From Mesorhizobium xinjiangense (lineage in GTDB: Bacteria; Pseudomonadota; Alphaproteobacteria; Rhizobiales; Rhizobiaceae): 52,010 bases of DNA. Below the pieces are notes generated by a model. The model was given only the letters and a program-made list of their open reading frames with translations. It had not been told where the DNA came from and searched no databases. A program made the position numbers and the translations under genes. The stretch spans positions 1 through 52,010 of the forward strand of contig NZ_WOAC01000029.1 of assembly GCF_009749525.1 (NCBI RefSeq), read 5' to 3'. Positions 1 through 52,010 of this stretch are shown in pieces. Within the stretch, counting starts at the first letter, position 1. Every line of letters starts with the position of its first letter.

Positions 1-38
1 GCCAAGGCACCTTTGCTCTCCTCGCAAAGGCCAAGAAG

Positions 39-87
39 TGTTACCCATGTCTCCGGAATGAACTGTCACCCTTCTCTCGGGAAGGAC
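39..87. mobile_element. possible IS21-type terminal repeat remnant
   Basis: Two imperfect direct repeats of about 24 bp lie head to tail: one begins TGTTACCC at 39, the next begins TGTCACCC at 64, and both continue with a CTC(T/C)CGG-like core and end near GGAC/GAAC. From memory, ends of IS21-type elements often carry such tandem TGTTACCCATGTCTCCGG units. No transposase is visible here and a gene starts at 132, so this would be a solo relic. A 7-bp hairpin (CCTTTGC/GCAAAGG, 10-30) lies just outside it. Confidence 0.3.
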
Positions 88-131
88 AAATCGGCCCCTT
101 ATCCGCAGATCAGCATCACGGGATTGAACCC

Positions 132-1388
132 ATGACCGACCATCTTCACCCCGACGAAGCGGCGATCGACCCGGTGAAGCTCGACAGGCTGGCCGAGGTG
201 GCGGTAAAGGTCGGGCTGCGGCTGCAACCGGGCCAGGACCTGATGCTCACCGCGCCGGCCGCCGCCTTGCCGCTCGTGCGCCGGATCGCCCGGCACGCCT
301 ATGAAGCGGGCGCGGGGCTCGTCACGCCGATCCTCTCCGACGAGGAGACCACGCTTTCCCGTTTCCGCTGCGCTGCGGATGCAAGCTTCGACCGGGCGCC
401 GGCCTGGCTCTATGAGGGGATGGCCAAGGCGTTCTCGGCCAACACGGCCCGTCTCGCCATCGGCGGAGACAATCCGATGCTCCTTGCCGGCGAGGATCCG
501 GAGAAGGTTTCGCGCGCCAACAAGGCCAACTCCATTGCCTATGAGCCGGCGCTCGAGAAGATCGCCGGCTTCGACATCAACTGGAACATCGTGGCATATC
601 CCGGCACCGCATGGGCTGAGCTGGTATTCCCCGCCGACGAGACAGGCGCGGCGGTCGCCAAGCTCGCCAATGCCATATTCGCCGCCTCGCGGGTCGACAT
701 GGATGATCCGGTTGCCGCATGGGATGCCCACAACAAGGCGCTGCGCGAAAGAACGCAATGGCTCAATGGCGAGCGCTTCCAGGCCCTCCACTTTCGCGGC
801 CCGGGAACGGATTTGACGGTAGGCTTGGCCGACGGCCATCTGTGGCAGGGCGGCGCCTCGAGCGCCAAGAACGGCATTGTCTGCAATCCCAACATTCCGA
901 CCGAGGAGGTGTTCACGACACCGCACGCGCTGAAGGTGGACGGCCATGTCGCGAGCACCAAGCCGCTTTCCTACCAGGGCACCCTGATCGACCAGATCGC
1001 GGTGCGCTTCGAGGCTGGCCGTATCGTGGAGGCGAACGCCGCGCGTGGCCAGGAGGTTCTGCACAAGGTGCTGGACACCGACGAGGGCGCACGCCGGCTC
1101 GGCGAGGTGGCGCTCGTGCCACATTCGTCGCCGATCTCGAAGAGCGGCATTCTCTACTACAACACGCTTTTCGACGAGAACGCCTCCTGCCACATCGCGC
1201 TCGGCCAGTGCTACGCCAAGTGTTTCGTGGACGGCGACAAGATGACGCCCGGCCAGATCGCCGAACGGGGCGGCAACAAGAGCCTCATCCATATCGACTG
1301 GATGATCGGCTCCGGCGAGATCGACATCGACGGCATCCGATCGGACGGCAGCCGCGTTGCGGTGTTCCGCAAGGGCGAGTGGGCCTGA
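132..1388 (+). CDS. M29 family (thermophilic-type) aminopeptidase
   Basis: Cytoplasmic metallo-aminopeptidase that removes N-terminal residues from peptides, using a two-metal centre. The 418-residue length is normal for the M29 family (AmpS/aminopeptidase T). The family's C-terminal metal-site segments are present: NIPTEEVFTTP (about 254-264) with the ligand glutamate, LGEVALVPHSSPI (about 324-336), LYYNTLFDENASCHIALG (about 342-359) and HIDWMIGSGEIDIDG (about 389-403). The ATG at 132 is used; the N-terminus DPVKLDRLAEVAVKVGLRLQPGQ is a typical family start, and only a weak ribosome site precedes it. It stands alone ahead of a 229-bp gap. Family assignment is firm; physiological substrate is unknown. 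Confidence 0.9.
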   Translation: MTDHLHPDEAAIDPVKLDRLAEVAVKVGLRLQPGQDLMLTAPAAALPLVRRIARHAYEAGAGLVTPILSDEETTLSRFRCAADASFDRAPAWLYEGMAKAFSANTARLAIGGDNPMLLAGEDPEKVSRANKANSIAYEPALEKIAGFDINWNIVAYPGTAWAELVFPADETGAAVAKLANAIFAASRVDMDDPVAAWDAHNKALRERTQWLNGERFQALHFRGPGTDLTVGLADGHLWQGGASSAKNGIVCNPNIPTEEVFTTPHALKVDGHVASTKPLSYQGTLIDQIAVRFEAGRIVEANAARGQEVLHKVLDTDEGARRLGEVALVPHSSPISKSGILYYNTLFDENASCHIALGQCYAKCFVDGDKMTPGQIAERGGNKSLIHIDWMIGSGEIDIDGIRSDGSRVAVFRKGEWA

Positions 1389-1617
1389 GGTCCATCAGCG
1401 CCGGAGATTCGCACGCCTCGCGCATCGAGGCGCATTCGGGCGTTGCCCCGCGAGGACGGAGCCGACGGGACCTTCGTCTCCACAGCTGCCGCATGCGGCA
1501 CAATCTCCCGCATCGCTTGTGCGGGCTGGCGCCGCCGCCCATCTGTGCCAGGATGGCCGGTCTGGAAATCCCGACACGCTGCGGCAGCGGTGACGGGCGA
1601 GAACGAAGGCGCACACT

Positions 1618-2817
1618 GTGGCAGGACAGGATTGCTGCATCGTTGGGGCGGGGCCGGCCGGGCTCATGCTCGGGCTGCTTCTCGCCCGCGCCGGCGTCGA
1701 GACGACCGTGGTCGAAAAACATGTCGATTTCCTGCGCGATTTTCGCGGTGACACGATCCACCCCTCGACCCTCGAAGTGATGAGCGAGCTGGGCTTCCTC
1801 GGCGAATTCCTCGAAATGCCGCACCAGAAGGCGCCGAGCCTGCATGCCGAGATCGCCGGCCGCTCGGCGACGATCGCCGATTTCTCGCGCCTGCCGACGC
1901 GCTGCAAATATATCGTCTTCATGCCGCAATGGGATTTTCTGTCCTTCCTGGCCGGCAAGGCGCGTGCCTTTCCGACCTTCCGCATGGTCATGAATTGCGA
2001 GACGACCGGCCTCGTCGAGGCGGACGGTCGAATTGCCGGCGTGCGGCTGCAGCATGGCGACGGCCGCGAAGAGACGCTTGCCGCCACGCTGACCGTCGGC
2101 GCCGACGGACGCCAATCCGTGGTGCGCCGGGCGGCCGGTCTCGAGGCCGAGGACCTTGGCTCCCCGGTCGACGTCTTGTGGATGCAGCTGTCGCGGGCCA
2201 AGGACGATCCGCAACTGCCGATGAGCCATGCCGGACCGAGCCAGGGCCTGGTCATGATCGATCGGGGCGATTACTGGCAGCTCGGCCATGTCATAGCCAA
2301 GGCCGGTTTCGCCGAGACGAAGGCCGAAGGTCTCGCCGCGCTGCGCGCCCGGCTCGCCGAACGCGCGCCGCTGCCCGCCTGGCGCTTCGACGAGATCACC
2401 ACCTGGGACCAGGTGCATCTCCTGGAAGTGCGGATGGATCGCCTGCGGCAATGGTGGAAACCCGGCGTGCTGTGCATCGGCGACGCCGCCCACGCCATGT
2501 CGCCGATCGGCGGGGTCGGCGTGAATCTGGCCATTCAGGACGCGGTCGCCGCGGCCAATATCCTCGCCGCGCCGCTTGCCGAAGGCCAACTGACGACGGC
2601 GCATTTGCGCGCGGTGCAGGCGCGGCGCAGCTTCCCCACCAGGGCGACGCAGAAGGTGCAGCGCATGATGCGGCGCAAGCGCAAACCCGACGGCGAGGAA
2701 GCGTCGCGATCCCGCCCGCCGGCCTTCCTGCGCGCCATCGCCGGCTCGCGGCTCCTGCCGCATCTGGCCGGACGGCTGATCGGTATCGGCTTTCGGCCCG
2801 AACATGTCAGGACATGA
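1618..2817 (+). CDS. FAD-dependent monooxygenase (UbiH/PHBH-like)
   Basis: Flavoprotein aromatic hydroxylase-type enzyme, 399 residues. The N-terminal Rossmann motif is IVGAGPAGLMLGLLLARAG (about 8-26), followed by an acidic residue ending strand 2 (VVEKH). The second FAD motif, GDAAHAMSPIGGVGVNLAIQD, sits near 288-308, and the DG motif is GADGRQSVVRR (about 161-171). These three motifs define the p-hydroxybenzoate hydroxylase class. The start is a GTG at 1618, and the Rossmann strand begins right after it, so little N-terminus can be missing. A DUF454 gene follows after 6 bp, suggesting co-transcription. Homologues are often annotated only as FAD-dependent oxidoreductase; the substrate cannot be read from the sequence. 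Confidence 0.85.
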   Translation: MAGQDCCIVGAGPAGLMLGLLLARAGVETTVVEKHVDFLRDFRGDTIHPSTLEVMSELGFLGEFLEMPHQKAPSLHAEIAGRSATIADFSRLPTRCKYIVFMPQWDFLSFLAGKARAFPTFRMVMNCETTGLVEADGRIAGVRLQHGDGREETLAATLTVGADGRQSVVRRAAGLEAEDLGSPVDVLWMQLSRAKDDPQLPMSHAGPSQGLVMIDRGDYWQLGHVIAKAGFAETKAEGLAALRARLAERAPLPAWRFDEITTWDQVHLLEVRMDRLRQWWKPGVLCIGDAAHAMSPIGGVGVNLAIQDAVAAANILAAPLAEGQLTTAHLRAVQARRSFPTRATQKVQRMMRRKRKPDGEEASRSRPPAFLRAIAGSRLLPHLAGRLIGIGFRPEHVRT

Positions 2818-2823
2818 GCGGCC

Positions 2824-3180
2824 ATGATGCGGGCCGTCTTCCTCGCCCTCGGCCTCGTATTCGTTGGGCTCGGCTTCGTCGGCGCCTTCCTGCCGGTGCT
2901 GCCGACGACACCGTTTCTCATCCTGGCGGCGGCCTGCTTTGCGCGTTCCTCGCAACGGCTGGAAAGCTGGCTGCTCGAGCACCGGCGATTTGGACCGGTC
3001 CTGCGTGAATGGCGGCTGCGCGGTGCCATCCCTCGCAAGGCGAAACTGATGGCGCTCGCCGGCACCAGTTTCGGATTTGCCTGGTTCATGCTTGGAACCA
3101 GCCCCGGCCCGGCCGCCGCGATCCCTGTCGGCCTCCTGATGCTGGGCGGGCTGGCCTATGTCTTTTCCAGACCGTCATAG
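2824..3180 (+). CDS. YbaN family (DUF454) inner membrane protein
   Basis: Small membrane protein of 118 residues. The N-terminal hydrophobic stretch (about 1-35, including FVGAFLPVLPTTPFLILAAA) carries the PTTPF signature of DUF454/YbaN. The central soluble part, with CFARSS and a WLLEHRRFGPVLREW segment, is equally typical, and it ends with two more hydrophobic segments (about 79-115). Function of the family is not known. It lies 6 bp after the monooxygenase gene and converges with the acyltransferase gene whose stop is 24 bp away. ATG codons at 2824 and 2827 are both possible. Confidence 0.85.
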   Translation: MMRAVFLALGLVFVGLGFVGAFLPVLPTTPFLILAAACFARSSQRLESWLLEHRRFGPVLREWRLRGAIPRKAKLMALAGTSFGFAWFMLGTSPGPAAAIPVGLLMLGGLAYVFSRPS

Positions 3181-3204
3181 GGCCTGTGGAGGGTCGCAGC
3201 AGCG

Positions 3205-4344
3205 TCATCCGGCCTGCTGCAGCGCCGGGCGGCTTTTCCACGGCGGCACGGTGTGGCCGGCGTTGAAGAAAAAGAGCAGCACGTTGGACGACCTGATCAG
3301 CTGAAGCCCGATGACGGCGGCGACGACCGCCAGAACCGGCAGGGTGAAGAAGGTGATGGGGAAGAGGTCCGAGCCGTAATTGCCGAAAAAGCGGCGGAAG
3401 ACGATGCCGGCGAAATTGAACAAGATCGCGTGGCTGCAGAACAGGACGAAGACATCGGGCTCGAGCCTGTAGAACAGCGGCGCGCTGCCCGTGCCGCGAA
3501 TGATTGCCGTCAGCCGCCAGAAACCCGCCGCCATGGTGATGCGCAGGAGCGTGTCGAGCCCCAGCCGCAGCGTCTCCATCCCGGCAAGCGAGATGCGCTC
3601 GATGCGGATGGTGAGGAAGACCGCCACCATGACGCAAAGCCCGATTGTCAGCAGCGCACTGACGCGATCCATGCGCGCTTCCTGCCACCCGCCGATGCGC
3701 AGTTGCATGCCGGCGGCGAAGAACAGCAGGAGCTGCGGCCTTTCCATGATGTGCCAGTCCTGGCCGAAGACGGCAAAGGCAAGCAGCGCGGCCCATGCGA
3801 CCAGCGGCAGCCGGCGCAGGCCGAAATAGAGAGCCGGGGCGGCAAGGCAGCACACGAACAGATCACGCAGGAACCACAAGGGCACGACGAGCGGCCATTC
3901 GGTCACGCCGAACAGGGCGTTGACGATGCCCATGACGTCGGGCCGCGGCAGGTCGCGCACATTGCCGCTCAGGGCCGCATAGGCAAGAAGCAGCACGAGC
4001 ATGGCGAGGTTCCACGACACGAGCGGCACGATCAGCGTCTTCACCTTCGAGACGATAAGCCGCCGCGTGCCGGTCTTCAGGAGACTGGAGACGATGAAAT
4101 AGCCGGACACGATGCTCAAGAGCGAAACCGAACTCAGCCCGATCATGCGCGTCAGGATGAAATAGACGATATCGAAGGCGCCGGCGTCGCGGGCATACAC
4201 GTTCTCCGCGATACCCGCCTGCACGTGGACGAAGGTCATGAAGAAGATGCACAGCACCCGCGCGATCTTCACGCGTTCGGAAACGGCTTGCGAAACGGGC
4301 GCAACGCGGCCGCCGGCTGCCTCTGTCTGATGTGTCAATGTCAA
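3205..4344 (-). CDS. ExoH-like acyltransferase 3 membrane protein
   Basis: Multi-pass membrane acyltransferase (acyltransferase 3 family), about 379 residues with roughly ten hydrophobic segments. It begins SERVKIARVLCIFFMTFVHV, with the family's buried histidine in that first segment, and contains VPLWFLRDLFVCC. This resembles rhizobial ExoH, which succinylates succinoglycan; ExoH is otherwise missing from this exo cluster, so a displaced exoH is likely. The start is uncertain: a TTG at 4344 follows GGAGG, another TTG lies two codons later, and a GTG at 4272 is also possible; the open frame extends further upstream without a convincing start. Divergent from the phosphatase gene at 4464. ExoH rather than another acyltransferase is an inference. 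Confidence 0.7.
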   Translation of the reverse strand: MTLTHQTEAAGGRVAPVSQAVSERVKIARVLCIFFMTFVHVQAGIAENVYARDAGAFDIVYFILTRMIGLSSVSLLSIVSGYFIVSSLLKTGTRRLIVSKVKTLIVPLVSWNLAMLVLLLAYAALSGNVRDLPRPDVMGIVNALFGVTEWPLVVPLWFLRDLFVCCLAAPALYFGLRRLPLVAWAALLAFAVFGQDWHIMERPQLLLFFAAGMQLRIGGWQEARMDRVSALLTIGLCVMVAVFLTIRIERISLAGMETLRLGLDTLLRITMAAGFWRLTAIIRGTGSAPLFYRLEPDVFVLFCSHAILFNFAGIVFRRFFGNYGSDLFPITFFTLPVLAVVAAVIGLQLIRSSNVLLFFFNAGHTVPPWKSRPALQQAG

Positions 4345-4463
4345 GCTGGCCTCCGCATCGCTTCCTCTCGCCGGCGTGCCCGACAAGCCGTCGGTCCGGC
4401 CTGGCGGCGCCGCCGCACGATTGCCTCTTGCTTTGCCGGACAAACACGTGAGAACACCGCCAG

Positions 4464-5264
4464 GTGAACGCGAAACGATTTGATCCCGCCAAGACCCTCC
4501 GGCGTCTCCTCGGACGAGGCGGCCGGACTGCACGCCCCCGACGCCCACGGCTGCGCCTCGACACGAGCAGCAGCGCCGTCTACGCCGTCGGCGACGTGCA
4601 TGGCTGTCTGGACGAATTGCTGGCGCTGGAACGCCTGATCGGCACCGATGCCGAACAATTGCCGCCGTGTCCCAGGCTGATCGTCATGCTGGGCGATTAT
4701 GTCGATCGCGGCCCGGCCTCCGCGCAGGTCCTCGACCATCTGACGGAACCGCCGCCGTTGGGCTTCGAACGCGTCTGCCTGGCCGGCAATCACGATCTGA
4801 TGATGCTCGACTTCCTGGAAGGGCGGTGTGAATTGTCGGCGTGGCTGGCCATGGGCGGCGAAGCAACGCTCGCCTCCTACGGGATCGATGTCTCCGGGCT
4901 GGGGCGGGCCAGATTCCGCCGGCAGGTGGAAGACGCCGTCAGGCAATCCATTCCCGCCGCGCATCTGGCCTTCCTGCGTGGTCTGCCGGTGCTGCTGGAA
5001 TCCCCGAAGTTTCTTTTCGTCCATGCCGGCATCCGCCCGGGCCTGCCGCTTGCCGGACAGTCCGACAACGATCTCGTGACCATTCGTTCCGCCTTTTTCG
5101 ATCACGCGGCCCTGCTCGAGCGTTATGTCGTGCATGGCCACACGCCCGTTGCCCGGCCGACGCTCGAAGGCAGACGGCTCAACCTCGATACGGCAGCCTT
5201 TTCGACGGGCCGGCTGACCTGTGCCCGGCTGTGGAACAAGAAAGCGCGTTTCATCACCACCTGA
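4464..5264 (+). CDS. PPP-family metallophosphoesterase
   Basis: Metal-dependent phosphatase of the serine/threonine PPP or bis(5'-nucleosyl)-tetraphosphatase (ApaH-like) type, 266 residues. The full set of metal-site motifs is visible in order: GDVHG (about 43-47), GDYVDRG (77-83), GNHD (108-111), HAGIRPG (about 187-193) and HGHTP (about 223-227). The start is taken as GTG at 4464; about 30 basic residues precede the catalytic domain, so a later start is possible. It is divergent from the ExoH-like gene and its stop is 15 bp from the exoP stop, with which it converges. Similar phosphatases occur next to rhizobial polysaccharide genes, but a role there is only a guess. Confidence 0.88.
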   Translation: MNAKRFDPAKTLRRLLGRGGRTARPRRPRLRLDTSSSAVYAVGDVHGCLDELLALERLIGTDAEQLPPCPRLIVMLGDYVDRGPASAQVLDHLTEPPPLGFERVCLAGNHDLMMLDFLEGRCELSAWLAMGGEATLASYGIDVSGLGRARFRRQVEDAVRQSIPAAHLAFLRGLPVLLESPKFLFVHAGIRPGLPLAGQSDNDLVTIRSAFFDHAALLERYVVHGHTPVARPTLEGRRLNLDTAAFSTGRLTCARLWNKKARFITT

Positions 5265-5279
5265 CGCCCCTCGCACCCG

Positions 5280-7592
5280 TCAGCCCTTGGCGTTGAGATC
5301 GACCGTCTCCGTGTAGTAGCCGGAGTAGCGATCCAGATATTGCTCGAAACCGCCCGGCACGCCGTAGCGCGTAAGCTTCTTCATGTCGGTCTTGTTGAGC
5401 ATGACCCCCAGCAGTTTGGCCGCGATCTGCGGCTCGTCCTGCAGGGAGGAGCGCACGAGGGCGCGCGGCGTCTGCCCCCATTCGGCGACCAGCACGAAGC
5501 CATCGGCCAGCGGGGCGAATGCCTTGGCGTCGATCACCGGCGCGAGCGGTGGAAGATCGACCACCACGTAATGGAAGGAATTGCGCGCATCCTCCAGCAG
5601 GTCGCGCATGCCGGAACCCGATATCAGCTCGCTCGTATGCGACAGGCGCCTGCGCGACGCCGCCGGCAGGATCGCCAGCCGCGTCTTGCGATCGACCTTG
5701 ACCAGGCTTTGCCAGCGCTGCTCGCCCAGGACCGCGTCGACGAGACCCGTTTCGGCCGTCAGGGCATAGGCCCGGCTCAATCCCGGATTGCGCAGATCGC
5801 CGTCGACCAGCAGCGTGCGCGCGCCGCTGGCCGCAAGCAGCCCGGCGAAATTGGCCGCGACCGTCGTCTTGCCCTCATGCGGCAGCACCGACGCAAACGC
5901 GATGACCTTGCACGGCTGATTGTGCAGCACGACGTCCGCGGCCAGCTTGGCATTGCGCAAAGTCTCGGCGAAGGACGAGCCCGGCGCATTGACCGCCACC
6001 TGCAACAGCCAAGGCGCCGGCAGCCCCTGCGCGGCGTCGGCCGGTGCGGCGGCGCGCCGGGTGACATCCGGCGCATTCGGGACGAGCGGCAGATGGCCGA
6101 GAAAATTCGCGTCGAGCGCCGAGCGGACGTCCTCGGCGGTGCGGAAGAAGCGTTCCCGGAACTCCTGGAGCGCGGCGACACCGGCCCCGGCAAACAGCCC
6201 CAGAACGAGCGAGAAGGCCAGGCTGAGCGATTTGCGCGGGCTCGACGGCACCGTCGGATTTGTCGCGGCCGAGATCACGCGCGCCTTGGCGATGGGGAAT
6301 GTGCGCTGCTGGGAGGTTTCCTCGTAGCGGGCAAGAAAGTTCTGATAGAGCGTGGCGAGGGCCGTCGCCTTCTGCTCCAATTCGCGCAACTTGACCAGCG
6401 CCTGACCGTCCTCGGAGGAGTCTCCGGCCATTTCGCCGAGGCTCGCCGCGAGCGACTGCTCGCGGGCCCTGGCGACCTCGTACTCGTTGCGGTAGCTCTC
6501 GGTGAGACGGCTGAGTTCCTGGTAGATCTGCTTCGTCAGCTCCTGCTGCTCGCGCCGCAGGCTCACGGCCTGAGGGTGATCGGCGTCGAACCGGTCGACG
6601 ATGTCCTGCTCGCGCTTGGTGACGGCGAGATAGCGCTCCTTCATGTTGGCAAGCGCAGCGCTGTTGGCGCGGTCGGCGGGAATGGTGGCGTTCTCGACCG
6701 CGTTTTCGGGACCGCTGTCGATGATCGATTTGTACTGTTCGTAGCGCGCCCGGGCATTCGCCGTTTCGGCCCGCGCCAGAACAAGCTGGCTGTTGAGATC
6801 GGACAGCTGCTGCTCGCTCAACAATTCGCCGCGTGCGGCGGTCAATCCGTGCTCGGCGCGAAAACGCTCGACCTCGAGCGCCGCCGCCTGGGAGCTCTCC
6901 TGCAGATGGTCGAGCCGCCCCTGCATCCAGACCGTGGCGCGCTCGGTGGCGTCGAAGTTCGCCTCGAGCTGGTCGGAAAGATAGGCATCGGCATAGGCCC
7001 GCGTGATGGAGCCGGCCAGTACCGGGTCGTTGGATGAGAAAGCGAGATTGATGACGAAGCTGCGGCCGACACGCTCGACATGAAGCGCATTCTGCAAGAG
7101 AGCAACGGCGCGGCCCTTATCGGCCGCCTGCTGCTGCTCCGCCGTCAGCTCCCGATCGGCGCTGACAAGCCCGAGCAGCGATTTGACCTGATCCTTCGCC
7201 CAGGCAAGCGGAGCCTGTGGCGGGTTGAGAAAGGCCTCGTTTTCGTCCAGTCCCTCGGCGTCGACGACCACGCTAGCCAGGCGGGCCGATTTCAGGATCT
7301 CGACCTCGCTCAGGATCATCGAGTCGGCCTGCAGGCGCGAGGCCATTGTTTCGTCGTCCTGCGCCAGCTTGGCGAGATTTTCGTCGATCAGGATACGTGT
7401 CGCCGCCGTGTAGATCGGCGGCGTGAAGAGGAGATAGGTCACGCCCAGGGCCATGCCCAGAACAGCCCCCAGGGCGACCAGCTTCCATTGCCGCCGGACG
7501 ATCGCAAACAACCGGTCCAGGTCAATGAATTGGTCGGCCTCTTCCGGCGCGGACGATATCGTGCTGTTCAAAGGGATCGTTCTCTGGTGCAT
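5280..7592 (-). CDS. exoP: ExoP: polysaccharide co-polymerase with BY-kinase domain
   Basis: Inner-membrane protein that sets chain length and drives export of the exopolysaccharide, 770 residues from the ATG at 7592. The N-terminal Wzz part has one membrane segment near 39-56, a long periplasmic coiled coil, and a second membrane segment SLSLAFSLVLGLFAGAGVA. The cytoplasmic tyrosine-kinase part has a Walker A-like PHEGKTT (about 571-577), Walker A' LLVDGDLRNP (about 594-603) and Walker B VVVDLPP (about 677-683). Five tyrosines sit in the last 30 residues (RYG, QYL, RYSGYY), the usual autophosphorylation cluster. It is the last gene of the exoN-exoP-oriented block, as in Sinorhizobium. An upstream in-frame extension has no good start. 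Confidence 0.92.
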   Translation of the reverse strand: MHQRTIPLNSTISSAPEEADQFIDLDRLFAIVRRQWKLVALGAVLGMALGVTYLLFTPPIYTAATRILIDENLAKLAQDDETMASRLQADSMILSEVEILKSARLASVVVDAEGLDENEAFLNPPQAPLAWAKDQVKSLLGLVSADRELTAEQQQAADKGRAVALLQNALHVERVGRSFVINLAFSSNDPVLAGSITRAYADAYLSDQLEANFDATERATVWMQGRLDHLQESSQAAALEVERFRAEHGLTAARGELLSEQQLSDLNSQLVLARAETANARARYEQYKSIIDSGPENAVENATIPADRANSAALANMKERYLAVTKREQDIVDRFDADHPQAVSLRREQQELTKQIYQELSRLTESYRNEYEVARAREQSLAASLGEMAGDSSEDGQALVKLRELEQKATALATLYQNFLARYEETSQQRTFPIAKARVISAATNPTVPSSPRKSLSLAFSLVLGLFAGAGVAALQEFRERFFRTAEDVRSALDANFLGHLPLVPNAPDVTRRAAAPADAAQGLPAPWLLQVAVNAPGSSFAETLRNAKLAADVVLHNQPCKVIAFASVLPHEGKTTVAANFAGLLAASGARTLLVDGDLRNPGLSRAYALTAETGLVDAVLGEQRWQSLVKVDRKTRLAILPAASRRRLSHTSELISGSGMRDLLEDARNSFHYVVVDLPPLAPVIDAKAFAPLADGFVLVAEWGQTPRALVRSSLQDEPQIAAKLLGVMLNKTDMKKLTRYGVPGGFEQYLDRYSGYYTETVDLNAKG

Positions 7593-7734
7593 GTCAGCGT
7601 CGGCGCGGGGCGCCCATTTCCTCTCGATGCATTGTGTCTTCCCTTCCGCCAGCGGCAGGGTTGCGATGCGGGCCGGCAAAGCCGCATCGCGGGCCCCGCA
7701 TTCTTACGGGGTCTGCGGCGGCGCTGCCGCTGTC

Positions 7735-8631
7735 TCAGGCGGCTTTCCCGCGACGCTGATGCGCCGCGACCATCTGCTCGATCGGCTCGAATACCCGCCC
7801 GTTGATGTCGTCACGGGCCAGCGCGAAGGCGACATTGGCCTCGATGAAGCCTTCCTTGGAGCCGCAGTCGAACATGCGCCCGTCGAACGGTGCGGCGAAG
7901 AAGTCCTGCGTGGACGACAGGCCGACCATGGCGTCGGTCAGCTGGATCTCGTTGCCGGCGCCGCGCTTCTGCGTGCTGAGAACGTCGAAGATCTCCGGCT
8001 GCAGCACGTAGCGGCCGTTGATGTAGTAGTTCGAGGGCGCGGCGGCGGGAGCGGGCTTCTCGACCATTTCGGTGACGGAAAAACCGCCGCCGACGGCGTT
8101 GCCCTTGCCGACGATGCCGTATTTGTGCGTCTCGGCGGGGTCGCACTGCTCCACCGAGATGACATTGCCGCCCGACTGCTCGTAGAGCTCGACGGCCCCG
8201 GCCAGGCAGCCACGGTCGCCGAAGGACACCATGTCGGGCAACAAGAGCGCAAAGGGCTCGTCGCCGATGATATCGCGCGCACACCAGACCGCGTGACCAA
8301 GGCCGTTCGGCGCCTGCTGGCGGGTGAAGCTGATCGTGCCGGGGCGCGGCTGCATGGTCTGCAGCTTGGCAAGCTGCTCGACCTTGCCGGACTGGCTGAG
8401 CGTGTCGAACAGTTCGGGCTGGATGTCGAAATAGTCCTCGATCACATGCTTGTTGCGCCCAGTCACGAAGACGATGTGCTCGACGCCCGCTTCGAGCGCT
8501 TCGTCCACCGCATATTGCACCACCGGACGATCGACGATCGTCAGCATCTCCTTCGGCACCGCCTTGGTGGCGGGCAGAAATCGCGTGCCGAGACCGGCAA
8601 CCGGTATCACCGCTTTTCGAATTCGCTTCAT
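7735..8631 (-). CDS. exoN: ExoN: UTP-glucose-1-phosphate uridylyltransferase
   Basis: Makes UDP-glucose from UTP and glucose-1-phosphate, the donor for most sugars of succinoglycan. 298 residues, normal for GalU/ExoN. The nucleotide-binding signature [18 protein letters not shown] lies at about 12-29, and [10 protein letters not shown] followed by the [11 protein letters not shown] segment matches the sugar-binding half. Start is the ATG at 8631, where the protein begins [13 protein letters not shown] as in the family; the frame continues upstream without family similarity. It lies between exoP and exoO on the same strand, which is why exoN is preferred over a housekeeping galU. Confidence 0.92.
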
Positions 8632-8692
8632 CGGTTTCCCTCTTGTTGACGCCTGTGGTCCCGCCCAAAAGACGTGTGTTTGTGGCCTGCCT

Positions 8693-9643
8693 TCAGCCGT
8701 GGCGGATGGCTGGCGGCGTAAATCCGAGCCGGCGCAACCTGGCGCCGATCGGCATGCGAAGATGGATAAGCGCGGCCGGGCGGCGCGCGGCGGCCGCCAG
8801 CGCGCGCAACGGTTGGCCGGCCTTGAGATGCTGCACCAGTGCCAGGAAGGCGGCGGCTTCGCGCAGGCTGCGGCGGCGCTCGGCAAAGGCGGCGCGCGCT
8901 TGCTTGTCGAGCCGGAAGCGGCGCAGAAAGGCGGCGTCGCCCGCCATCATCGCCTCGACATGATGCGGCCGGAGAACGCGCGAGATCGAGCCGGCGCGCA
9001 CATGGTAGACATATCCGGACGCCGGCTCGACAACGCAGCGTGCGCCCGCGGCAAGGGCCGAGGCCAGGAAGATGAAATCCTCTCCGATGCGCAGGCTCTC
9101 GTCGTAGCGGATCGCGTGCCGCTCGATGAAGGCGCGCTCGAATACCGGCTTCATGTAGCCGTAATTGAAGGTCGAGCGGAAAACCATGTTGGAGCGGGCA
9201 TAATCGGCCAGGCAGATCTCGCGAACCGCCTGCAGCCGGGCCTCGTCGAACATCGTCGTCGTCGCGCCGGCCGCATCGTCGACCACCTCCAGATTGTCGA
9301 CGACGATCTCGGCATTCGCTTCTTCGGCGCGCTCGATGAGACGCGCCATGCGCTCCGGATTGACCGTATCGTCGGCGTCGAGAACGGCCAGCCACCGTCC
9401 GCCGGCCACGGAAAGCGCGGCATTGCGCGCGCCGCCCGGGCCAGCATTCGCCGGCAAGCGCACCAGTTTCACGCCCCGATCGGCATAGGATGCGGCAATT
9501 GCGGCGGTGCGGTCGGACGAGACATCGTCGGCCACGATCACCTCGACCGTGACGCCGCGCTGGGCCAGCGCGCTGTCGATGGCACGGGCGAGCGTCGCCT
9601 CGGCGTTGTAGGCCGCTATGATGAAGCTGACATCAGGCTGCAT
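8693..9643 (-). CDS. exoO: ExoO-type family 2 glycosyltransferase
   Basis: Cytoplasmic GT-A glycosyltransferase of 316 residues, expected to add a glucose to the lipid-linked succinoglycan repeat unit. It starts [19 protein letters not shown]; the nucleotide-sugar motifs are [10 protein letters not shown] (about 35-44) and the DXD-like VLDADDT (about 86-92). An EDF triplet (GEDFIF, about 187-192) matches the acidic catalytic region of GT2 enzymes. Start codon at 9643 overlaps the end of exoM by 11 bp, so the two are translationally linked. The symbol rests on position in the exoP-N-O-M-A-L-K order plus similarity remembered for ExoO; the exact sugar linkage is inferred. Confidence 0.82.
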
Positions 9644-10592
9644 GGCCGCTCGCGCCTCCCTGCAGCACCTGCCCGTATTGGCGGATTTCGCGCATGCCGG
9701 CCAGCCCGCTCATCGCGCCGACATGGAGCAGGCCGCGCAGCAGATGGCGGTTGCGCCGGGCCGGCATCACGACAAACGGCACCGCAGCCGCAAAACAGTA
9801 GCCCGCCTTGCCGCCCGCCAAAGCCCATTGCATGACGCGGCCGGCCATGCCGCGCCCGCGGCAAAGCTGGCGGCCATGCGTCTGGCCCATTCTGAAGCGG
9901 CGCCTGGCCAGCCAGGCAAAGCTTGCCCTTGATGCGGGAACGACTTCCTCAACCCAGGCATCCGGCGCAAAGGCGATCTTGCCGCCCGCCTCATGGAGCC
10001 GGCTGAAGAAATCCGTGTCCTCGCCGCCCGACTGGCCGAGCGCCAGATCGAACCGCCGGCGCGCGAGGGCCGGAGAGGTGAGCCGCAACAGCACATTGCA
10101 CGTGTAGCCGGTGCGGATTTCGCCGCCGACCCAGACCGGAGCGGTGGAGTGGAAGTCGCCATCGCGCATCCAGCGCGGCGCGGCCACATCGTAATGCGCC
10201 CTGACCGGACCGAGCACGGCGGCGACGCCGGTCTCCTCGGCCGTCGCCAGCAAGGCCGCGAGCCAGGCCGGCGAAGCGGTCTCGTCATCGTCGATAAAGG
10301 CGGCAAAATCGCCGGTGCAATGGTCGAGGCAGGCATTGCGGGCAATCGAGATATTGCCGGCCGGGGCGTGCACGTAGCGGATCGGATGGGGCACCGTCTC
10401 CGCCAAGGCCGCAACGCGCTCACGCGCGCTCGGCGTCATGTCGTTGTCGGCCACGACAATGCCGAGCTCGACATCCGGCGGCAGTTCGAGCGCGGCAAGC
10501 GACCGGATCGTCTCGACGAGCTGCGCGCGGCGAAACGTGCAGACGCAGACGTCGATGCGCCTGGCCGGCCCGCCTGTGAGGGAGCCGGTCAT
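9633..10592 (-). CDS. exoM: ExoM-type family 2 glycosyltransferase
   Basis: Beta-glucosyltransferase-type GT2 protein, 319 residues, for an early glucose of the repeat unit. It begins with a VCVCTFRRAQLVETIRSL segment, has VVADND (about 47-52) in place of the usual VVDDGS, and the metal site FIDDDE (about 97-102), all characteristic of ExoM. The ATG at 10592 forms an ATGA overlap with the exoA stop, which decides the start. A hydrophobic segment near the C-terminus (AGYCFAAAVPFVVM) may touch the membrane. Order exoO-exoM-exoA matches Sinorhizobium. Confidence 0.85.
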   Translation of the reverse strand: MTGSLTGGPARRIDVCVCTFRRAQLVETIRSLAALELPPDVELGIVVADNDMTPSARERVAALAETVPHPIRYVHAPAGNISIARNACLDHCTGDFAAFIDDDETASPAWLAALLATAEETGVAAVLGPVRAHYDVAAPRWMRDGDFHSTAPVWVGGEIRTGYTCNVLLRLTSPALARRRFDLALGQSGGEDTDFFSRLHEAGGKIAFAPDAWVEEVVPASRASFAWLARRRFRMGQTHGRQLCRGRGMAGRVMQWALAGGKAGYCFAAAVPFVVMPARRNRHLLRGLLHVGAMSGLAGMREIRQYGQVLQGGASGHAA

Positions 10593-11599
10593 GGCGAGAT
10601 CTTCCTGCGCTTGCGCCGGACGACGAGTTGCGTCCAGAACCCGGCCGACCACGCCAGATGCATGATCATCGCCGGAACTCCGGCGAGCGAGGCATGCGGA
10701 TTGCGCTGGCCGATGCCGAGGATGACGCCGTAGCCGACGCACAGCCCGGCCCAGGCCGCCGCCGGCAGCAGCGCCCACCAGTGGATCAGGGCGAGCGACG
10801 TGCCCCCCACCAGCGGCATGATCGCCAGCGGCAGCGCCTGGCGCACCTTCGGCCATGTGCGATGCTTGATCAGGTTTCGCGCCCGGCCCTTCCCGTAGCC
10901 GAAATACTGGCGAAAGAGGCCGCTTGCGGTGGCACGTGGAAAATAGGTCATGACCGTCCTGTCCGTCATCCAGATGCGGTAGCCGGCCGTGGTGAGCCGG
11001 TGATCCAGTTCGGCATCCTCGTTGTGGGTGAATGTCTCGTCGTAGCCGCCGACGGCTTTGAACGGCGCGTTACGCATCAGCGCATGGTGGCCGTGGTCGG
11101 TCCAGTGGCCGCGCGCCCCGGCGCGATGGCTGGAGCCGCCATTGCCGAGCTTCGAGTTCTGGGCGAGCGCCGTCGCCTTCTGGAACAGGCTGCGGCCTTC
11201 CGTGTTCATGGCGACGACGACCGAATCGGCGCCGGTGCGTTCGGCATCCTCGACGAGCCTGTCGCAATAGTCGTCGGGGTAATCCCCATGGGCGTCGATG
11301 CGAATGAAGACGTCGAAGCCCGCGCCGTATGTCTCCACCGCCAGATTGACGGCGGCGCTCTGAATGCGTTTCGGATTTTCCAGCAGCACGACGCGCCCAT
11401 CGTTCGCCGCGATCGATCGGACGATCTCGCAGGTTGCATCGGTACTGCCCCCGTCGACGACGACGATCGTCATGTCGAGCCGCTGTGCCGACGGCGCCAG
11501 CCGGTCGAGCAGTTTGCCGATATGGGCCGCCTCGTCGAGGCAGGGAATGACCGCCATGCAGCGCCGGTCGGCCTTATCCGTGATCCTGTCCGCCTTCAT
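10589..11599 (-). CDS. exoA: ExoA-type beta-1,3-glucosyltransferase
   Basis: GT2 enzyme of 336 residues, expected to add the first glucose to the undecaprenyl-linked galactose. Motifs are VVVDGGSTD (about 47-55), IRIDAHGDYP (about 97-106), and a QYFGYGKGRAR segment in the acceptor region (about 226-236). Unlike the other GTs here it ends with about three hydrophobic segments (about 250-325), as membrane-anchored ExoA does. The ATG at 11599 is 13 bp from the exoL stop; the stop overlaps the exoM start as ATGA. The longer upstream frame runs into exoL and is not used. Confidence 0.85.
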   Translation of the reverse strand: MKADRITDKADRRCMAVIPCLDEAAHIGKLLDRLAPSAQRLDMTIVVVDGGSTDATCEIVRSIAANDGRVVLLENPKRIQSAAVNLAVETYGAGFDVFIRIDAHGDYPDDYCDRLVEDAERTGADSVVVAMNTEGRSLFQKATALAQNSKLGNGGSSHRAGARGHWTDHGHHALMRNAPFKAVGGYDETFTHNEDAELDHRLTTAGYRIWMTDRTVMTYFPRATASGLFRQYFGYGKGRARNLIKHRTWPKVRQALPLAIMPLVGGTSLALIHWWALLPAAAWAGLCVGYGVILGIGQRNPHASLAGVPAMIMHLAWSAGFWTQLVVRRKRRKISP

Positions 11600-11612
11600 T
11601 GTCCTCAAAACC

Positions 11613-12788
11613 TCATGCAGCCAGCATCTCACGCGCGCCGTCGGCTCCGGACGCGCAGATATCCTCGAGCCGCGCGACGAATGCGCGGCAATCCTCGCGC
11701 CGGTGAACCCAGCTTGCCGGATCCTGCGCCGCCAGTGATCGGCGCATGCCCTCATAGGTGTCGGCATCCATGCGACCGAGGCGCTCCGACAGGTCTTCCT
11801 GCGACGCCCCGGAGAGCCGAAGCCCCAGGCCGCGTTCGGCCAGGACCCGGCCCGTCTCGGTCCGCTCCATGGCGATCGGGATGGCGCCGTGGCGGCACCC
11901 TTCATAGAGCCGGTTGGGCAGCAGCCAGTCGGAATTCAGCCCTTCCTCGAAGAAATCGACGGCCCAGGCGAAATGCACCTCGCCATAGATCGCCGCCAGA
12001 TCCTCGGGATTGCGGTAGGGGCCCTCGAAGCGCAGGTACGGCTCGGCGGCAACGAAACGGTCGAAATCCTCGAACTCGGAATAGGCCGGGCGACCGCGCA
12101 GCACGATCTCGAAGCGGCCTTCATGGCGGCGCGAGAACTCGGCCAGAAGCGCCAGCGACTTGCGGCAGCGCAGCGCGCCGAACCAGCCGATGCGCCACGG
12201 CTCACCGGCCTGCGGCGCGGGTCGACCGTCGGCGGGCTGAAGCGCGTCGCTGCGAAGGTCGAGAACCTTGTTTTCCATCAGCAGGAGCGGCAGGTCGAGC
12301 GGCTGGATACGGTCGAAATATTCGCGAACGAACGCCGGCGAACTTGTCATCAGCAGCACGACATTGCCGGCGAAGCGCCGCTCGGCCTGGCGTAGAGCGC
12401 CGCCGACCATGTCGGAACGCAGCATCAGGCGATGGATGTCCAGGCATTCATAGACGATCGGCACATCGCCGCCGAAGATGGCGTTGGCGCGATTTGCCAG
12501 CGCCAGCATTTCCAGCGTGCGCGCGACGATGATGTCGGGCCGCGGCATCGCGCGCAGCTTGCCGCCGAGGCTGCATGCGGCCCGGCCGACGGCGCGCAGC
12601 CGCTGAGCGAAGCGCCCGTCCTGCGTCGTGCCGATCTCGATTGGCGCAACGCCGCGCAATTCCGCAACGGATACGCCACGCCGGAAGCCCGCAATGGTGA
12701 CGTTCGCACCACCGGTCTGCAGCATGACCAGCCGGCGGCGGACGGCCGGGTCGGATAGATCATGAACGAGATAGAGCACGTTCAGCAT
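11613..12788 (-). CDS. exoL: ExoL-type glycosyltransferase
   Basis: Retaining-type (GT-B fold) glycosyltransferase of 391 residues. It begins MLNVLYLVHDLSDPAVRRR, carries VARTLEMLALANRAN, IGWFGALRCRKSLALLAEF at the domain junction and the C-terminal DWLLPNRLYEGCRHGAIPIA donor-site segment with its glutamate. In Sinorhizobium ExoL adds the second glucose of the succinoglycan repeat. The ATG at 12788 is chosen because the conserved N-terminus starts there. The 118-bp gap before exoK probably holds a promoter for exoL-A-M-O-N-P. Identification leans on gene order and remembered similarity. Confidence 0.83.
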   Translation of the reverse strand: MLNVLYLVHDLSDPAVRRRLVMLQTGGANVTIAGFRRGVSVAELRGVAPIEIGTTQDGRFAQRLRAVGRAACSLGGKLRAMPRPDIIVARTLEMLALANRANAIFGGDVPIVYECLDIHRLMLRSDMVGGALRQAERRFAGNVVLLMTSSPAFVREYFDRIQPLDLPLLLMENKVLDLRSDALQPADGRPAPQAGEPWRIGWFGALRCRKSLALLAEFSRRHEGRFEIVLRGRPAYSEFEDFDRFVAAEPYLRFEGPYRNPEDLAAIYGEVHFAWAVDFFEEGLNSDWLLPNRLYEGCRHGAIPIAMERTETGRVLAERGLGLRLSGASQEDLSERLGRMDADTYEGMRRSLAAQDPASWVHRREDCRAFVARLEDICASGADGAREMLAA

Positions 12789-12906
12789 AGGCAAACCGTC
12801 ATGGCCTGCCCCCCGGAGGGCGAGGTTAGGGCAGGTCTTTTTGCATTGCAATATGTTATGCTGCAGCGAAACATTAGCATGTCGGCTTTCAACCTTGGCG
12901 ATATGT

Positions 12907-13722
12907 TCAATCCGCGCGGCAGGCGACCGATTCCGCAAACAGGCAGTCGTCGCCCGGCGCGGTGAAGGAAATGCGGTCGACCTCTGCCGCGAGCGGGCCT
13001 TCGGGCTCGGCGAACGGCCCCATCCAGGCCGTCATCGTGTCGCTGCTCCAAAGACTGAGGAAAATCTTCGATGCGTGGCTCGGCAGCTTGGTCGGATCAT
13101 CGGCCACGTGAACCCGCTCGCCGTTGATGTACCAGGTGATGCGGTCTTCCTCCCACACGAAGGCATAGTCGTTGAAGCCGGCATCGGCCCCGCCGGGAAC
13201 CGGCGTCAGCTTCTCGTTGCCGCCCTTGCCATCGACATACTGGTTGAGCTGGACCTGGCTCGGATCCTTGCCCAGCACCTCGAAATCGATCTCGTCATGC
13301 GGCTGCTTGTCGACCGGGCCGATAAAGGTGAAAAAGCCGGTGTTGAATCCCGACGCGCCGACCGCCTTGATGCGCGCCTCGTAGGTTCCATAGCCGTAGC
13401 GCTGCCGCGTCTGGATCTCGGCGCAGGCGTAAGGGAGATCGCCGGTCTGCTGTTTGGCGAAACCGAGCTTCAATACCCCGTCTTCCAGACCGATCCGGTC
13501 GCGCGACCAGGTGCAATTCTGGTGCGCGCCGTTCGACCATCCGTTCGAAACATACCAGCGCTCCTTGTCGAGGCCGTCGAACGTTTCGAGGAAGGACTGG
13601 CCGGACGCGGAAGACGCATCGGCGCGCGCTGCGCCGGGGCCCGAAACGGCAGCCGCGGCGATCAAGGCAGCGCCCACGCAGGCACAATCAAGACGTCGTA
13701 CAATCGATAGGATGGAAGACAT
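12907..13722 (-). CDS. exoK: ExoK: secreted GH16 endo-beta-glycanase
   Basis: Secreted endo-1,3-1,4-beta-glycanase that trims nascent succinoglycan. 271 residues from the ATG at 13722; a GTG at 13734 is an in-frame alternative. Signal peptide: basic start then a hydrophobic stretch ending near ARA (about 33). The mature part has the GH16 catalytic signature DEIDFEVLG (about 143-151), with nucleophile and acid/base glutamates at about 144 and 148, and the flanking tryptophans usual in lichenase-like enzymes. Position before exoL is as in Sinorhizobium. In that species ExoK cleaves best when the polymer is acylated, which fits an ExoH-like enzyme nearby (inference). Confidence 0.9.
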   Translation of the reverse strand: MSSILSIVRRLDCACVGAALIAAAAVSGPGAARADASSASGQSFLETFDGLDKERWYVSNGWSNGAHQNCTWSRDRIGLEDGVLKLGFAKQQTGDLPYACAEIQTRQRYGYGTYEARIKAVGASGFNTGFFTFIGPVDKQPHDEIDFEVLGKDPSQVQLNQYVDGKGGNEKLTPVPGGADAGFNDYAFVWEEDRITWYINGERVHVADDPTKLPSHASKIFLSLWSSDTMTAWMGPFAEPEGPLAAEVDRISFTAPGDDCLFAESVACRAD

Positions 13723-13874
13723 GTTAGCCGTCACCTCTGATATTCCTCATGCCTCCCACATGAGCCGCTTCGATCTGGAAGCGATGGCGTGAATGGGTAA
13801 GGCAGGCCGGGGATCAGAATGTGACGGAAACGGAATTTCGCCGGCTCGGCCGGGTCACGTTTTATGATTGTGCT

Positions 13875-14258
13875 TTAACGCGGCGATGCATCCGTGGACG
13901 GTTTTTGTGCAGCGCCGATACGGTTTGCGTCGGTGAACGCGTTCACATCTTCGCGCAGCCGATTGACAAAATCGACCTCGCTTTTCAGTAGCGCGATGCG
14001 TTTGAAATAGCGTTCGATCGTGTCGGTCAGGTCGTCGATGCGCGGCGAGACCTCGCCGCCGGCGCGGCCCTCCTCCAGCGCCTGCTGGGCGTAGGCGGCA
14101 TCGGACGACGCATCCTCGTAGCGCTTTTGCAGGCCGTCTATTTCTCCGGCCATTTCTTCGCCGATCTCGTCCAACACGTGCTGCAGACGCGCGAACCGAG
14201 CCCGGTCGGTCTCCTCGTCACGCTCGGCCCGCCTGATGCGAAAGCTGAACAAGCTCAT
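13875..14258 (-). CDS. hypothetical coiled-coil protein
   Basis: I do not recognise this protein. From the ATG at 14258, which follows AAAGG by nine bases, it has 127 residues. It is strongly charged, with no signal peptide or membrane segment. Residues about 15-55 and 70-110 look helical and heptad-rich (DEIGEEMAGEIDGLQKRYED; DTIERYFKRIALLKSEVDF), so a cytoplasmic coiled coil is likely. It sits between exoK and the divergent exoW, where Sinorhizobium carries exoH, exoI and exoT, so it may be a lineage-specific insertion. Codon use looks like its neighbours and the frame is clean, which supports a real gene. Confidence 0.6.
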   Translation of the reverse strand: MSLFSFRIRRAERDEETDRARFARLQHVLDEIGEEMAGEIDGLQKRYEDASSDAAYAQQALEEGRAGGEVSPRIDDLTDTIERYFKRIALLKSEVDFVNRLREDVNAFTDANRIGAAQKPSTDASPR

Positions 14259-14538
14259 GATATCCACCCTTTACGTCCGCTTCGCCGGTCTGCCGCATCA
14301 GATGACGGTCCTCGCGGCAGCGCCGAGCAACCTCGTCACGACTATGATCGATGAGGAATCGTACGGCAATGGCCGCGCGGCCGTGACGTCGAAGGAGCGC
14401 ACGCAGACACCGCCGCCATGTGCGAAGCCATGAAACGGCCCTGTTGTGTTGCGAGAGGGCATTGCTATCATTTGCGGGCGTGACGACGGTGACTACACGA
14501 AACGTGGCGAAATCACGCTGCAGTCACACTGCACGGCT

Positions 14539-14640
14539 AGAGCAATTCCAGGAGGAGTGGAAACCGGTTCTTCGTTCGGAATTGCGTGAAATCAAAGAGT
14601 TGGATCGGCGAACCGATTCCGTGAACGGGTGAGCCGATCT
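14539..14640. repeat. palindromic intergenic repeat in exoW leader
   Basis: About 100 bp with two dyads: GCAATTCC (14542-14549) against GGAATTGC (14578-14585), and GATCGGC (14603-14609) against GCCGATC (14633-14639). From memory this is a rhizobial intergenic repeat type beginning GAGCAATTCCAGG and ending near CGGAATTGCGTGAAA. Its right end touches the exoW ribosome site (AAAGG at 14641), so it would form the transcribed leader. The rest of the 394-bp gap between the coiled-coil gene and exoW holds nothing else I recognise. Confidence 0.65.
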
Positions 14641-14652
14641 AAAGGTGTGAGC

Positions 14653-15627
14653 ATGGCAATCTTCTGCGTCATCATTCCATATTATCAAAAACAGCCCGGA
14701 ATCCTGGCCCGCGCACTCCAGTCCGTCTTTGCACAGAGCCTGCAGGATTTCTCGGTGATCGTTGTCGACGACGCCTCACCGCTGCCGATCGACGGTGAAC
14801 TCGAGGGACTGGCCGCGGCGCAACGCGAACGCGTCACCGTCATCAGACAGCCGAACAAGGGACCGGGCGGCGCGCGCAATACCGGCCTCGACGCGGTGCC
14901 CGACGGCACGCGCTATGTTGCATTTCTGGATTCGGACGACGAATGGGCATCAGATCACCTCAGCCATGCGGCCCACTGCATGGACCGGTTCGGGGCCGAC
15001 TGCTACTGGGACTCCATCCAGGGCGGAGACGCATTTTACTATCATTTCGCCATCGCCGATGTGGCCAGGAACACGCCTGCAACCGAATTGTCCCAAGATC
15101 CCCTGGTCATAGAAGTGCCCGACCTGGCGGGAGAGATGCTGAAGAACTGGAGCTTCATGCACCTGTCCTGCATGGTGATCGGGGAGAAGCTGTTCCGCGC
15201 GGTCCGCTTCGAGGCGGCGCTGCGCCTGGCGGCCGAGGACGTGCTGTTCTTTTATGATTGCGTGCGCCAGGCCGGACGGGTGGTGCTGTGCGACAGTGCC
15301 GGCGCCTATCGCGGCGAAGGCATGAACATCTTCCACTCGATCGACAACCAGTCGCCGCTCTTTATCAAGCAGCAATTCAACACCTGGACCGCGCTCGACA
15401 GGCTGGCCTCGCGCGGCACGCAGAACCCCGAACATCTCGCATCCATCGAATCCTACAAGCAGACGGCGCGCAAACAGGCCCTGTGGAGCCAGGCCGGACT
15501 GGTGCGCAACCGGCGCATGCCGCAGTGGGGGCTCCTGGCCAGATGGGCCTGGCGCGACCCCAAGCTGGTGGGCAGCGCAATGGCGCTCGCGGCAGGCAAA
15601 TTGTCGCCGAAATCGAGCCGGATTTAG
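14653..15627 (+). CDS. exoW: ExoW-type family 2 glycosyltransferase
   Basis: GT2 glucosyltransferase of 324 residues for a late glucose of the succinoglycan side chain. N-terminus CVIIPYYQKQPGILARALQS is close to what I recall for ExoW; nucleotide motif VVDDASP (about 37-43), GPGGARNTGLD (about 73-83) and metal site LDSDDEW (about 94-100). The ATG at 14653 is chosen over 14629 because AAAGG lies eight bases upstream of it. exoV follows after 29 bp on the same strand. ExoU and ExoW are similar enough that the two symbols could be swapped, but the downstream minus-strand GT fits ExoU better. Confidence 0.78.
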   Translation: MAIFCVIIPYYQKQPGILARALQSVFAQSLQDFSVIVVDDASPLPIDGELEGLAAAQRERVTVIRQPNKGPGGARNTGLDAVPDGTRYVAFLDSDDEWASDHLSHAAHCMDRFGADCYWDSIQGGDAFYYHFAIADVARNTPATELSQDPLVIEVPDLAGEMLKNWSFMHLSCMVIGEKLFRAVRFEAALRLAAEDVLFFYDCVRQAGRVVLCDSAGAYRGEGMNIFHSIDNQSPLFIKQQFNTWTALDRLASRGTQNPEHLASIESYKQTARKQALWSQAGLVRNRRMPQWGLLARWAWRDPKLVGSAMALAAGKLSPKSSRI

Positions 15628-15656
15628 TCGCGAATGAAGTCGAAGAGCGAGAGCGC

Positions 15657-16607
15657 ATGAAGCCGTACTACTGGGAATCCGCGCACGGCAATTTCGGCGA
15701 CGATCTTAATCTCTGGCTGTGGGATTATCTGCTGCCGGGATTTCGCGAGGTTCATCGCGACGTGCTGCTCGTCGGCGTCGGCACCGTGCTCAACCGGGAT
15801 CTGCTTGCGCCGGGTGGCCGCAAGCTCGTCGTCGGCAGCGGCTTCGGCTACGGCGCGCCGCCCGACATTTCCGATGCCGGGGCGTGGGACATACGCTGCG
15901 TGCGCGGCCCGCTGACGGCGGAACGAATCGGTATCGACCGCGAGCTCGGCGTGATCGATCCCGCCGTCATGGTCGCCGACATGCCTGAATTCCAGGGTTT
16001 GGCCAAGATCCACGACGCGATCTTCCTGCCGCACTGGAAGTCGACCGTCGGCGGGGTCTGGCCGGCTGTCTGCGAGGCGGCGGGGCTGACCTATGTCGAT
16101 CCGCGCGGCGATGCGAAGGCGGTCATCCGCGCCATCGCGCAGTCACGGCTGGTCGTCGCCGAATCGATGCATGCCGCCATTCTGGCCGACGCCTTTCGGG
16201 TGCCGTGGGTGGCGGTGAGCACGTCGAGCGAAATCAACAGCTTCAAATGGAACGACTGGGCAGCGACCCTGGGCGTGACCTACAGGCCGCGACCGGTGCC
16301 GGTGTCCTCGCGCGCCGAGGCGATCACCAAGGGCGCGCGCTTCTGGGGCGTGTCGTACGAAGGCAAGAGCTTCGCGCCGCGGCCCGCCGAGGCGCGGCCG
16401 GACGGCGACACGACGGTGCTGGCGCGCACGGACGAGGTCGGCACGGGACTGCGCGGGATGGCAAAGCAGCTGCTGGCCGCACCGGCGGTGCGGGCGCTGC
16501 GCCAGGCGCGTGAAGCCGAACCGCAACTGAGCGCCGATGCCGTTCTGCAGGCGCGCAAGACCCGGCTTCGCGAAATCCTCGCCGACATCCGCCAGGACTA
16601 CTTCTGA
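15657..16607 (+). CDS. exoV: ExoV: polysaccharide pyruvyl transferase
   Basis: Adds the ketal pyruvate to the terminal glucose of the repeat unit. 316 residues, the usual ExoV length. It opens MKPYYWESAHGNFGDDLNLW, the family's NFGDDLN signature, and contains GSGFGYGAPP, IRCVRGPLTAERIG, DPAVM and the ESMHAAILADAFRVPWVAV segment typical of pyruvyl transferases (PssK/CsaB-like). The ATG at 15657 fits this start. The final 10 bp overlap the convergent exoU stop, so the two transcripts must run through each other or terminate within coding sequence. Confidence 0.88.
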   Translation: MKPYYWESAHGNFGDDLNLWLWDYLLPGFREVHRDVLLVGVGTVLNRDLLAPGGRKLVVGSGFGYGAPPDISDAGAWDIRCVRGPLTAERIGIDRELGVIDPAVMVADMPEFQGLAKIHDAIFLPHWKSTVGGVWPAVCEAAGLTYVDPRGDAKAVIRAIAQSRLVVAESMHAAILADAFRVPWVAVSTSSEINSFKWNDWAATLGVTYRPRPVPVSSRAEAITKGARFWGVSYEGKSFAPRPAEARPDGDTTVLARTDEVGTGLRGMAKQLLAAPAVRALRQAREAEPQLSADAVLQARKTRLREILADIRQDYF

Positions 16608-17629
16608 GCGCCGTCGTCGGCCATCAGATAGCGCAGCCCTTGCGGCCCGGAATTTGCCACGCCGGGCCCGCGCCGGCGCAGGGCCTCGACCTTGTCGCCC
16701 GCAACGCCTCCAATGATGGCCGGCCATGCCGCCGGCCGCAGCAAAGCATGCAGCGCCGCCCCGCCAAGCCCGGCGCGCGCCTTGGCGTCGAGAAAGTCGC
16801 GCAGTTCGAAGCGATCGCGGGTTTGCCGCTCGTGGCGGCGCAAGGCGGCGATCGCCTCCGCGGACAGGCCCGGCATCTTCAGGATCAGGCGGTCGGCCTC
16901 GTAGAGGCGCTTGAGATCGATGGTCCGATGCTGGCCGCTGAGCGAATCGGGACGGACAACGGCCGCATAACCGCAATCCTGGATGACCCGGTAGCGGGCG
17001 CCATTGGCGAGCGCGCGCGCGTAAAGTTCGTAATCCTCGCCAAGACGCAATTCCTCGCGGTAGCGAATTCCGTGACGTTGCAGGAACGCGCGGCGCATCA
17101 CAGGTTTCAGAAAGCCGATCTCTCCACGCTGATGCCCGCGGCGGGATATATTGCCCTCGATGAAGGCCGCAAAGTCGAGGTAGCGCGGATTGGGCTCGAA
17201 GGGCCGCACCTGGAACTCCCTTCCGTCCGTCGCAATCGCGGCGTCTATGAAAACGATGTTGTCGGCCACGAGGTCCCAGTCGTCCGTCGCCAAAAGAGGC
17301 GCGAAACGGCCGCGCAGGAAGAAGTCGTCGGCGTCCAGGATGGCGATCAGGGGCGCTGCCGAATTGGCAATCGCATGATTGCGCGCAAAGGCCGGGCCGC
17401 GATTCGTGTCCAGTCGCAGAACGTTGAGCCGCCCGGTGCCGTCGTCGGCACCCAGCGCGGCGGAACCGGTATCGTCGTCCGAGCCGTCGTCCACGACGAC
17501 CACTTCGACGACTTCCGGCTGGACGAGCGCCGAGGCAACCGCCCGCCCGATCGTCTGGGCCGCATTCCTCGCGGCGATGATGGCGCAAACGCCGTTGCTC
17601 TCCCGGGATACCAAATCAACCTCGATCAT
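16598..17629 (-). CDS. exoU: ExoU-type family 2 glycosyltransferase
   Basis: GT2 glucosyltransferase of 343 residues, for the sugar that ExoW extends. Motifs: CAIIAARNAAQTIGRAVAS near the start, VVVDDGSDDDT (about 44-54), NRGPAFARNHA, ILDADDFF (about 96-103), EGNISRRG and GEIGFLKPVMRRAFL, then LGEDYELYARAL (about 190-201). These closely match what I recall for ExoU. The ATG at 17629 gives the family start; an upstream in-frame ATG would add 13 basic residues. In Sinorhizobium exoU, exoV and exoW lie in one direction; here exoU is inverted relative to exoW-exoV. Confidence 0.8.
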   Translation of the reverse strand: MIEVDLVSRESNGVCAIIAARNAAQTIGRAVASALVQPEVVEVVVVDDGSDDDTGSAALGADDGTGRLNVLRLDTNRGPAFARNHAIANSAAPLIAILDADDFFLRGRFAPLLATDDWDLVADNIVFIDAAIATDGREFQVRPFEPNPRYLDFAAFIEGNISRRGHQRGEIGFLKPVMRRAFLQRHGIRYREELRLGEDYELYARALANGARYRVIQDCGYAAVVRPDSLSGQHRTIDLKRLYEADRLILKMPGLSAEAIAALRRHERQTRDRFELRDFLDAKARAGLGGAALHALLRPAAWPAIIGGVAGDKVEALRRRGPGVANSGPQGLRYLMADDGAQK

Positions 17630-17759
17630 TTGTGAATCGGCCCGCCGCCCGCGGAACCGGATTTCCAAGCAAGCCCCAGAATTGCGGCCATAAGCTGGAC
17701 GCCGCCGCGGCGGATTTCAAGCCGGGTCGCTGTCAAATGCCGGGACGAAACACCGAGTA

Positions 17760-18047
17760 TCAGGATTGCCGGGAGCGCGATGCGGTCGGGAGACGGGCGA
17801 TTTCCGTGCCGGCCGGCTCCTCATCGCCGACGCCTTCCGCATTCTCGTCGGCGTCGTCTCCTCCGGGCCTGGTTCCCGAACGCCAGATCATGAAAAGGAC
17901 GGCGACGAAATAGCCGAACTGGATCAGCACGGCGCAGATCAGGGTCTGAACGAGCGTTGTCCAGAGCGATTGGGTGGCGATATAGGTGGTCAAGGCAAAG
18001 ACGGCCAGAACGGCCAGAAATCCACGCAAAAACAGTGGGATGGACAT
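17760..18047 (-). CDS. exoX: ExoX-like exopolysaccharide production repressor
   Basis: Small inner-membrane protein that limits exopolysaccharide synthesis after transcription in rhizobia, thought to act on ExoY. 95 residues with two hydrophobic segments, FLAVLAVFALTTYIA (about 9-23) and LVQTLICAVLIQFGYFVAVL (about 33-52), then an acidic tail rich in Asp, Glu and Gly. Size, topology and position divergent from exoY all match ExoX/SyrA-type proteins. The ATG at 18047 is the only sensible start. Sequence similarity in this family is low, so the call rests mainly on topology and context. Confidence 0.78.
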   Translation of the reverse strand: MSIPLFLRGFLAVLAVFALTTYIATQSLWTTLVQTLICAVLIQFGYFVAVLFMIWRSGTRPGGDDADENAEGVGDEEPAGTEIARLPTASRSRQS

Positions 18048-18679
18048 TCAACCCGCCCCACTCGCCGCTTGCAAGATTGCAGCCATTGCCCAATACCTCC
18101 CGCCCCCGGAAGTTCCGCCCGAGAAAATGCTGCGCGACCGCAAACACAATCGGCAGACTTATCCTCGAGCGAAAAGATCGCCCTATACAGCCCTCAACTT
18201 TCAAATATAGGCAATGATGATTTCCCGTGCAACCGTGCTGACGAAACAGGTCTCCAAACCCAACAAGGACAAGGTGAGACATATTTGACAAGCACGAAAA
18301 TTGAAGCGCAATGCAACAACTCCACTCCGAGCGAGATGACTCATTAAAATTACTTGATTCTAATATGATATATTCTTTGAGAATTATACTACAAATTTAT
18401 CCGATGTTTAAATATTAATCGCTATTCCTCACAACAACGTCTAATTCTGATTAATTTATATACACAGATGCACATTAATTGTGCCAACTAGTAACAAAAT
18501 TGTATAGCATGATATATTTTTGACAAAGATCGTATTGTGTCACAATGTTACAAAATATGAACACTTCAAAGGTATCCGCCCGAATTTCATCACACGACTG
18601 ATACAATCAACGCTATACCAAGTGCGTGTTGCGCTGCAGCAATTCCATCACCCTTGAGCGCCATGACGGAGCGAGAGAT
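18048..18679. promoter_or_regulatory. exoX-exoY divergent control region, AT-rich
   Basis: This 632-bp gap has no credible gene. From about 18330 to 18620 it drops to roughly 70% A+T by eye, against GC-rich coding DNA on both sides. It has many TTAA and TATA-like words, a dyad GCACA-N5-TGTGC (18470-18484), and a TTGACA at about 18520 that could be a -35 for exoY, though no good -10 follows. In rhizobia the exoX-exoY gap is where exopolysaccharide regulators of the MucR/Ros type act, and these favour AT-rich DNA; binding here is inferred. Confidence 0.6.
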
Positions 18680-19366
18680 ATGAGATACGCCACGATACTG
18701 GCCAACCTTGCGCTACGCCCCCGCCAGGGCACGGTCGGCGAGGCGGGCCCGCCCACCGGCGGTATCGTGAAACGCAGCTTCGACGTTGGAGGCGCAATGG
18801 CGGGTGTCATCCTGCTGAGCCCGCTGCTGGCCATGCTGGCCCTGCTGGTGAAGCTGCACGACGGCGGCGCGGTCTTTTATGGACACCCGCGCATAGGCCG
18901 CAACGGGCGGGCCTTTCGCTGCCTGAAATTCCGCACCATGGTGGAAAACGGCGACGAGGTCCTGAACCAGCACTTCGCCATGTACCCCGAAAGCCGCCAG
19001 GAATGGCGCGAAACGCGCAAGCTGCAGAACGATCCGCGCGTGACGCGTGTCGGCGCCGTCCTGCGCAAGCTCAGCCTCGATGAACTGCCGCAATTGTTCA
19101 ACATATTGCGCGGCGAGATGAGCATCGTCGGCCCGCGTCCCGTGGTGAAGGACGAACTCGATCTCTATGGACCGGCCGCCACTTACTACCTGCAATCGCG
19201 CCCCGGCCTCACGGGTCTGTGGCAAATCAGCGGCCGCAACGACGTGTCCTACGGCACGCGCGTCGCGTTCGACCGGCAATATGTGGAGAACTGGTCATTT
19301 TTCATCGACCTGAAGATCATCGCGAAAACCTTTCCGGCAGTCGTCACCTCGAGGGGCAGCTATTGA
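18680..19366 (+). CDS. exoY: ExoY: priming galactosyl-1-phosphate transferase
   Basis: Starts each repeat unit by moving galactose-1-phosphate from UDP-galactose to undecaprenyl phosphate. 228 residues, typical of ExoY. A membrane helix (about 34-56, GGAMAGVILLSPLLAMLAL) follows KRSFDVGGA. The catalytic domain has the bacterial sugar transferase signatures CLKFRTM (about 80-86), LRKLSLDELPQLFNILRGEM (about 130-149), SIVGPRPV and RPGLTGLWQISGRN. The ATG at 18680, with GGAG about ten bases upstream, is chosen over an in-frame ATG at 18626. exoF follows after 14 bp, then exoQ and exoZ: one operon. Confidence 0.93.
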   Translation: MRYATILANLALRPRQGTVGEAGPPTGGIVKRSFDVGGAMAGVILLSPLLAMLALLVKLHDGGAVFYGHPRIGRNGRAFRCLKFRTMVENGDEVLNQHFAMYPESRQEWRETRKLQNDPRVTRVGAVLRKLSLDELPQLFNILRGEMSIVGPRPVVKDELDLYGPAATYYLQSRPGLTGLWQISGRNDVSYGTRVAFDRQYVENWSFFIDLKIIAKTFPAVVTSRGSY

Positions 19367-19380
19367 GACCGCCTCGTTCA

Positions 19381-20667
19381 ATGCCGGCGGGCCGGCAGGA
19401 CGCCTGCGCGGCCGGTCCGGCCGCCAGGGCCAGGAGACTCATCCGTGCCGCCTTCGCCATGATCGCCCTCCTCGCCATGACGCTTGCCGGCGTGTCGGCC
19501 CACGCCCAGGAATACACGCTCGGGCCGCAGGACAAGCTGCGCGTTCGTGTCGTCGAATGGCAGACGGCCGAGGCCGCGGTGCGCGACTGGACCTCGATCA
19601 GCGGCGATTATGTCGTCGGGCCGTCCGGCGATATCTCCCTGCCCTTCGTCGGCCGGTTGCCGGCATCGGGCCGCACGACTGCCGAGCTCGCGGCCGAGAT
19701 CAGCGAAAAGCTGCGCCAGAAATTCGCCCTGATGGACGAGCCGGACGCGTCGGTGGAGATCGCCGAGTTCCGGCCGATCTTCGTTTCCGGCGACGTCGAG
19801 ACCCCCGGGCGGTACGCCTTTGATCCCGGCTTGACCGTTCTCAAGGCGGTTAGTCTGGCCGGCGGCATCCGCCGTGGCAGCGAAACGGGCCAGCGCTTCG
19901 AGCGCGATTTCATCAGCGCGCGCGGCAATTACGAAGTGCTGGTGTCGCGGCGCAACGGTCTCCTGGCCCGCCGCGCCCGGCTGATCGCCGAGGGTAGCGG
20001 CAGCGAGGAGATCGCCTGGCCGGAGGAGGTGACGAGCGCGCCCAATGCCGACACGCTGATGGCCGACGAAACCGCGTTCAAGAAGGCGCGCCTGAACCGG
20101 CTGCAGGTGCGGCTGGACGCAATCGACGACCTGAAGGAGTTGCTGACCAAGGAGATCGAGTCGCTGCAGAAGAAGATCGTCGAGCAGAACCGCCAGATCG
20201 AATTGGCCACCAAGGAACTCGAAGGCATCGGCAATCTGGCCGATCGTGGGCTGGTGGTGAATTCGCGCGTGCTTTCGATCGAGCGGACGGCGGCCGATCT
20301 GCGCAGCAAGGTGCTGGACATGGAGACCGCCATGTTGCGCGCCAGGCAGGATTTCAGCGAGGCGACACAGGACGCGGCCGACCTGCAAAGCGAACGCGAA
20401 ACGGAAATCGTCCAGCAGCGCCAGCAGGCCGAGGCGGAGATCGACCAGGTCGACCGCAAGATGGCGATGTACCGCGACCTGATGGGCGAGGCCCTGGCAA
20501 ATTCACCGGAAGCGGCGGTCAGCGCGGGCGATGAGGAAGCGCCGATGCGCTACCTTCTCGTGCGCAACGAGGATGGCGAGACGGTCGAAACCGAGGTCGA
20601 CGAGAACGCATCCGTGCATCCCGGCGACGTCGTCAAGGTCGATATTCTCCCCGTTCCCGTGCAGTAA
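19381..20667 (+). CDS. exoF: ExoF: periplasmic/outer-membrane polysaccharide export protein
   Basis: Export partner of ExoP and ExoQ, 428 residues. Signal peptide with hydrophobic core FAMIALLAMTLAGVSAHA and cleavage after AHA. The Poly_export domain begins YTLGPQDKLRVRVVEW; a SLBB-type segment follows (FVSGDVETPGRYAFDPGLTV). About 230-380 is a long coiled coil with repeated Lys, Glu and Gln, and the C-terminal VHPGDVVKVDI motif closes it, as in ExoF/OpgA-type proteins. No lipobox, unlike Wza. The ATG at 19381 lies 14 bp after the exoY stop; an ATG inside the signal peptide is less likely. Confidence 0.9.
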   Translation: MPAGRQDACAAGPAARARRLIRAAFAMIALLAMTLAGVSAHAQEYTLGPQDKLRVRVVEWQTAEAAVRDWTSISGDYVVGPSGDISLPFVGRLPASGRTTAELAAEISEKLRQKFALMDEPDASVEIAEFRPIFVSGDVETPGRYAFDPGLTVLKAVSLAGGIRRGSETGQRFERDFISARGNYEVLVSRRNGLLARRARLIAEGSGSEEIAWPEEVTSAPNADTLMADETAFKKARLNRLQVRLDAIDDLKELLTKEIESLQKKIVEQNRQIELATKELEGIGNLADRGLVVNSRVLSIERTAADLRSKVLDMETAMLRARQDFSEATQDAADLQSERETEIVQQRQQAEAEIDQVDRKMAMYRDLMGEALANSPEAAVSAGDEEAPMRYLLVRNEDGETVETEVDENASVHPGDVVKVDILPVPVQ

Positions 20668-20706
20668 CGGCCGCACCGGCCGCGCCAGAAATCGTCAGGA
20701 CCCGGG

Positions 20707-21987
20707 ATGAGGATTGCCAAGGCTGCCCTGATCGACCCGGAGCGCAACGCGCTCTACGGCATCCCCGCGATCGCCGTGTCGGTCTTCGTCTTTGCCTATT
20801 CCGCGATCTTCGGACAGGTATCGATCCTGCTCTACTACGCCCTGTGGCTGCCACTGGTGCTGGTCGACTACCGCAAGGTGCTCGGCAATTACGCCCGCTA
20901 TTACTGGATCCTGGCCTTCGGGCTTTTCGCATGCCTTTCCATATTCTGGTCGGCCGCGCCGAGCGTTACCGCCCGGGCCGCCATCCAGTTCATGTCGCAC
21001 ATCGTCTGCGCCCTGATCGCGGCGCGCACCATGAGCGTGCGCACTGTGACGCTCGGAACGCTGTGCGGCGTGTTTGTCGTGCTCATCTATTCGCTGGCCT
21101 TCGGGCGTTACCACCACGACCCGTTCGACGGCAGCTATTCCTTCGTCGGCGCCTTCACCTCCAAGAACCAGCTCGGCTTCTTCGCCTCACTGGGGGTCTA
21201 TTTCGCCCTCATCGCCACCTTCGTGACACGCGAGCGCGGGGCATGGCGCGCATTCGTACCGATCTCCGGCATCCTATCGGCCTACAGCCTGATCGCCTCG
21301 CAGTCGGCGACGTCGATCATCGCCACCGTACTCACACTGGCCAGCCTCGTCGGTCTTGCCGGTCTACTGCTATTCCGCGCCAGGGCCAGGCTGGCGCTCC
21401 TGCTCCTGGGCTCGCTGCTGGCGCTCATGGCCGGCGTGGCCGCCTTTCAAATCGGTCTGCTCGATTTCGTCCTCGGCGCCTTTGGCAAGGACACGACGCT
21501 GACCGGCCGCACCTATCTGTGGGCGCAGGGCATGGAAGCGGGCGCCCGTACGCCGATCTTCGGCGTGGGCTACCAGGCTTATTGGGTCCACGGCTTTGCC
21601 GAAGCCGAACGGCTGTGGGAGGAATTCTATATCCGCTCGCGCACCGGCTTTCATTTCCACAACACCTATATCGCCATGTATGTCGAACTGGGCCTTGTCG
21701 GCGTCTTTCTGTTCAGCCTTGCATTGGCGAAGGTCCTGGCCGGATATTTCGGCCGCCTGCTGACGGGCATCGACCGGTCGTCCTCGTTCACCCTGTTCGG
21801 CGTCACGGTGATGCTTCTCGTGCGGTCCTTTTTCGAGCTCGACATGGTCAATCCCTATTCGATCGGGGCCTTCCTCCTCTACTACGCCGCCGGGCTCATC
21901 GCCGCGCCGCGTCTGCTGACCCGTGCATCCGGCGCCCAACCGGAACGGACGCGGCGGCCCGCACCGGGCATGGCGGTGCCACGATGA
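20707..21987 (+). CDS. exoQ: ExoQ: Wzy-type exopolysaccharide polymerase
   Basis: Inner-membrane polymerase that joins octasaccharide repeat units into high-molecular-weight chains. 426 residues with about ten hydrophobic segments spread over the length and an O-antigen ligase/Wzy-type domain with GRTYLWAQGMEAGARTPIFG and the periplasmic HNTYI motif (about 318-322), where the histidine is typical of the family. The ATG at 20707 follows exoF by 39 bp. Order exoY-exoF-exoQ is the same as in Sinorhizobium. Confidence 0.88.
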   Translation: MRIAKAALIDPERNALYGIPAIAVSVFVFAYSAIFGQVSILLYYALWLPLVLVDYRKVLGNYARYYWILAFGLFACLSIFWSAAPSVTARAAIQFMSHIVCALIAARTMSVRTVTLGTLCGVFVVLIYSLAFGRYHHDPFDGSYSFVGAFTSKNQLGFFASLGVYFALIATFVTRERGAWRAFVPISGILSAYSLIASQSATSIIATVLTLASLVGLAGLLLFRARARLALLLLGSLLALMAGVAAFQIGLLDFVLGAFGKDTTLTGRTYLWAQGMEAGARTPIFGVGYQAYWVHGFAEAERLWEEFYIRSRTGFHFHNTYIAMYVELGLVGVFLFSLALAKVLAGYFGRLLTGIDRSSSFTLFGVTVMLLVRSFFELDMVNPYSIGAFLLYYAAGLIAAPRLLTRASGAQPERTRRPAPGMAVPR

Positions 21988-22011
21988 CGACGATCAAAGC
22001 GGCGCGATGAT

Positions 22012-23064
22012 ATGAAAAAGCTGCAAACGATCCAGCATCTGCGTGCCGTGGCCGCCCTTTCGGTCGTCGGTTTCCACGCCGCCGAAAAGGGCGGCACGCA
22101 TTTCATCATCGGTGCGGCAGGCGTCGACATCTTCTTCGTCATCAGCGGTTTCATCATGTGGGTCATCGCCGCCGACCGGCCGATAACGCCCGGCCGCTTC
22201 ATGCGCGATCGCATCGAGCGCATCGTACCGCTCTACTGGGTCGCCACGACGGTGATGGTGCTGGGCGGCCTGGCCGGGCTGTTTCCACGCATGACGCTGA
22301 CGCTCGAGCACGTCGTCTCGTCCTATCTGTTCGTTCCTCACCTCTCGCCCAGCACCGGCCAGCCCTGGCCGGTGCTGGTGCAGGGATGGACGCTCAACTA
22401 CGAAATGTTTTTCTATATATTATTTGCCGGCATATTGTTCCTGCAGCCGCGGCTTCGCCTCGCCTCGCTCATTGGCATGCTTTGCGCATGTGTTGCGGCG
22501 GGCGCCCTCTTCCAACCGCAAGGCGCGGTGCTGTCGGCCTATACAGATCCGATCCTGCTCGAATTCGGTCTCGGCATGCTGGTCGGGGCCTGGTGGCTCA
22601 AAAGCGTGTCGTCCTCGCGAGCACTCGGCATCGGCCTCGTCATTGCGGGTCTTTGCGGCTTCGCCTTCGTCGGGGCAACCCTCAAGGGTCTTCATCCTTT
22701 CGTCCTGGGGCCGCTCGGGGCAATGCTGATGGTCGGCGCGCTCATGCTTGAAAGGGCCGGCAGTGCGCCGCGTCTGGCGCTGCTCGGCTATCTCGGCGAC
22801 TGCTCCTACTCCATCTATCTGTGGCATACGCTGGCGATGTCCGTGGTCTTCAAGGTGGCCGCCCTGCTCGCCGTCCCGGCACCAGCGGCCATCGCCATTG
22901 CAATCCTCGCGGGAACGGCAATCGGCATTGCCTCCTACGAGTTCCTCGAACGGCCGATGGTCCTGATGCTGAAAGGCCTGCGCGCCGGTGCGCAACGGCC
23001 GCGACCGATGCCGATGCTGGCCGAGATCTTTTCAAGCCGGCTGCGCCGCATTACAGCATCATGA
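22012..23064 (+). CDS. exoZ: ExoZ-like acetyltransferase (acyltransferase 3)
   Basis: Membrane acetyltransferase that decorates the exopolysaccharide. 350 residues with about ten membrane segments. It begins MKKLQTIQHLRAVAALSVVG followed by FHAAEKGG, the acyltransferase 3 R...H signature, then DIFFVISGFIMW and RFMRDRIERIVPLYW (about 62-76), and ends with GDCSYSIYLWHTL (about 262-274). It is the last gene of the exoYFQ operon (24 bp after exoQ), the place exoZ has in Sinorhizobium. The in-frame ATG at 22012 begins at the conserved N-terminus. Confidence 0.85.
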   Translation: MKKLQTIQHLRAVAALSVVGFHAAEKGGTHFIIGAAGVDIFFVISGFIMWVIAADRPITPGRFMRDRIERIVPLYWVATTVMVLGGLAGLFPRMTLTLEHVVSSYLFVPHLSPSTGQPWPVLVQGWTLNYEMFFYILFAGILFLQPRLRLASLIGMLCACVAAGALFQPQGAVLSAYTDPILLEFGLGMLVGAWWLKSVSSSRALGIGLVIAGLCGFAFVGATLKGLHPFVLGPLGAMLMVGALMLERAGSAPRLALLGYLGDCSYSIYLWHTLAMSVVFKVAALLAVPAPAAIAIAILAGTAIGIASYEFLERPMVLMLKGLRAGAQRPRPMPMLAEIFSSRLRRITAS

Positions 23065-23214
23065 TGGGCATTCGGGGCGAAGTCTTGCACCATCCATTGC
23101 GCTTGCCGCTTGGAACACAATAAGGAAATCCCCAATGTCCGGTCATCGCGGCATGGCGGCTCGGCAGAGTCCGAGCCAGCTTGAAAACTCCACCGTCACG
23201 CCGCGACCTGCCGC

Positions 23215-24843
23215 ATGATCCACGGCGAGGAGGCGGATCTTCCTGCCGCAACGGATGTCTGCATTATCGGCGCCGGGCCAACCGGACTGGCGCTTGCCTT
23301 CCAATGTGCCGGCCACGGGCTTTCCGTGACCGTCCTGGAGGCGGGCGGACCGGAGAAGGCGCAGGCTTCGGCCGGGCCGGGCCTGATCGAGGCCCCGGGC
23401 GACCATCACGCCGATGCCGGACGCATCGCGTCGCGCGGCGTGGGCGGCACGTCGCGGCTGTGGGGCGGTCGCTGCGTTCCCTTCGACGACATCGATTTCG
23501 AACCGCGCCAGCACGTCCCTCATTCGGGCTGGCCGCTCAGCCACGGCGACGTTTCTGCCTACTATGGAGACGCGCTGCGCTTTCTGGGATGCGGCGATCC
23601 TGCAGCCCCGCCCCTGCCGCCGCACCGCCGCGAGCTGGACGATATCCGCGCCAGCGGCCTCGAATTCTGGAGCATGGTCCCCGATCTCGGCCGCCTCCAC
23701 GGCAAGGCACTCAGGTCGTCGCGGCATATCAGCGTCCATACCCGGTGCAGCGCCGACGCGATCGCGCTCGACGCCGATGGCGACGAGGTCACCGAGATCG
23801 CCGTGACACGCCCTTCGGGTCCGCTTCGCGTCAAGGCACGGTGCTTCGTGCTGGCCGGCGGCGGTCTCGAGAACGCGCGGCTTCTGATGGCCACCCAGCG
23901 CCGCTGGCCGCGCAAGTTCGCAGGTCTCGACGGTCCGCTCGGGCGCTTCTACACCGGCCACCTGACCGGTTACCTGGCCAGGATTCACATCAACGACCCG
24001 GCCCTCGCCAAAAGCCTGTGGTACACCCGCAGCGGGCGCAGCGCCTATGAGCGCAGGCGTCTGTCGGTGACGTCCGGTGCTCAGATGCGCGACGGGCTGC
24101 TCAATGCGGCGTTCTGGATGGACAGCGTCTCCATTGCCGATCCCGCCCATGGCAGCGGGGCGCTGTCCCTGGCCTATCTCGGCCTGTCGGCGCTCGGCCT
24201 CCACGCCCGCTGGGGCAAGGGCCTGGCGCCGTCCTTTGCCCATGTCGCGCCAGGGCGCGTCAGGCATTGGGACAATGTGCGCCGCGATCCCATGCTTCTG
24301 GCCGATGGCGCGCGGGTGCTCGGCGATTTCCTGCGCCACCGCTTCGGCAACAGGATGTATGCGCTGGTCAATCCGAAAAGCACCTATCTGCTGCGCTACC
24401 ACGCCGAGCAATCGCCGGACCCGGCAAACAGGGTACGGCTGGACGAGGAAGCCGCAGACGCCGCGCGGCCGCGGCTGCGGGTCGATTACCGTTTCGCGCC
24501 GAACGACATCGAATCGGTGGTTGCGTCGCACGCCCTGCTCGATGGCTGGCTGCGCCGCAACGGGCTCGGCCGTCTCGACTATCTGAGCCCGCCGGAACAA
24601 CGCGCCCGGCAGGTCTTCGAGCAGGCCGTCGACGGCTATCACCAGATCGGCCTGACGCGCATGTCGGCCAGCCCGCGCGAGGGGGTCGTCGATGCCCATT
24701 GCCGCGTCCATGACGTGAAGAACCTTTACGTCGCCGGAAGTTCCGTCTTTCCCACTGCCGGCCAGGCCAATCCGACGCTGCCCGCCGTCGCGCTCGCCAT
24801 GCGGCTCGGCGACCAACTGGCCCGCCGCCTGCGGGGCGGTTAG
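23215..24843 (+). CDS. GMC-type FAD-dependent oxidoreductase
   Basis: Flavin oxidoreductase of the glucose-methanol-choline family, 542 residues. N-terminal FAD site DVCIIGAGPTGLALAFQCAG (about 14-33), then GGTSRLWGG (about 77-85), a second FAD segment VLAGGGLENARLLM (about 216-229), and the C-terminal GYHQIG and VAGSSVFPTAGQANPTLPA block (about 474-530), where the His and Asn of the active site lie in this family. No signal peptide. It follows exoZ by 150 bp on the same strand and may be read through from it. Homologues are usually annotated only as GMC oxidoreductase; a role in polysaccharide or sugar oxidation is possible but unproven. Confidence 0.85.
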   Translation: MIHGEEADLPAATDVCIIGAGPTGLALAFQCAGHGLSVTVLEAGGPEKAQASAGPGLIEAPGDHHADAGRIASRGVGGTSRLWGGRCVPFDDIDFEPRQHVPHSGWPLSHGDVSAYYGDALRFLGCGDPAAPPLPPHRRELDDIRASGLEFWSMVPDLGRLHGKALRSSRHISVHTRCSADAIALDADGDEVTEIAVTRPSGPLRVKARCFVLAGGGLENARLLMATQRRWPRKFAGLDGPLGRFYTGHLTGYLARIHINDPALAKSLWYTRSGRSAYERRRLSVTSGAQMRDGLLNAAFWMDSVSIADPAHGSGALSLAYLGLSALGLHARWGKGLAPSFAHVAPGRVRHWDNVRRDPMLLADGARVLGDFLRHRFGNRMYALVNPKSTYLLRYHAEQSPDPANRVRLDEEAADAARPRLRVDYRFAPNDIESVVASHALLDGWLRRNGLGRLDYLSPPEQRARQVFEQAVDGYHQIGLTRMSASPREGVVDAHCRVHDVKNLYVAGSSVFPTAGQANPTLPAVALAMRLGDQLARRLRGG

Positions 24844-24845
24844 AA

Positions 24846-24953
24846 CATGTCCCGCTCAAACGGAATCGTTTGAGCGAAAGGTACATGTTCCAACATATTG
24901 ATCTGGCGCGCATATCTTTGCTTCAAACGTTTCCGTTTGAAGCGAACGCGCGC
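24846..24953 (+). repeat. 108-bp twin-hairpin repeat, copy 1
   Basis: First copy of a 108-bp element whose second copy, inverted, lies at 38977-39084; by hand alignment 100 of 108 positions agree. It holds two perfect 10-bp hairpins: CGCTCAAACG-GAAT-CGTTTGAGCG and GCTTCAAACG-TTTC-CGTTTGAAGC, separated by a linker with CTGGCGCGCATATC. It begins just after the GMC oxidoreductase stop and may act as its transcript end. The rest of the gap to the efflux gene has only a small hairpin. Confidence 0.9.
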
Positions 24954-25049
24954 TAGCGCATCGGACACCACGGTGGGCAACAGGGTTGATCAAAAGACCG
25001 AAATCGTGAAACATTTCCTATCGTAGGGGAATCATCGATGAGGCCGCGC

Positions 25050-25068
25050 GGCGCTTTTTCGAAGCGCC
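25050..25068. promoter_or_regulatory. hairpin ahead of RND efflux operon
   Basis: A perfect 7-bp stem, GGCGCTT-TTTCG-AAGCGCC, lies 18 bases before the start codon of the efflux adaptor. It could be an operator for an unlinked regulator or an RNA structure in the leader. No regulator gene is adjacent to this operon. Confidence 0.35.
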
Positions 25069-25086
25069 GAATGAGGGTAGTCACAA

Positions 25087-26193
25087 ATGGTTCTCGGTTT
25101 CCCTCTGCGATCGGCCGGCTTCGCACTGATCCTCACCCTTTCCGGATTGCTTGTGGCAGCAGGCTGCAGTGAACAGGAAGAGGCCGCCCCGGCGCCGCCG
25201 CGGGCGGTCCGCGTCATGGAGATCAACCCCGCAGAATCGCCGCTGGCCTCCGTCGAGGGCACAGGCCGGATCGAGGCGCGCACCACATCGGACGTCGGAT
25301 TTCTCGTTACCGGCCGCCTGATCGAGCGCAGGATCGACACAGGCGATGTCGTCAAGACAGGCGATCTGCTGGCGCGCATCGACCCGACGGATTACCAAAA
25401 CAGGCTAACGGCAGCTGCGGCACAGGTCACGTCGGCCCGCGCCGGCGTCGATCAGGCCACGCCGCAGGAAGCGCGGATGAAGAAGCTGCTCGATGACGGC
25501 TTCACGACGCGCCAGCAATATGAATCGGCGCTCCAGGCCCTGCAGGGCGCGCAGGCGAGCCTGGAAAGCGCCGAGGCCAATCTGAAACTGGCCCAGGATC
25601 AGCTCAAATACACCCAGCTCGTCGCGCCGACCGACGGCGTGATCACGCAGACCGGAGCCGATGTCGGCCAGGTCGTCTCGGCCGGCCAGATGGTGGTGCA
25701 GCTTGCCCGCCATGGCGAGCGCGAGGCGGTGTTCGCCGTGGCGCCCCGTCATGTCCCCTACGCCCATACGGGCATGCCGGTCTCGGTGTGGCTGCAGGGC
25801 AAGCCGTCGGAAATGACACGGGGCGAGATCCGTGAGATCGCGCCCGACGCCGACCCGACGACCGGCACCTACAATGTCAAGGTTTCGCTGCCGGACGCAC
25901 CAGACGACATGCGGCTCGGCGCGATCGTCGTCGGCCGTGCCGAAGTCCCCGGCGGCCTGTTCGTCCGCATACCGACATCGGCGCTGCTGCAGACCGGCGA
26001 TACGCCGGCCGTTTGGGTGGCGTCGGAGGCGGACGGCACCGTGGCCAGGCGCCCCGTCGACGTGCTGCGCTACGAGACGGACGGCGTGATCATAAAAGGC
26101 GGCATCGAGAAGGGCGATCTCGTGGTGGTCGCCGGCGTCAATTCGCTCGCCGAGGGCCAGCACGTCTCGGTGCAGAAGGTCGCCGTCCAATGA
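25087..26193 (+). CDS. RND efflux periplasmic adaptor lipoprotein
   Basis: Membrane fusion protein that links an RND pump to an outer-membrane channel. 368 residues. The N-terminal signal ends in a lipobox LVAAGC (Cys about 22), so it is probably a lipoprotein. The order is typical: first lipoyl half (TGDVVKTGDLLARIDPTDYQ, about 83-102), a helical hairpin (about 105-165), second lipoyl half (VAPTDGVITQTGADVGQVV), a beta barrel and a membrane-proximal domain. GAGGG lies upstream of the ATG at 25087. The stop overlaps the permease start as ATGA. Substrate cannot be inferred. Confidence 0.9.
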   Translation: MVLGFPLRSAGFALILTLSGLLVAAGCSEQEEAAPAPPRAVRVMEINPAESPLASVEGTGRIEARTTSDVGFLVTGRLIERRIDTGDVVKTGDLLARIDPTDYQNRLTAAAAQVTSARAGVDQATPQEARMKKLLDDGFTTRQQYESALQALQGAQASLESAEANLKLAQDQLKYTQLVAPTDGVITQTGADVGQVVSAGQMVVQLARHGEREAVFAVAPRHVPYAHTGMPVSVWLQGKPSEMTRGEIREIAPDADPTTGTYNVKVSLPDAPDDMRLGAIVVGRAEVPGGLFVRIPTSALLQTGDTPAVWVASEADGTVARRPVDVLRYETDGVIIKGGIEKGDLVVVAGVNSLAEGQHVSVQKVAVQ

Positions 26194-29100
26194 ACGGCTT
26201 CAACCTGTCCGATTGGGCGGTCAGGCACCGTACCCTGGTCTTCTTCTTCATGCTGATCTGCCTCGTCGGCGGGGTGCTATCCTATTTCAATCTCGGACGG
26301 CAGGAGGATCCGGATTTCGCGATCCCGACCATGGTCGTCCAGACGGTGTGGCCCGGCGCGACCACCGCCGATACGATGAGCGAGGTGACGGACCGCATCG
26401 AGAAGAAGCTGCAGGAAACGCCTCATCTCGACTACATCAAGAGCTACACCAAGCCGGGCGTCTCGGTGGTCTTCGTCAATCTTCTGGAATCGACCGATGC
26501 CGGGCAGATTCCCTGGATCTGGTACCAGGTGCGCAAGAAGGTTTCCGACACCGAAAACACGCTGCCCGACGGCGTGATGGGACCGTATTTCAACGACGAG
26601 TTCGACGATGTCTACGGCATCATCTACGGGCTGACGGTGGACGGCTACACGCAGCGCGAGGCGCGCGACTTCGCCGAGCAGGCGCGATCGGCGTTCCTGC
26701 GCGTTCGCGACGTCGGCAAGGTCGACATATTCGGCGCACAGGACGAGAAGGTGTACCTGTCCTTTTCGCCGGCAAAGCTGTCCGCGCTGGGGCTCAATTT
26801 CAACGAAGTTCTGGAGGCAGTCGCGGCGCAGAACGCGGTGGCCCCGGCCGGCGTCCTTTCCACCAAGAATGAAAACGTCCTGCTGGAGGTTTCCGGCGCC
26901 TTCCCGAGCGAGAAGGGCGTGGCGGCGGTCAATCTCTTCGTCAACAACCGGTTCTATCCGCTGACGGAGATCGCCACGATTGAACGCGGCTATGTCGACC
27001 CGCCGGAGAAGATGTTCCGCGTCAACGGAAAGCCGGCAATAGGCATTGCCGTTTCCATGCGCTCCGGCGGCAACAACCTGGAGTTCGGCCGCGGGCTGAG
27101 GGAGGCCGCCGAACGCCTGCAGCAGCAATTTCCTATCGGTGTCGACATGGTTCTGGTCTCCGACCAACCGCAGGTCGTGCGCCAGGCGATCGGCAGTTTC
27201 ACCGAAGCGCTGTTCGAGGCGATCGTCATCGTCCTGGCGGTCAGCTTCCTGAGCCTCGGGCTGCGCGCCGGCCTGGTGGTGGCGCTGTCGATCCCGCTCG
27301 TCCTGTCCATCGTCTTCATCGGCATGCATGTCTTCGGCATCAGCCTGCAGCGCGTTTCGCTCGGGGCGCTCATCATCGCGCTCGGCCTGCTGGTCGACGA
27401 CGCCATGATCACGATCGAGATGATGATCTCGAAGATCGAGGAGGGAATGGAGAAGCTGAAAGCGGCGACCTTCGCCTATGTATCGACGGCTTTTCCCATG
27501 CTCACCGGGACGCTGGTCACGCTGCTCGGCTTCCTGCCCGTCGGTTTTGCCGACAGCATGGTCGGCCAGTATTGCTTCTCGCTCTTCGCCGTCATGACGA
27601 TGGCGCTCCTGTCCTCCTGGTTCGTTGCCGTCATCTTTGCGCCGGTTATCGGCGTCACGGTCCTGCCGTCGCAGTTCGCCGCACGCCGGCGGGACGGCGA
27701 AGGGCCGATCCAGCGCGGACGCAATGCTTTCAGGCGTGTTCTGACGGCATGCATGCGCCATCGATACGTGACCATCGCCGCCGCTCTGGCCCTGTTCGCC
27801 CTGGCGCTCTACGGGCAGGGTTACATGCAACGCCAGTTCTTCCCCGCATCCGACCGACCGGAGCTGCTGGTTACCCTGACGCTGCCGAAAAACGCCTCCA
27901 TCGAGGCTTCGGCGACGCAGGCCGATGCGGTGGAAAAACTGCTCGACGGCGACGCGGACGTCGAACGCTACTCGGCGACGATCGGCGGCGGCACGGTGCG
28001 CTTCTACCTGCCGCTCGACATCCAGCTCGACAATGATTTTCTCACCCAGTTCGTCGTCGTGGCAAAGGATCTCGACGCGCGCGACCGCCTCAAGGCCAAG
28101 CTGGAAAAGGCCTTTGCCGACGGCTTCGACGACGTCGTCTCGCGCGTCTCGCTGCTCGAACTCGGGCCGCCGGTCGGCTGGCCCGTTCAGTACCGGGTAA
28201 GTGCGGCCACGCCCGAGGAAACGCGCGCGGCCGCGGCGCGCGTGGCCGATCTCCTGCGCCAGTCGCCCGCCGCCCAAGGGGTCAATCTCGACTGGAGCGA
28301 GAAGAACAAGACCGTGCGCCTGGTCGTCGACCAGGACCGTGCAAGACAGCTCGGACTGAGTTCGCAAGCGCTGTCGCAATTGCTCTATTCGGTCTTCAGC
28401 GGCACGACGGTGACGCAGCTGCGCGACTCGATCTATCTCATCGACGTGGTTGCACGCGCCGGAGCGAGCGAACGCCTGTCGCTCGATACGTTGCGCAATC
28501 TCCAGATCAGCCTGGCGACCGGCGCGTCAGTGCCGCTGGCCGAGCTCGCCGACCTCGAATATACGCTCGACGACGCCTATCTGTGGCGCCGTGACCGGCT
28601 GCCGACGATCACGGTGCAGGCCGATCCGGCGCCGGGCCTCGAGGCGCCGACCGTTTTCCGGCTGCTGTCAAACGACATCGACGCAATCCGCCAGGACCTG
28701 CCGGCGGGCGCGGCGATCGAGGAAGGCGGCACGGTGGAAAAGAGCGCCCAGAGCAATCAGTCGCTGCTCGACAAGATGCCGCTGATGGTCGGGCTGATGC
28801 TGATCGTTCTGATGATCCAGCTCCAGAGTTTCCAGGGGCTGTTCATGGTCATTTCGGTCGCGCCTTTCGGGTTGATCGGCGTCGTCGCCATATTGCTCCT
28901 GACCGGTTCGCCGCTCGGCTTCGTGGCGATCCTCGGTCTGATCGCGCTCGCCGGGATGATCATCCGCAACTCGGTCATCCTCGTCGACCAGATCGAGCGC
29001 GACCGGGCGGCCGGCGATGATGACTGGACAGCCGTCATCGACGCGACGATGCATCGCCTGCGGCCGATCCTGCTGACGGCAGCGGCTGCGATTCTCGGCA

Positions 29101-29291
29101 TGGTGCCGATCATGCAGGACGTGTTCTGGGGTCCGATGGCCTTCACGATCGCCGGCGGGCTCGCCGGAGCGACGCTTCTGACGCTGCTTTTCCTGCCCGC
29201 ACTCTATGTCGCCTGGCATCGCATCGAAGAGCCGGACAGTCCGCATGGCGGGTCCGCGCAACCGGACCCGGCGGCCGGCAGGGCGGGTTAG
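26190..29291 (+). CDS. RND family efflux permease
   Basis: Proton-driven inner-membrane exporter, 1033 residues, normal for the AcrB/MexF-like superfamily. It starts MNGFNLSDWAVRHRTLVFFF with the first membrane helix; the proton-relay helix GLLVDDAMITIEMM (about 400-413) carries the paired aspartates. A second helix bundle lies near 850-1010, with GMIIRNSVILVDQIE. The ATG at 26190 is fixed by the ATGA overlap with the adaptor. No outer-membrane factor gene follows. The final 4 bp overlap the convergent thiD stop. Sequence style fits the HAE1-like branch for organic compounds, but the substrate is unknown. Confidence 0.92.
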   Translation: MNGFNLSDWAVRHRTLVFFFMLICLVGGVLSYFNLGRQEDPDFAIPTMVVQTVWPGATTADTMSEVTDRIEKKLQETPHLDYIKSYTKPGVSVVFVNLLESTDAGQIPWIWYQVRKKVSDTENTLPDGVMGPYFNDEFDDVYGIIYGLTVDGYTQREARDFAEQARSAFLRVRDVGKVDIFGAQDEKVYLSFSPAKLSALGLNFNEVLEAVAAQNAVAPAGVLSTKNENVLLEVSGAFPSEKGVAAVNLFVNNRFYPLTEIATIERGYVDPPEKMFRVNGKPAIGIAVSMRSGGNNLEFGRGLREAAERLQQQFPIGVDMVLVSDQPQVVRQAIGSFTEALFEAIVIVLAVSFLSLGLRAGLVVALSIPLVLSIVFIGMHVFGISLQRVSLGALIIALGLLVDDAMITIEMMISKIEEGMEKLKAATFAYVSTAFPMLTGTLVTLLGFLPVGFADSMVGQYCFSLFAVMTMALLSSWFVAVIFAPVIGVTVLPSQFAARRRDGEGPIQRGRNAFRRVLTACMRHRYVTIAAALALFALALYGQGYMQRQFFPASDRPELLVTLTLPKNASIEASATQADAVEKLLDGDADVERYSATIGGGTVRFYLPLDIQLDNDFLTQFVVVAKDLDARDRLKAKLEKAFADGFDDVVSRVSLLELGPPVGWPVQYRVSAATPEETRAAAARVADLLRQSPAAQGVNLDWSEKNKTVRLVVDQDRARQLGLSSQALSQLLYSVFSGTTVTQLRDSIYLIDVVARAGASERLSLDTLRNLQISLATGASVPLAELADLEYTLDDAYLWRRDRLPTITVQADPAPGLEAPTVFRLLSNDIDAIRQDLPAGAAIEEGGTVEKSAQSNQSLLDKMPLMVGLMLIVLMIQLQSFQGLFMVISVAPFGLIGVVAILLLTGSPLGFVAILGLIALAGMIIRNSVILVDQIERDRAAGDDDWTAVIDATMHRLRPILLTAAAAILGMVPIMQDVFWGPMAFTIAGGLAGATLLTLLFLPALYVAWHRIEEPDSPHGGSAQPDPAAGRAG

Positions 29292-30040
29292 GCCGCCGCT
29301 TCGCGCAGGCGCTGCAGGACGTGCGCCTTGGCCTGCCGGACGCCGTCTTCCAGCGACGCGCCATCCGCCAGGCCGGCGGCGATGGCGCTGGCCAGCATGC
29401 AGCCCGTGCCGCGCAGGCCGGATGCGACCCGCGGTGCCTTGAACCATTGGGCAGGCCGGCCGGGGCGTACGAGCAGGTCGGCGGCTTCGGCATCGTCGGC
29501 GTGCCCGCCCTTGACCAGAACGCCGACGCAGCCCGTCTCGAGCAGGCGGCGCGCCTGCGCCTCCACGTCCGCCCGATCGGATGGAATGGCAGAGCCAGTC
29601 AATAGAGCGAGTTCGGGAAGGTTCGGCGTCACCAGCGTGCACAGCGGCATCAGGCGCTGGCGCATGAGCACGATATCGCGCTCCGGCAGAAGCGGCCGGC
29701 CGGAAGTGGCGGCAAGGACCGGGTCGAGGACGACCGGAATATGGGGGTGCTCGGCCAGCGTGGCGGCAACGGCCTTCACCGTGCCGCCGGAGCCCAGCAT
29801 GCCGATCTTGACCGCCCCGATGCGATTGGCGCCGAGCGCGGCGCGCATCTGCGCGGTCACCAGGTCGGGTGGGGCGAGCTCGATGCGCTCGATACGCTCA
29901 TGTGTCTGCACGGTGAGCGCGGTTACGGACAAACAGGCGCGCAGGCCGAAGGCCGCGATCGTCTCGATGTCGCGCGCAATGCCGGCGCCGCCCGAGGAAT
30001 CCGAGCCGGCGACGACAAGCACATGGGTGTCTTCGATCAT
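29288..30040 (-). CDS. thiD: ThiD: HMP/HMP-P kinase
   Basis: Phosphorylates hydroxymethylpyrimidine and its monophosphate for thiamine synthesis. 250 residues. Ribokinase-like motifs: GSDSSGGAGIARDIET (about 12-27), DPVLAATSG (about 108-116), VKGGHADD (about 182-189) and the catalytic GTGCMLASAIAAG anion hole (about 213-225). The ATG at 30040 forms an ATGA overlap with the thiE stop, which decides the start over ATG codons further upstream. Last gene of the thiCOSGED operon; its stop codon overlaps that of the RND permease on the other strand. Confidence 0.93.
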   Translation of the reverse strand: MIEDTHVLVVAGSDSSGGAGIARDIETIAAFGLRACLSVTALTVQTHERIERIELAPPDLVTAQMRAALGANRIGAVKIGMLGSGGTVKAVAATLAEHPHIPVVLDPVLAATSGRPLLPERDIVLMRQRLMPLCTLVTPNLPELALLTGSAIPSDRADVEAQARRLLETGCVGVLVKGGHADDAEAADLLVRPGRPAQWFKAPRVASGLRGTGCMLASAIAAGLADGASLEDGVRQAKAHVLQRLREAAA

Positions 30041-30642
30041 CGCCATTGCGCGCTCGCGGCGATCCACTCACGTGTGCGCGCCTCCGGATCGTCGTTGAGC
30101 GTGATGTCGGTCACCACCGCGGCGCTGTCCGCCCCGTGTTGGAAGACACCGGGCAGGCGCTCGGGGTTAAGCCCGCCGATTGCGACCAGCGGCAGTGCGC
30201 CGACCGTCTCGCGCCAGGCTGCGAGGCGTTTCAGCCCCTGCGGCGCCCATTTCATTGTCTTCAGGATGGTCGGGTAGATCGGGCCGAGCGCGACATAGTC
30301 GGGCTTGGCCGCCAGCGCCGTTTCGAGTTCCGCCTCGTCATGGGTGCTCAGGCCGAGCTTCAAACCGGCATCGCGGATCGCGGACAGGTCGGCCGCGGCG
30401 AGATCCTGCTGACCGAGATGAACGAAGTCGCAGCCTTCCTCGATCGCCAGCCGCCAATGGTCGTTGACGATGAGCTGGCAGCGATGCTCCGCGCAGATCG
30501 CGTTGGCGCGCCGGATTTCCTCGCGCAGCGCCGCCTCCGGCGCTTCCTTGATGCGAAGCTGCACGAGCCTGACACCGAGCGGGACGAGCCGCGCGATCCA
30601 GTCGGCGCTGTCGACGATGAGATAGAAGGGGTCGAGCTTCAC
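30037..30642 (-). CDS. thiE: ThiE: thiamine phosphate synthase
   Basis: Joins HMP pyrophosphate and thiazole phosphate to thiamine phosphate. 201 residues, TIM-barrel. Motifs: LVQLRIKEA (about 26-34), [10 protein letters not shown] (about 57-66), [10 protein letters not shown] (about 71-80), [13 protein letters not shown] (about 115-127) and [11 protein letters not shown] (about 152-162). The usual KxxE of ThiE is here RIKEAPE, close to consensus. It overlaps thiG by 4 bp upstream and thiD by 4 bp downstream, so the three are translationally coupled. Confidence 0.92.
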
Positions 30643-31412
30643 GAAAACACCGCCTTTCCGAATACCGGAGTGGAGGGAACCGCCATGTCGCGCGGCTCCA
30701 GCATGCCGGCCTCGAAGGCCGAATGGCCCGCCCTGACGGCATCGGCAAAGGCAGCAGCCATCTTCACCGGATCGCCGGCCTTGGCGACCGCCGTGTTGAG
30801 AAGCACCGCGTCAAAGCCCAGTTCCATGACGATCGCCGCATGCGAGGGGCGCCCAATACCGGCATCGACGATCAGCGGCGTGTCGGGAAAATAGCCGCGC
30901 AGGGAGCGCAGCGCGTCGATACTGAGCGGCCCCCTGGCCGAGCCGATCGGCGCGCACCAGGGCATGAGGACGCGGCAGCCGGCGTCGAGCAGCCGCTCGG
31001 CCACGACGAGGTCCTCCGTCGTATAGGGAAAGACCTCGAAGCCGTCTGCGGCCAGGATTTCCGCCGCCTCGACGAGGCCGAAGACATCGGGCTGGAGCGT
31101 GTCGGGATTGCCGATCACCTCGAGCTTGATGCGGTTTGTGGCGAAGATCTCGCGCGCCATCTGCGCGGTGGTGACCGCTTCCTTGGCCGTGTGGCAGCCG
31201 GCTGTATTGGGCAGGACATCAACGCCCAGCCCATTGATCAGCGACCAGAATTCCCCGCCCGTCTTGCCGCCCGCCGTCTCCCGGCGCAGCGATACAGTGA
31301 CCATTGCAGGCCCGGCCGCCGCGACCGCCTCGGCCATGATCGTTGGCGAGGGATATTGCGCCGTGCCGAGCAGCAGACGTGATGAATAGTCCTTGCCGTA
31401 GAGCGTCAGCAT
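30639..31412 (-). CDS. thiG: ThiG: thiazole synthase
   Basis: Forms the thiazole phosphate ring from deoxyxylulose phosphate, dehydroglycine and the ThiS thiocarboxylate. 257 residues. It has [13 protein letters not shown] near the start, the imine-forming lysine in [15 protein letters not shown] (about 95-109), [14 protein letters not shown] (about 132-145) and [13 protein letters not shown] (about 176-188). It starts 3 bp after the thiS stop and overlaps thiE by 4 bp. Confidence 0.94.
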
Positions 31413-31415
31413 CGC

Positions 31416-31613
31416 TCAGCCTCCCTGCATCGGCGAAAGGATTTCGACGCGGTCGCCTTCGGCAAGGCGGCAACGGCCGCGTGCATCGCGATGCACGACC
31501 TCGCCATTGCGCGCCGTGGCCAGCCAGCCGCCTTCGTAGTCGAGTTCCTCGAGCAGCGCGGCCAGCGTGTCGGCCGAAACGGCGCGTTCCTCGCCATTAA
31601 CGGTGAGTTTCAT
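31416..31613 (-). CDS. thiS: ThiS: thiazole sulfur carrier
   Basis: Ubiquitin-like carrier whose C-terminal Gly-Gly becomes the thiocarboxylate that donates sulfur to ThiG. 65 residues from MKLTVNGEERAV to the terminal MQGG. The internal ATG at 31613 is chosen; the frame remains open upstream but only there does ThiS similarity begin. It overlaps the end of thiO by 17 bp. Confidence 0.9.
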   Translation of the reverse strand: MKLTVNGEERAVSADTLAALLEELDYEGGWLATARNGEVVHRDARGRCRLAEGDRVEILSPMQGG

Positions 31614-32589
31614 GAAGAACCTCCAGTCTATCCCGCAAGATCGTCGCGGCTGCCTGCCTGGCCATGGCCGGCGCCAGCAGAAAACCGTGCCGGTAGAGCC
31701 CATTGATCGTCAGCCGGCGTCCATCGCGCCTCATACGCGGCAGATTGTCGGCATAGGCGGGGCGGATGCCGACGCCCGTCTCCACGATCCTGGCCTCGCC
31801 AAAGGCCGGATGCAGGCTGTAGGCGGCGTTCAGGAGTTCCATCATCGAGCGCGCCGTGACCGGTCCGCGATCCTCGCTCTCGATCATCGTCGCGCCAACC
31901 ATGAAATGGTGATCGGCGCGCGGCACGACATAGACGGGAAAGCGCGGATGCAGGAGCCTGACAGGCCGCGAGAGAGTGACATCGGGTGCGTGCAGGATCA
32001 GCATTTCCCCGCGCACGCCGCGCAAACCCGCCTGCCTGGATGCCATCCCCGTGCAGTCGGCCACGATGTCCCAGTTACCGTCTCTTTCCAGCACGTCTGC
32101 GGCCTGACGCCCGGAGGCGAAACGCACGCCGGCGGCTTCCAGCCTGTCATAAAGGGCAAGCAAGGCCACGCGCGGGTCGAGATGCGCTTCGCCGGCAAAG
32201 AACAGGGCTTGGCGGAAACGGCCGGCAAGATCGGGCTCCAGTTCCGCCACCTGCGTGCCCTCCAGCCATTGGAAGCCGCCGGTGCGCGCGGCGAAGCGCG
32301 AAAGCTCGGCCGCATCGCGCGCCGGAGCCACCATCAGCGTGCCGTTGCGCACGACATGACCCGGCAGGGCGCCGTCCCACCAGTCCGCTGCCGCGCGGCC
32401 GAGCGTCAGCACAGCTTCCTCGGCACTTTCGCGCTCGCACCACGGCGCCAGCATGCCGCCGGCCAACCACGAAGCGTTGCCGGCAATGGCGGTCCGAATG
32501 TCGGCGACGGTTACGCTTGCGCCCCGCACAGTCAGTTCATGGGCGAGCGTGAGCCCAGCCACGCCCGCGCCGCGAATGAAGACCTGCAT
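31597..32589 (-). CDS. thiO: ThiO: glycine oxidase
   Basis: FAD enzyme that oxidises glycine to the iminoacetate used by ThiG. 330 residues of the DAO fold: VFIRGAGVAGLTLAHELTVR (about 3-22), WLAGGMLAPWCE (about 41-52), the second FAD strand in DIVADCTGMASR, and the C-terminal HPAFGEARIVETGVGIRPA and LYRHGFLLAPAMA substrate/FAD block. ThiO in place of radical-SAM ThiH implies an oxygen-dependent route. The ATG at 32589 lies 3 bp after the thiC stop. Confidence 0.92.
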   Translation of the reverse strand: MQVFIRGAGVAGLTLAHELTVRGASVTVADIRTAIAGNASWLAGGMLAPWCERESAEEAVLTLGRAAADWWDGALPGHVVRNGTLMVAPARDAAELSRFAARTGGFQWLEGTQVAELEPDLAGRFRQALFFAGEAHLDPRVALLALYDRLEAAGVRFASGRQAADVLERDGNWDIVADCTGMASRQAGLRGVRGEMLILHAPDVTLSRPVRLLHPRFPVYVVPRADHHFMVGATMIESEDRGPVTARSMMELLNAAYSLHPAFGEARIVETGVGIRPAYADNLPRMRRDGRRLTINGLYRHGFLLAPAMARQAAATILRDRLEVLHETHR

Positions 32590-32592
32590 GGC

Positions 32593-34410
<1,818 letters not shown>

Positions 34411-34462
34411 TCAGAGCCTCCTTTTGCTTCATTGGCAATGGAGACCCAGTTCCTGTGGTCTG

Positions 34463-34469
34463 AAGGAGG
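34463..34469 (-). promoter_or_regulatory. anti-Shine-Dalgarno element in thiC leader
   Basis: On the transcript this is CCTCCTT, exactly complementary to the AAGGAGG ribosome site of thiC at 34417-34423. It lies between the TPP aptamer and the ribosome site, so it can hide the site when TPP is bound. This suggests translational control; I see no run of T that would make a terminator here. Confidence 0.55.
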
Positions 34470-34517
34470 AAGAGCTTCGCTGATTTGATCTGACTTGGGC
34501 TTCTGGGCCCGCGAAGC

Positions 34518-34641
34518 AACACCATCCCTACGCCAGTATGAACTGGATCAGGTTCATCGGGTCACTGCGCTGCATGGCCTCGCATCGTGCTTTGGCCACA
34601 CCCAGCAATATCTCAGCCCCTTGACGGGACCCCCCAGGTGA
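34518..34641 (-). ncRNA. TPP riboswitch (thi box)
   Basis: Senses thiamine pyrophosphate and represses the thi operon. On the minus strand the conserved parts appear in order: GGGGGGTCCC, a P3 hairpin ending GGGG, CTGAGA (P2/P3 junction), GACCCGATGAACCTGATC, and ACTGGCGTAGGGA. P2 pairs GGGTC with GACCC. The boundary of P1 is approximate. It lies about 110 bases upstream of thiC. Confidence 0.95.
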
Positions 34642-34681
34642 GCCGTCAAGGTGCAGCCAACGCGGGCGGCTTGTCAAGCGT

Positions 34682-34795
34682 GTCCGCTTCGCCGCCAACC
34701 AGGTGCAGGGCCGCCATCTCGACTATCACTGGAACGGCGCGCGAATCGATCTCTACCGCGAGGCGGGCAGCGGCCGGGTGTTCGGCATCGTTTGA
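34682..34795 (+). pseudogene. possible 3' remnant of a coding sequence
   Basis: Reads as 37 codons, VRFAANQVQGRHLDYHWNGA onward to GSGRVFGIV and a TGA stop, with normal coding character but no start codon. I do not recognise the protein. It sits just upstream of the riboswitch on the other strand, so its 5' part may have been lost. The remaining gap to 35295 holds only a 9-bp inverted repeat (GCCAACTCG 35082-35090 and CGAGTTGGC 35132-35140) and the leader of the betaine gene. Confidence 0.3.
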
Positions 34796-35295
34796 ATGCG
34801 CGCAGCCTCTGAGCGCCGCATTGCCGAAAAGGGCACGCCGGCGTTCGCACCCGCGACAGGCGCAGATCGCGCCGACGATGCCGACAGGAGCGAATCACGC
34901 ATCCGGACCGACCTGATTTTCCAAACCATACCAGCGGGATACGGCGCAATGAGGGGCGGGTCGATGATCAATGTCGTATATTCACCTTGCAATGTCGCTT
35001 TTGAACGATATCCTGCACCGCATCAAAACGGCCGCACCGCCCTCGAGGGGCAAGACCTTTCGGGCGGATCATTTGCGGCCTGCCAACTCGCGGCGTCCTG
35101 AAATCGATCGCCGCCGCTCGGCGAAGCCGAACGAGTTGGCGCCGGTGCGCACAGCCATTGATGGCACGCTCAAGCGCAATCGGTTCAGTAGCAAAGATTT
35201 ATTTGCCGCGGCCCCACCGGGGACCGCGCATATCGCGGCTGCGCTCGCGCTGCAGTCAATTGACGTTCAAAGAATAGGGGAAACCGGAGAGCGAC

Positions 35296-36987
35296 ATGTC
35301 AGAAGCAGCACTCAAACAGGCCAATCCTGAACTCGAACTTGAAAGGCAGGCCTACGGTGATGATCCGCTCGCGGACCGGGAAACGGACCTCTACCGCGGT
35401 GAATACATCACGTCCTTTGCGGAGAAATGGGACGAACTGATCGACTGGGCCGCCCGCGCCGAAAGCGAAGGCCAGTTCTTCATCGACGTTCTGCGGGCGC
35501 GCGGCAAGGAGACCGTGCTCGATGTCGCCTGCGGCACCGGCTTCCACTCGGTGAGGCTGAATGAGGCCGGCTTCAACGTCACCTCGGCCGACGGTTCGGC
35601 CGCCATGCTGACGCAGGCCTTTCAGAACGGCCAGTCGCGCGGCCTCATCCTGAAGACCGTTCAGACCGACTGGCGCTGGCTCAATCGCGACATTCAGGGC
35701 AAGTACGACGCGATCATCTGCCTGGGCAATTCGTTCACCCATCTGCACACCGAGGCCGACCGGCGGCGCGCGCTCGCCGAGTTCTACGCCGCGCTCAAGC
35801 ATGACGGCATCCTGATCCTCGACCAGCGCAACTACGACACGATGCTCGACGAGGGCTTCAAGTCGAAGCACATGTATTACTATTGCGGCGATCAGGTCAC
35901 CGCCGAGCCGGAACATATCGACGACAGCCTCGTGCGCTTCAAATATTCCTTCCCGGACGGGTCGAGCTATACGCTCAACATGTGCCCGATCCGCAGGAAC
36001 TATGTGCGTCAGCTGCTTTCGGAAGCCGGCTTCCAGCGCGTGCGCACCTATGGCGACTTCCAGGAAACCTATGCCGACGACGACCCAGACTTCTTCGTTC
36101 ACGTTGCCGAAAAGTCGGCGATGCACATGGAGCGCTGGGGCGGCACCCGCAACGAGGGCGACAACGATATCCGCGACGTCACCGAGGACTATTATGACGG
36201 TGACGACGCCGACACCTTCTACAGCACCATCTGGGGCGGCGAAGACCTGCATATCGGCATCTACGACGAGACCTCCGATATTCGCGCTGCCAGCGCCGAA
36301 ACGGTCGAGCGCATGATTTCGATGCTGCCCGCTCTCGACGCGAATGCCAGCGTGCTCGACATCGGCGCCGGTTACGGCGGCTCGATGCGCCGCATGGTGC
36401 AGAAATACGGCTGCTCGGCGGCCTGCCTCAACATTTCCGAGATCCAGAACGACACCAACCGGCACAGGAACCGCCGTGCCGGGCTGGCCGACAAGATCCG
36501 TGTCATTCACGGCGTGTTCGAGGACATTCCCGAGCCCGACGGCAGCTATGACGTGGTGTGGAGCCAGGATGCCATCCTGCACTCCGACCAGCGCGAACGC
36601 GTGCTGGGCGAGGTCATGCGGGTGCTCAAGCCGGGCGGCCACTTCATCTTCACCGACCCGATGCAGGCCGACGACGTGCCGACCGGCGTACTGCAGCCGG
36701 TCTACGACCGTCTCCAGCTCAACAGCCTCGGCTCCTTCCGCTTCTATCGCGAAGCTGCTCGTGCGCAGGGCTTCGAGATCGTGGCGCAGGACGAGATGAC
36801 CAAGCAGTTGCGCCAGCACTACGACCGGGTGCGCCAGGAACTCCTCGCCAACTATCAGAAGCTGCGCGACTCCGGCGCCTCGGCCGAGTATCTCGACAAG
36901 ATGGTGATCGGGCTGGAGAACTGGGTGAAGGCGGCCGATGCCGGCTATCTGGCCTGGGGCATACAGCAGTTCCGCAAGTCGGACTGA
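35296..36987 (+). CDS. fused glycine/sarcosine and dimethylglycine N-methyltransferase
   Basis: Makes the osmoprotectant glycine betaine from glycine by three SAM-dependent methylations. 563 residues with two methyltransferase domains: the first (about 1-280) has SAM motif VLDVACGTGFHSVRL (74-88) and resembles glycine/sarcosine N-methyltransferase; the second (about 300-563) has VLDIGAGYGGSMRRM (353-367), WSQDAILHSDQRERV and VLKPGGHFIFTDPM, resembling sarcosine/dimethylglycine N-methyltransferase. The fused form is known from Actinopolyspora halophila; many other halophiles carry two separate genes. GGAG lies seven bases before the ATG at 35296. It is alone and followed by a strong terminator. 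Order of the two activities is inferred from similarity. Confidence 0.9.
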   Translation: MSEAALKQANPELELERQAYGDDPLADRETDLYRGEYITSFAEKWDELIDWAARAESEGQFFIDVLRARGKETVLDVACGTGFHSVRLNEAGFNVTSADGSAAMLTQAFQNGQSRGLILKTVQTDWRWLNRDIQGKYDAIICLGNSFTHLHTEADRRRALAEFYAALKHDGILILDQRNYDTMLDEGFKSKHMYYYCGDQVTAEPEHIDDSLVRFKYSFPDGSSYTLNMCPIRRNYVRQLLSEAGFQRVRTYGDFQETYADDDPDFFVHVAEKSAMHMERWGGTRNEGDNDIRDVTEDYYDGDDADTFYSTIWGGEDLHIGIYDETSDIRAASAETVERMISMLPALDANASVLDIGAGYGGSMRRMVQKYGCSAACLNISEIQNDTNRHRNRRAGLADKIRVIHGVFEDIPEPDGSYDVVWSQDAILHSDQRERVLGEVMRVLKPGGHFIFTDPMQADDVPTGVLQPVYDRLQLNSLGSFRFYREAARAQGFEIVAQDEMTKQLRQHYDRVRQELLANYQKLRDSGASAEYLDKMVIGLENWVKAADAGYLAWGIQQFRKSD

Positions 36988-37152
36988 CATCGGCGTCACG
37001 GCAGGCAAGATCTGGACCAACCAAATCGCCGTCTTTGCCATCACCCGGCATGTTGAAGCGGGCGGCCGGGATACCTATTTCAATAATGCGTCGGGCGCGC
37101 TCCTCCCATTGCGCTCGGCGTGTTCCCCTCTGGAGGTTTGTACCTTCAACCT

Positions 37153-37180
37153 GGCCGGGCTCATCGCCCGGCCTTTTTTT
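37153..37180 (+). terminator. rho-independent terminator after betaine synthesis gene
   Basis: Perfect 8-bp stem GGCCGGGC-TCATC-GCCCGGCC followed directly by seven T. The T run makes it act for the plus-strand methyltransferase transcript ending at 36987. The remaining 270 bp up to the convergent exporter gene hold nothing I recognise. Confidence 0.92.
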
Positions 37181-37449
37181 GTCCGGAAAGCGCCGAAAAG
37201 GGGAGTCATCTCCTTGTTTATGCGGCATATCGAACCTGCTTCTCCGCCGCGCCGGGGTTCTATTTCACATCGACATGTTTTTTCATTTGGTCCAGCGTGG
37301 CCCTTCCCCTAAGCGGCAGACCGGACGCGACGGCGCCGACCGTCCAGGCAACGGGGCGGCGGGCTCAGGCAACGTTGCCGTCGCGTCCACCTTTCGTGCT
37401 GCAGAGAAAATGGCCCGGGCATTGCGGGCCGCTCTGCCAAGCCGCGTTG

Positions 37450-38658
37450 CTATGCTGCCTGCAGGCGCGTCGCTCGGGCACGAAGCCACCACAGGGCTGC
37501 AAGCGTAAATGTCGCCATGACGGCAGAATAGGCGATCAGCGGCCAGGCCGTATCGCCGCCGAGTGCCAGAACGAAGCCGGTGCCGACAGCACCGACGATG
37601 ATGCTCTGGACGCAAAAATGCAGGGCCACGGCGGTCCCGGCGATGTCGCCGAACTCCCGCAGGGCGCCGTTGGCCGTGACGGAGACCGCGAACACGATAC
37701 CCACCGCCATCGGCCACATCGGCACGATGAACGACCAGAACGATGGCGTAAGCCAGAACTGGCCGAACAACAGCACGCAGGCACCCAGGATGAGGAGCGC
37801 CATGCCGCGCACGAGGCTTCCGGCAATACCCCAACACTCCACAAAGCGCTTTGCAAAGCGTGTCGTGGCGATCATGACCAAAGCGACGGTCGCGAATGCC
37901 AGGCTGAAGCCGAGTTGCGAGAAGCCGGCGCCGCCGATCAGGATGCGCGGCGCCGTCGAGAAGAACACGAAGAACGTCCCCATGGCCGCGCCGAAGCCCA
38001 AAGTGTAGGTCCAGAAGGAAAGGCTCTTCAGCATCGGAGCGAACGACGCTCCGCGACGTGTTTCATTGACCTGCCGCGTTTCGTGCCAAGCGGGCAGCGC
38101 GAAGCCGAGCGACACCAAAGCCGGAACGCCCAGAGCGATGAAGATGAAGCGCCATCCGAACGCATCGGCAATGAGCGCGCCGGCAATCGGACCGAGCGCT
38201 GGCACAAATGCCAACATCGCGTTCATCAGGCTGTAGATGACGGTGCTCTCCGGCCTTTCCGCGTAAACATCGCGTATGGCTGCAAACAGGGCGACCAGTG
38301 TTGCCGAGGCGCCTGCCGCCTGGACCAGCCGCAGCACCACGAACAAATGTGCCGACGAGGTCGCTGCCAGGGCAAACGAGGACAGCGCAAACAGCAGTGC
38401 GCCGCCGATCAGCACAGGGCGACGGCCGACCCTGTCGGAGAGCGGGCCGAACAGGACCTGCCCGGCACCGAGCATGATCATGTAGAGGCTAAGGGTCAAC
38501 TGGACCACGGTCGGCGTGGTCTGGAGGATTGCCGGCATCGCGGGAACAACCGGCAGGTATATGTCCATGCCGAGCGAGGCGAGAATGTTGAAGGGTGCCA
38601 GAAGCATCAAGGCCGCCGGCAGGCTGCAGGTCCACGGTCGTGGATTGTAAGTAGGCAT
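37450..38658 (-). CDS. FloR/CmlA-like phenicol exporter (MFS, DHA1)
   Basis: Twelve-helix drug/proton antiporter, about 402 residues. It matches the chloramphenicol/florfenicol exporter family closely along its length: LASLGMDIYLPVVPAMPAIL (helix 1 region), LTLSLYMIMLGAGQVLFGPL with motif A DRVGRRPVL, AFVPALGPIAGALI (motif C region), GTFFVFFSTAPRILIG, FATVALVMIATTRFAKRFV and AVGIVFAVSVTANGALREF. From memory these segments are nearer to FloR/CmlA than to Bcr. The ATG at 38658 is preferred; a TTG at 38676 is in frame. No transposon surrounds it, so it is probably a chromosomal relative, not an acquired resistance gene. Actual drug range is untested. Confidence 0.82.
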   Translation of the reverse strand: MPTYNPRPWTCSLPAALMLLAPFNILASLGMDIYLPVVPAMPAILQTTPTVVQLTLSLYMIMLGAGQVLFGPLSDRVGRRPVLIGGALLFALSSFALAATSSAHLFVVLRLVQAAGASATLVALFAAIRDVYAERPESTVIYSLMNAMLAFVPALGPIAGALIADAFGWRFIFIALGVPALVSLGFALPAWHETRQVNETRRGASFAPMLKSLSFWTYTLGFGAAMGTFFVFFSTAPRILIGGAGFSQLGFSLAFATVALVMIATTRFAKRFVECWGIAGSLVRGMALLILGACVLLFGQFWLTPSFWSFIVPMWPMAVGIVFAVSVTANGALREFGDIAGTAVALHFCVQSIIVGAVGTGFVLALGGDTAWPLIAYSAVMATFTLAALWWLRARATRLQAA

Positions 38659-38736
38659 GACAAAGCATCCGCTCAAATGAATGACATTTGGCGGCGGTCT
38701 GCGCCCTCATGAAATGAGATCGGAACCGTGCAGACT

Positions 38737-38768
38737 GCCGCAACAACAAAGGCAAGGGTTGTTGCGGC
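38737..38768 (-). promoter_or_regulatory. leader hairpin upstream of FloR-like exporter
   Basis: A perfect 11-bp stem, GCCGCAACAAC with GTTGTTGCGGC, and a 10-base loop, about 80 bases upstream of the exporter start. There is no T run after it on the minus strand. CmlA-type genes are known to be induced by ribosome stalling in a leader, so this hairpin could be part of such a switch; that is an inference. Confidence 0.5.
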
Positions 38769-38840
38769 CTATCGGTCTGACTGCTTCGGTTCCATGTGTC
38801 GAGCCTGCGTGACGTGGTCGATAATGACGGACTGCCGCAT
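38769..38840 (-). CDS. putative leader peptide of FloR-like exporter
   Basis: Short frame MRQSVIIDHVTQAR... ending at a TAG that abuts the leader hairpin. An internal ATG (38793-38795 on the minus strand) gives the eight-residue MEPKQSDR, similar in length to the nine-residue cmlA leader. No clear ribosome site precedes either start, so the call is weak. A still shorter frame, MSFI, lies at 38673-38687 between hairpin and gene. Confidence 0.25.
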   Translation of the reverse strand: MRQSVIIDHVTQARHMEPKQSDR

Positions 38841-38976
38841 ATCAGGCATGCGCCGACCAGGCAACCGCCAACCGTGCCGCCTGTCCCGGATCGCTTCCGA
38901 TGTCGCCCGACCGTGGAAAGTGGCAGATCAGGAACGAACGGCCGATACGTCGGCGACATTGATGTTGCGCTGCCTG

Positions 38977-39084
38977 GCGCGCGTTCGCTTCAAATGGAAA
39001 TGTTTGAAGCAAGGATATGCGCGCCAGATCATTAAGTTTGAGCATGTGCCTTTCGCTCAAACGATTCCGTTTGAGCGGGACATG
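38977..39084 (-). repeat. 108-bp twin-hairpin repeat, copy 2
   Basis: Inverted second copy of the element at 24846-24953, 100 of 108 positions the same. The first hairpin is kept perfectly; in the second, two changes shorten the stem to 8 bp. It fills the space between the exporter leader and the next plus-strand gene, whose ATG is 13 bases beyond it. Confidence 0.9.
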
Positions 39085-39097
39085 CTGGCGGCATAAT

Positions 39098-39631
39098 ATG
39101 GCTTCGCTTCGTGAGCGCGTCGGGAGGGACCGGGTGCGACGGCTTGTCTTGGCGGCCTTGTTCGCAATGGCCGCAACACCAATGTTGGGCGCAACAGAGG
39201 CGCTGGACGCAGTCCGCATCTCGATGCTGGACGGGCGGCAACAGGGAATCCCCGCCCTTTACTCCGGCAAGACGACGGTCATCGGCCACTACGTTACCGC
39301 CATGATGCGCTACCGGGCCGAACAGATCGGCAGCACCGGACCGACGCCGTTCGCACACCGTCTCATTACCTCCTCTTTGCCCGATCCCGGCACGACCTGG
39401 ACCTGGGCCGCCAACGACGGATCCACCGTTCGGCGCGTCGACCACGGCATATTCCGCATCACGTCCTCCGATCGGCTGGGCAACCTGTTCGTCTCGATCG
39501 ACTGCCTGGACGCGGGATGGCCAAGCTTCTGGTGCAGTGACGAGCGCGAACGCGAAATGGCGGCTCCGGACCCCTCGACCATTCAGTTCGGCGGGTTCGA
39601 ATACAAGCGCGTGCTGCCGGGGTACGAGTGA
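39098..39631 (+). CDS. hypothetical exported protein
   Basis: I do not recognise this protein. From the ATG at 39098 it has 177 residues. An arginine-rich start (RERVGRDRVRR) and hydrophobic LVLAALFAMAATPMLGA suggest a signal peptide cut near residue 33. The mature part has DAVRISMLDGRQQGIPALYS, TTWTWAANDGSTVRR and two cysteines (CLDAGWPSFWC) that could form a disulfide. The open frame extends back into the 108-bp repeat, but that part is repeat sequence and is not counted. The end of the window's repeat copy probably forms its leader. No operon partner is evident. Confidence 0.55.
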   Translation: MASLRERVGRDRVRRLVLAALFAMAATPMLGATEALDAVRISMLDGRQQGIPALYSGKTTVIGHYVTAMMRYRAEQIGSTGPTPFAHRLITSSLPDPGTTWTWAANDGSTVRRVDHGIFRITSSDRLGNLFVSIDCLDAGWPSFWCSDEREREMAAPDPSTIQFGGFEYKRVLPGYE

Positions 39632-39810
39632 TCCGGCACGGCGCGAGCGCACCGGCGGATGGTCGGGCAAATGTTACAATCAATTGATTGTAACACACGG
39701 ATATCTTCTGTTATTGAGCGGAAATCAGTTCTGTTCTCCTTCCAGTGACGGAATGGTGCCCGGGCGGGGGCTTGGCCGCGCGGGGTTTCCTTTCCGCAAC
39801 GTGCCGCAAC

Positions 39811-40959
39811 ATGTGCCGATCGAACGTGCTCCGACATTACGCTCTCGCGCTTGGCGCGGCCCTCGGCGTGCTGGCGCAGGCCGGCCAGGCCGCGGCCCAG
39901 GACGTGGCGTCCATCGAGCCGCTTGCAGCCGACCGCATCGCCGCCTTCACCCGCCAGAAAGATGATGCCGCGAACGCCCGGACGCGCCAGCTCGGCCTGG
40001 TCGCGGCGCGCCTCAGACAAACGCGCAGCGCGCGCCCCAACGGCCGCAACGCCCATGCCAGCTCGCTCGCGGTGCGTTTCACCGGTGCCGGCGATGGCGC
40101 CGTGTTCGACACGGCAAACCATATCGCCCCGGAGAAGGAACGCAGAACCGATCGCCTGGCGGTCTGGTTTGCCGGCGATCTGACGGTCGACGGCGCGCGG
40201 CACGAGAATGCCCGCGCCTCGACGCTGTATTCCAACGGGGTGCTCGCCGGCAGCGATGTCCGGGTCGGACCGCATCTTCTTCTCGGCAACGCCGTCGGTT
40301 TCGGGTTCGGACGCACGGCGTTCGGCGAGACCGGCTCGCTCGGCACGCGCTATCTTTCCGATACCGCCTACGGCACGATCTTCACCGGCCGCGACAGCTA
40401 TCTCGACCTGGCGCTCGGAGCGGCGACGATGGATCATTCGACCGCCTATGACGGCGCGACCGGCGGCGGCCGGCGCGGCGGCAAGCAGGTTTTCGCCGGG
40501 ACCGGCTACAGTCGCAGCTTCCGGCACCGCCGCCTGACGATCAGGCCCTATGGCCAGTCGCGCCTGTCATGGTCCGCATTCGACCGCTCCACACGGAGCG
40601 TTGCCGATGGCTGCGCCGGTCCCGCGCGCCAAACCTACCGGGCGAGCATCACGGCCGGTGTGAGCGGCGAGCGCCCGTTCACCCATTCCGCCGGACGCTT
40701 CCGCCCCCATGCCGATGCGCGAATGGAATGGTCGCGGGCCCGGACAAGGTTCGGGGCCCGCCTTGCCGGGGCAGACGACATCGGCGATGGCCATGGCGCA
40801 ATCGCCGAGACGGCGGCGCGGCTCAACCTTACCGCCGGGGTCGACTGGACAGTGAGCGACGAGGCGACGCTTGCCACCAGCTACAATCTGTCGACAGACC
40901 TGCTGGAGAACACCGAGCGCGAGCAAACTCTGGGCGCCCGGTTCAGCATGAAGTTCTAA
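39811..40959 (+). CDS. autotransporter-type outer-membrane beta-barrel protein
   Basis: Outer-membrane protein of 382 residues. The signal peptide is ALALGAALGVLAQAGQAAA with cleavage after AAAQ (about 26-30). A short charged linker (about 30-85) is followed by about 290 residues of alternating polar/aromatic strands (e.g. TDRLAVWFAGDLTVDG, SYLDLALGAATMDH, TIRPYGQSRLSWSAF, RFRPHADARMEWSRA) that end in the C-terminal phenylalanine (FSMKF), as autotransporter barrel domains do. There is almost no passenger. ATG at 39811; an upstream in-frame start at 39745 would not give a good signal peptide. Function unknown. Confidence 0.75.
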   Translation: MCRSNVLRHYALALGAALGVLAQAGQAAAQDVASIEPLAADRIAAFTRQKDDAANARTRQLGLVAARLRQTRSARPNGRNAHASSLAVRFTGAGDGAVFDTANHIAPEKERRTDRLAVWFAGDLTVDGARHENARASTLYSNGVLAGSDVRVGPHLLLGNAVGFGFGRTAFGETGSLGTRYLSDTAYGTIFTGRDSYLDLALGAATMDHSTAYDGATGGGRRGGKQVFAGTGYSRSFRHRRLTIRPYGQSRLSWSAFDRSTRSVADGCAGPARQTYRASITAGVSGERPFTHSAGRFRPHADARMEWSRARTRFGARLAGADDIGDGHGAIAETAARLNLTAGVDWTVSDEATLATSYNLSTDLLENTEREQTLGARFSMKF

Positions 40960-41573
40960 CTCTTTGAATCCATGCATCGTGCTTGCCGAAAAATCGATTC
41001 CGATTTTCGGGCCGAAGGTCAGCCTGCTCAATCTGGTGGCTACATGGCGGCTACATTTCCTGTAGCCACATTTCCATATATCGTTAAGTCTTTGATTTTA
41101 TTTATGAAGTAAAGGAGAATTTATTGGTGGTGCAGGCAGTCTGGAGCAAGCCCGTCTCCGGTCAAATTCCCTGATAGAGCCCCAAAAACAAGGAAACCAA
41201 TCAGCATTTAAGTGAAACAATCGGGAACGATTCTACGATTATCGATTTAAATTCAAGTAATTAGCCAAAAATTCCCTTTCGATTTGAACAGGGAATTTCG
41301 AGTGCAAGTTCAGGGAACCGATGTGCTCACATTTGAGATGCGCCCAAGCTCGGGAGCCGTGCAAAGTAGGGTCGCCTTCATTCCGCAAACACCCCATTCC
41401 AACTTCCTCTCGAAGTTTATCTGCCGCATCGAGGAGCCCCACTCTTGCCGTCGCGCATCGCCCGAACGTGACGCGCCTTCCGAAATCGGGAAGTCCCTGG
41501 CACGAACGATGTGCCGAGCTTGACATCAAATGCACAAGGAAGAGCGCCCCCAATTGACTGCCAGCCCTCCCGG
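40960..41573. other. non-coding gap with degenerate repeat DNA
   Basis: This 614-bp stretch has lower GC than its flanks between about 41070 and 41280 and no credible gene. It holds a rhizobial-type hairpin CCGAAAAATCG...CGATTTTCGG (about 40986-41011), a repeated word AAATTCCCT (41164-41172 and 41269-41277), and its complement AGGGAATTT at 41290-41298, giving a 9-bp inverted repeat with a 12-base spacer. It separates core genes from the catabolic island and may be the scar of a mobile element. No tRNA gene was seen. Confidence 0.5.
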
Positions 41574-42854
41574 CTACTCGGCAGCAATCGGCCTCGAGGC
41601 GTCCACCAGCGTGCGCCAGTCTATCTCCTTGGAATAGACTCCTTCGCGTGAAGCAATGTGTGCCTGCGGAACGCGACGCTCCTCGGTGCCGATCGCCCTA
41701 CCGCCTTCTGCTACCTTGCGTGCGGCATCAACCATGAGACGTCGAAACTCGACGATTGCCAGATCCGATGCGCCAAGAACATCGCTCGTCCGATCGACAA
41801 TCGGACCCATGCTTACCCACATAACGATGTCCTGGTTCGGAATCCCCTTCACACCTGTAAAATTTCCCGCTTTCATGGCCTCCCTGTCCTGCAGGAAGTC
41901 ATTATCGAGATTGCGTTTGGGTCGCCATTTGTGGTCGACGTCCTCGCCCGGCACGGCGTGGTTGAAGCGACGCCACTCCTCGGTGCTCGGTACGTTCGGA
42001 CCGCCCCAGGCAATGAAATGAAAGGCTGTCTCCACATCGTTGATTGGCACAATGACGCTGGCGACCCTGTAGTTGTTGTTGGGCGGTATCAGCGAATAGT
42101 AGGGCGCCACGTATTCCGTGATCCGAAGATAATGATGCGTGCCGGCATTCTTGATCGGCTTTCGGATGGCCGCATAGTGGAAACCATAGCTGGTGGTTTC
42201 GGTCTGCATTCTCGGCGCCTTGTCCGTAGACGGTCTGTACCAAGCCTTGTCATCGGCCGATGCTCCCTCAACGCGGGCCGGCTTCATATCAGAGGAATGT
42301 AGAGACGAGGAGTGTGCGCTGTCGATCTGCCCCTCGTGGATCTGCGCCCAATTGGCCGGCACACGGATCTTGAGGATTGAAACCGGCGTGTCTGCCGCCG
42401 GAGCGAAGGCAGGCGGATCAAATTCAGGCATCCGCTCCTTGTCTCCGAGCCACGCCCAAACGAAGCCACCCCATTCGCGAACGGAATAGGCGCGTGCCTT
42501 GACCTTGTTCATCAGTGGACTGCCTTCGGGCTCCGATGACATTGCCACTACGTTGCCGTCCACGTCCATCTTCCAGCCATGATAGAGGCAGCGCAGCCCG
42601 CATTCTTCATTTCTGCCGAACACGAGCGAGGCACGACGATGCGGGCAGAGTTCGTCGAGTAGTCCGACACGCCCCTTCGTATCCCGAAAGGCCACGTAGC
42701 TTTCACCAAGAATCTCAACCCGCAGCGGCTTGCAGTCGGGCTCCGCGACCTCCTCTACGAGACAGACAGGCGTCCAGTGCTGGCGCATCAATCGCCCCAT
42801 TGGCCTGTCGGGGCCGACACGCGTGAGAATGTCATTCTCTTCTGGCGTAAGCAT
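41574..42854 (-). CDS. phthalate 4,5-dioxygenase-type Rieske oxygenase
   Basis: Terminal oxygenase expected to form a cis-dihydrodiol from an aromatic acid, probably phthalate. 426 residues. Rieske ligands are C70, H72 (CPHRRASL), C89 and H92 (CLYHGW). The mononuclear iron site has D178, H181 and H186 (DSAHSSSLH), with a later aspartate near DNDFLQDRE. The pattern GPIVDRTSDVLGASDLAIVE near 360-380 is typical of the phthalate/vanillate alpha-only oxygenase group, so no beta subunit is needed. The ATG at 42854 follows GGAGG by four bases. Divergent from the reductase gene. Vanillate- or isophthalate-like substrates cannot be excluded. Confidence 0.87.
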   Translation of the reverse strand: MLTPEENDILTRVGPDRPMGRLMRQHWTPVCLVEEVAEPDCKPLRVEILGESYVAFRDTKGRVGLLDELCPHRRASLVFGRNEECGLRCLYHGWKMDVDGNVVAMSSEPEGSPLMNKVKARAYSVREWGGFVWAWLGDKERMPEFDPPAFAPAADTPVSILKIRVPANWAQIHEGQIDSAHSSSLHSSDMKPARVEGASADDKAWYRPSTDKAPRMQTETTSYGFHYAAIRKPIKNAGTHHYLRITEYVAPYYSLIPPNNNYRVASVIVPINDVETAFHFIAWGGPNVPSTEEWRRFNHAVPGEDVDHKWRPKRNLDNDFLQDREAMKAGNFTGVKGIPNQDIVMWVSMGPIVDRTSDVLGASDLAIVEFRRLMVDAARKVAEGGRAIGTEERRVPQAHIASREGVYSKEIDWRTLVDASRPIAAE

Positions 42855-42877
42855 GATTCCTCCTCGAGGCCGTATAA

Positions 42878-42889
42878 TTAGCAATCTAA
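42878..42889 (-). promoter_or_regulatory. TTAG-N4-CTAA operator, oxygenase side
   Basis: On the minus strand this reads TTAGATTGCTAA, identical to the site at 50281-50292. It lies 24 bases upstream of the oxygenase start codon, in its leader or promoter. One of four such sites in the island; see the finding on the shared operator. Confidence 0.7.
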
Positions 42890-42900
42890 GCATGATTAAG

Positions 42901-42916
42901 GCATCTTCCGAGATGC
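42901..42916. promoter_or_regulatory. dyad between the two divergent operators
   Basis: GCATCT-TCCG-AGATGC, a perfect 6-bp dyad lying between the two TTAG-N4-CTAA sites of the oxygenase/reductase gap. It could bind a second regulator; no other support. Confidence 0.3.
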
Positions 42917-42925
42917 GTCCAGCCG

Positions 42926-42954
42926 TTGACACAAAATAGTTAGTTTTCTAAGTA
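42926..42954 (+). promoter_or_regulatory. promoter of reductase-dehydrogenase-decarboxylase operon, with operator
   Basis: TTGACA (42926-42931), 17-base spacer, TAAGTA (42949-42954): a good sigma-70 promoter about 30 bases before the reductase start. The palindrome TTAGTTTTCTAA (42940-42951; TTAGAAAACTAA on the other strand) overlaps the spacer and -10, where a bound repressor would block polymerase. Confidence 0.7.
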
Positions 42955-42990
42955 CACACCTGCGACACGAGGAGGAGCGCAGCGCAGTCG

Positions 42991-43941
42991 ATGAACGAAA
43001 CCAGAGAAACGATTAGGTTGACGGTCGAAGGGCGCCGCAAGCTGACCCCGACAATCACCGAATTCACTCTCGTGCCGAAGGACGGCAGGACGTTGCCGTC
43101 CTACGATCCCGGCGCACATGTGACGGTGCAGACGCCATCTGGCGCAAAACGGCGCTATTCCCTTGTCGGACCTGGCGAACAGCCCGGGCGCTATGTAATC
43201 GCGGTCAAAAAGGAGCCTCAATCGCGTGGCGGATCGCAGTCGATGCATGACGGGGCCATGGAAGGCATCGAGCTCCTCGTTGAAACGCCGGAAAACGAAT
43301 TCCCGCTCAAGGACGCGCAGAAATACCTGCTGATCGCCGGCGGCATCGGAGTCACGCCGATCTACGCCATGGCCCGCCATCTTGCGGATCGGGGCAAGCC
43401 CTTCGAGCTCATCTACTGCACGCGCAGCGCCGAAGATGCGGCCTATCTGGGCGAGATGACGGCGGAATATGGTGATCGTCTCCTCGTTCATCACGACGAC
43501 GGCGATCCCGAAAAGATCTACGACTTCTGGGATCATTTCGCCGAACCGCAGAACATGCACGTCTATTGCTGCGGGCCGAAGCCGCTTATGGAAGAGATCA
43601 AGGCGATCTCGGGCCACTGGCCCGAGGGCCGAGTCAATTTCGAGGATTTCAAGCCGATCGACGTGGTTCGCTCCGACGATGTGGCCTTCGACGTGAAACT
43701 GGCAAAATCCGGTACGACTGTCACCGTTCCTGCCAACCGCTCGATTCTGGAGGCCGTGCGCGACAGCGGTGTGCCAACGGTCAGTTCGTGCGAAAGCGGC
43801 ACCTGCGGCACATGCAAGACCCGTCTCGTTTCCGGCGATGCAGACCATCGCGACATGGTGCTGATGAACGAGGAGAAGGACGCCCACATCATGATCTGCG
43901 TTTCGCGCGCGCGCAGCGGAGACCTTGTCATTGACCTGTGA
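42991..43941 (+). CDS. phthalate dioxygenase reductase-type protein (FMN, 2Fe-2S)
   Basis: Passes electrons from NAD(P)H to the Rieske oxygenase. 316 residues in the order FMN domain (RRYSLVG, 54-60), nucleotide domain (AGGIGVTPIYAMARH, 116-130; CCGPKPLM, 193-200), then a C-terminal plant-type ferredoxin with C267, C272, C275 and C303. This class IA order is that of phthalate dioxygenase reductase and vanillate demethylase VanB. The gene overlaps the dehydrogenase gene downstream. The ATG at 42991 has GGAGGAGCG some 14 bases upstream. Confidence 0.9.
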   Translation: MNETRETIRLTVEGRRKLTPTITEFTLVPKDGRTLPSYDPGAHVTVQTPSGAKRRYSLVGPGEQPGRYVIAVKKEPQSRGGSQSMHDGAMEGIELLVETPENEFPLKDAQKYLLIAGGIGVTPIYAMARHLADRGKPFELIYCTRSAEDAAYLGEMTAEYGDRLLVHHDDGDPEKIYDFWDHFAEPQNMHVYCCGPKPLMEEIKAISGHWPEGRVNFEDFKPIDVVRSDDVAFDVKLAKSGTTVTVPANRSILEAVRDSGVPTVSSCESGTCGTCKTRLVSGDADHRDMVLMNEEKDAHIMICVSRARSGDLVIDL

Positions 43942-45124
43942 CACTGCCCCTGTCGGTGTCGGCGTCATCGGTCTCGGACGCGGATTCGTTCTGATGCTGC
44001 CGGCGTTCAGGTCCGATCCGCGCCTGCGCCTTGTCGCCGCCTGCGCCCCGCGCGAGACGTCCCGTTCGGCGTTTCGCAACGAGTTCGGCGGCAACGTCTA
44101 CGAGGACGTCGAACGCCTGTGCCGGGATCCGGCCGTAGAAATCGTCTACGTGGCCACACCCCATCAACTTCATTGCGAGCATGTGATTGCTGCGGCAAAA
44201 GCCGGCAAGCACGTCATCGTCGACAAACCGCTGGCCATAACGCTCGAGGACGGCGTTCGCATGGTCGCGGCCTGCCGCGAGGCTGGCGTACATCTCATCG
44301 TCGGGCCGAGCCACAGTTTCGACGCGCCGGTCGGCGTGGCGCGCCGCCTGATTGAAAGCGGAGAGTACGGCGCGGTGCGCATGATCCATGCCCTGAACTA
44401 TACCGACTTCCTCTACAGGCCCCGGCGCCCAGAGGAACTGCGTACCGAGTTGGGCGGCGGCGTGCTTTTCTCACAGGGCATCCATCAGATCGACATCGTA
44501 CGCCTGCTGGCCGGCGGCATGGGCACAAGCGTCTTAGCGATGACCGGCAAATGGGATCCCGACCGCCCGACCGAGGGTGCCTATTCGGCGCTGGTCTCGT
44601 TTTCCGGGGGCACCTTCGCCTCGCTCACCTATTCGGGCTACGCCCATTTCGACAGCGACGAATGGATGGGCTGGACCGGGGAACTCGGCAACGAGAAAGA
44701 TCCGAATGCCTACGGCGACGCGCGCCGCAAGCTCGCCACAGTCGCCTCGCCCGAAGAGGAGGCGCGGCTGAAATCGACGCGCACCTACGGCTCCGGCGAC
44801 ACACCGAAGACGGCGACGCGCCATGAGCATTTCGGGCCGATTATCGTTTCATGTGACAAGGCCGATCTCAGGCTCAGCCCGAAGGGCGTGCATGTTTATG
44901 GCGACACACAGCGCGGATTCGTTGCGGCACCGGACATGAAGTTTCCCCGTGCAGCCGTCACGGACGCGATCGTCGCCACCGTTCGCGGCGACGTATCGCC
45001 GCCGCAGACCGGGGCATGGGGCCTCGCCAGCATCGAACTCTGCCTCGCGATCCTGTCCGCTGCGAAGAGTGGCCAGCCAGTCGCGCTGAAACACCAGACC
45101 GGACTGAAGGAAACGACGCGATGA
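43925..45124 (+). CDS. Gfo/Idh/MocA dehydrogenase (phthalate dihydrodiol dehydrogenase-like)
   Basis: Likely oxidises the cis-4,5-dihydrodiol of phthalate to 4,5-dihydroxyphthalate. 399 residues. N-terminal NAD site VGVIGLGRGF (12-21), then DKPLA (100-104) matching the family's EKP, and GGGVLFSQGIHQIDIVRLL with the catalytic-region histidine. Pht4 of Pseudomonas belongs to this family. It starts at a TTG (43925) or the TTG two codons later, overlapping the reductase stop by about 17 bp, and its stop overlaps the decarboxylase start as ATGA. The substrate is inferred from the operon. Confidence 0.83.
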   Translation: MSLTCDTAPVGVGVIGLGRGFVLMLPAFRSDPRLRLVAACAPRETSRSAFRNEFGGNVYEDVERLCRDPAVEIVYVATPHQLHCEHVIAAAKAGKHVIVDKPLAITLEDGVRMVAACREAGVHLIVGPSHSFDAPVGVARRLIESGEYGAVRMIHALNYTDFLYRPRRPEELRTELGGGVLFSQGIHQIDIVRLLAGGMGTSVLAMTGKWDPDRPTEGAYSALVSFSGGTFASLTYSGYAHFDSDEWMGWTGELGNEKDPNAYGDARRKLATVASPEEEARLKSTRTYGSGDTPKTATRHEHFGPIIVSCDKADLRLSPKGVHVYGDTQRGFVAAPDMKFPRAAVTDAIVATVRGDVSPPQTGAWGLASIELCLAILSAAKSGQPVALKHQTGLKETTR

Positions 45125-46113
45125 GTGAACTGAAGCTATCGCTGGCAATGGGCGATTACGACCGCACGCGCGCGATCAGCGACGGCCGGGTGCACATCGA
45201 CGGTGTCGACCCGACCTGCCTGCTCATGTCGCCGGAGGAGATGTTTTTCCGCGCCTTCCGCCACCAAGCGTTCGACATCAGCGAATTGTCGCTCTCGTCC
45301 TACTCGATCTCGGTTGCTCGCGGAGAGCCGCATTACATCGCCATCCCCGTGTTCCTGTCACGTGCCTTCCGCCACACCTCGATCTACGTGCGAAAGGATC
45401 ACGGCATCGATGCACCGGCCGATCTTGTGGGGCGGCGCATCGGCATCGCTGAATACCAGCTCTCGGCCAATGTCTGGTTCCGGGGTATTCTCGAGGACGA
45501 ATTCGGCGTGAAGCCGTCGCAGATCGAATGGGTACGCGGCGGCATGGACACGCCCGGTCGACCGGAGAAGATCAAGGTCGAGCTTCCGCCGGAAATCCAC
45601 GTCTCCGAAGCACCGGAAGGTAAAACGCTCAATCAGATGCTCATCGACGGCGAGATCGACGGCTTCGTCGGGCCGCGCGCACCGCGCTGTTTCGACGAGG
45701 GCCATCCACAAATTGGCCGCCTGTTTGCCGACACGATCGCTGAAGCCGAGGCCTATTACCGAAAGACGAAGATTTTCCCGATCATGCATGTGCTAGGCGT
45801 GCGCCGTTCGCTCGCAACGCAGCATCCCTGGCTGCCGGGTGCACTCCTGAAGGCCTTTGCGCATGCAAAGACTCTCGCCGAAACGGCGCTATCGGACACA
45901 TCGGCCACCAAGGTCACAATGCCTTTCGTGGAAGACAACCTCGCCCGGACACGCGCGCTGATGGGCACCGACTTCTGGCCCTACGGGCTGGCGCTCAATC
46001 GCCATGTCATCGAGACCTTCCTCGGCTACCACGCCAAACAAGGTCTCTCGCCGCGCAAGGTGGAGGTCGACGAACTGTTCCACCCGGCGACGGTCGAGGC
46101 CTACAGCCTTTGA
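45121..46113 (+). CDS. 4,5-dihydroxyphthalate decarboxylase
   Basis: Removes one carboxyl group to give protocatechuate. 330 residues, a periplasmic-binding-like fold without signal peptide, as in Pht5/OphC. Segments: RTRAISDGRVHIDGVDPTCL near the start, FDISELSLSSYSISVARGEP (about 51-70), AIPVFLSRAFRHTSIYVRKD (about 73-92), GRRIGIAEYQLSANVWFRGI and the C-terminal DFWPYGLALNRHVIETFLGY. The ATG at 45121 is fixed by the ATGA overlap. No protocatechuate ring-cleavage gene is in the window, so further breakdown must be encoded elsewhere. Confidence 0.88.
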   Translation: MSELKLSLAMGDYDRTRAISDGRVHIDGVDPTCLLMSPEEMFFRAFRHQAFDISELSLSSYSISVARGEPHYIAIPVFLSRAFRHTSIYVRKDHGIDAPADLVGRRIGIAEYQLSANVWFRGILEDEFGVKPSQIEWVRGGMDTPGRPEKIKVELPPEIHVSEAPEGKTLNQMLIDGEIDGFVGPRAPRCFDEGHPQIGRLFADTIAEAEAYYRKTKIFPIMHVLGVRRSLATQHPWLPGALLKAFAHAKTLAETALSDTSATKVTMPFVEDNLARTRALMGTDFWPYGLALNRHVIETFLGYHAKQGLSPRKVEVDELFHPATVEAYSL

Positions 46114-46139
46114 GCCGTCAGGCGAAGGAATAATATCCG

Positions 46140-46571
46140 ATGAAGTTCTCCCCAGGCGATATCGTCGAAATCCGCACCCCCGGCGGGTTCTCCTACGTGC
46201 AGGTGACGCACAATCACCCCTCCTACCCGGAGGTCGTGCGCGCCCTGCCCGGCCTGCACGGCAAACGACCCACCGAGTTCGACATGCTGGCACGTTCGCA
46301 AAGCGCCTTCGTCGCCATGATCCCGCTCGGCGGAGCGATCGAGAAGAGGAGGATCGAAGGCGAGCGGGTCGCCAGGACCAGCATTCCAGAGGAACACGCC
46401 GCCTTCCCGACGTTCCGCATGCCGATCCACGACAAACAGGGCGGGGTCGCCTATTGGTGGTTCTGGGACGGACAGGGCCTGCGCTACAGCACGGAACCCG
46501 ACGCGGACGCCGAGAAATACCCAATGCGCGAGGTGATGTCAGTCGAGGCTTTTCTCAAGAAGCTCGCCTGA
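46140..46571 (+). CDS. small protein, Imm26-like fold suspected
   Basis: 143 residues, no signal peptide. The N-terminal MKFSPGDIVEIRTPGGFSYV plus VTHNHPSYPEVVRALPGLHG reminds me of the Imm26 immunity-protein family (GDI-EIPT--GFAYxQxTHxHP), and FVAMIPLGGAI fits its next strand. There is no toxin gene beside it. It lies 26 bp after the decarboxylase gene, in the same operon, and converges with marR (12-bp gap). A role in catabolism or as a stray sensor-like domain is open. I am unsure of the family. Confidence 0.6.
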   Translation: MKFSPGDIVEIRTPGGFSYVQVTHNHPSYPEVVRALPGLHGKRPTEFDMLARSQSAFVAMIPLGGAIEKRRIEGERVARTSIPEEHAAFPTFRMPIHDKQGGVAYWWFWDGQGLRYSTEPDADAEKYPMREVMSVEAFLKKLA

Positions 46572-46583
46572 CGCCCTGCCTGC

Positions 46584-47075
46584 CTATTCGGGTCTCCCGA
46601 CCTGTTCACTCATGCGGGTCATCAGATTGTCCTGGATCGCCTTGAGGAACTCAAGAAACGCCAGTCTCTCCCGCTCCGAAAACCCCTGCACGGAATCCTC
46701 GACGACTTCCTTTGCGAGCGGCATCAGCTCGGCCCTGAGTGCCTTCCCCTTTTCAGTCAGGTAAACATTGATCTTGCGCCTGTCGTCGACGTTCTTGATC
46801 CGCGTGACGAGGCCGGAACGTTCCATCGACTTGATTGCCGTCAGCGTGGTCGGCTCCATTGTGCCGACCACAAGGGATAGTTCGCTCTGGGTCATTCCGT
46901 CTTGGTGCCACAGTGCACGCAGGAAGTACCACATTCCAGGCGTCACGCCATGCGGCCCGATCTTCTCTTGGAGATAGCGCTGCAACAGGCGGTGGGTCTG
47001 TCGGATCTGGTAGCCGACACTCTCGTCGAACGGGAGCACTGCGTCCCTCTCCTTGCGGGATTCCGTCGCGCCCAT
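46584..47075 (-). CDS. MarR family transcriptional regulator
   Basis: DNA-binding regulator of 163 residues with winged helix: DESVGYQIRQTHRLLQRYLQ (dimer helix), MTQSELSLVVGTMEPTTLTA (about 60-79, helix-turn-helix), KSMERSGLVTRIKNVDDRRK (about 81-100, wing with the DxR motif) and a C-terminal dimer helix. MarR proteins often respond to aromatic acids. It lies 66 bp after the TRAP permease stop on the same strand and is probably in that operon. It is the best candidate to bind the four TTAG-N4-CTAA sites; no such site was seen directly in front of it. Confidence 0.9.
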   Translation of the reverse strand: MGATESRKERDAVLPFDESVGYQIRQTHRLLQRYLQEKIGPHGVTPGMWYFLRALWHQDGMTQSELSLVVGTMEPTTLTAIKSMERSGLVTRIKNVDDRRKINVYLTEKGKALRAELMPLAKEVVEDSVQGFSERERLAFLEFLKAIQDNLMTRMSEQVGRPE

Positions 47076-47141
47076 CGCTACGCCACCCCTTCACCCTTGA
47101 ATTGCATCTCGACTCCTTGCCGAGCGTAACTGCGGGCTCGA

Positions 47142-49073
47142 CTATTCGCCAGCCTCTGCCTTGCCCGGCAGTGCATGGCCGTTGGTCTGGCCATTCCCCT
47201 GGAACTTCATAATTGCGACGCCCATCGCCGCCACTGCGAGCGCCGCTGCCAGAGGGACGTAGCCGACTACGAGGAACAGCAGGCCCGACGCAAGAAATGC
47301 AAGCCGAGGCAGGGCCGGAATATGAGTGTTCCAGTACCCTTCCGCCGCGATTGCTACCATGACGAGACCGCAAACCGCGTTGACCGTGGCGAAGACGATC
47401 TCCCACACGCTCCCCTCCAATAGGAGCCCATGATTGTAGACAAAACAGAACGGGATCAGGAAGGCACCGATTGCGATCTTTACCGACTGCGCCGCAATCT
47501 TCAGCGGATTGGCGTCCGCAATCGCGCTTGCCGCGTAGGCTGCGACCGCGACCGGCGGCGTCAGCGCCGACATGACGGCGAAATAGAGCAGGAACAGGTG
47601 TCCGGGCAGGTCCTCCACCCCGAGAGAGCGCATGACCGGCGAGATCAGAACTGCCGCCAGGATATAGGCGCTCGGCGTTGGCATGCCCATGCCCAGCAGT
47701 GTCGTCAGGATCGCCGCGATGGTGAGCGATGAGAACAGGTCGGCACCCGACAGCAGGAAGACGAGGGCCGAGAATTTCGACGCGAGACCCGTCATCGTGA
47801 TGCCACCGATGACGAGGCCGGCCGCCGCGCAGGCGCCTGCGACAGGAACGGTGCGAAGGCTCGTCTCGGCCAGGATGTCGTAAATCGCGCGCGGGCCGAG
47901 TCGCGTCGACTTGCGAAACATCGATACAAGCAGAACCGCTGCGACGCCGTAGACGGCCGCATAGGTCGGCGTGTAGCCATCCATGAGTGCCCAGGTGATC
48001 GCGGCAAGCGGCACGATGAAGAGCCCTCCCTCGCGCAGCGTGGTGCCAAGTGTCGGTATCTGCGAGCGGTCGACCGGCGCGAGGTTGTTGCGCTTGGCGC
48101 GCAGATGCACCTGCAGGTAGATCGGCACGTAGTAGAGCAGCGCCGGAATAAGGGCTGCAAACGCGATGTCGACATAATCGATGCCGGTATATTCGGCCAT
48201 GATGAACGCCGCTGCGCCCATCACCGGCGGAAGCAGACTGCCGCCGGTCGAGGCCGCGACTTCCACGGCACCGGCGAATGCCGGCCGATATCCCATCCGC
48301 TTCATCATTGGGATGGTCACCGCGCCCGTCGTCACGACGTCGGAGGTAGGACTGCCCGAGATGGTTCCGTAGAGTCCCGAAGAGATGACGGCGATCTTGG
48401 CCGGACCACCCGGCGAGCGCCCGGTCAGATAGGCCGCGATGTTGAAGAAGAAGGCCGATCCGCCCGCTTTAGCCAGCGTCGTCCCGAACAGGACGAAGAG
48501 GAATGCATATGTCGCAGCCACGCGCAGCGGAACGCCGAACAGCCCGTCGGTCGTGAAGACCGTGATGTCGAGGAAGTGCCGATAGGTGATCAGACCATGT
48601 CCGAGCACCCCGCCGATGCGGTCGCCGAACAGATTATAGGTAAGGAATATGATGACGATCAGCGTCAACCCGACACCGACCGTGCGCCGCATCGCCTCGA
48701 TCGTCAGCGCAAGGATCAGCGTGGCGAAGATGATGTCGTAGGTCGACAGTGGGTCTAGCAAGGTAATGCGCTGGGCGATGACACCGGCCTGCGAGACGAA
48801 ATAAATGCCGGTCACCGCGGCAAGCAGTGCCAGGATCCAGTCGTGGAACGGGATATGGTCCCGGTCGGAATTTGCCGTCGGCCCGACGAGCACGAAGGTT
48901 AGGACGAGCATCAACGACAGGAACGTCATGATGAGGGTCAGCGAGTCGGCGCGAGAGAACGCGGCCGCATAGACCGTCCAGACGGCGGTGGCGGCCGCAA
49001 AGGCCTTGACGAGGTGACCAATCAGTCCATCGGGAGAGCGGCGTACCCCGGTGTCGAAGAAGATATTTATCAT
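47142..49073 (-). CDS. TRAP transporter fused permease (TAXI type)
   Basis: Secondary importer membrane part with DctQ-like and DctM-like portions fused. About 643 residues from an ATG at 49073; a GTG at 49151, 9 bp after the solute-receptor stop, would add 26 residues, and neither has a good ribosome site. It has about 15-17 hydrophobic segments; the DctM part contains GSAFFFNIAAYLTGRSPGGP, SGSPTSDVVTTGAVTIPMMK, STGGSLLPPVMGAAAFIM and LGMGMPTPSAYILAAVLISP, all typical of the TRAP 4TM/12TM family. It works with the TAXI receptor gene upstream. Likely cargo is the aromatic acid degraded by the island. Confidence 0.9.
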   Translation of the reverse strand: MINIFFDTGVRRSPDGLIGHLVKAFAAATAVWTVYAAAFSRADSLTLIMTFLSLMLVLTFVLVGPTANSDRDHIPFHDWILALLAAVTGIYFVSQAGVIAQRITLLDPLSTYDIIFATLILALTIEAMRRTVGVGLTLIVIIFLTYNLFGDRIGGVLGHGLITYRHFLDITVFTTDGLFGVPLRVAATYAFLFVLFGTTLAKAGGSAFFFNIAAYLTGRSPGGPAKIAVISSGLYGTISGSPTSDVVTTGAVTIPMMKRMGYRPAFAGAVEVAASTGGSLLPPVMGAAAFIMAEYTGIDYVDIAFAALIPALLYYVPIYLQVHLRAKRNNLAPVDRSQIPTLGTTLREGGLFIVPLAAITWALMDGYTPTYAAVYGVAAVLLVSMFRKSTRLGPRAIYDILAETSLRTVPVAGACAAAGLVIGGITMTGLASKFSALVFLLSGADLFSSLTIAAILTTLLGMGMPTPSAYILAAVLISPVMRSLGVEDLPGHLFLLYFAVMSALTPPVAVAAYAASAIADANPLKIAAQSVKIAIGAFLIPFCFVYNHGLLLEGSVWEIVFATVNAVCGLVMVAIAAEGYWNTHIPALPRLAFLASGLLFLVVGYVPLAAALAVAAMGVAIMKFQGNGQTNGHALPGKAEAGE

Positions 49074-49160
49074 GGGCGCGATGCCGATCCCTTGCAGTTC
49101 TGCAATTTCTTGAAACTGGGCCGGCGGGCGGTCACCCGCCCGGGCCGGCACTCGCAGCCG

Positions 49161-50147
49161 TCAGTAGCCGGCACCCTCGTAGATCTTCTGGGCGGCCTGA
49201 TGGTACGGAACGGTCTCGGCACCGGCCATCAGCTCGACAGTGAGCGGGGCCATCGCCTTGTGAACGTCCTGCAGTTGTTCGACATTGTCGACGAGCGCCT
49301 TGGTGATGTCGTGCACCATCTGCTCGTCGGCGTCCTTGCGCACGAAAAGCTGTGCCGAGACGGTCACCGTCAGCACGTCCTGACTGGTCCAGTCATAGGC
49401 TTCGTTCTTGATCGTGTAAGGCTTGATGTCCCATTCATCGATCACCTTCTGGGCGTTTTCCTCGCTGATCGGAAGCAGATCGACATCGATCGACGACGCG
49501 AGTTCGCGGATCGAGCTGTGGTTCACGAACAACGAATTGAGGATCATGTCGATGCGACGGTCGCGCATCAAGTCGCCCTGCTCGCTGGAAGCCGCGAACT
49601 GCACGTCGCCGCCCCACGACTTGATCTGATCGGGGCTGGCATCGATTGCATTGAGCATGGATTCGCCCACCGAGCTGACGACGTTGCCTCGCCGGTTGAG
49701 GGCGATGCGGATCGGCAGTTTCTGGTCCGCAATGTCCTCCAGCGTTTTGACATTATGCTCCTTGGCGTAGTCAGCGTTGATGATCGCCTGCATCGGCGCC
49801 CAGGTGTAGATCTGGGCAATCGTCGCCATGCTGTCGATGGGCTGCTTGAACGGCGGCTTGCCGCCAAGCGCCAGCTTCGCCTCGGCGTCATGGATGATCG
49901 CAAGATCGCAAGTCTTCTGGTCGAGCAGCCCGACATTGGCGAGCCCCCCGCCCGAGGTTTGGTAAGTCACCGTCGAACCCGGGAACGATTTCTTTACGGC
50001 CGCATCGATGCCCGCCCCGAGAAGGCTCCACAGGCCGCCCGGGCTCGCACCGCACAAAGTCAGATTGTAGGTTTGCGCCGATGCCGGCGTCAGCGTAGCC
50101 AAAACGAAGGCTGCGCCTGCGAAGGCGCCAGTGATCAATCTCTTCAT
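49161..50147 (-). CDS. TAXI family TRAP solute receptor
   Basis: Periplasmic binding protein for the TRAP permease, 328 residues. Signal peptide MKRLITGAFAGAAFVLATL...ASA (cut about 24). The mature part begins TYNLTLCGASPGGLWSLLGA and has the TAXI-type TSGGGLANVGLL (about 64-75) and a C-terminal DVHKAMAPLTVELMAGAETV helix followed by the PYHQAAQKIYEGAGY tail. GGAGG lies before the ATG at 50147. First gene of the TAXI-TRAP-marR operon; an operator lies 22 bp upstream of the start. Confidence 0.9.
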   Translation of the reverse strand: MKRLITGAFAGAAFVLATLTPASAQTYNLTLCGASPGGLWSLLGAGIDAAVKKSFPGSTVTYQTSGGGLANVGLLDQKTCDLAIIHDAEAKLALGGKPPFKQPIDSMATIAQIYTWAPMQAIINADYAKEHNVKTLEDIADQKLPIRIALNRRGNVVSSVGESMLNAIDASPDQIKSWGGDVQFAASSEQGDLMRDRRIDMILNSLFVNHSSIRELASSIDVDLLPISEENAQKVIDEWDIKPYTIKNEAYDWTSQDVLTVTVSAQLFVRKDADEQMVHDITKALVDNVEQLQDVHKAMAPLTVELMAGAETVPYHQAAQKIYEGAGY

Positions 50148-50168
50148 GAACTCCTCCCAGAGTAATCA

Positions 50169-50180
50169 TTAGATTACTAA
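50169..50180 (-). promoter_or_regulatory. TTAG-N4-CTAA operator, transporter side
   Basis: TTAGATTACTAA on the plus strand, just downstream of the predicted -10 of the transporter promoter. One of the four sites; differs from two of the others by a single base in the spacer. Confidence 0.7.
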
Positions 50181-50188
50181 CTTTCTTG

Positions 50189-50217
50189 ACACTAAGGTTG
50201 AGCCGAGGCCTTGTCAA
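50189..50217 (-). promoter_or_regulatory. promoter of TAXI-TRAP-marR operon
   Basis: On the minus strand TTGACA (50217-50212), 17-base spacer, TAGTGT (50194-50189). The operator at 50169-50180 would overlap the transcript start region. The -10 is imperfect, hence moderate confidence. Confidence 0.5.
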
Positions 50218-50243
50218 CAAAGGAGCCTTCTGTCCGAGCACCC

Positions 50244-50272
50244 TCGACACTCCTTAGAAACCGGGATATATC
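50244..50272 (+). promoter_or_regulatory. promoter of class II aldolase gene
   Basis: TCGACA (50244-50249), 17-base spacer, TATATC (50267-50272), with the operator at 50281-50292 at the expected transcript start. The leader to the start codon would be about 210 bases long. Confidence 0.45.
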
Positions 50273-50280
50273 GCAAATCA

Positions 50281-50292
50281 TTAGATTGCTAA
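50281..50292 (+). promoter_or_regulatory. TTAG-N4-CTAA operator, aldolase side
   Basis: TTAGATTGCTAA, identical to the oxygenase-side site at 42878-42889 read on its own strand, about 8 kb away. It faces the aldolase-family gene. Nothing else is seen in the 50293-50491 leader. Confidence 0.7.
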
Positions 50293-50491
50293 TCTCTGTT
50301 TCGAGCACAAGTTGATGAAACGCCGAAGCAGGCTCTCGACGCGTTCTCGGGAGGACAGTTTCTGGACCTGAAGCTGCTGGACGAGACATGTCGGCGTCGT
50401 TCGGCCTTTCGATCGTGACGCGAGCCATCATGCATGCGGCCTGCACCGTGTGATTGTGGACCATGGATCATTGCCGAGGGAGAAGAACGAT

Positions 50492-51217
50492 ATGAGCGAA
50501 AATACACTGCGGGAATACGCCGTACGGGATTTGGTCTTGGCAAATCGGATCTTGGCCAGGGAAAATGTGATCGACGGCTTCGGACACGTCAGCGTGCGTC
50601 ACCCCACCAATCCCGGTCGTTTCCTACTGTCACGCTCTTGCAGCCCGGAAATCGTCGTGCACGACGACATCATGGAGTTCGAACTTGACGGCGCACCGGT
50701 TGCCGACGACCAGCGCAAACCCTATGCCGAGCGCTATATCCACGGCGCAATATATATGGCCAGGCCTGATGTGAATGCGGTTTCGCATCATCACGCACAT
50801 TCCGTTATTCCGTTCTCGCTGACGGACATTGCGCTGCGACCTGCATTCCACATGGGCTCCGTCATGGGAGCCGACGTGCCCGTGTGGGATAGCCGGCCTG
50901 AATTCGATGACACGAACATGCTCGTCGACACGCTCGAAATGGGGCATTCCCTGGCGCGCACGCTTAGGAGCGGCCAGACCGCCCTTCTCCGCGGCCATGG
51001 TGCGGTATGCGCAGCACACGATTTGAGGGCCATCTGCATGATATCCATCTATATGCGTGACAACGCGCAGCTCATCCTCGACACCCTACCCTTCGGGGAG
51101 CCGAAGTACCTTTCACCCGGCGAGATCCGGAAGACAGCCGCAATGTTGCTCGGCGAGATGCCATTGACGCGGGCGTGGAACTACTGGATGGCGAGAGCCG
51201 GTTTCCAAGGCATTTGA
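50492..51217 (+). CDS. class II aldolase/adducin family protein
   Basis: Metal-dependent lyase of 241 residues, related to fuculose-phosphate aldolase and to decarboxylases that act on dihydroxy-aromatic acids. Motifs: NVIDGFGHVSVRHP (about 25-38), YAERYIHGAIYMARPDVNAV (about 78-97) with the acid residue, HHHAHS (about 99-104) and LRGHGAV (about 168-174) giving three zinc histidines. ATG at 50492, behind GGGAG; an upstream in-frame ATG at 50450 is less likely. It shares the island operator, so it probably has a catabolic job. It could be a second decarboxylase or a lyase on a ring-cleavage product; sequence alone does not say. Confidence 0.8.
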   Translation: MSENTLREYAVRDLVLANRILARENVIDGFGHVSVRHPTNPGRFLLSRSCSPEIVVHDDIMEFELDGAPVADDQRKPYAERYIHGAIYMARPDVNAVSHHHAHSVIPFSLTDIALRPAFHMGSVMGADVPVWDSRPEFDDTNMLVDTLEMGHSLARTLRSGQTALLRGHGAVCAAHDLRAICMISIYMRDNAQLILDTLPFGEPKYLSPGEIRKTAAMLLGEMPLTRAWNYWMARAGFQGI

Positions 51218-51231
51218 AAGGGTGATTCACA

Positions 51232-51282
51232 ATGAGACAGTACGACGTCACCATTAGCAAAACGGATGCACCTAACGGTTAA
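51232..51282 (+). pseudogene. truncated gene start of 16 codons
   Basis: After the aldolase gene an AAAGGG ribosome site precedes an ATG at 51232, but the frame MRQYDVTISKTDAPNG stops after 16 codons. This looks like the first part of a former operon gene. The following 51283-51577 has no credible gene and no clear structure; it may be its decayed remainder or foreign DNA. Confidence 0.35.
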
Positions 51283-51577
51283 GCTGACTCGGAAACATCT
51301 CGTCACTATTCCTCGGTCACAGAGGTACTCGTGGTCGCGGACAAGATCGCTCAAACCTGTTCCGCTTCTCCTGGAATGGCTAGTCTTTCAAACTCCTGAT
51401 TGGCCTGAGCTTCGTCAAAACCGCGCGCCCAGCTTGAGCGCTTCGCGCCTCCGAAGCGGACATCCCGGTCTGATGCAGATAGGCGGCGGGCACTTACAGG
51501 GCGCGAATGCGGAGTGACTTCGGCCAGTAGGGAGTCTAGGCTCGAATGCCTTTCTGCCAGTACAAAGAGCGCGCCGC

Positions 51578-51928
51578 ATGCCCCGCTTTCTCGCCGTCTA
51601 CACCATGAAGCCCGAAGACCTCGCCCGCTTTCGCAGCCTGCCCAAGCCCGAGCAGGACGCGATCGACACCGTCGGGTTAAAGCAGTGGACGGACTGGGAG
51701 GAGAGGAATGCCGCAGCGTTCCTAGATCGTGGCGGCATGGTCGGCAAGACGACGCGCGTGACTAAGGACGGCATCGCCGATGCCGTGAACCCCTTCTGCG
51801 GCTACATCGTCGTTGAGGCCGAGACCGTCGAGGCCGCCGCCCGCCTCTTCGAGAACCATCCGCATTTCTCTGTCTTTCCGGGAGACGGCGTGGACATCAT
51901 GCCCTTCCTCACCGACCCCACGCGCTAA
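51578..51928 (+). CDS. small hypothetical protein, YCII/DUF3303-like
   Basis: 116 residues, no signal peptide. It begins MPRFLAVYTMKPEDLARFRS and has CGYIVVEAETVEAAARLFEN followed by HPHFSVFPGDGVDIMPF, a ferredoxin-like alpha-beta pattern as in YCII-related or dimeric alpha-beta barrel proteins. Such proteins often accompany catabolic genes, but no function can be assigned. The ATG at 51578 is the first in the frame. It follows the damaged stretch and may be unrelated to the island. Confidence 0.6.
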   Translation: MPRFLAVYTMKPEDLARFRSLPKPEQDAIDTVGLKQWTDWEERNAAAFLDRGGMVGKTTRVTKDGIADAVNPFCGYIVVEAETVEAAARLFENHPHFSVFPGDGVDIMPFLTDPTR

Positions 51929-51958
51929 GGCCTGTTGAGATTCAGGATTCCACCCGCG

Positions 51959-51977
51959 GCTTGAACATGATTCAAGC
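51959..51977. repeat. small hairpin at right edge
   Basis: Perfect 7-bp stem GCTTGAA-CATGA-TTCAAGC, 31 bases after the last gene. No T run follows, so it is not a classic terminator; the surrounding sequence may belong to a repeat that runs out of the window. Confidence 0.35.
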
Positions 51978-52010
51978 TTCGGATGGAACGATTCGTACTG
52001 ACGGACGCCC

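Follow-up and report, generated by a model that had tools for sequence, protein, structure and literature searches.

Several of the closest described counterparts of the system discussed here belong to the MarR family of regulators. The consensus of SlyA, TTAGCAAGCTAA, has the form TTAG-N4-CTAA (PMC5797941), and aromatic carboxylates inhibit this protein (PMC6401476). DesR of Sphingobium SYK-6 is a MarR repressor that controls vanillate and syringate genes; its inverted-repeat operators lie at -40 to -26 and +23 to +37, and the substrate releases it from them (PMC6888825). MarR genes have also been annotated in phthalate dioxygenase clusters, namely phtR of Sphingobium yanoikuyae SHJ, a Thalassospira MarR gene and the OphR (MarR) of Han 2008 (PMC6051330, PMC9604089, PMC5031561); in the matching passages of these papers they figure as an annotation or a primer target, with no operator given. 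Other phthalate regulators are known: the OphR of the phthalate operon in Rhodococcus sp. DK17 has been characterised as regulating ortho-phthalate genes (PMC8222616, which cites Choi et al. 2015), and IphR and TphR, local to phthalate-isomer genes, regulate those for isophthalate and terephthalate (PMC13040137, PMC8222616).

The original prediction held that no MarR site of the form TTAG-N4-CTAA had been described for phthalate genes. The form itself is not new, being that of the SlyA box both in the consensus and in the E. coli K-12 slyA promoter region, which carries TTAGCTTGCTAA, and that part of the claim had to be rejected. The other part stands: among the literature matches listed, no passage describes an operator for the MarR protein of a phthalate cluster, nor does any name a characterised regulator of the proteobacterial 4,5-dioxygenase clusters whose operator is described.

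The island and its MarR protein

Sequence matches assign the genes of one island in the window (the whole 52,010-nucleotide stretch of DNA that was analysed) to a phthalate 4,5-dioxygenase pathway, and marR adjoins the genes for the phthalate 4,5-dioxygenase, reductase, dehydrogenase and decarboxylase:

41574..42854, minus strand: oxygenase (PDB 7fjl group, 593 bits over residues 1-416; LigXa_C and Rieske domains)
42991..43941, plus strand: phthalate dioxygenase reductase (PDB 2pia, 321 bits)
43925..45124, plus strand: Gfo/Idh/MocA dehydrogenase (PF01408)
45121..46113, plus strand: 4,5-dihydroxyphthalate decarboxylase (PDB 9jp7, 431 bits)
46140..46571, plus strand: 143-aa protein, kept in some of these operons
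46584..47075, minus strand: MarR-family regulator, putative binder of the four operators (Pfam PF01047, 40.5 bits)
47142..49151, minus strand: fused TRAP transporter permease (TIGR02123, 578 bits)
49161..50147, minus strand: TAXI solute-binding protein (TIGR02122, 142 bits)
50492..51217, plus strand: class II aldolase/adducin protein (PF00596), distantly related to 3,4-dihydroxyphthalate decarboxylase

The substrate of the Gfo/Idh/MocA dehydrogenase is presumably phthalate 4,5-dihydrodiol, a role assigned from cluster context. The class II aldolase/adducin protein scores 66 bits against NF053537, under the cut-off of 200; the 143-aa protein, present in 18 of 40 non-redundant islands (window counted), matches no NCBIfam family, and its best Pfam E-value is 0.28.

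The score of the MarR protein exceeds the gathering threshold of PF01047 (24.6), and the AlphaFold model of one chain is a winged helix (mean pLDDT 86), with helices at 20-42, 46-57, 63-70 and 74-86, wing strands at 90-94 and 102-106, and helices at 108-128 and 134-159; this is the six-helix plus wing topology, with a recognition helix. Against the NCBIfam SlyA model the protein reaches 38 bits, short of the cut-off of 120, and the IclR family is absent from its Pfam and NCBIfam matches. A viral source was considered and dropped, the viral-contig scan having yielded no relatives.

Four palindromes and their putative promoters

Four stretches of the window match the pattern TTAGAWWRCTAAY without error: 42877-42889 and 42939-42951 on the minus strand, and 50169-50181 and 50281-50293 on the plus strand; 100 shuffles of the window gave none. 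Their 12-bp cores are those originally predicted, including the two, at 42878 and 50281, that carry the same 12 bp on opposite strands (operators 1 and 4 below). The whole 5.26-Mb genome holds five copies of TTAG-N4-CTAA, these four and a fifth at C3:85349 within a 188-aa ORF, so that the search for many random genomic copies turned up a single extra one; that four of the five should fall inside the 9.6-kb island has a binomial P of ~6e-11. A reversed-pattern control gave 38 copies in the same genome, but words of that kind have another base order and another frequency, which makes the yardstick an unfair one; it was replaced by permutations of the same letters. The predicted operators and promoters are as follows:

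42878..42889, minus strand: operator 1, TTAGATTGCTAA, directly downstream of the oxygenase promoter -10
42940..42951, no strand assigned: operator 2, TTAGTTTTCTAA on the plus and TTAGAAAACTAA on the minus strand
50169..50180, plus strand: operator 3, TTAGATTACTAA, 8 bp downstream of the putative TAXI-TRAP-marR promoter -10
50281..50292, plus strand: operator 4, TTAGATTGCTAA, 8 bp downstream of the putative aldolase-gene -10
42893..42921, minus strand: putative oxygenase promoter, TGGACG-17-TAATCA
42926..42954, plus strand: putative reductase promoter, TTGACA-17-TAAGTA
50189..50217, minus strand: putative TAXI promoter, TTGACA-17-TAGTGT (spacing read by hand)
50244..50272, plus strand: putative aldolase-gene promoter, TCGACA-17-TATATC (spacing read by hand)

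Operator 2 sits within the spacer of the reductase promoter and extends over the first three bases of its -10. In all 11 aligned islands the TTGACA of this promoter is identical and the offset of the operator from it unchanged, which supports the promoter overlap claimed at 42940. The remaining three sites, two of which had been predicted to lie just downstream of -10 boxes, each appear to follow a -35/-10-like pair when read by eye. The oxygenase -35 is TGGACG in 10 of the 11 aligned islands and TAGACT in the other, with a hexamer read 17 bp off in each; the TTGACA of the TAXI promoter and the CTCGACA of the aldolase promoter are both kept in 6/6 aligned islands, two of which are near-duplicates. 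A generic promoter scan gave 3 matches vs 3.2 expected and missed all four, so the promoter assignments rest on conservation and on reading by eye. So read, each of the four sites lies in, or just downstream of, a putative core promoter, and this geometry is kept in related islands.

It is very probable, to judge from this sequence evidence, that the four palindromes serve the island's own MarR as operators, and that it would occlude the promoters until phthalate or a derived compound opens all four together. A MarR dimer lying across TTAG-N4-CTAA would keep RNA polymerase off each core promoter. At the reductase operon it would lie in the spacer and -10; at the aldolase gene, the oxygenase gene and the TAXI-TRAP-marR operon it would sit on the DNA just past the -10. 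Once phthalate or one of its products bound the dimer, the four units would open together. Since marR is the last gene of the apparent TAXI operon, it would also restrain its own level. Binding, repression and effector are what we infer here, as we do the promoters from conservation. The sites stand before the import genes as well as the catabolic ones, the coverage that the original prediction had proposed.

Instead of repressing, MarR might act at these sites as an activator or a countersilencer, much as SlyA does against H-NS; SlyA, which has the same box form, activates known E. coli targets by antagonising H-NS (PMC5797941, PMC6401476). This seems unlikely, given that the operators overlap the spacer and -10 or follow closely on a putative -10, positions at which a bound dimer would get in the way of polymerase, and given that SlyA is itself described as also repressing ydhI and its own expression.

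Recurrence of the site beside marR

Conservation of the proposed MarR operators was examined in 40 non-redundant proteobacterial islands by a test that made no prior assumption about the word. Of 2,816 gapped palindromes scored upstream of the oxygenase, TTAG-N4-CTAA came top, occurring in 33/40 islands; the runners-up were words overlapping the same site (14, 11 and 7 islands), and the best others reached 4 and 3. A relative of the window MarR lies in the fetched piece of 38/40, and the site is conserved beside marR as had been predicted. Over the whole islands there are 93 sites in 712 kb; base composition predicts 4.5, the eleven other half-sites made of the same letters give 0-16, and 39/40 islands have at least one site. 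Among other half-sites, ACAT-N4-ATGT gave 29 sites in 24 islands. In the 11 aligned islands the half-sites stay and the middle four bases vary, with a single mismatch (in L009). In keeping with the proposed pairing, the two sphingomonad islands in which Asn replaces the helix Pro of the oxygenase-linked MarR lack the site in the 200 bp upstream of the oxygenase.

Some observations count against this reading. A site within 200 bp of the oxygenase is missing in 7/40 islands; five of these have it at the operon head or slightly farther upstream, and L099 and L100 have it in none of these places. One island, L082 of genome G1026, carries the site although its fetched 19 kb show no relative of MarR. 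In another island (L091/L103) the MarR gene is ~15 kb from the oxygenase and was missed in the plasmid tblastn with the window protein. The bare 8-bp pattern also has a background in some genomes (8 copies in G017, which lacks marR, 15 in G331, 13 in G406, 14 in G1026), and G331 and G406 have a relative with the same helix motif and no sites in the surrounding 19 kb. A single site is all that 11/40 islands have, which implies that the four-operator layout belongs to closer relatives.

Plasmid islands without a marR match at E <= 1e-20 were considered as marR-less controls and rejected: the four inspected first all have an annotated MarR gene (L084 and L088 40% identical, L089 37%, L083, its closest MarR, just 27%) and the box, so they yield no clean marR-less set, and the search for marR-less oxygenase islands found none.

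Co-inheritance with marR also shows in the family sample of 297 genomes, where the ten with marR (E <= 1e-30) all fall within the eleven with the oxygenase (E <= 1e-120), genomes within one lineage not being independent trials. These data bear on whether the sites belong to some other MarR or SlyA-like protein encoded elsewhere, the local MarR regulating something else. The site form is one shared with distant SlyA, and the genome search with the MarR query listed 27 candidate regions, 12 of them scored and one over the cut-off. Against this, 37 of the 52 copies in the ten marR genomes are found no more than 10 kb from marR, the three genus mates that lack it carry 1, 2 and 0 copies genome-wide, and site and MarR are paired again in named plasmids of alpha-, beta- and gammaproteobacteria; another protein is accordingly a slightly poorer prospect even than activation. 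Chance A+T-rich words in promoter DNA, which is A+T-rich, are very improbable and were rejected, even with 0-3 copies in nine of ten marR-less genomes scanned (8 in the tenth, G017), by the shuffles, the genome count, the 2,816-palindrome test, the scarcity of same-letter half-sites and an offset from TTGACA fixed to the base in 11/11 islands.

With a site at all four starts and its recurrence before the same genes in many bacteria, the palindrome is most likely the operator of the cluster's MarR; the prediction of one repressor, most simply the protein at 46584-47075, is supported to that extent by sites conserved beside marR.

A possible phthalate box and the known systems

Phthalate is the acid released from common plasticisers. 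We lean towards the view that TTAG-N4-CTAA, read by this MarR lineage, is a common phthalate box of aerobic proteobacteria, and that new genes join the regulon by gaining it as the islands pass from host to host and exchange transporters (TAXI-TRAP, TTT or MFS), ester hydrolases and such accessory genes as globin and hemerythrin. The box could then find further phthalate genes, providing a sequence handle for those of uptake and ester hydrolysis. A candidate operator with its likely repressor is, moreover, a directly testable switch and a candidate part for a phthalate biosensor.

Both the MarR family and the TTAG-N4-CTAA form are common to the window system and SlyA/RovA of enterobacteria, and in both the window protein and SlyA the recognition helix has Pro and a hydroxyl residue near its beginning (P75-T76 in the window, where the helix opens with Glu-Pro-Thr, and P61-S62 in SlyA). 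SlyA R65, in this helix, contacts DNA; the window MarR lacks this Arg and has Thr79 at that position. SlyA is moreover a wide-ranging countersilencer, whereas the window MarR would be a local catabolic switch. DesR resembles it as a MarR repressor of aromatic-acid genes, but a DesR-like operator was rejected, that of DesR, GTTTGTGT(C/A)ACATAC, being unrelated to TTAG-N4-CTAA. The Rhodococcus OphR, from an actinobacterium, is described as an IclR-family protein with the motif CGCGTACGCG, so that protein family and site are both unrelated to those of the window; IphR and TphR, likewise described as IclR-family regulators with other motifs, are also unlike the window MarR.

The palindromes and genes of the phthalate island

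The four palindromes that the original prediction placed at the promoters of this island are real: a search of the 52,010-base window for TTAGAWWRCTAAY yields four exact matches, whereas 100 shuffled versions yield none. Allowing up to two mismatches adds only two of these same sites, read on the opposite strand. Genome-wide (5.26 Mb), the core TTAG-N4-CTAA occurs five times: at the four island sites and once elsewhere, inside a 188-residue open reading frame. The features concerned are:

41574-42854 (-), oxygenase
Oxygenase/reductase gap, two sites
from 42991 (+), reductase
45121-46113 (+), decarboxylase
46140-46571, 143-residue protein
46584-47075 (-), MarR-family regulator (marR)
49161-50147 (-), TAXI protein
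TAXI/aldolase gap, two sites
50492-51217, second decarboxylase-like gene (class II aldolase type) with its own putative operator

The oxygenase matches the PDB 7fjl group (593 bits, residues 1-416); 7fjl is the phthalate dioxygenase of Comamonas testosteroni, and 7fhr, from the same match list, is named a putative phthalate 4,5-dioxygenase. The reductase matches 2pia (phthalate dioxygenase reductase) and the decarboxylase 9jp7 (4,5-dihydroxyphthalate decarboxylase). Together with a Gfo/Idh/MocA dehydrogenase, these genes make up the route from phthalate to protocatechuate by way of phthalate 4,5-dioxygenase. The class II aldolase-type gene is a second decarboxylase-like gene, alongside the one for 4,5-dihydroxyphthalate decarboxylase. 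The 143-residue protein has no significant Pfam or NCBIfam match and no convincing PDB match; counting the window, 18 of the 40 non-redundant islands encode it (33-64% identity), and its gene mostly adjoins the decarboxylase gene. Since the 66 bases between the TRAP gene and marR contain no TTAG-N4-CTAA site, the TAXI-TRAP genes with marR as the last gene look like one operon. Import of ortho-phthalate in denitrifying bacteria has been reported for this transporter type (PMC13040137).

Conservation of the putative operator and its association with marR

From 49 islands with an oxygenase start we retained 40 that were non-redundant by shared protein words; those with a named source belong to alpha-, beta- and gammaproteobacteria. 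Every four-base half-site (256 in all), at each gap from 0 to 10, was then ranked by how many islands contain the resulting palindrome in the 200 bp before the oxygenase. TTAG-N4-CTAA comes first, with 33 of the 40; the next three (14, 11 and 7 islands) overlap the same site and all others reach at most four. Among the seven misses, L086 and L094 have the site before a hemerythrin gene preceding the oxygenase, L092 and L093, where the oxygenase is not the first gene, have it before an MFS or reductase gene, and L091 has sites at about -210 and -243. Both named gammaproteobacterial plasmids (L091 and L092) therefore miss the strict 200-bp test yet carry sites. The remaining two, the sphingomonad islands L099 and L100, have no site upstream of the oxygenase.

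Counted over whole islands (712 kb), the sites number 93, where base composition predicts 4.5. The eleven other half-sites of the same four letters give 0-16 each; among all other half-sites with no more than one G or C, ACAT does best, with 29 sites in 24 islands. At least one TTAG-N4-CTAA is present in 39 of the 40 islands (the exception is L099), and 11 have a single one. Fifteen annotated plasmid islands hold 29 sites, of which 28 lie outside annotated genes by a hand count against incomplete gene tables (near-duplicate L088, unannotated L095, and L099 and L101, which lack sites, were not counted). The sole exception, in L085, falls within a reductase gene annotated with a start that overlaps that of the oxygenase. 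With tblastn (E 1e-15 in one round, 1e-8 in another) a MarR relative was found in the fetched piece of 38 islands, all except L082 and L091. That of L083 has only 27% identity, and in L091 a MarR gene is annotated about 15 kb away from the oxygenase.

Conservation beside marR, another expectation of the original prediction, was likewise found: each of ten MarR relatives fetched from genome contigs (57-81% identity) has at least one TTAG-N4-CTAA in its flanks. Across a family sample of 297 genomes, our own included, the MarR protein (E <= 1e-30) is present in 10 and the oxygenase (E <= 1e-120) in 11, all ten falling within the eleven; the eleventh genome is 83% complete in about 670 contigs, and its 6.4-kb contig ends within the 143-residue gene. 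The ten marR genomes have 37 of their 52 copies within 10 kb of a marR; ten marR-less genomes scanned alongside have 0-3 copies, apart from G017 with eight. Genomes G331 and G406, whose marR relatives have Met-Glu-Pro, have no site in 19 kb around marR but 15 and 13 copies genome-wide, so that the bare word is no proof of regulation in every genome. In view of these two, distant relatives encoded away from phthalate genes may show a looser link between protein and site.

Putative promoter anatomy and neighbouring genes

Eleven of the 40 islands, hand-chosen for a divergent oxygenase and reductase and a marR among the closer relatives, were aligned, and their oxygenase/reductase gap fits two back-to-back putative promoters. 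On the reductase side TTGACA is invariant (11/11) and the operator always starts 15 bases before the end of the hexamer beyond a 17-bp spacer, thus covering the spacer end and the first three -10 bases. The oxygenase side has TGGACG (10) or TAGACT (1), 17 bp and, in most, an A+T-rich hexamer; the operator lies 1-3 bases past it in 10 islands and overlaps it by one base in L057, and in L009 it carries one mismatch. The spacing between the two -35 hexamers is 4 bp in 9 islands and 6 bp in 2. Paired sites upstream of the oxygenase are separated by 58-63 bp in 12 of 13 islands and by 21 bp in L078. In the TAXI/aldolase gap, TTGACA and CTCGACA are kept in 6 of 6 islands (L009 and L010 being near-duplicates); -10-like hexamers follow at 17-18 bp, and in the window the operators lie 8 bases beyond these, the spacing being read by hand. 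A generic promoter scan flagged none of these putative island promoters.

The plasmid islands contain further genes. Of 16 distinct annotated plasmid islands viewed, 8 (L083, L085, L086, L094, L096, L099, L100 and L103) have a nadC gene, encoding quinolinate phosphoribosyltransferase, annotated among the phthalate genes or up to about 15 kb from them. Phthalate resembles quinolinate and inhibits this enzyme, so nadC may here be a phthalate-tolerant spare copy. One such gene, phtD, is reported to enhance growth of DBO1 on phthalate (PMC6051330). Genes for oxygen-binding proteins, either with a hemerythrin domain or of the truncated globin type, also recur (L086, L094, L091:2191, L087:14210), in the first three with the box directly upstream; hemerythrin-like genes in phthalate clusters have been noted before (PMC5031561). 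On a Rhizobium leguminosarum plasmid (L090:8001-9277) the oxygenase matches in two tblastn pieces with no annotated gene and may be frame-broken.

The predicted regulator and known systems

The claim of one MarR switch for the island promoters is well supported as an interpretation: a predicted switch of an ordinary kind, directly testable, whose putative operator is widely conserved. MarR genes have been annotated beside phthalate genes (phtR in PMC6051330; PMC9604089), and a MarR-type OphR is credited to a 2008 thesis (PMC5031561). The operator words were not found in a phthalate context among the literature matches listed, judged by titles and abstract starts, and an earlier description, for example in that thesis, is possible.

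The predicted recognition helix of the window MarR (residues 74-86) begins Glu-Pro-Thr, and its Pro is present in 50 of 58 aligned proteins, SlyA and repeated rows counted. The oxygenase-linked MarR of L099 and L100 has Asn there, the same islands lacking a site upstream of the oxygenase. In L100, on a Sphingobium plasmid, the sites are instead found in an inverted duplication (L100:1324-15694), next to or in front of alpha/beta-hydrolase, serine-hydrolase and TonB-receptor genes and the gene of a second MarR (a 57% relative). The same switch may there control phthalate-ester hydrolysis as well as uptake.

The characterised ortho-phthalate regulator of Rhodococcus DK17 belongs to the IclR family and has a different motif (PMC8222616), whereas the window regulator is a MarR. 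In site form the likeness is to SlyA, a distant enterobacterial MarR-family protein whose reported consensus, TTAGCAAGCTAA (PMC5797941), shares the form of the TTAG-N4-CTAA sites; the E. coli K-12 slyA promoter region carries TTAGCTTGCTAA. The 46 sites found up to 200 bp ahead of an oxygenase, which were selected by their half-sites, have a symmetric A+T-rich extension and a widely varying middle, most often ATAT. By the NCBIfam model, which it matches with 38 bits against a cut-off of 120, the window protein is not a SlyA. The SlyA helix starts Gln-Pro-Ser rather than Glu-Pro-Thr, and SlyA Arg65 aligns with Thr79 of the window MarR.
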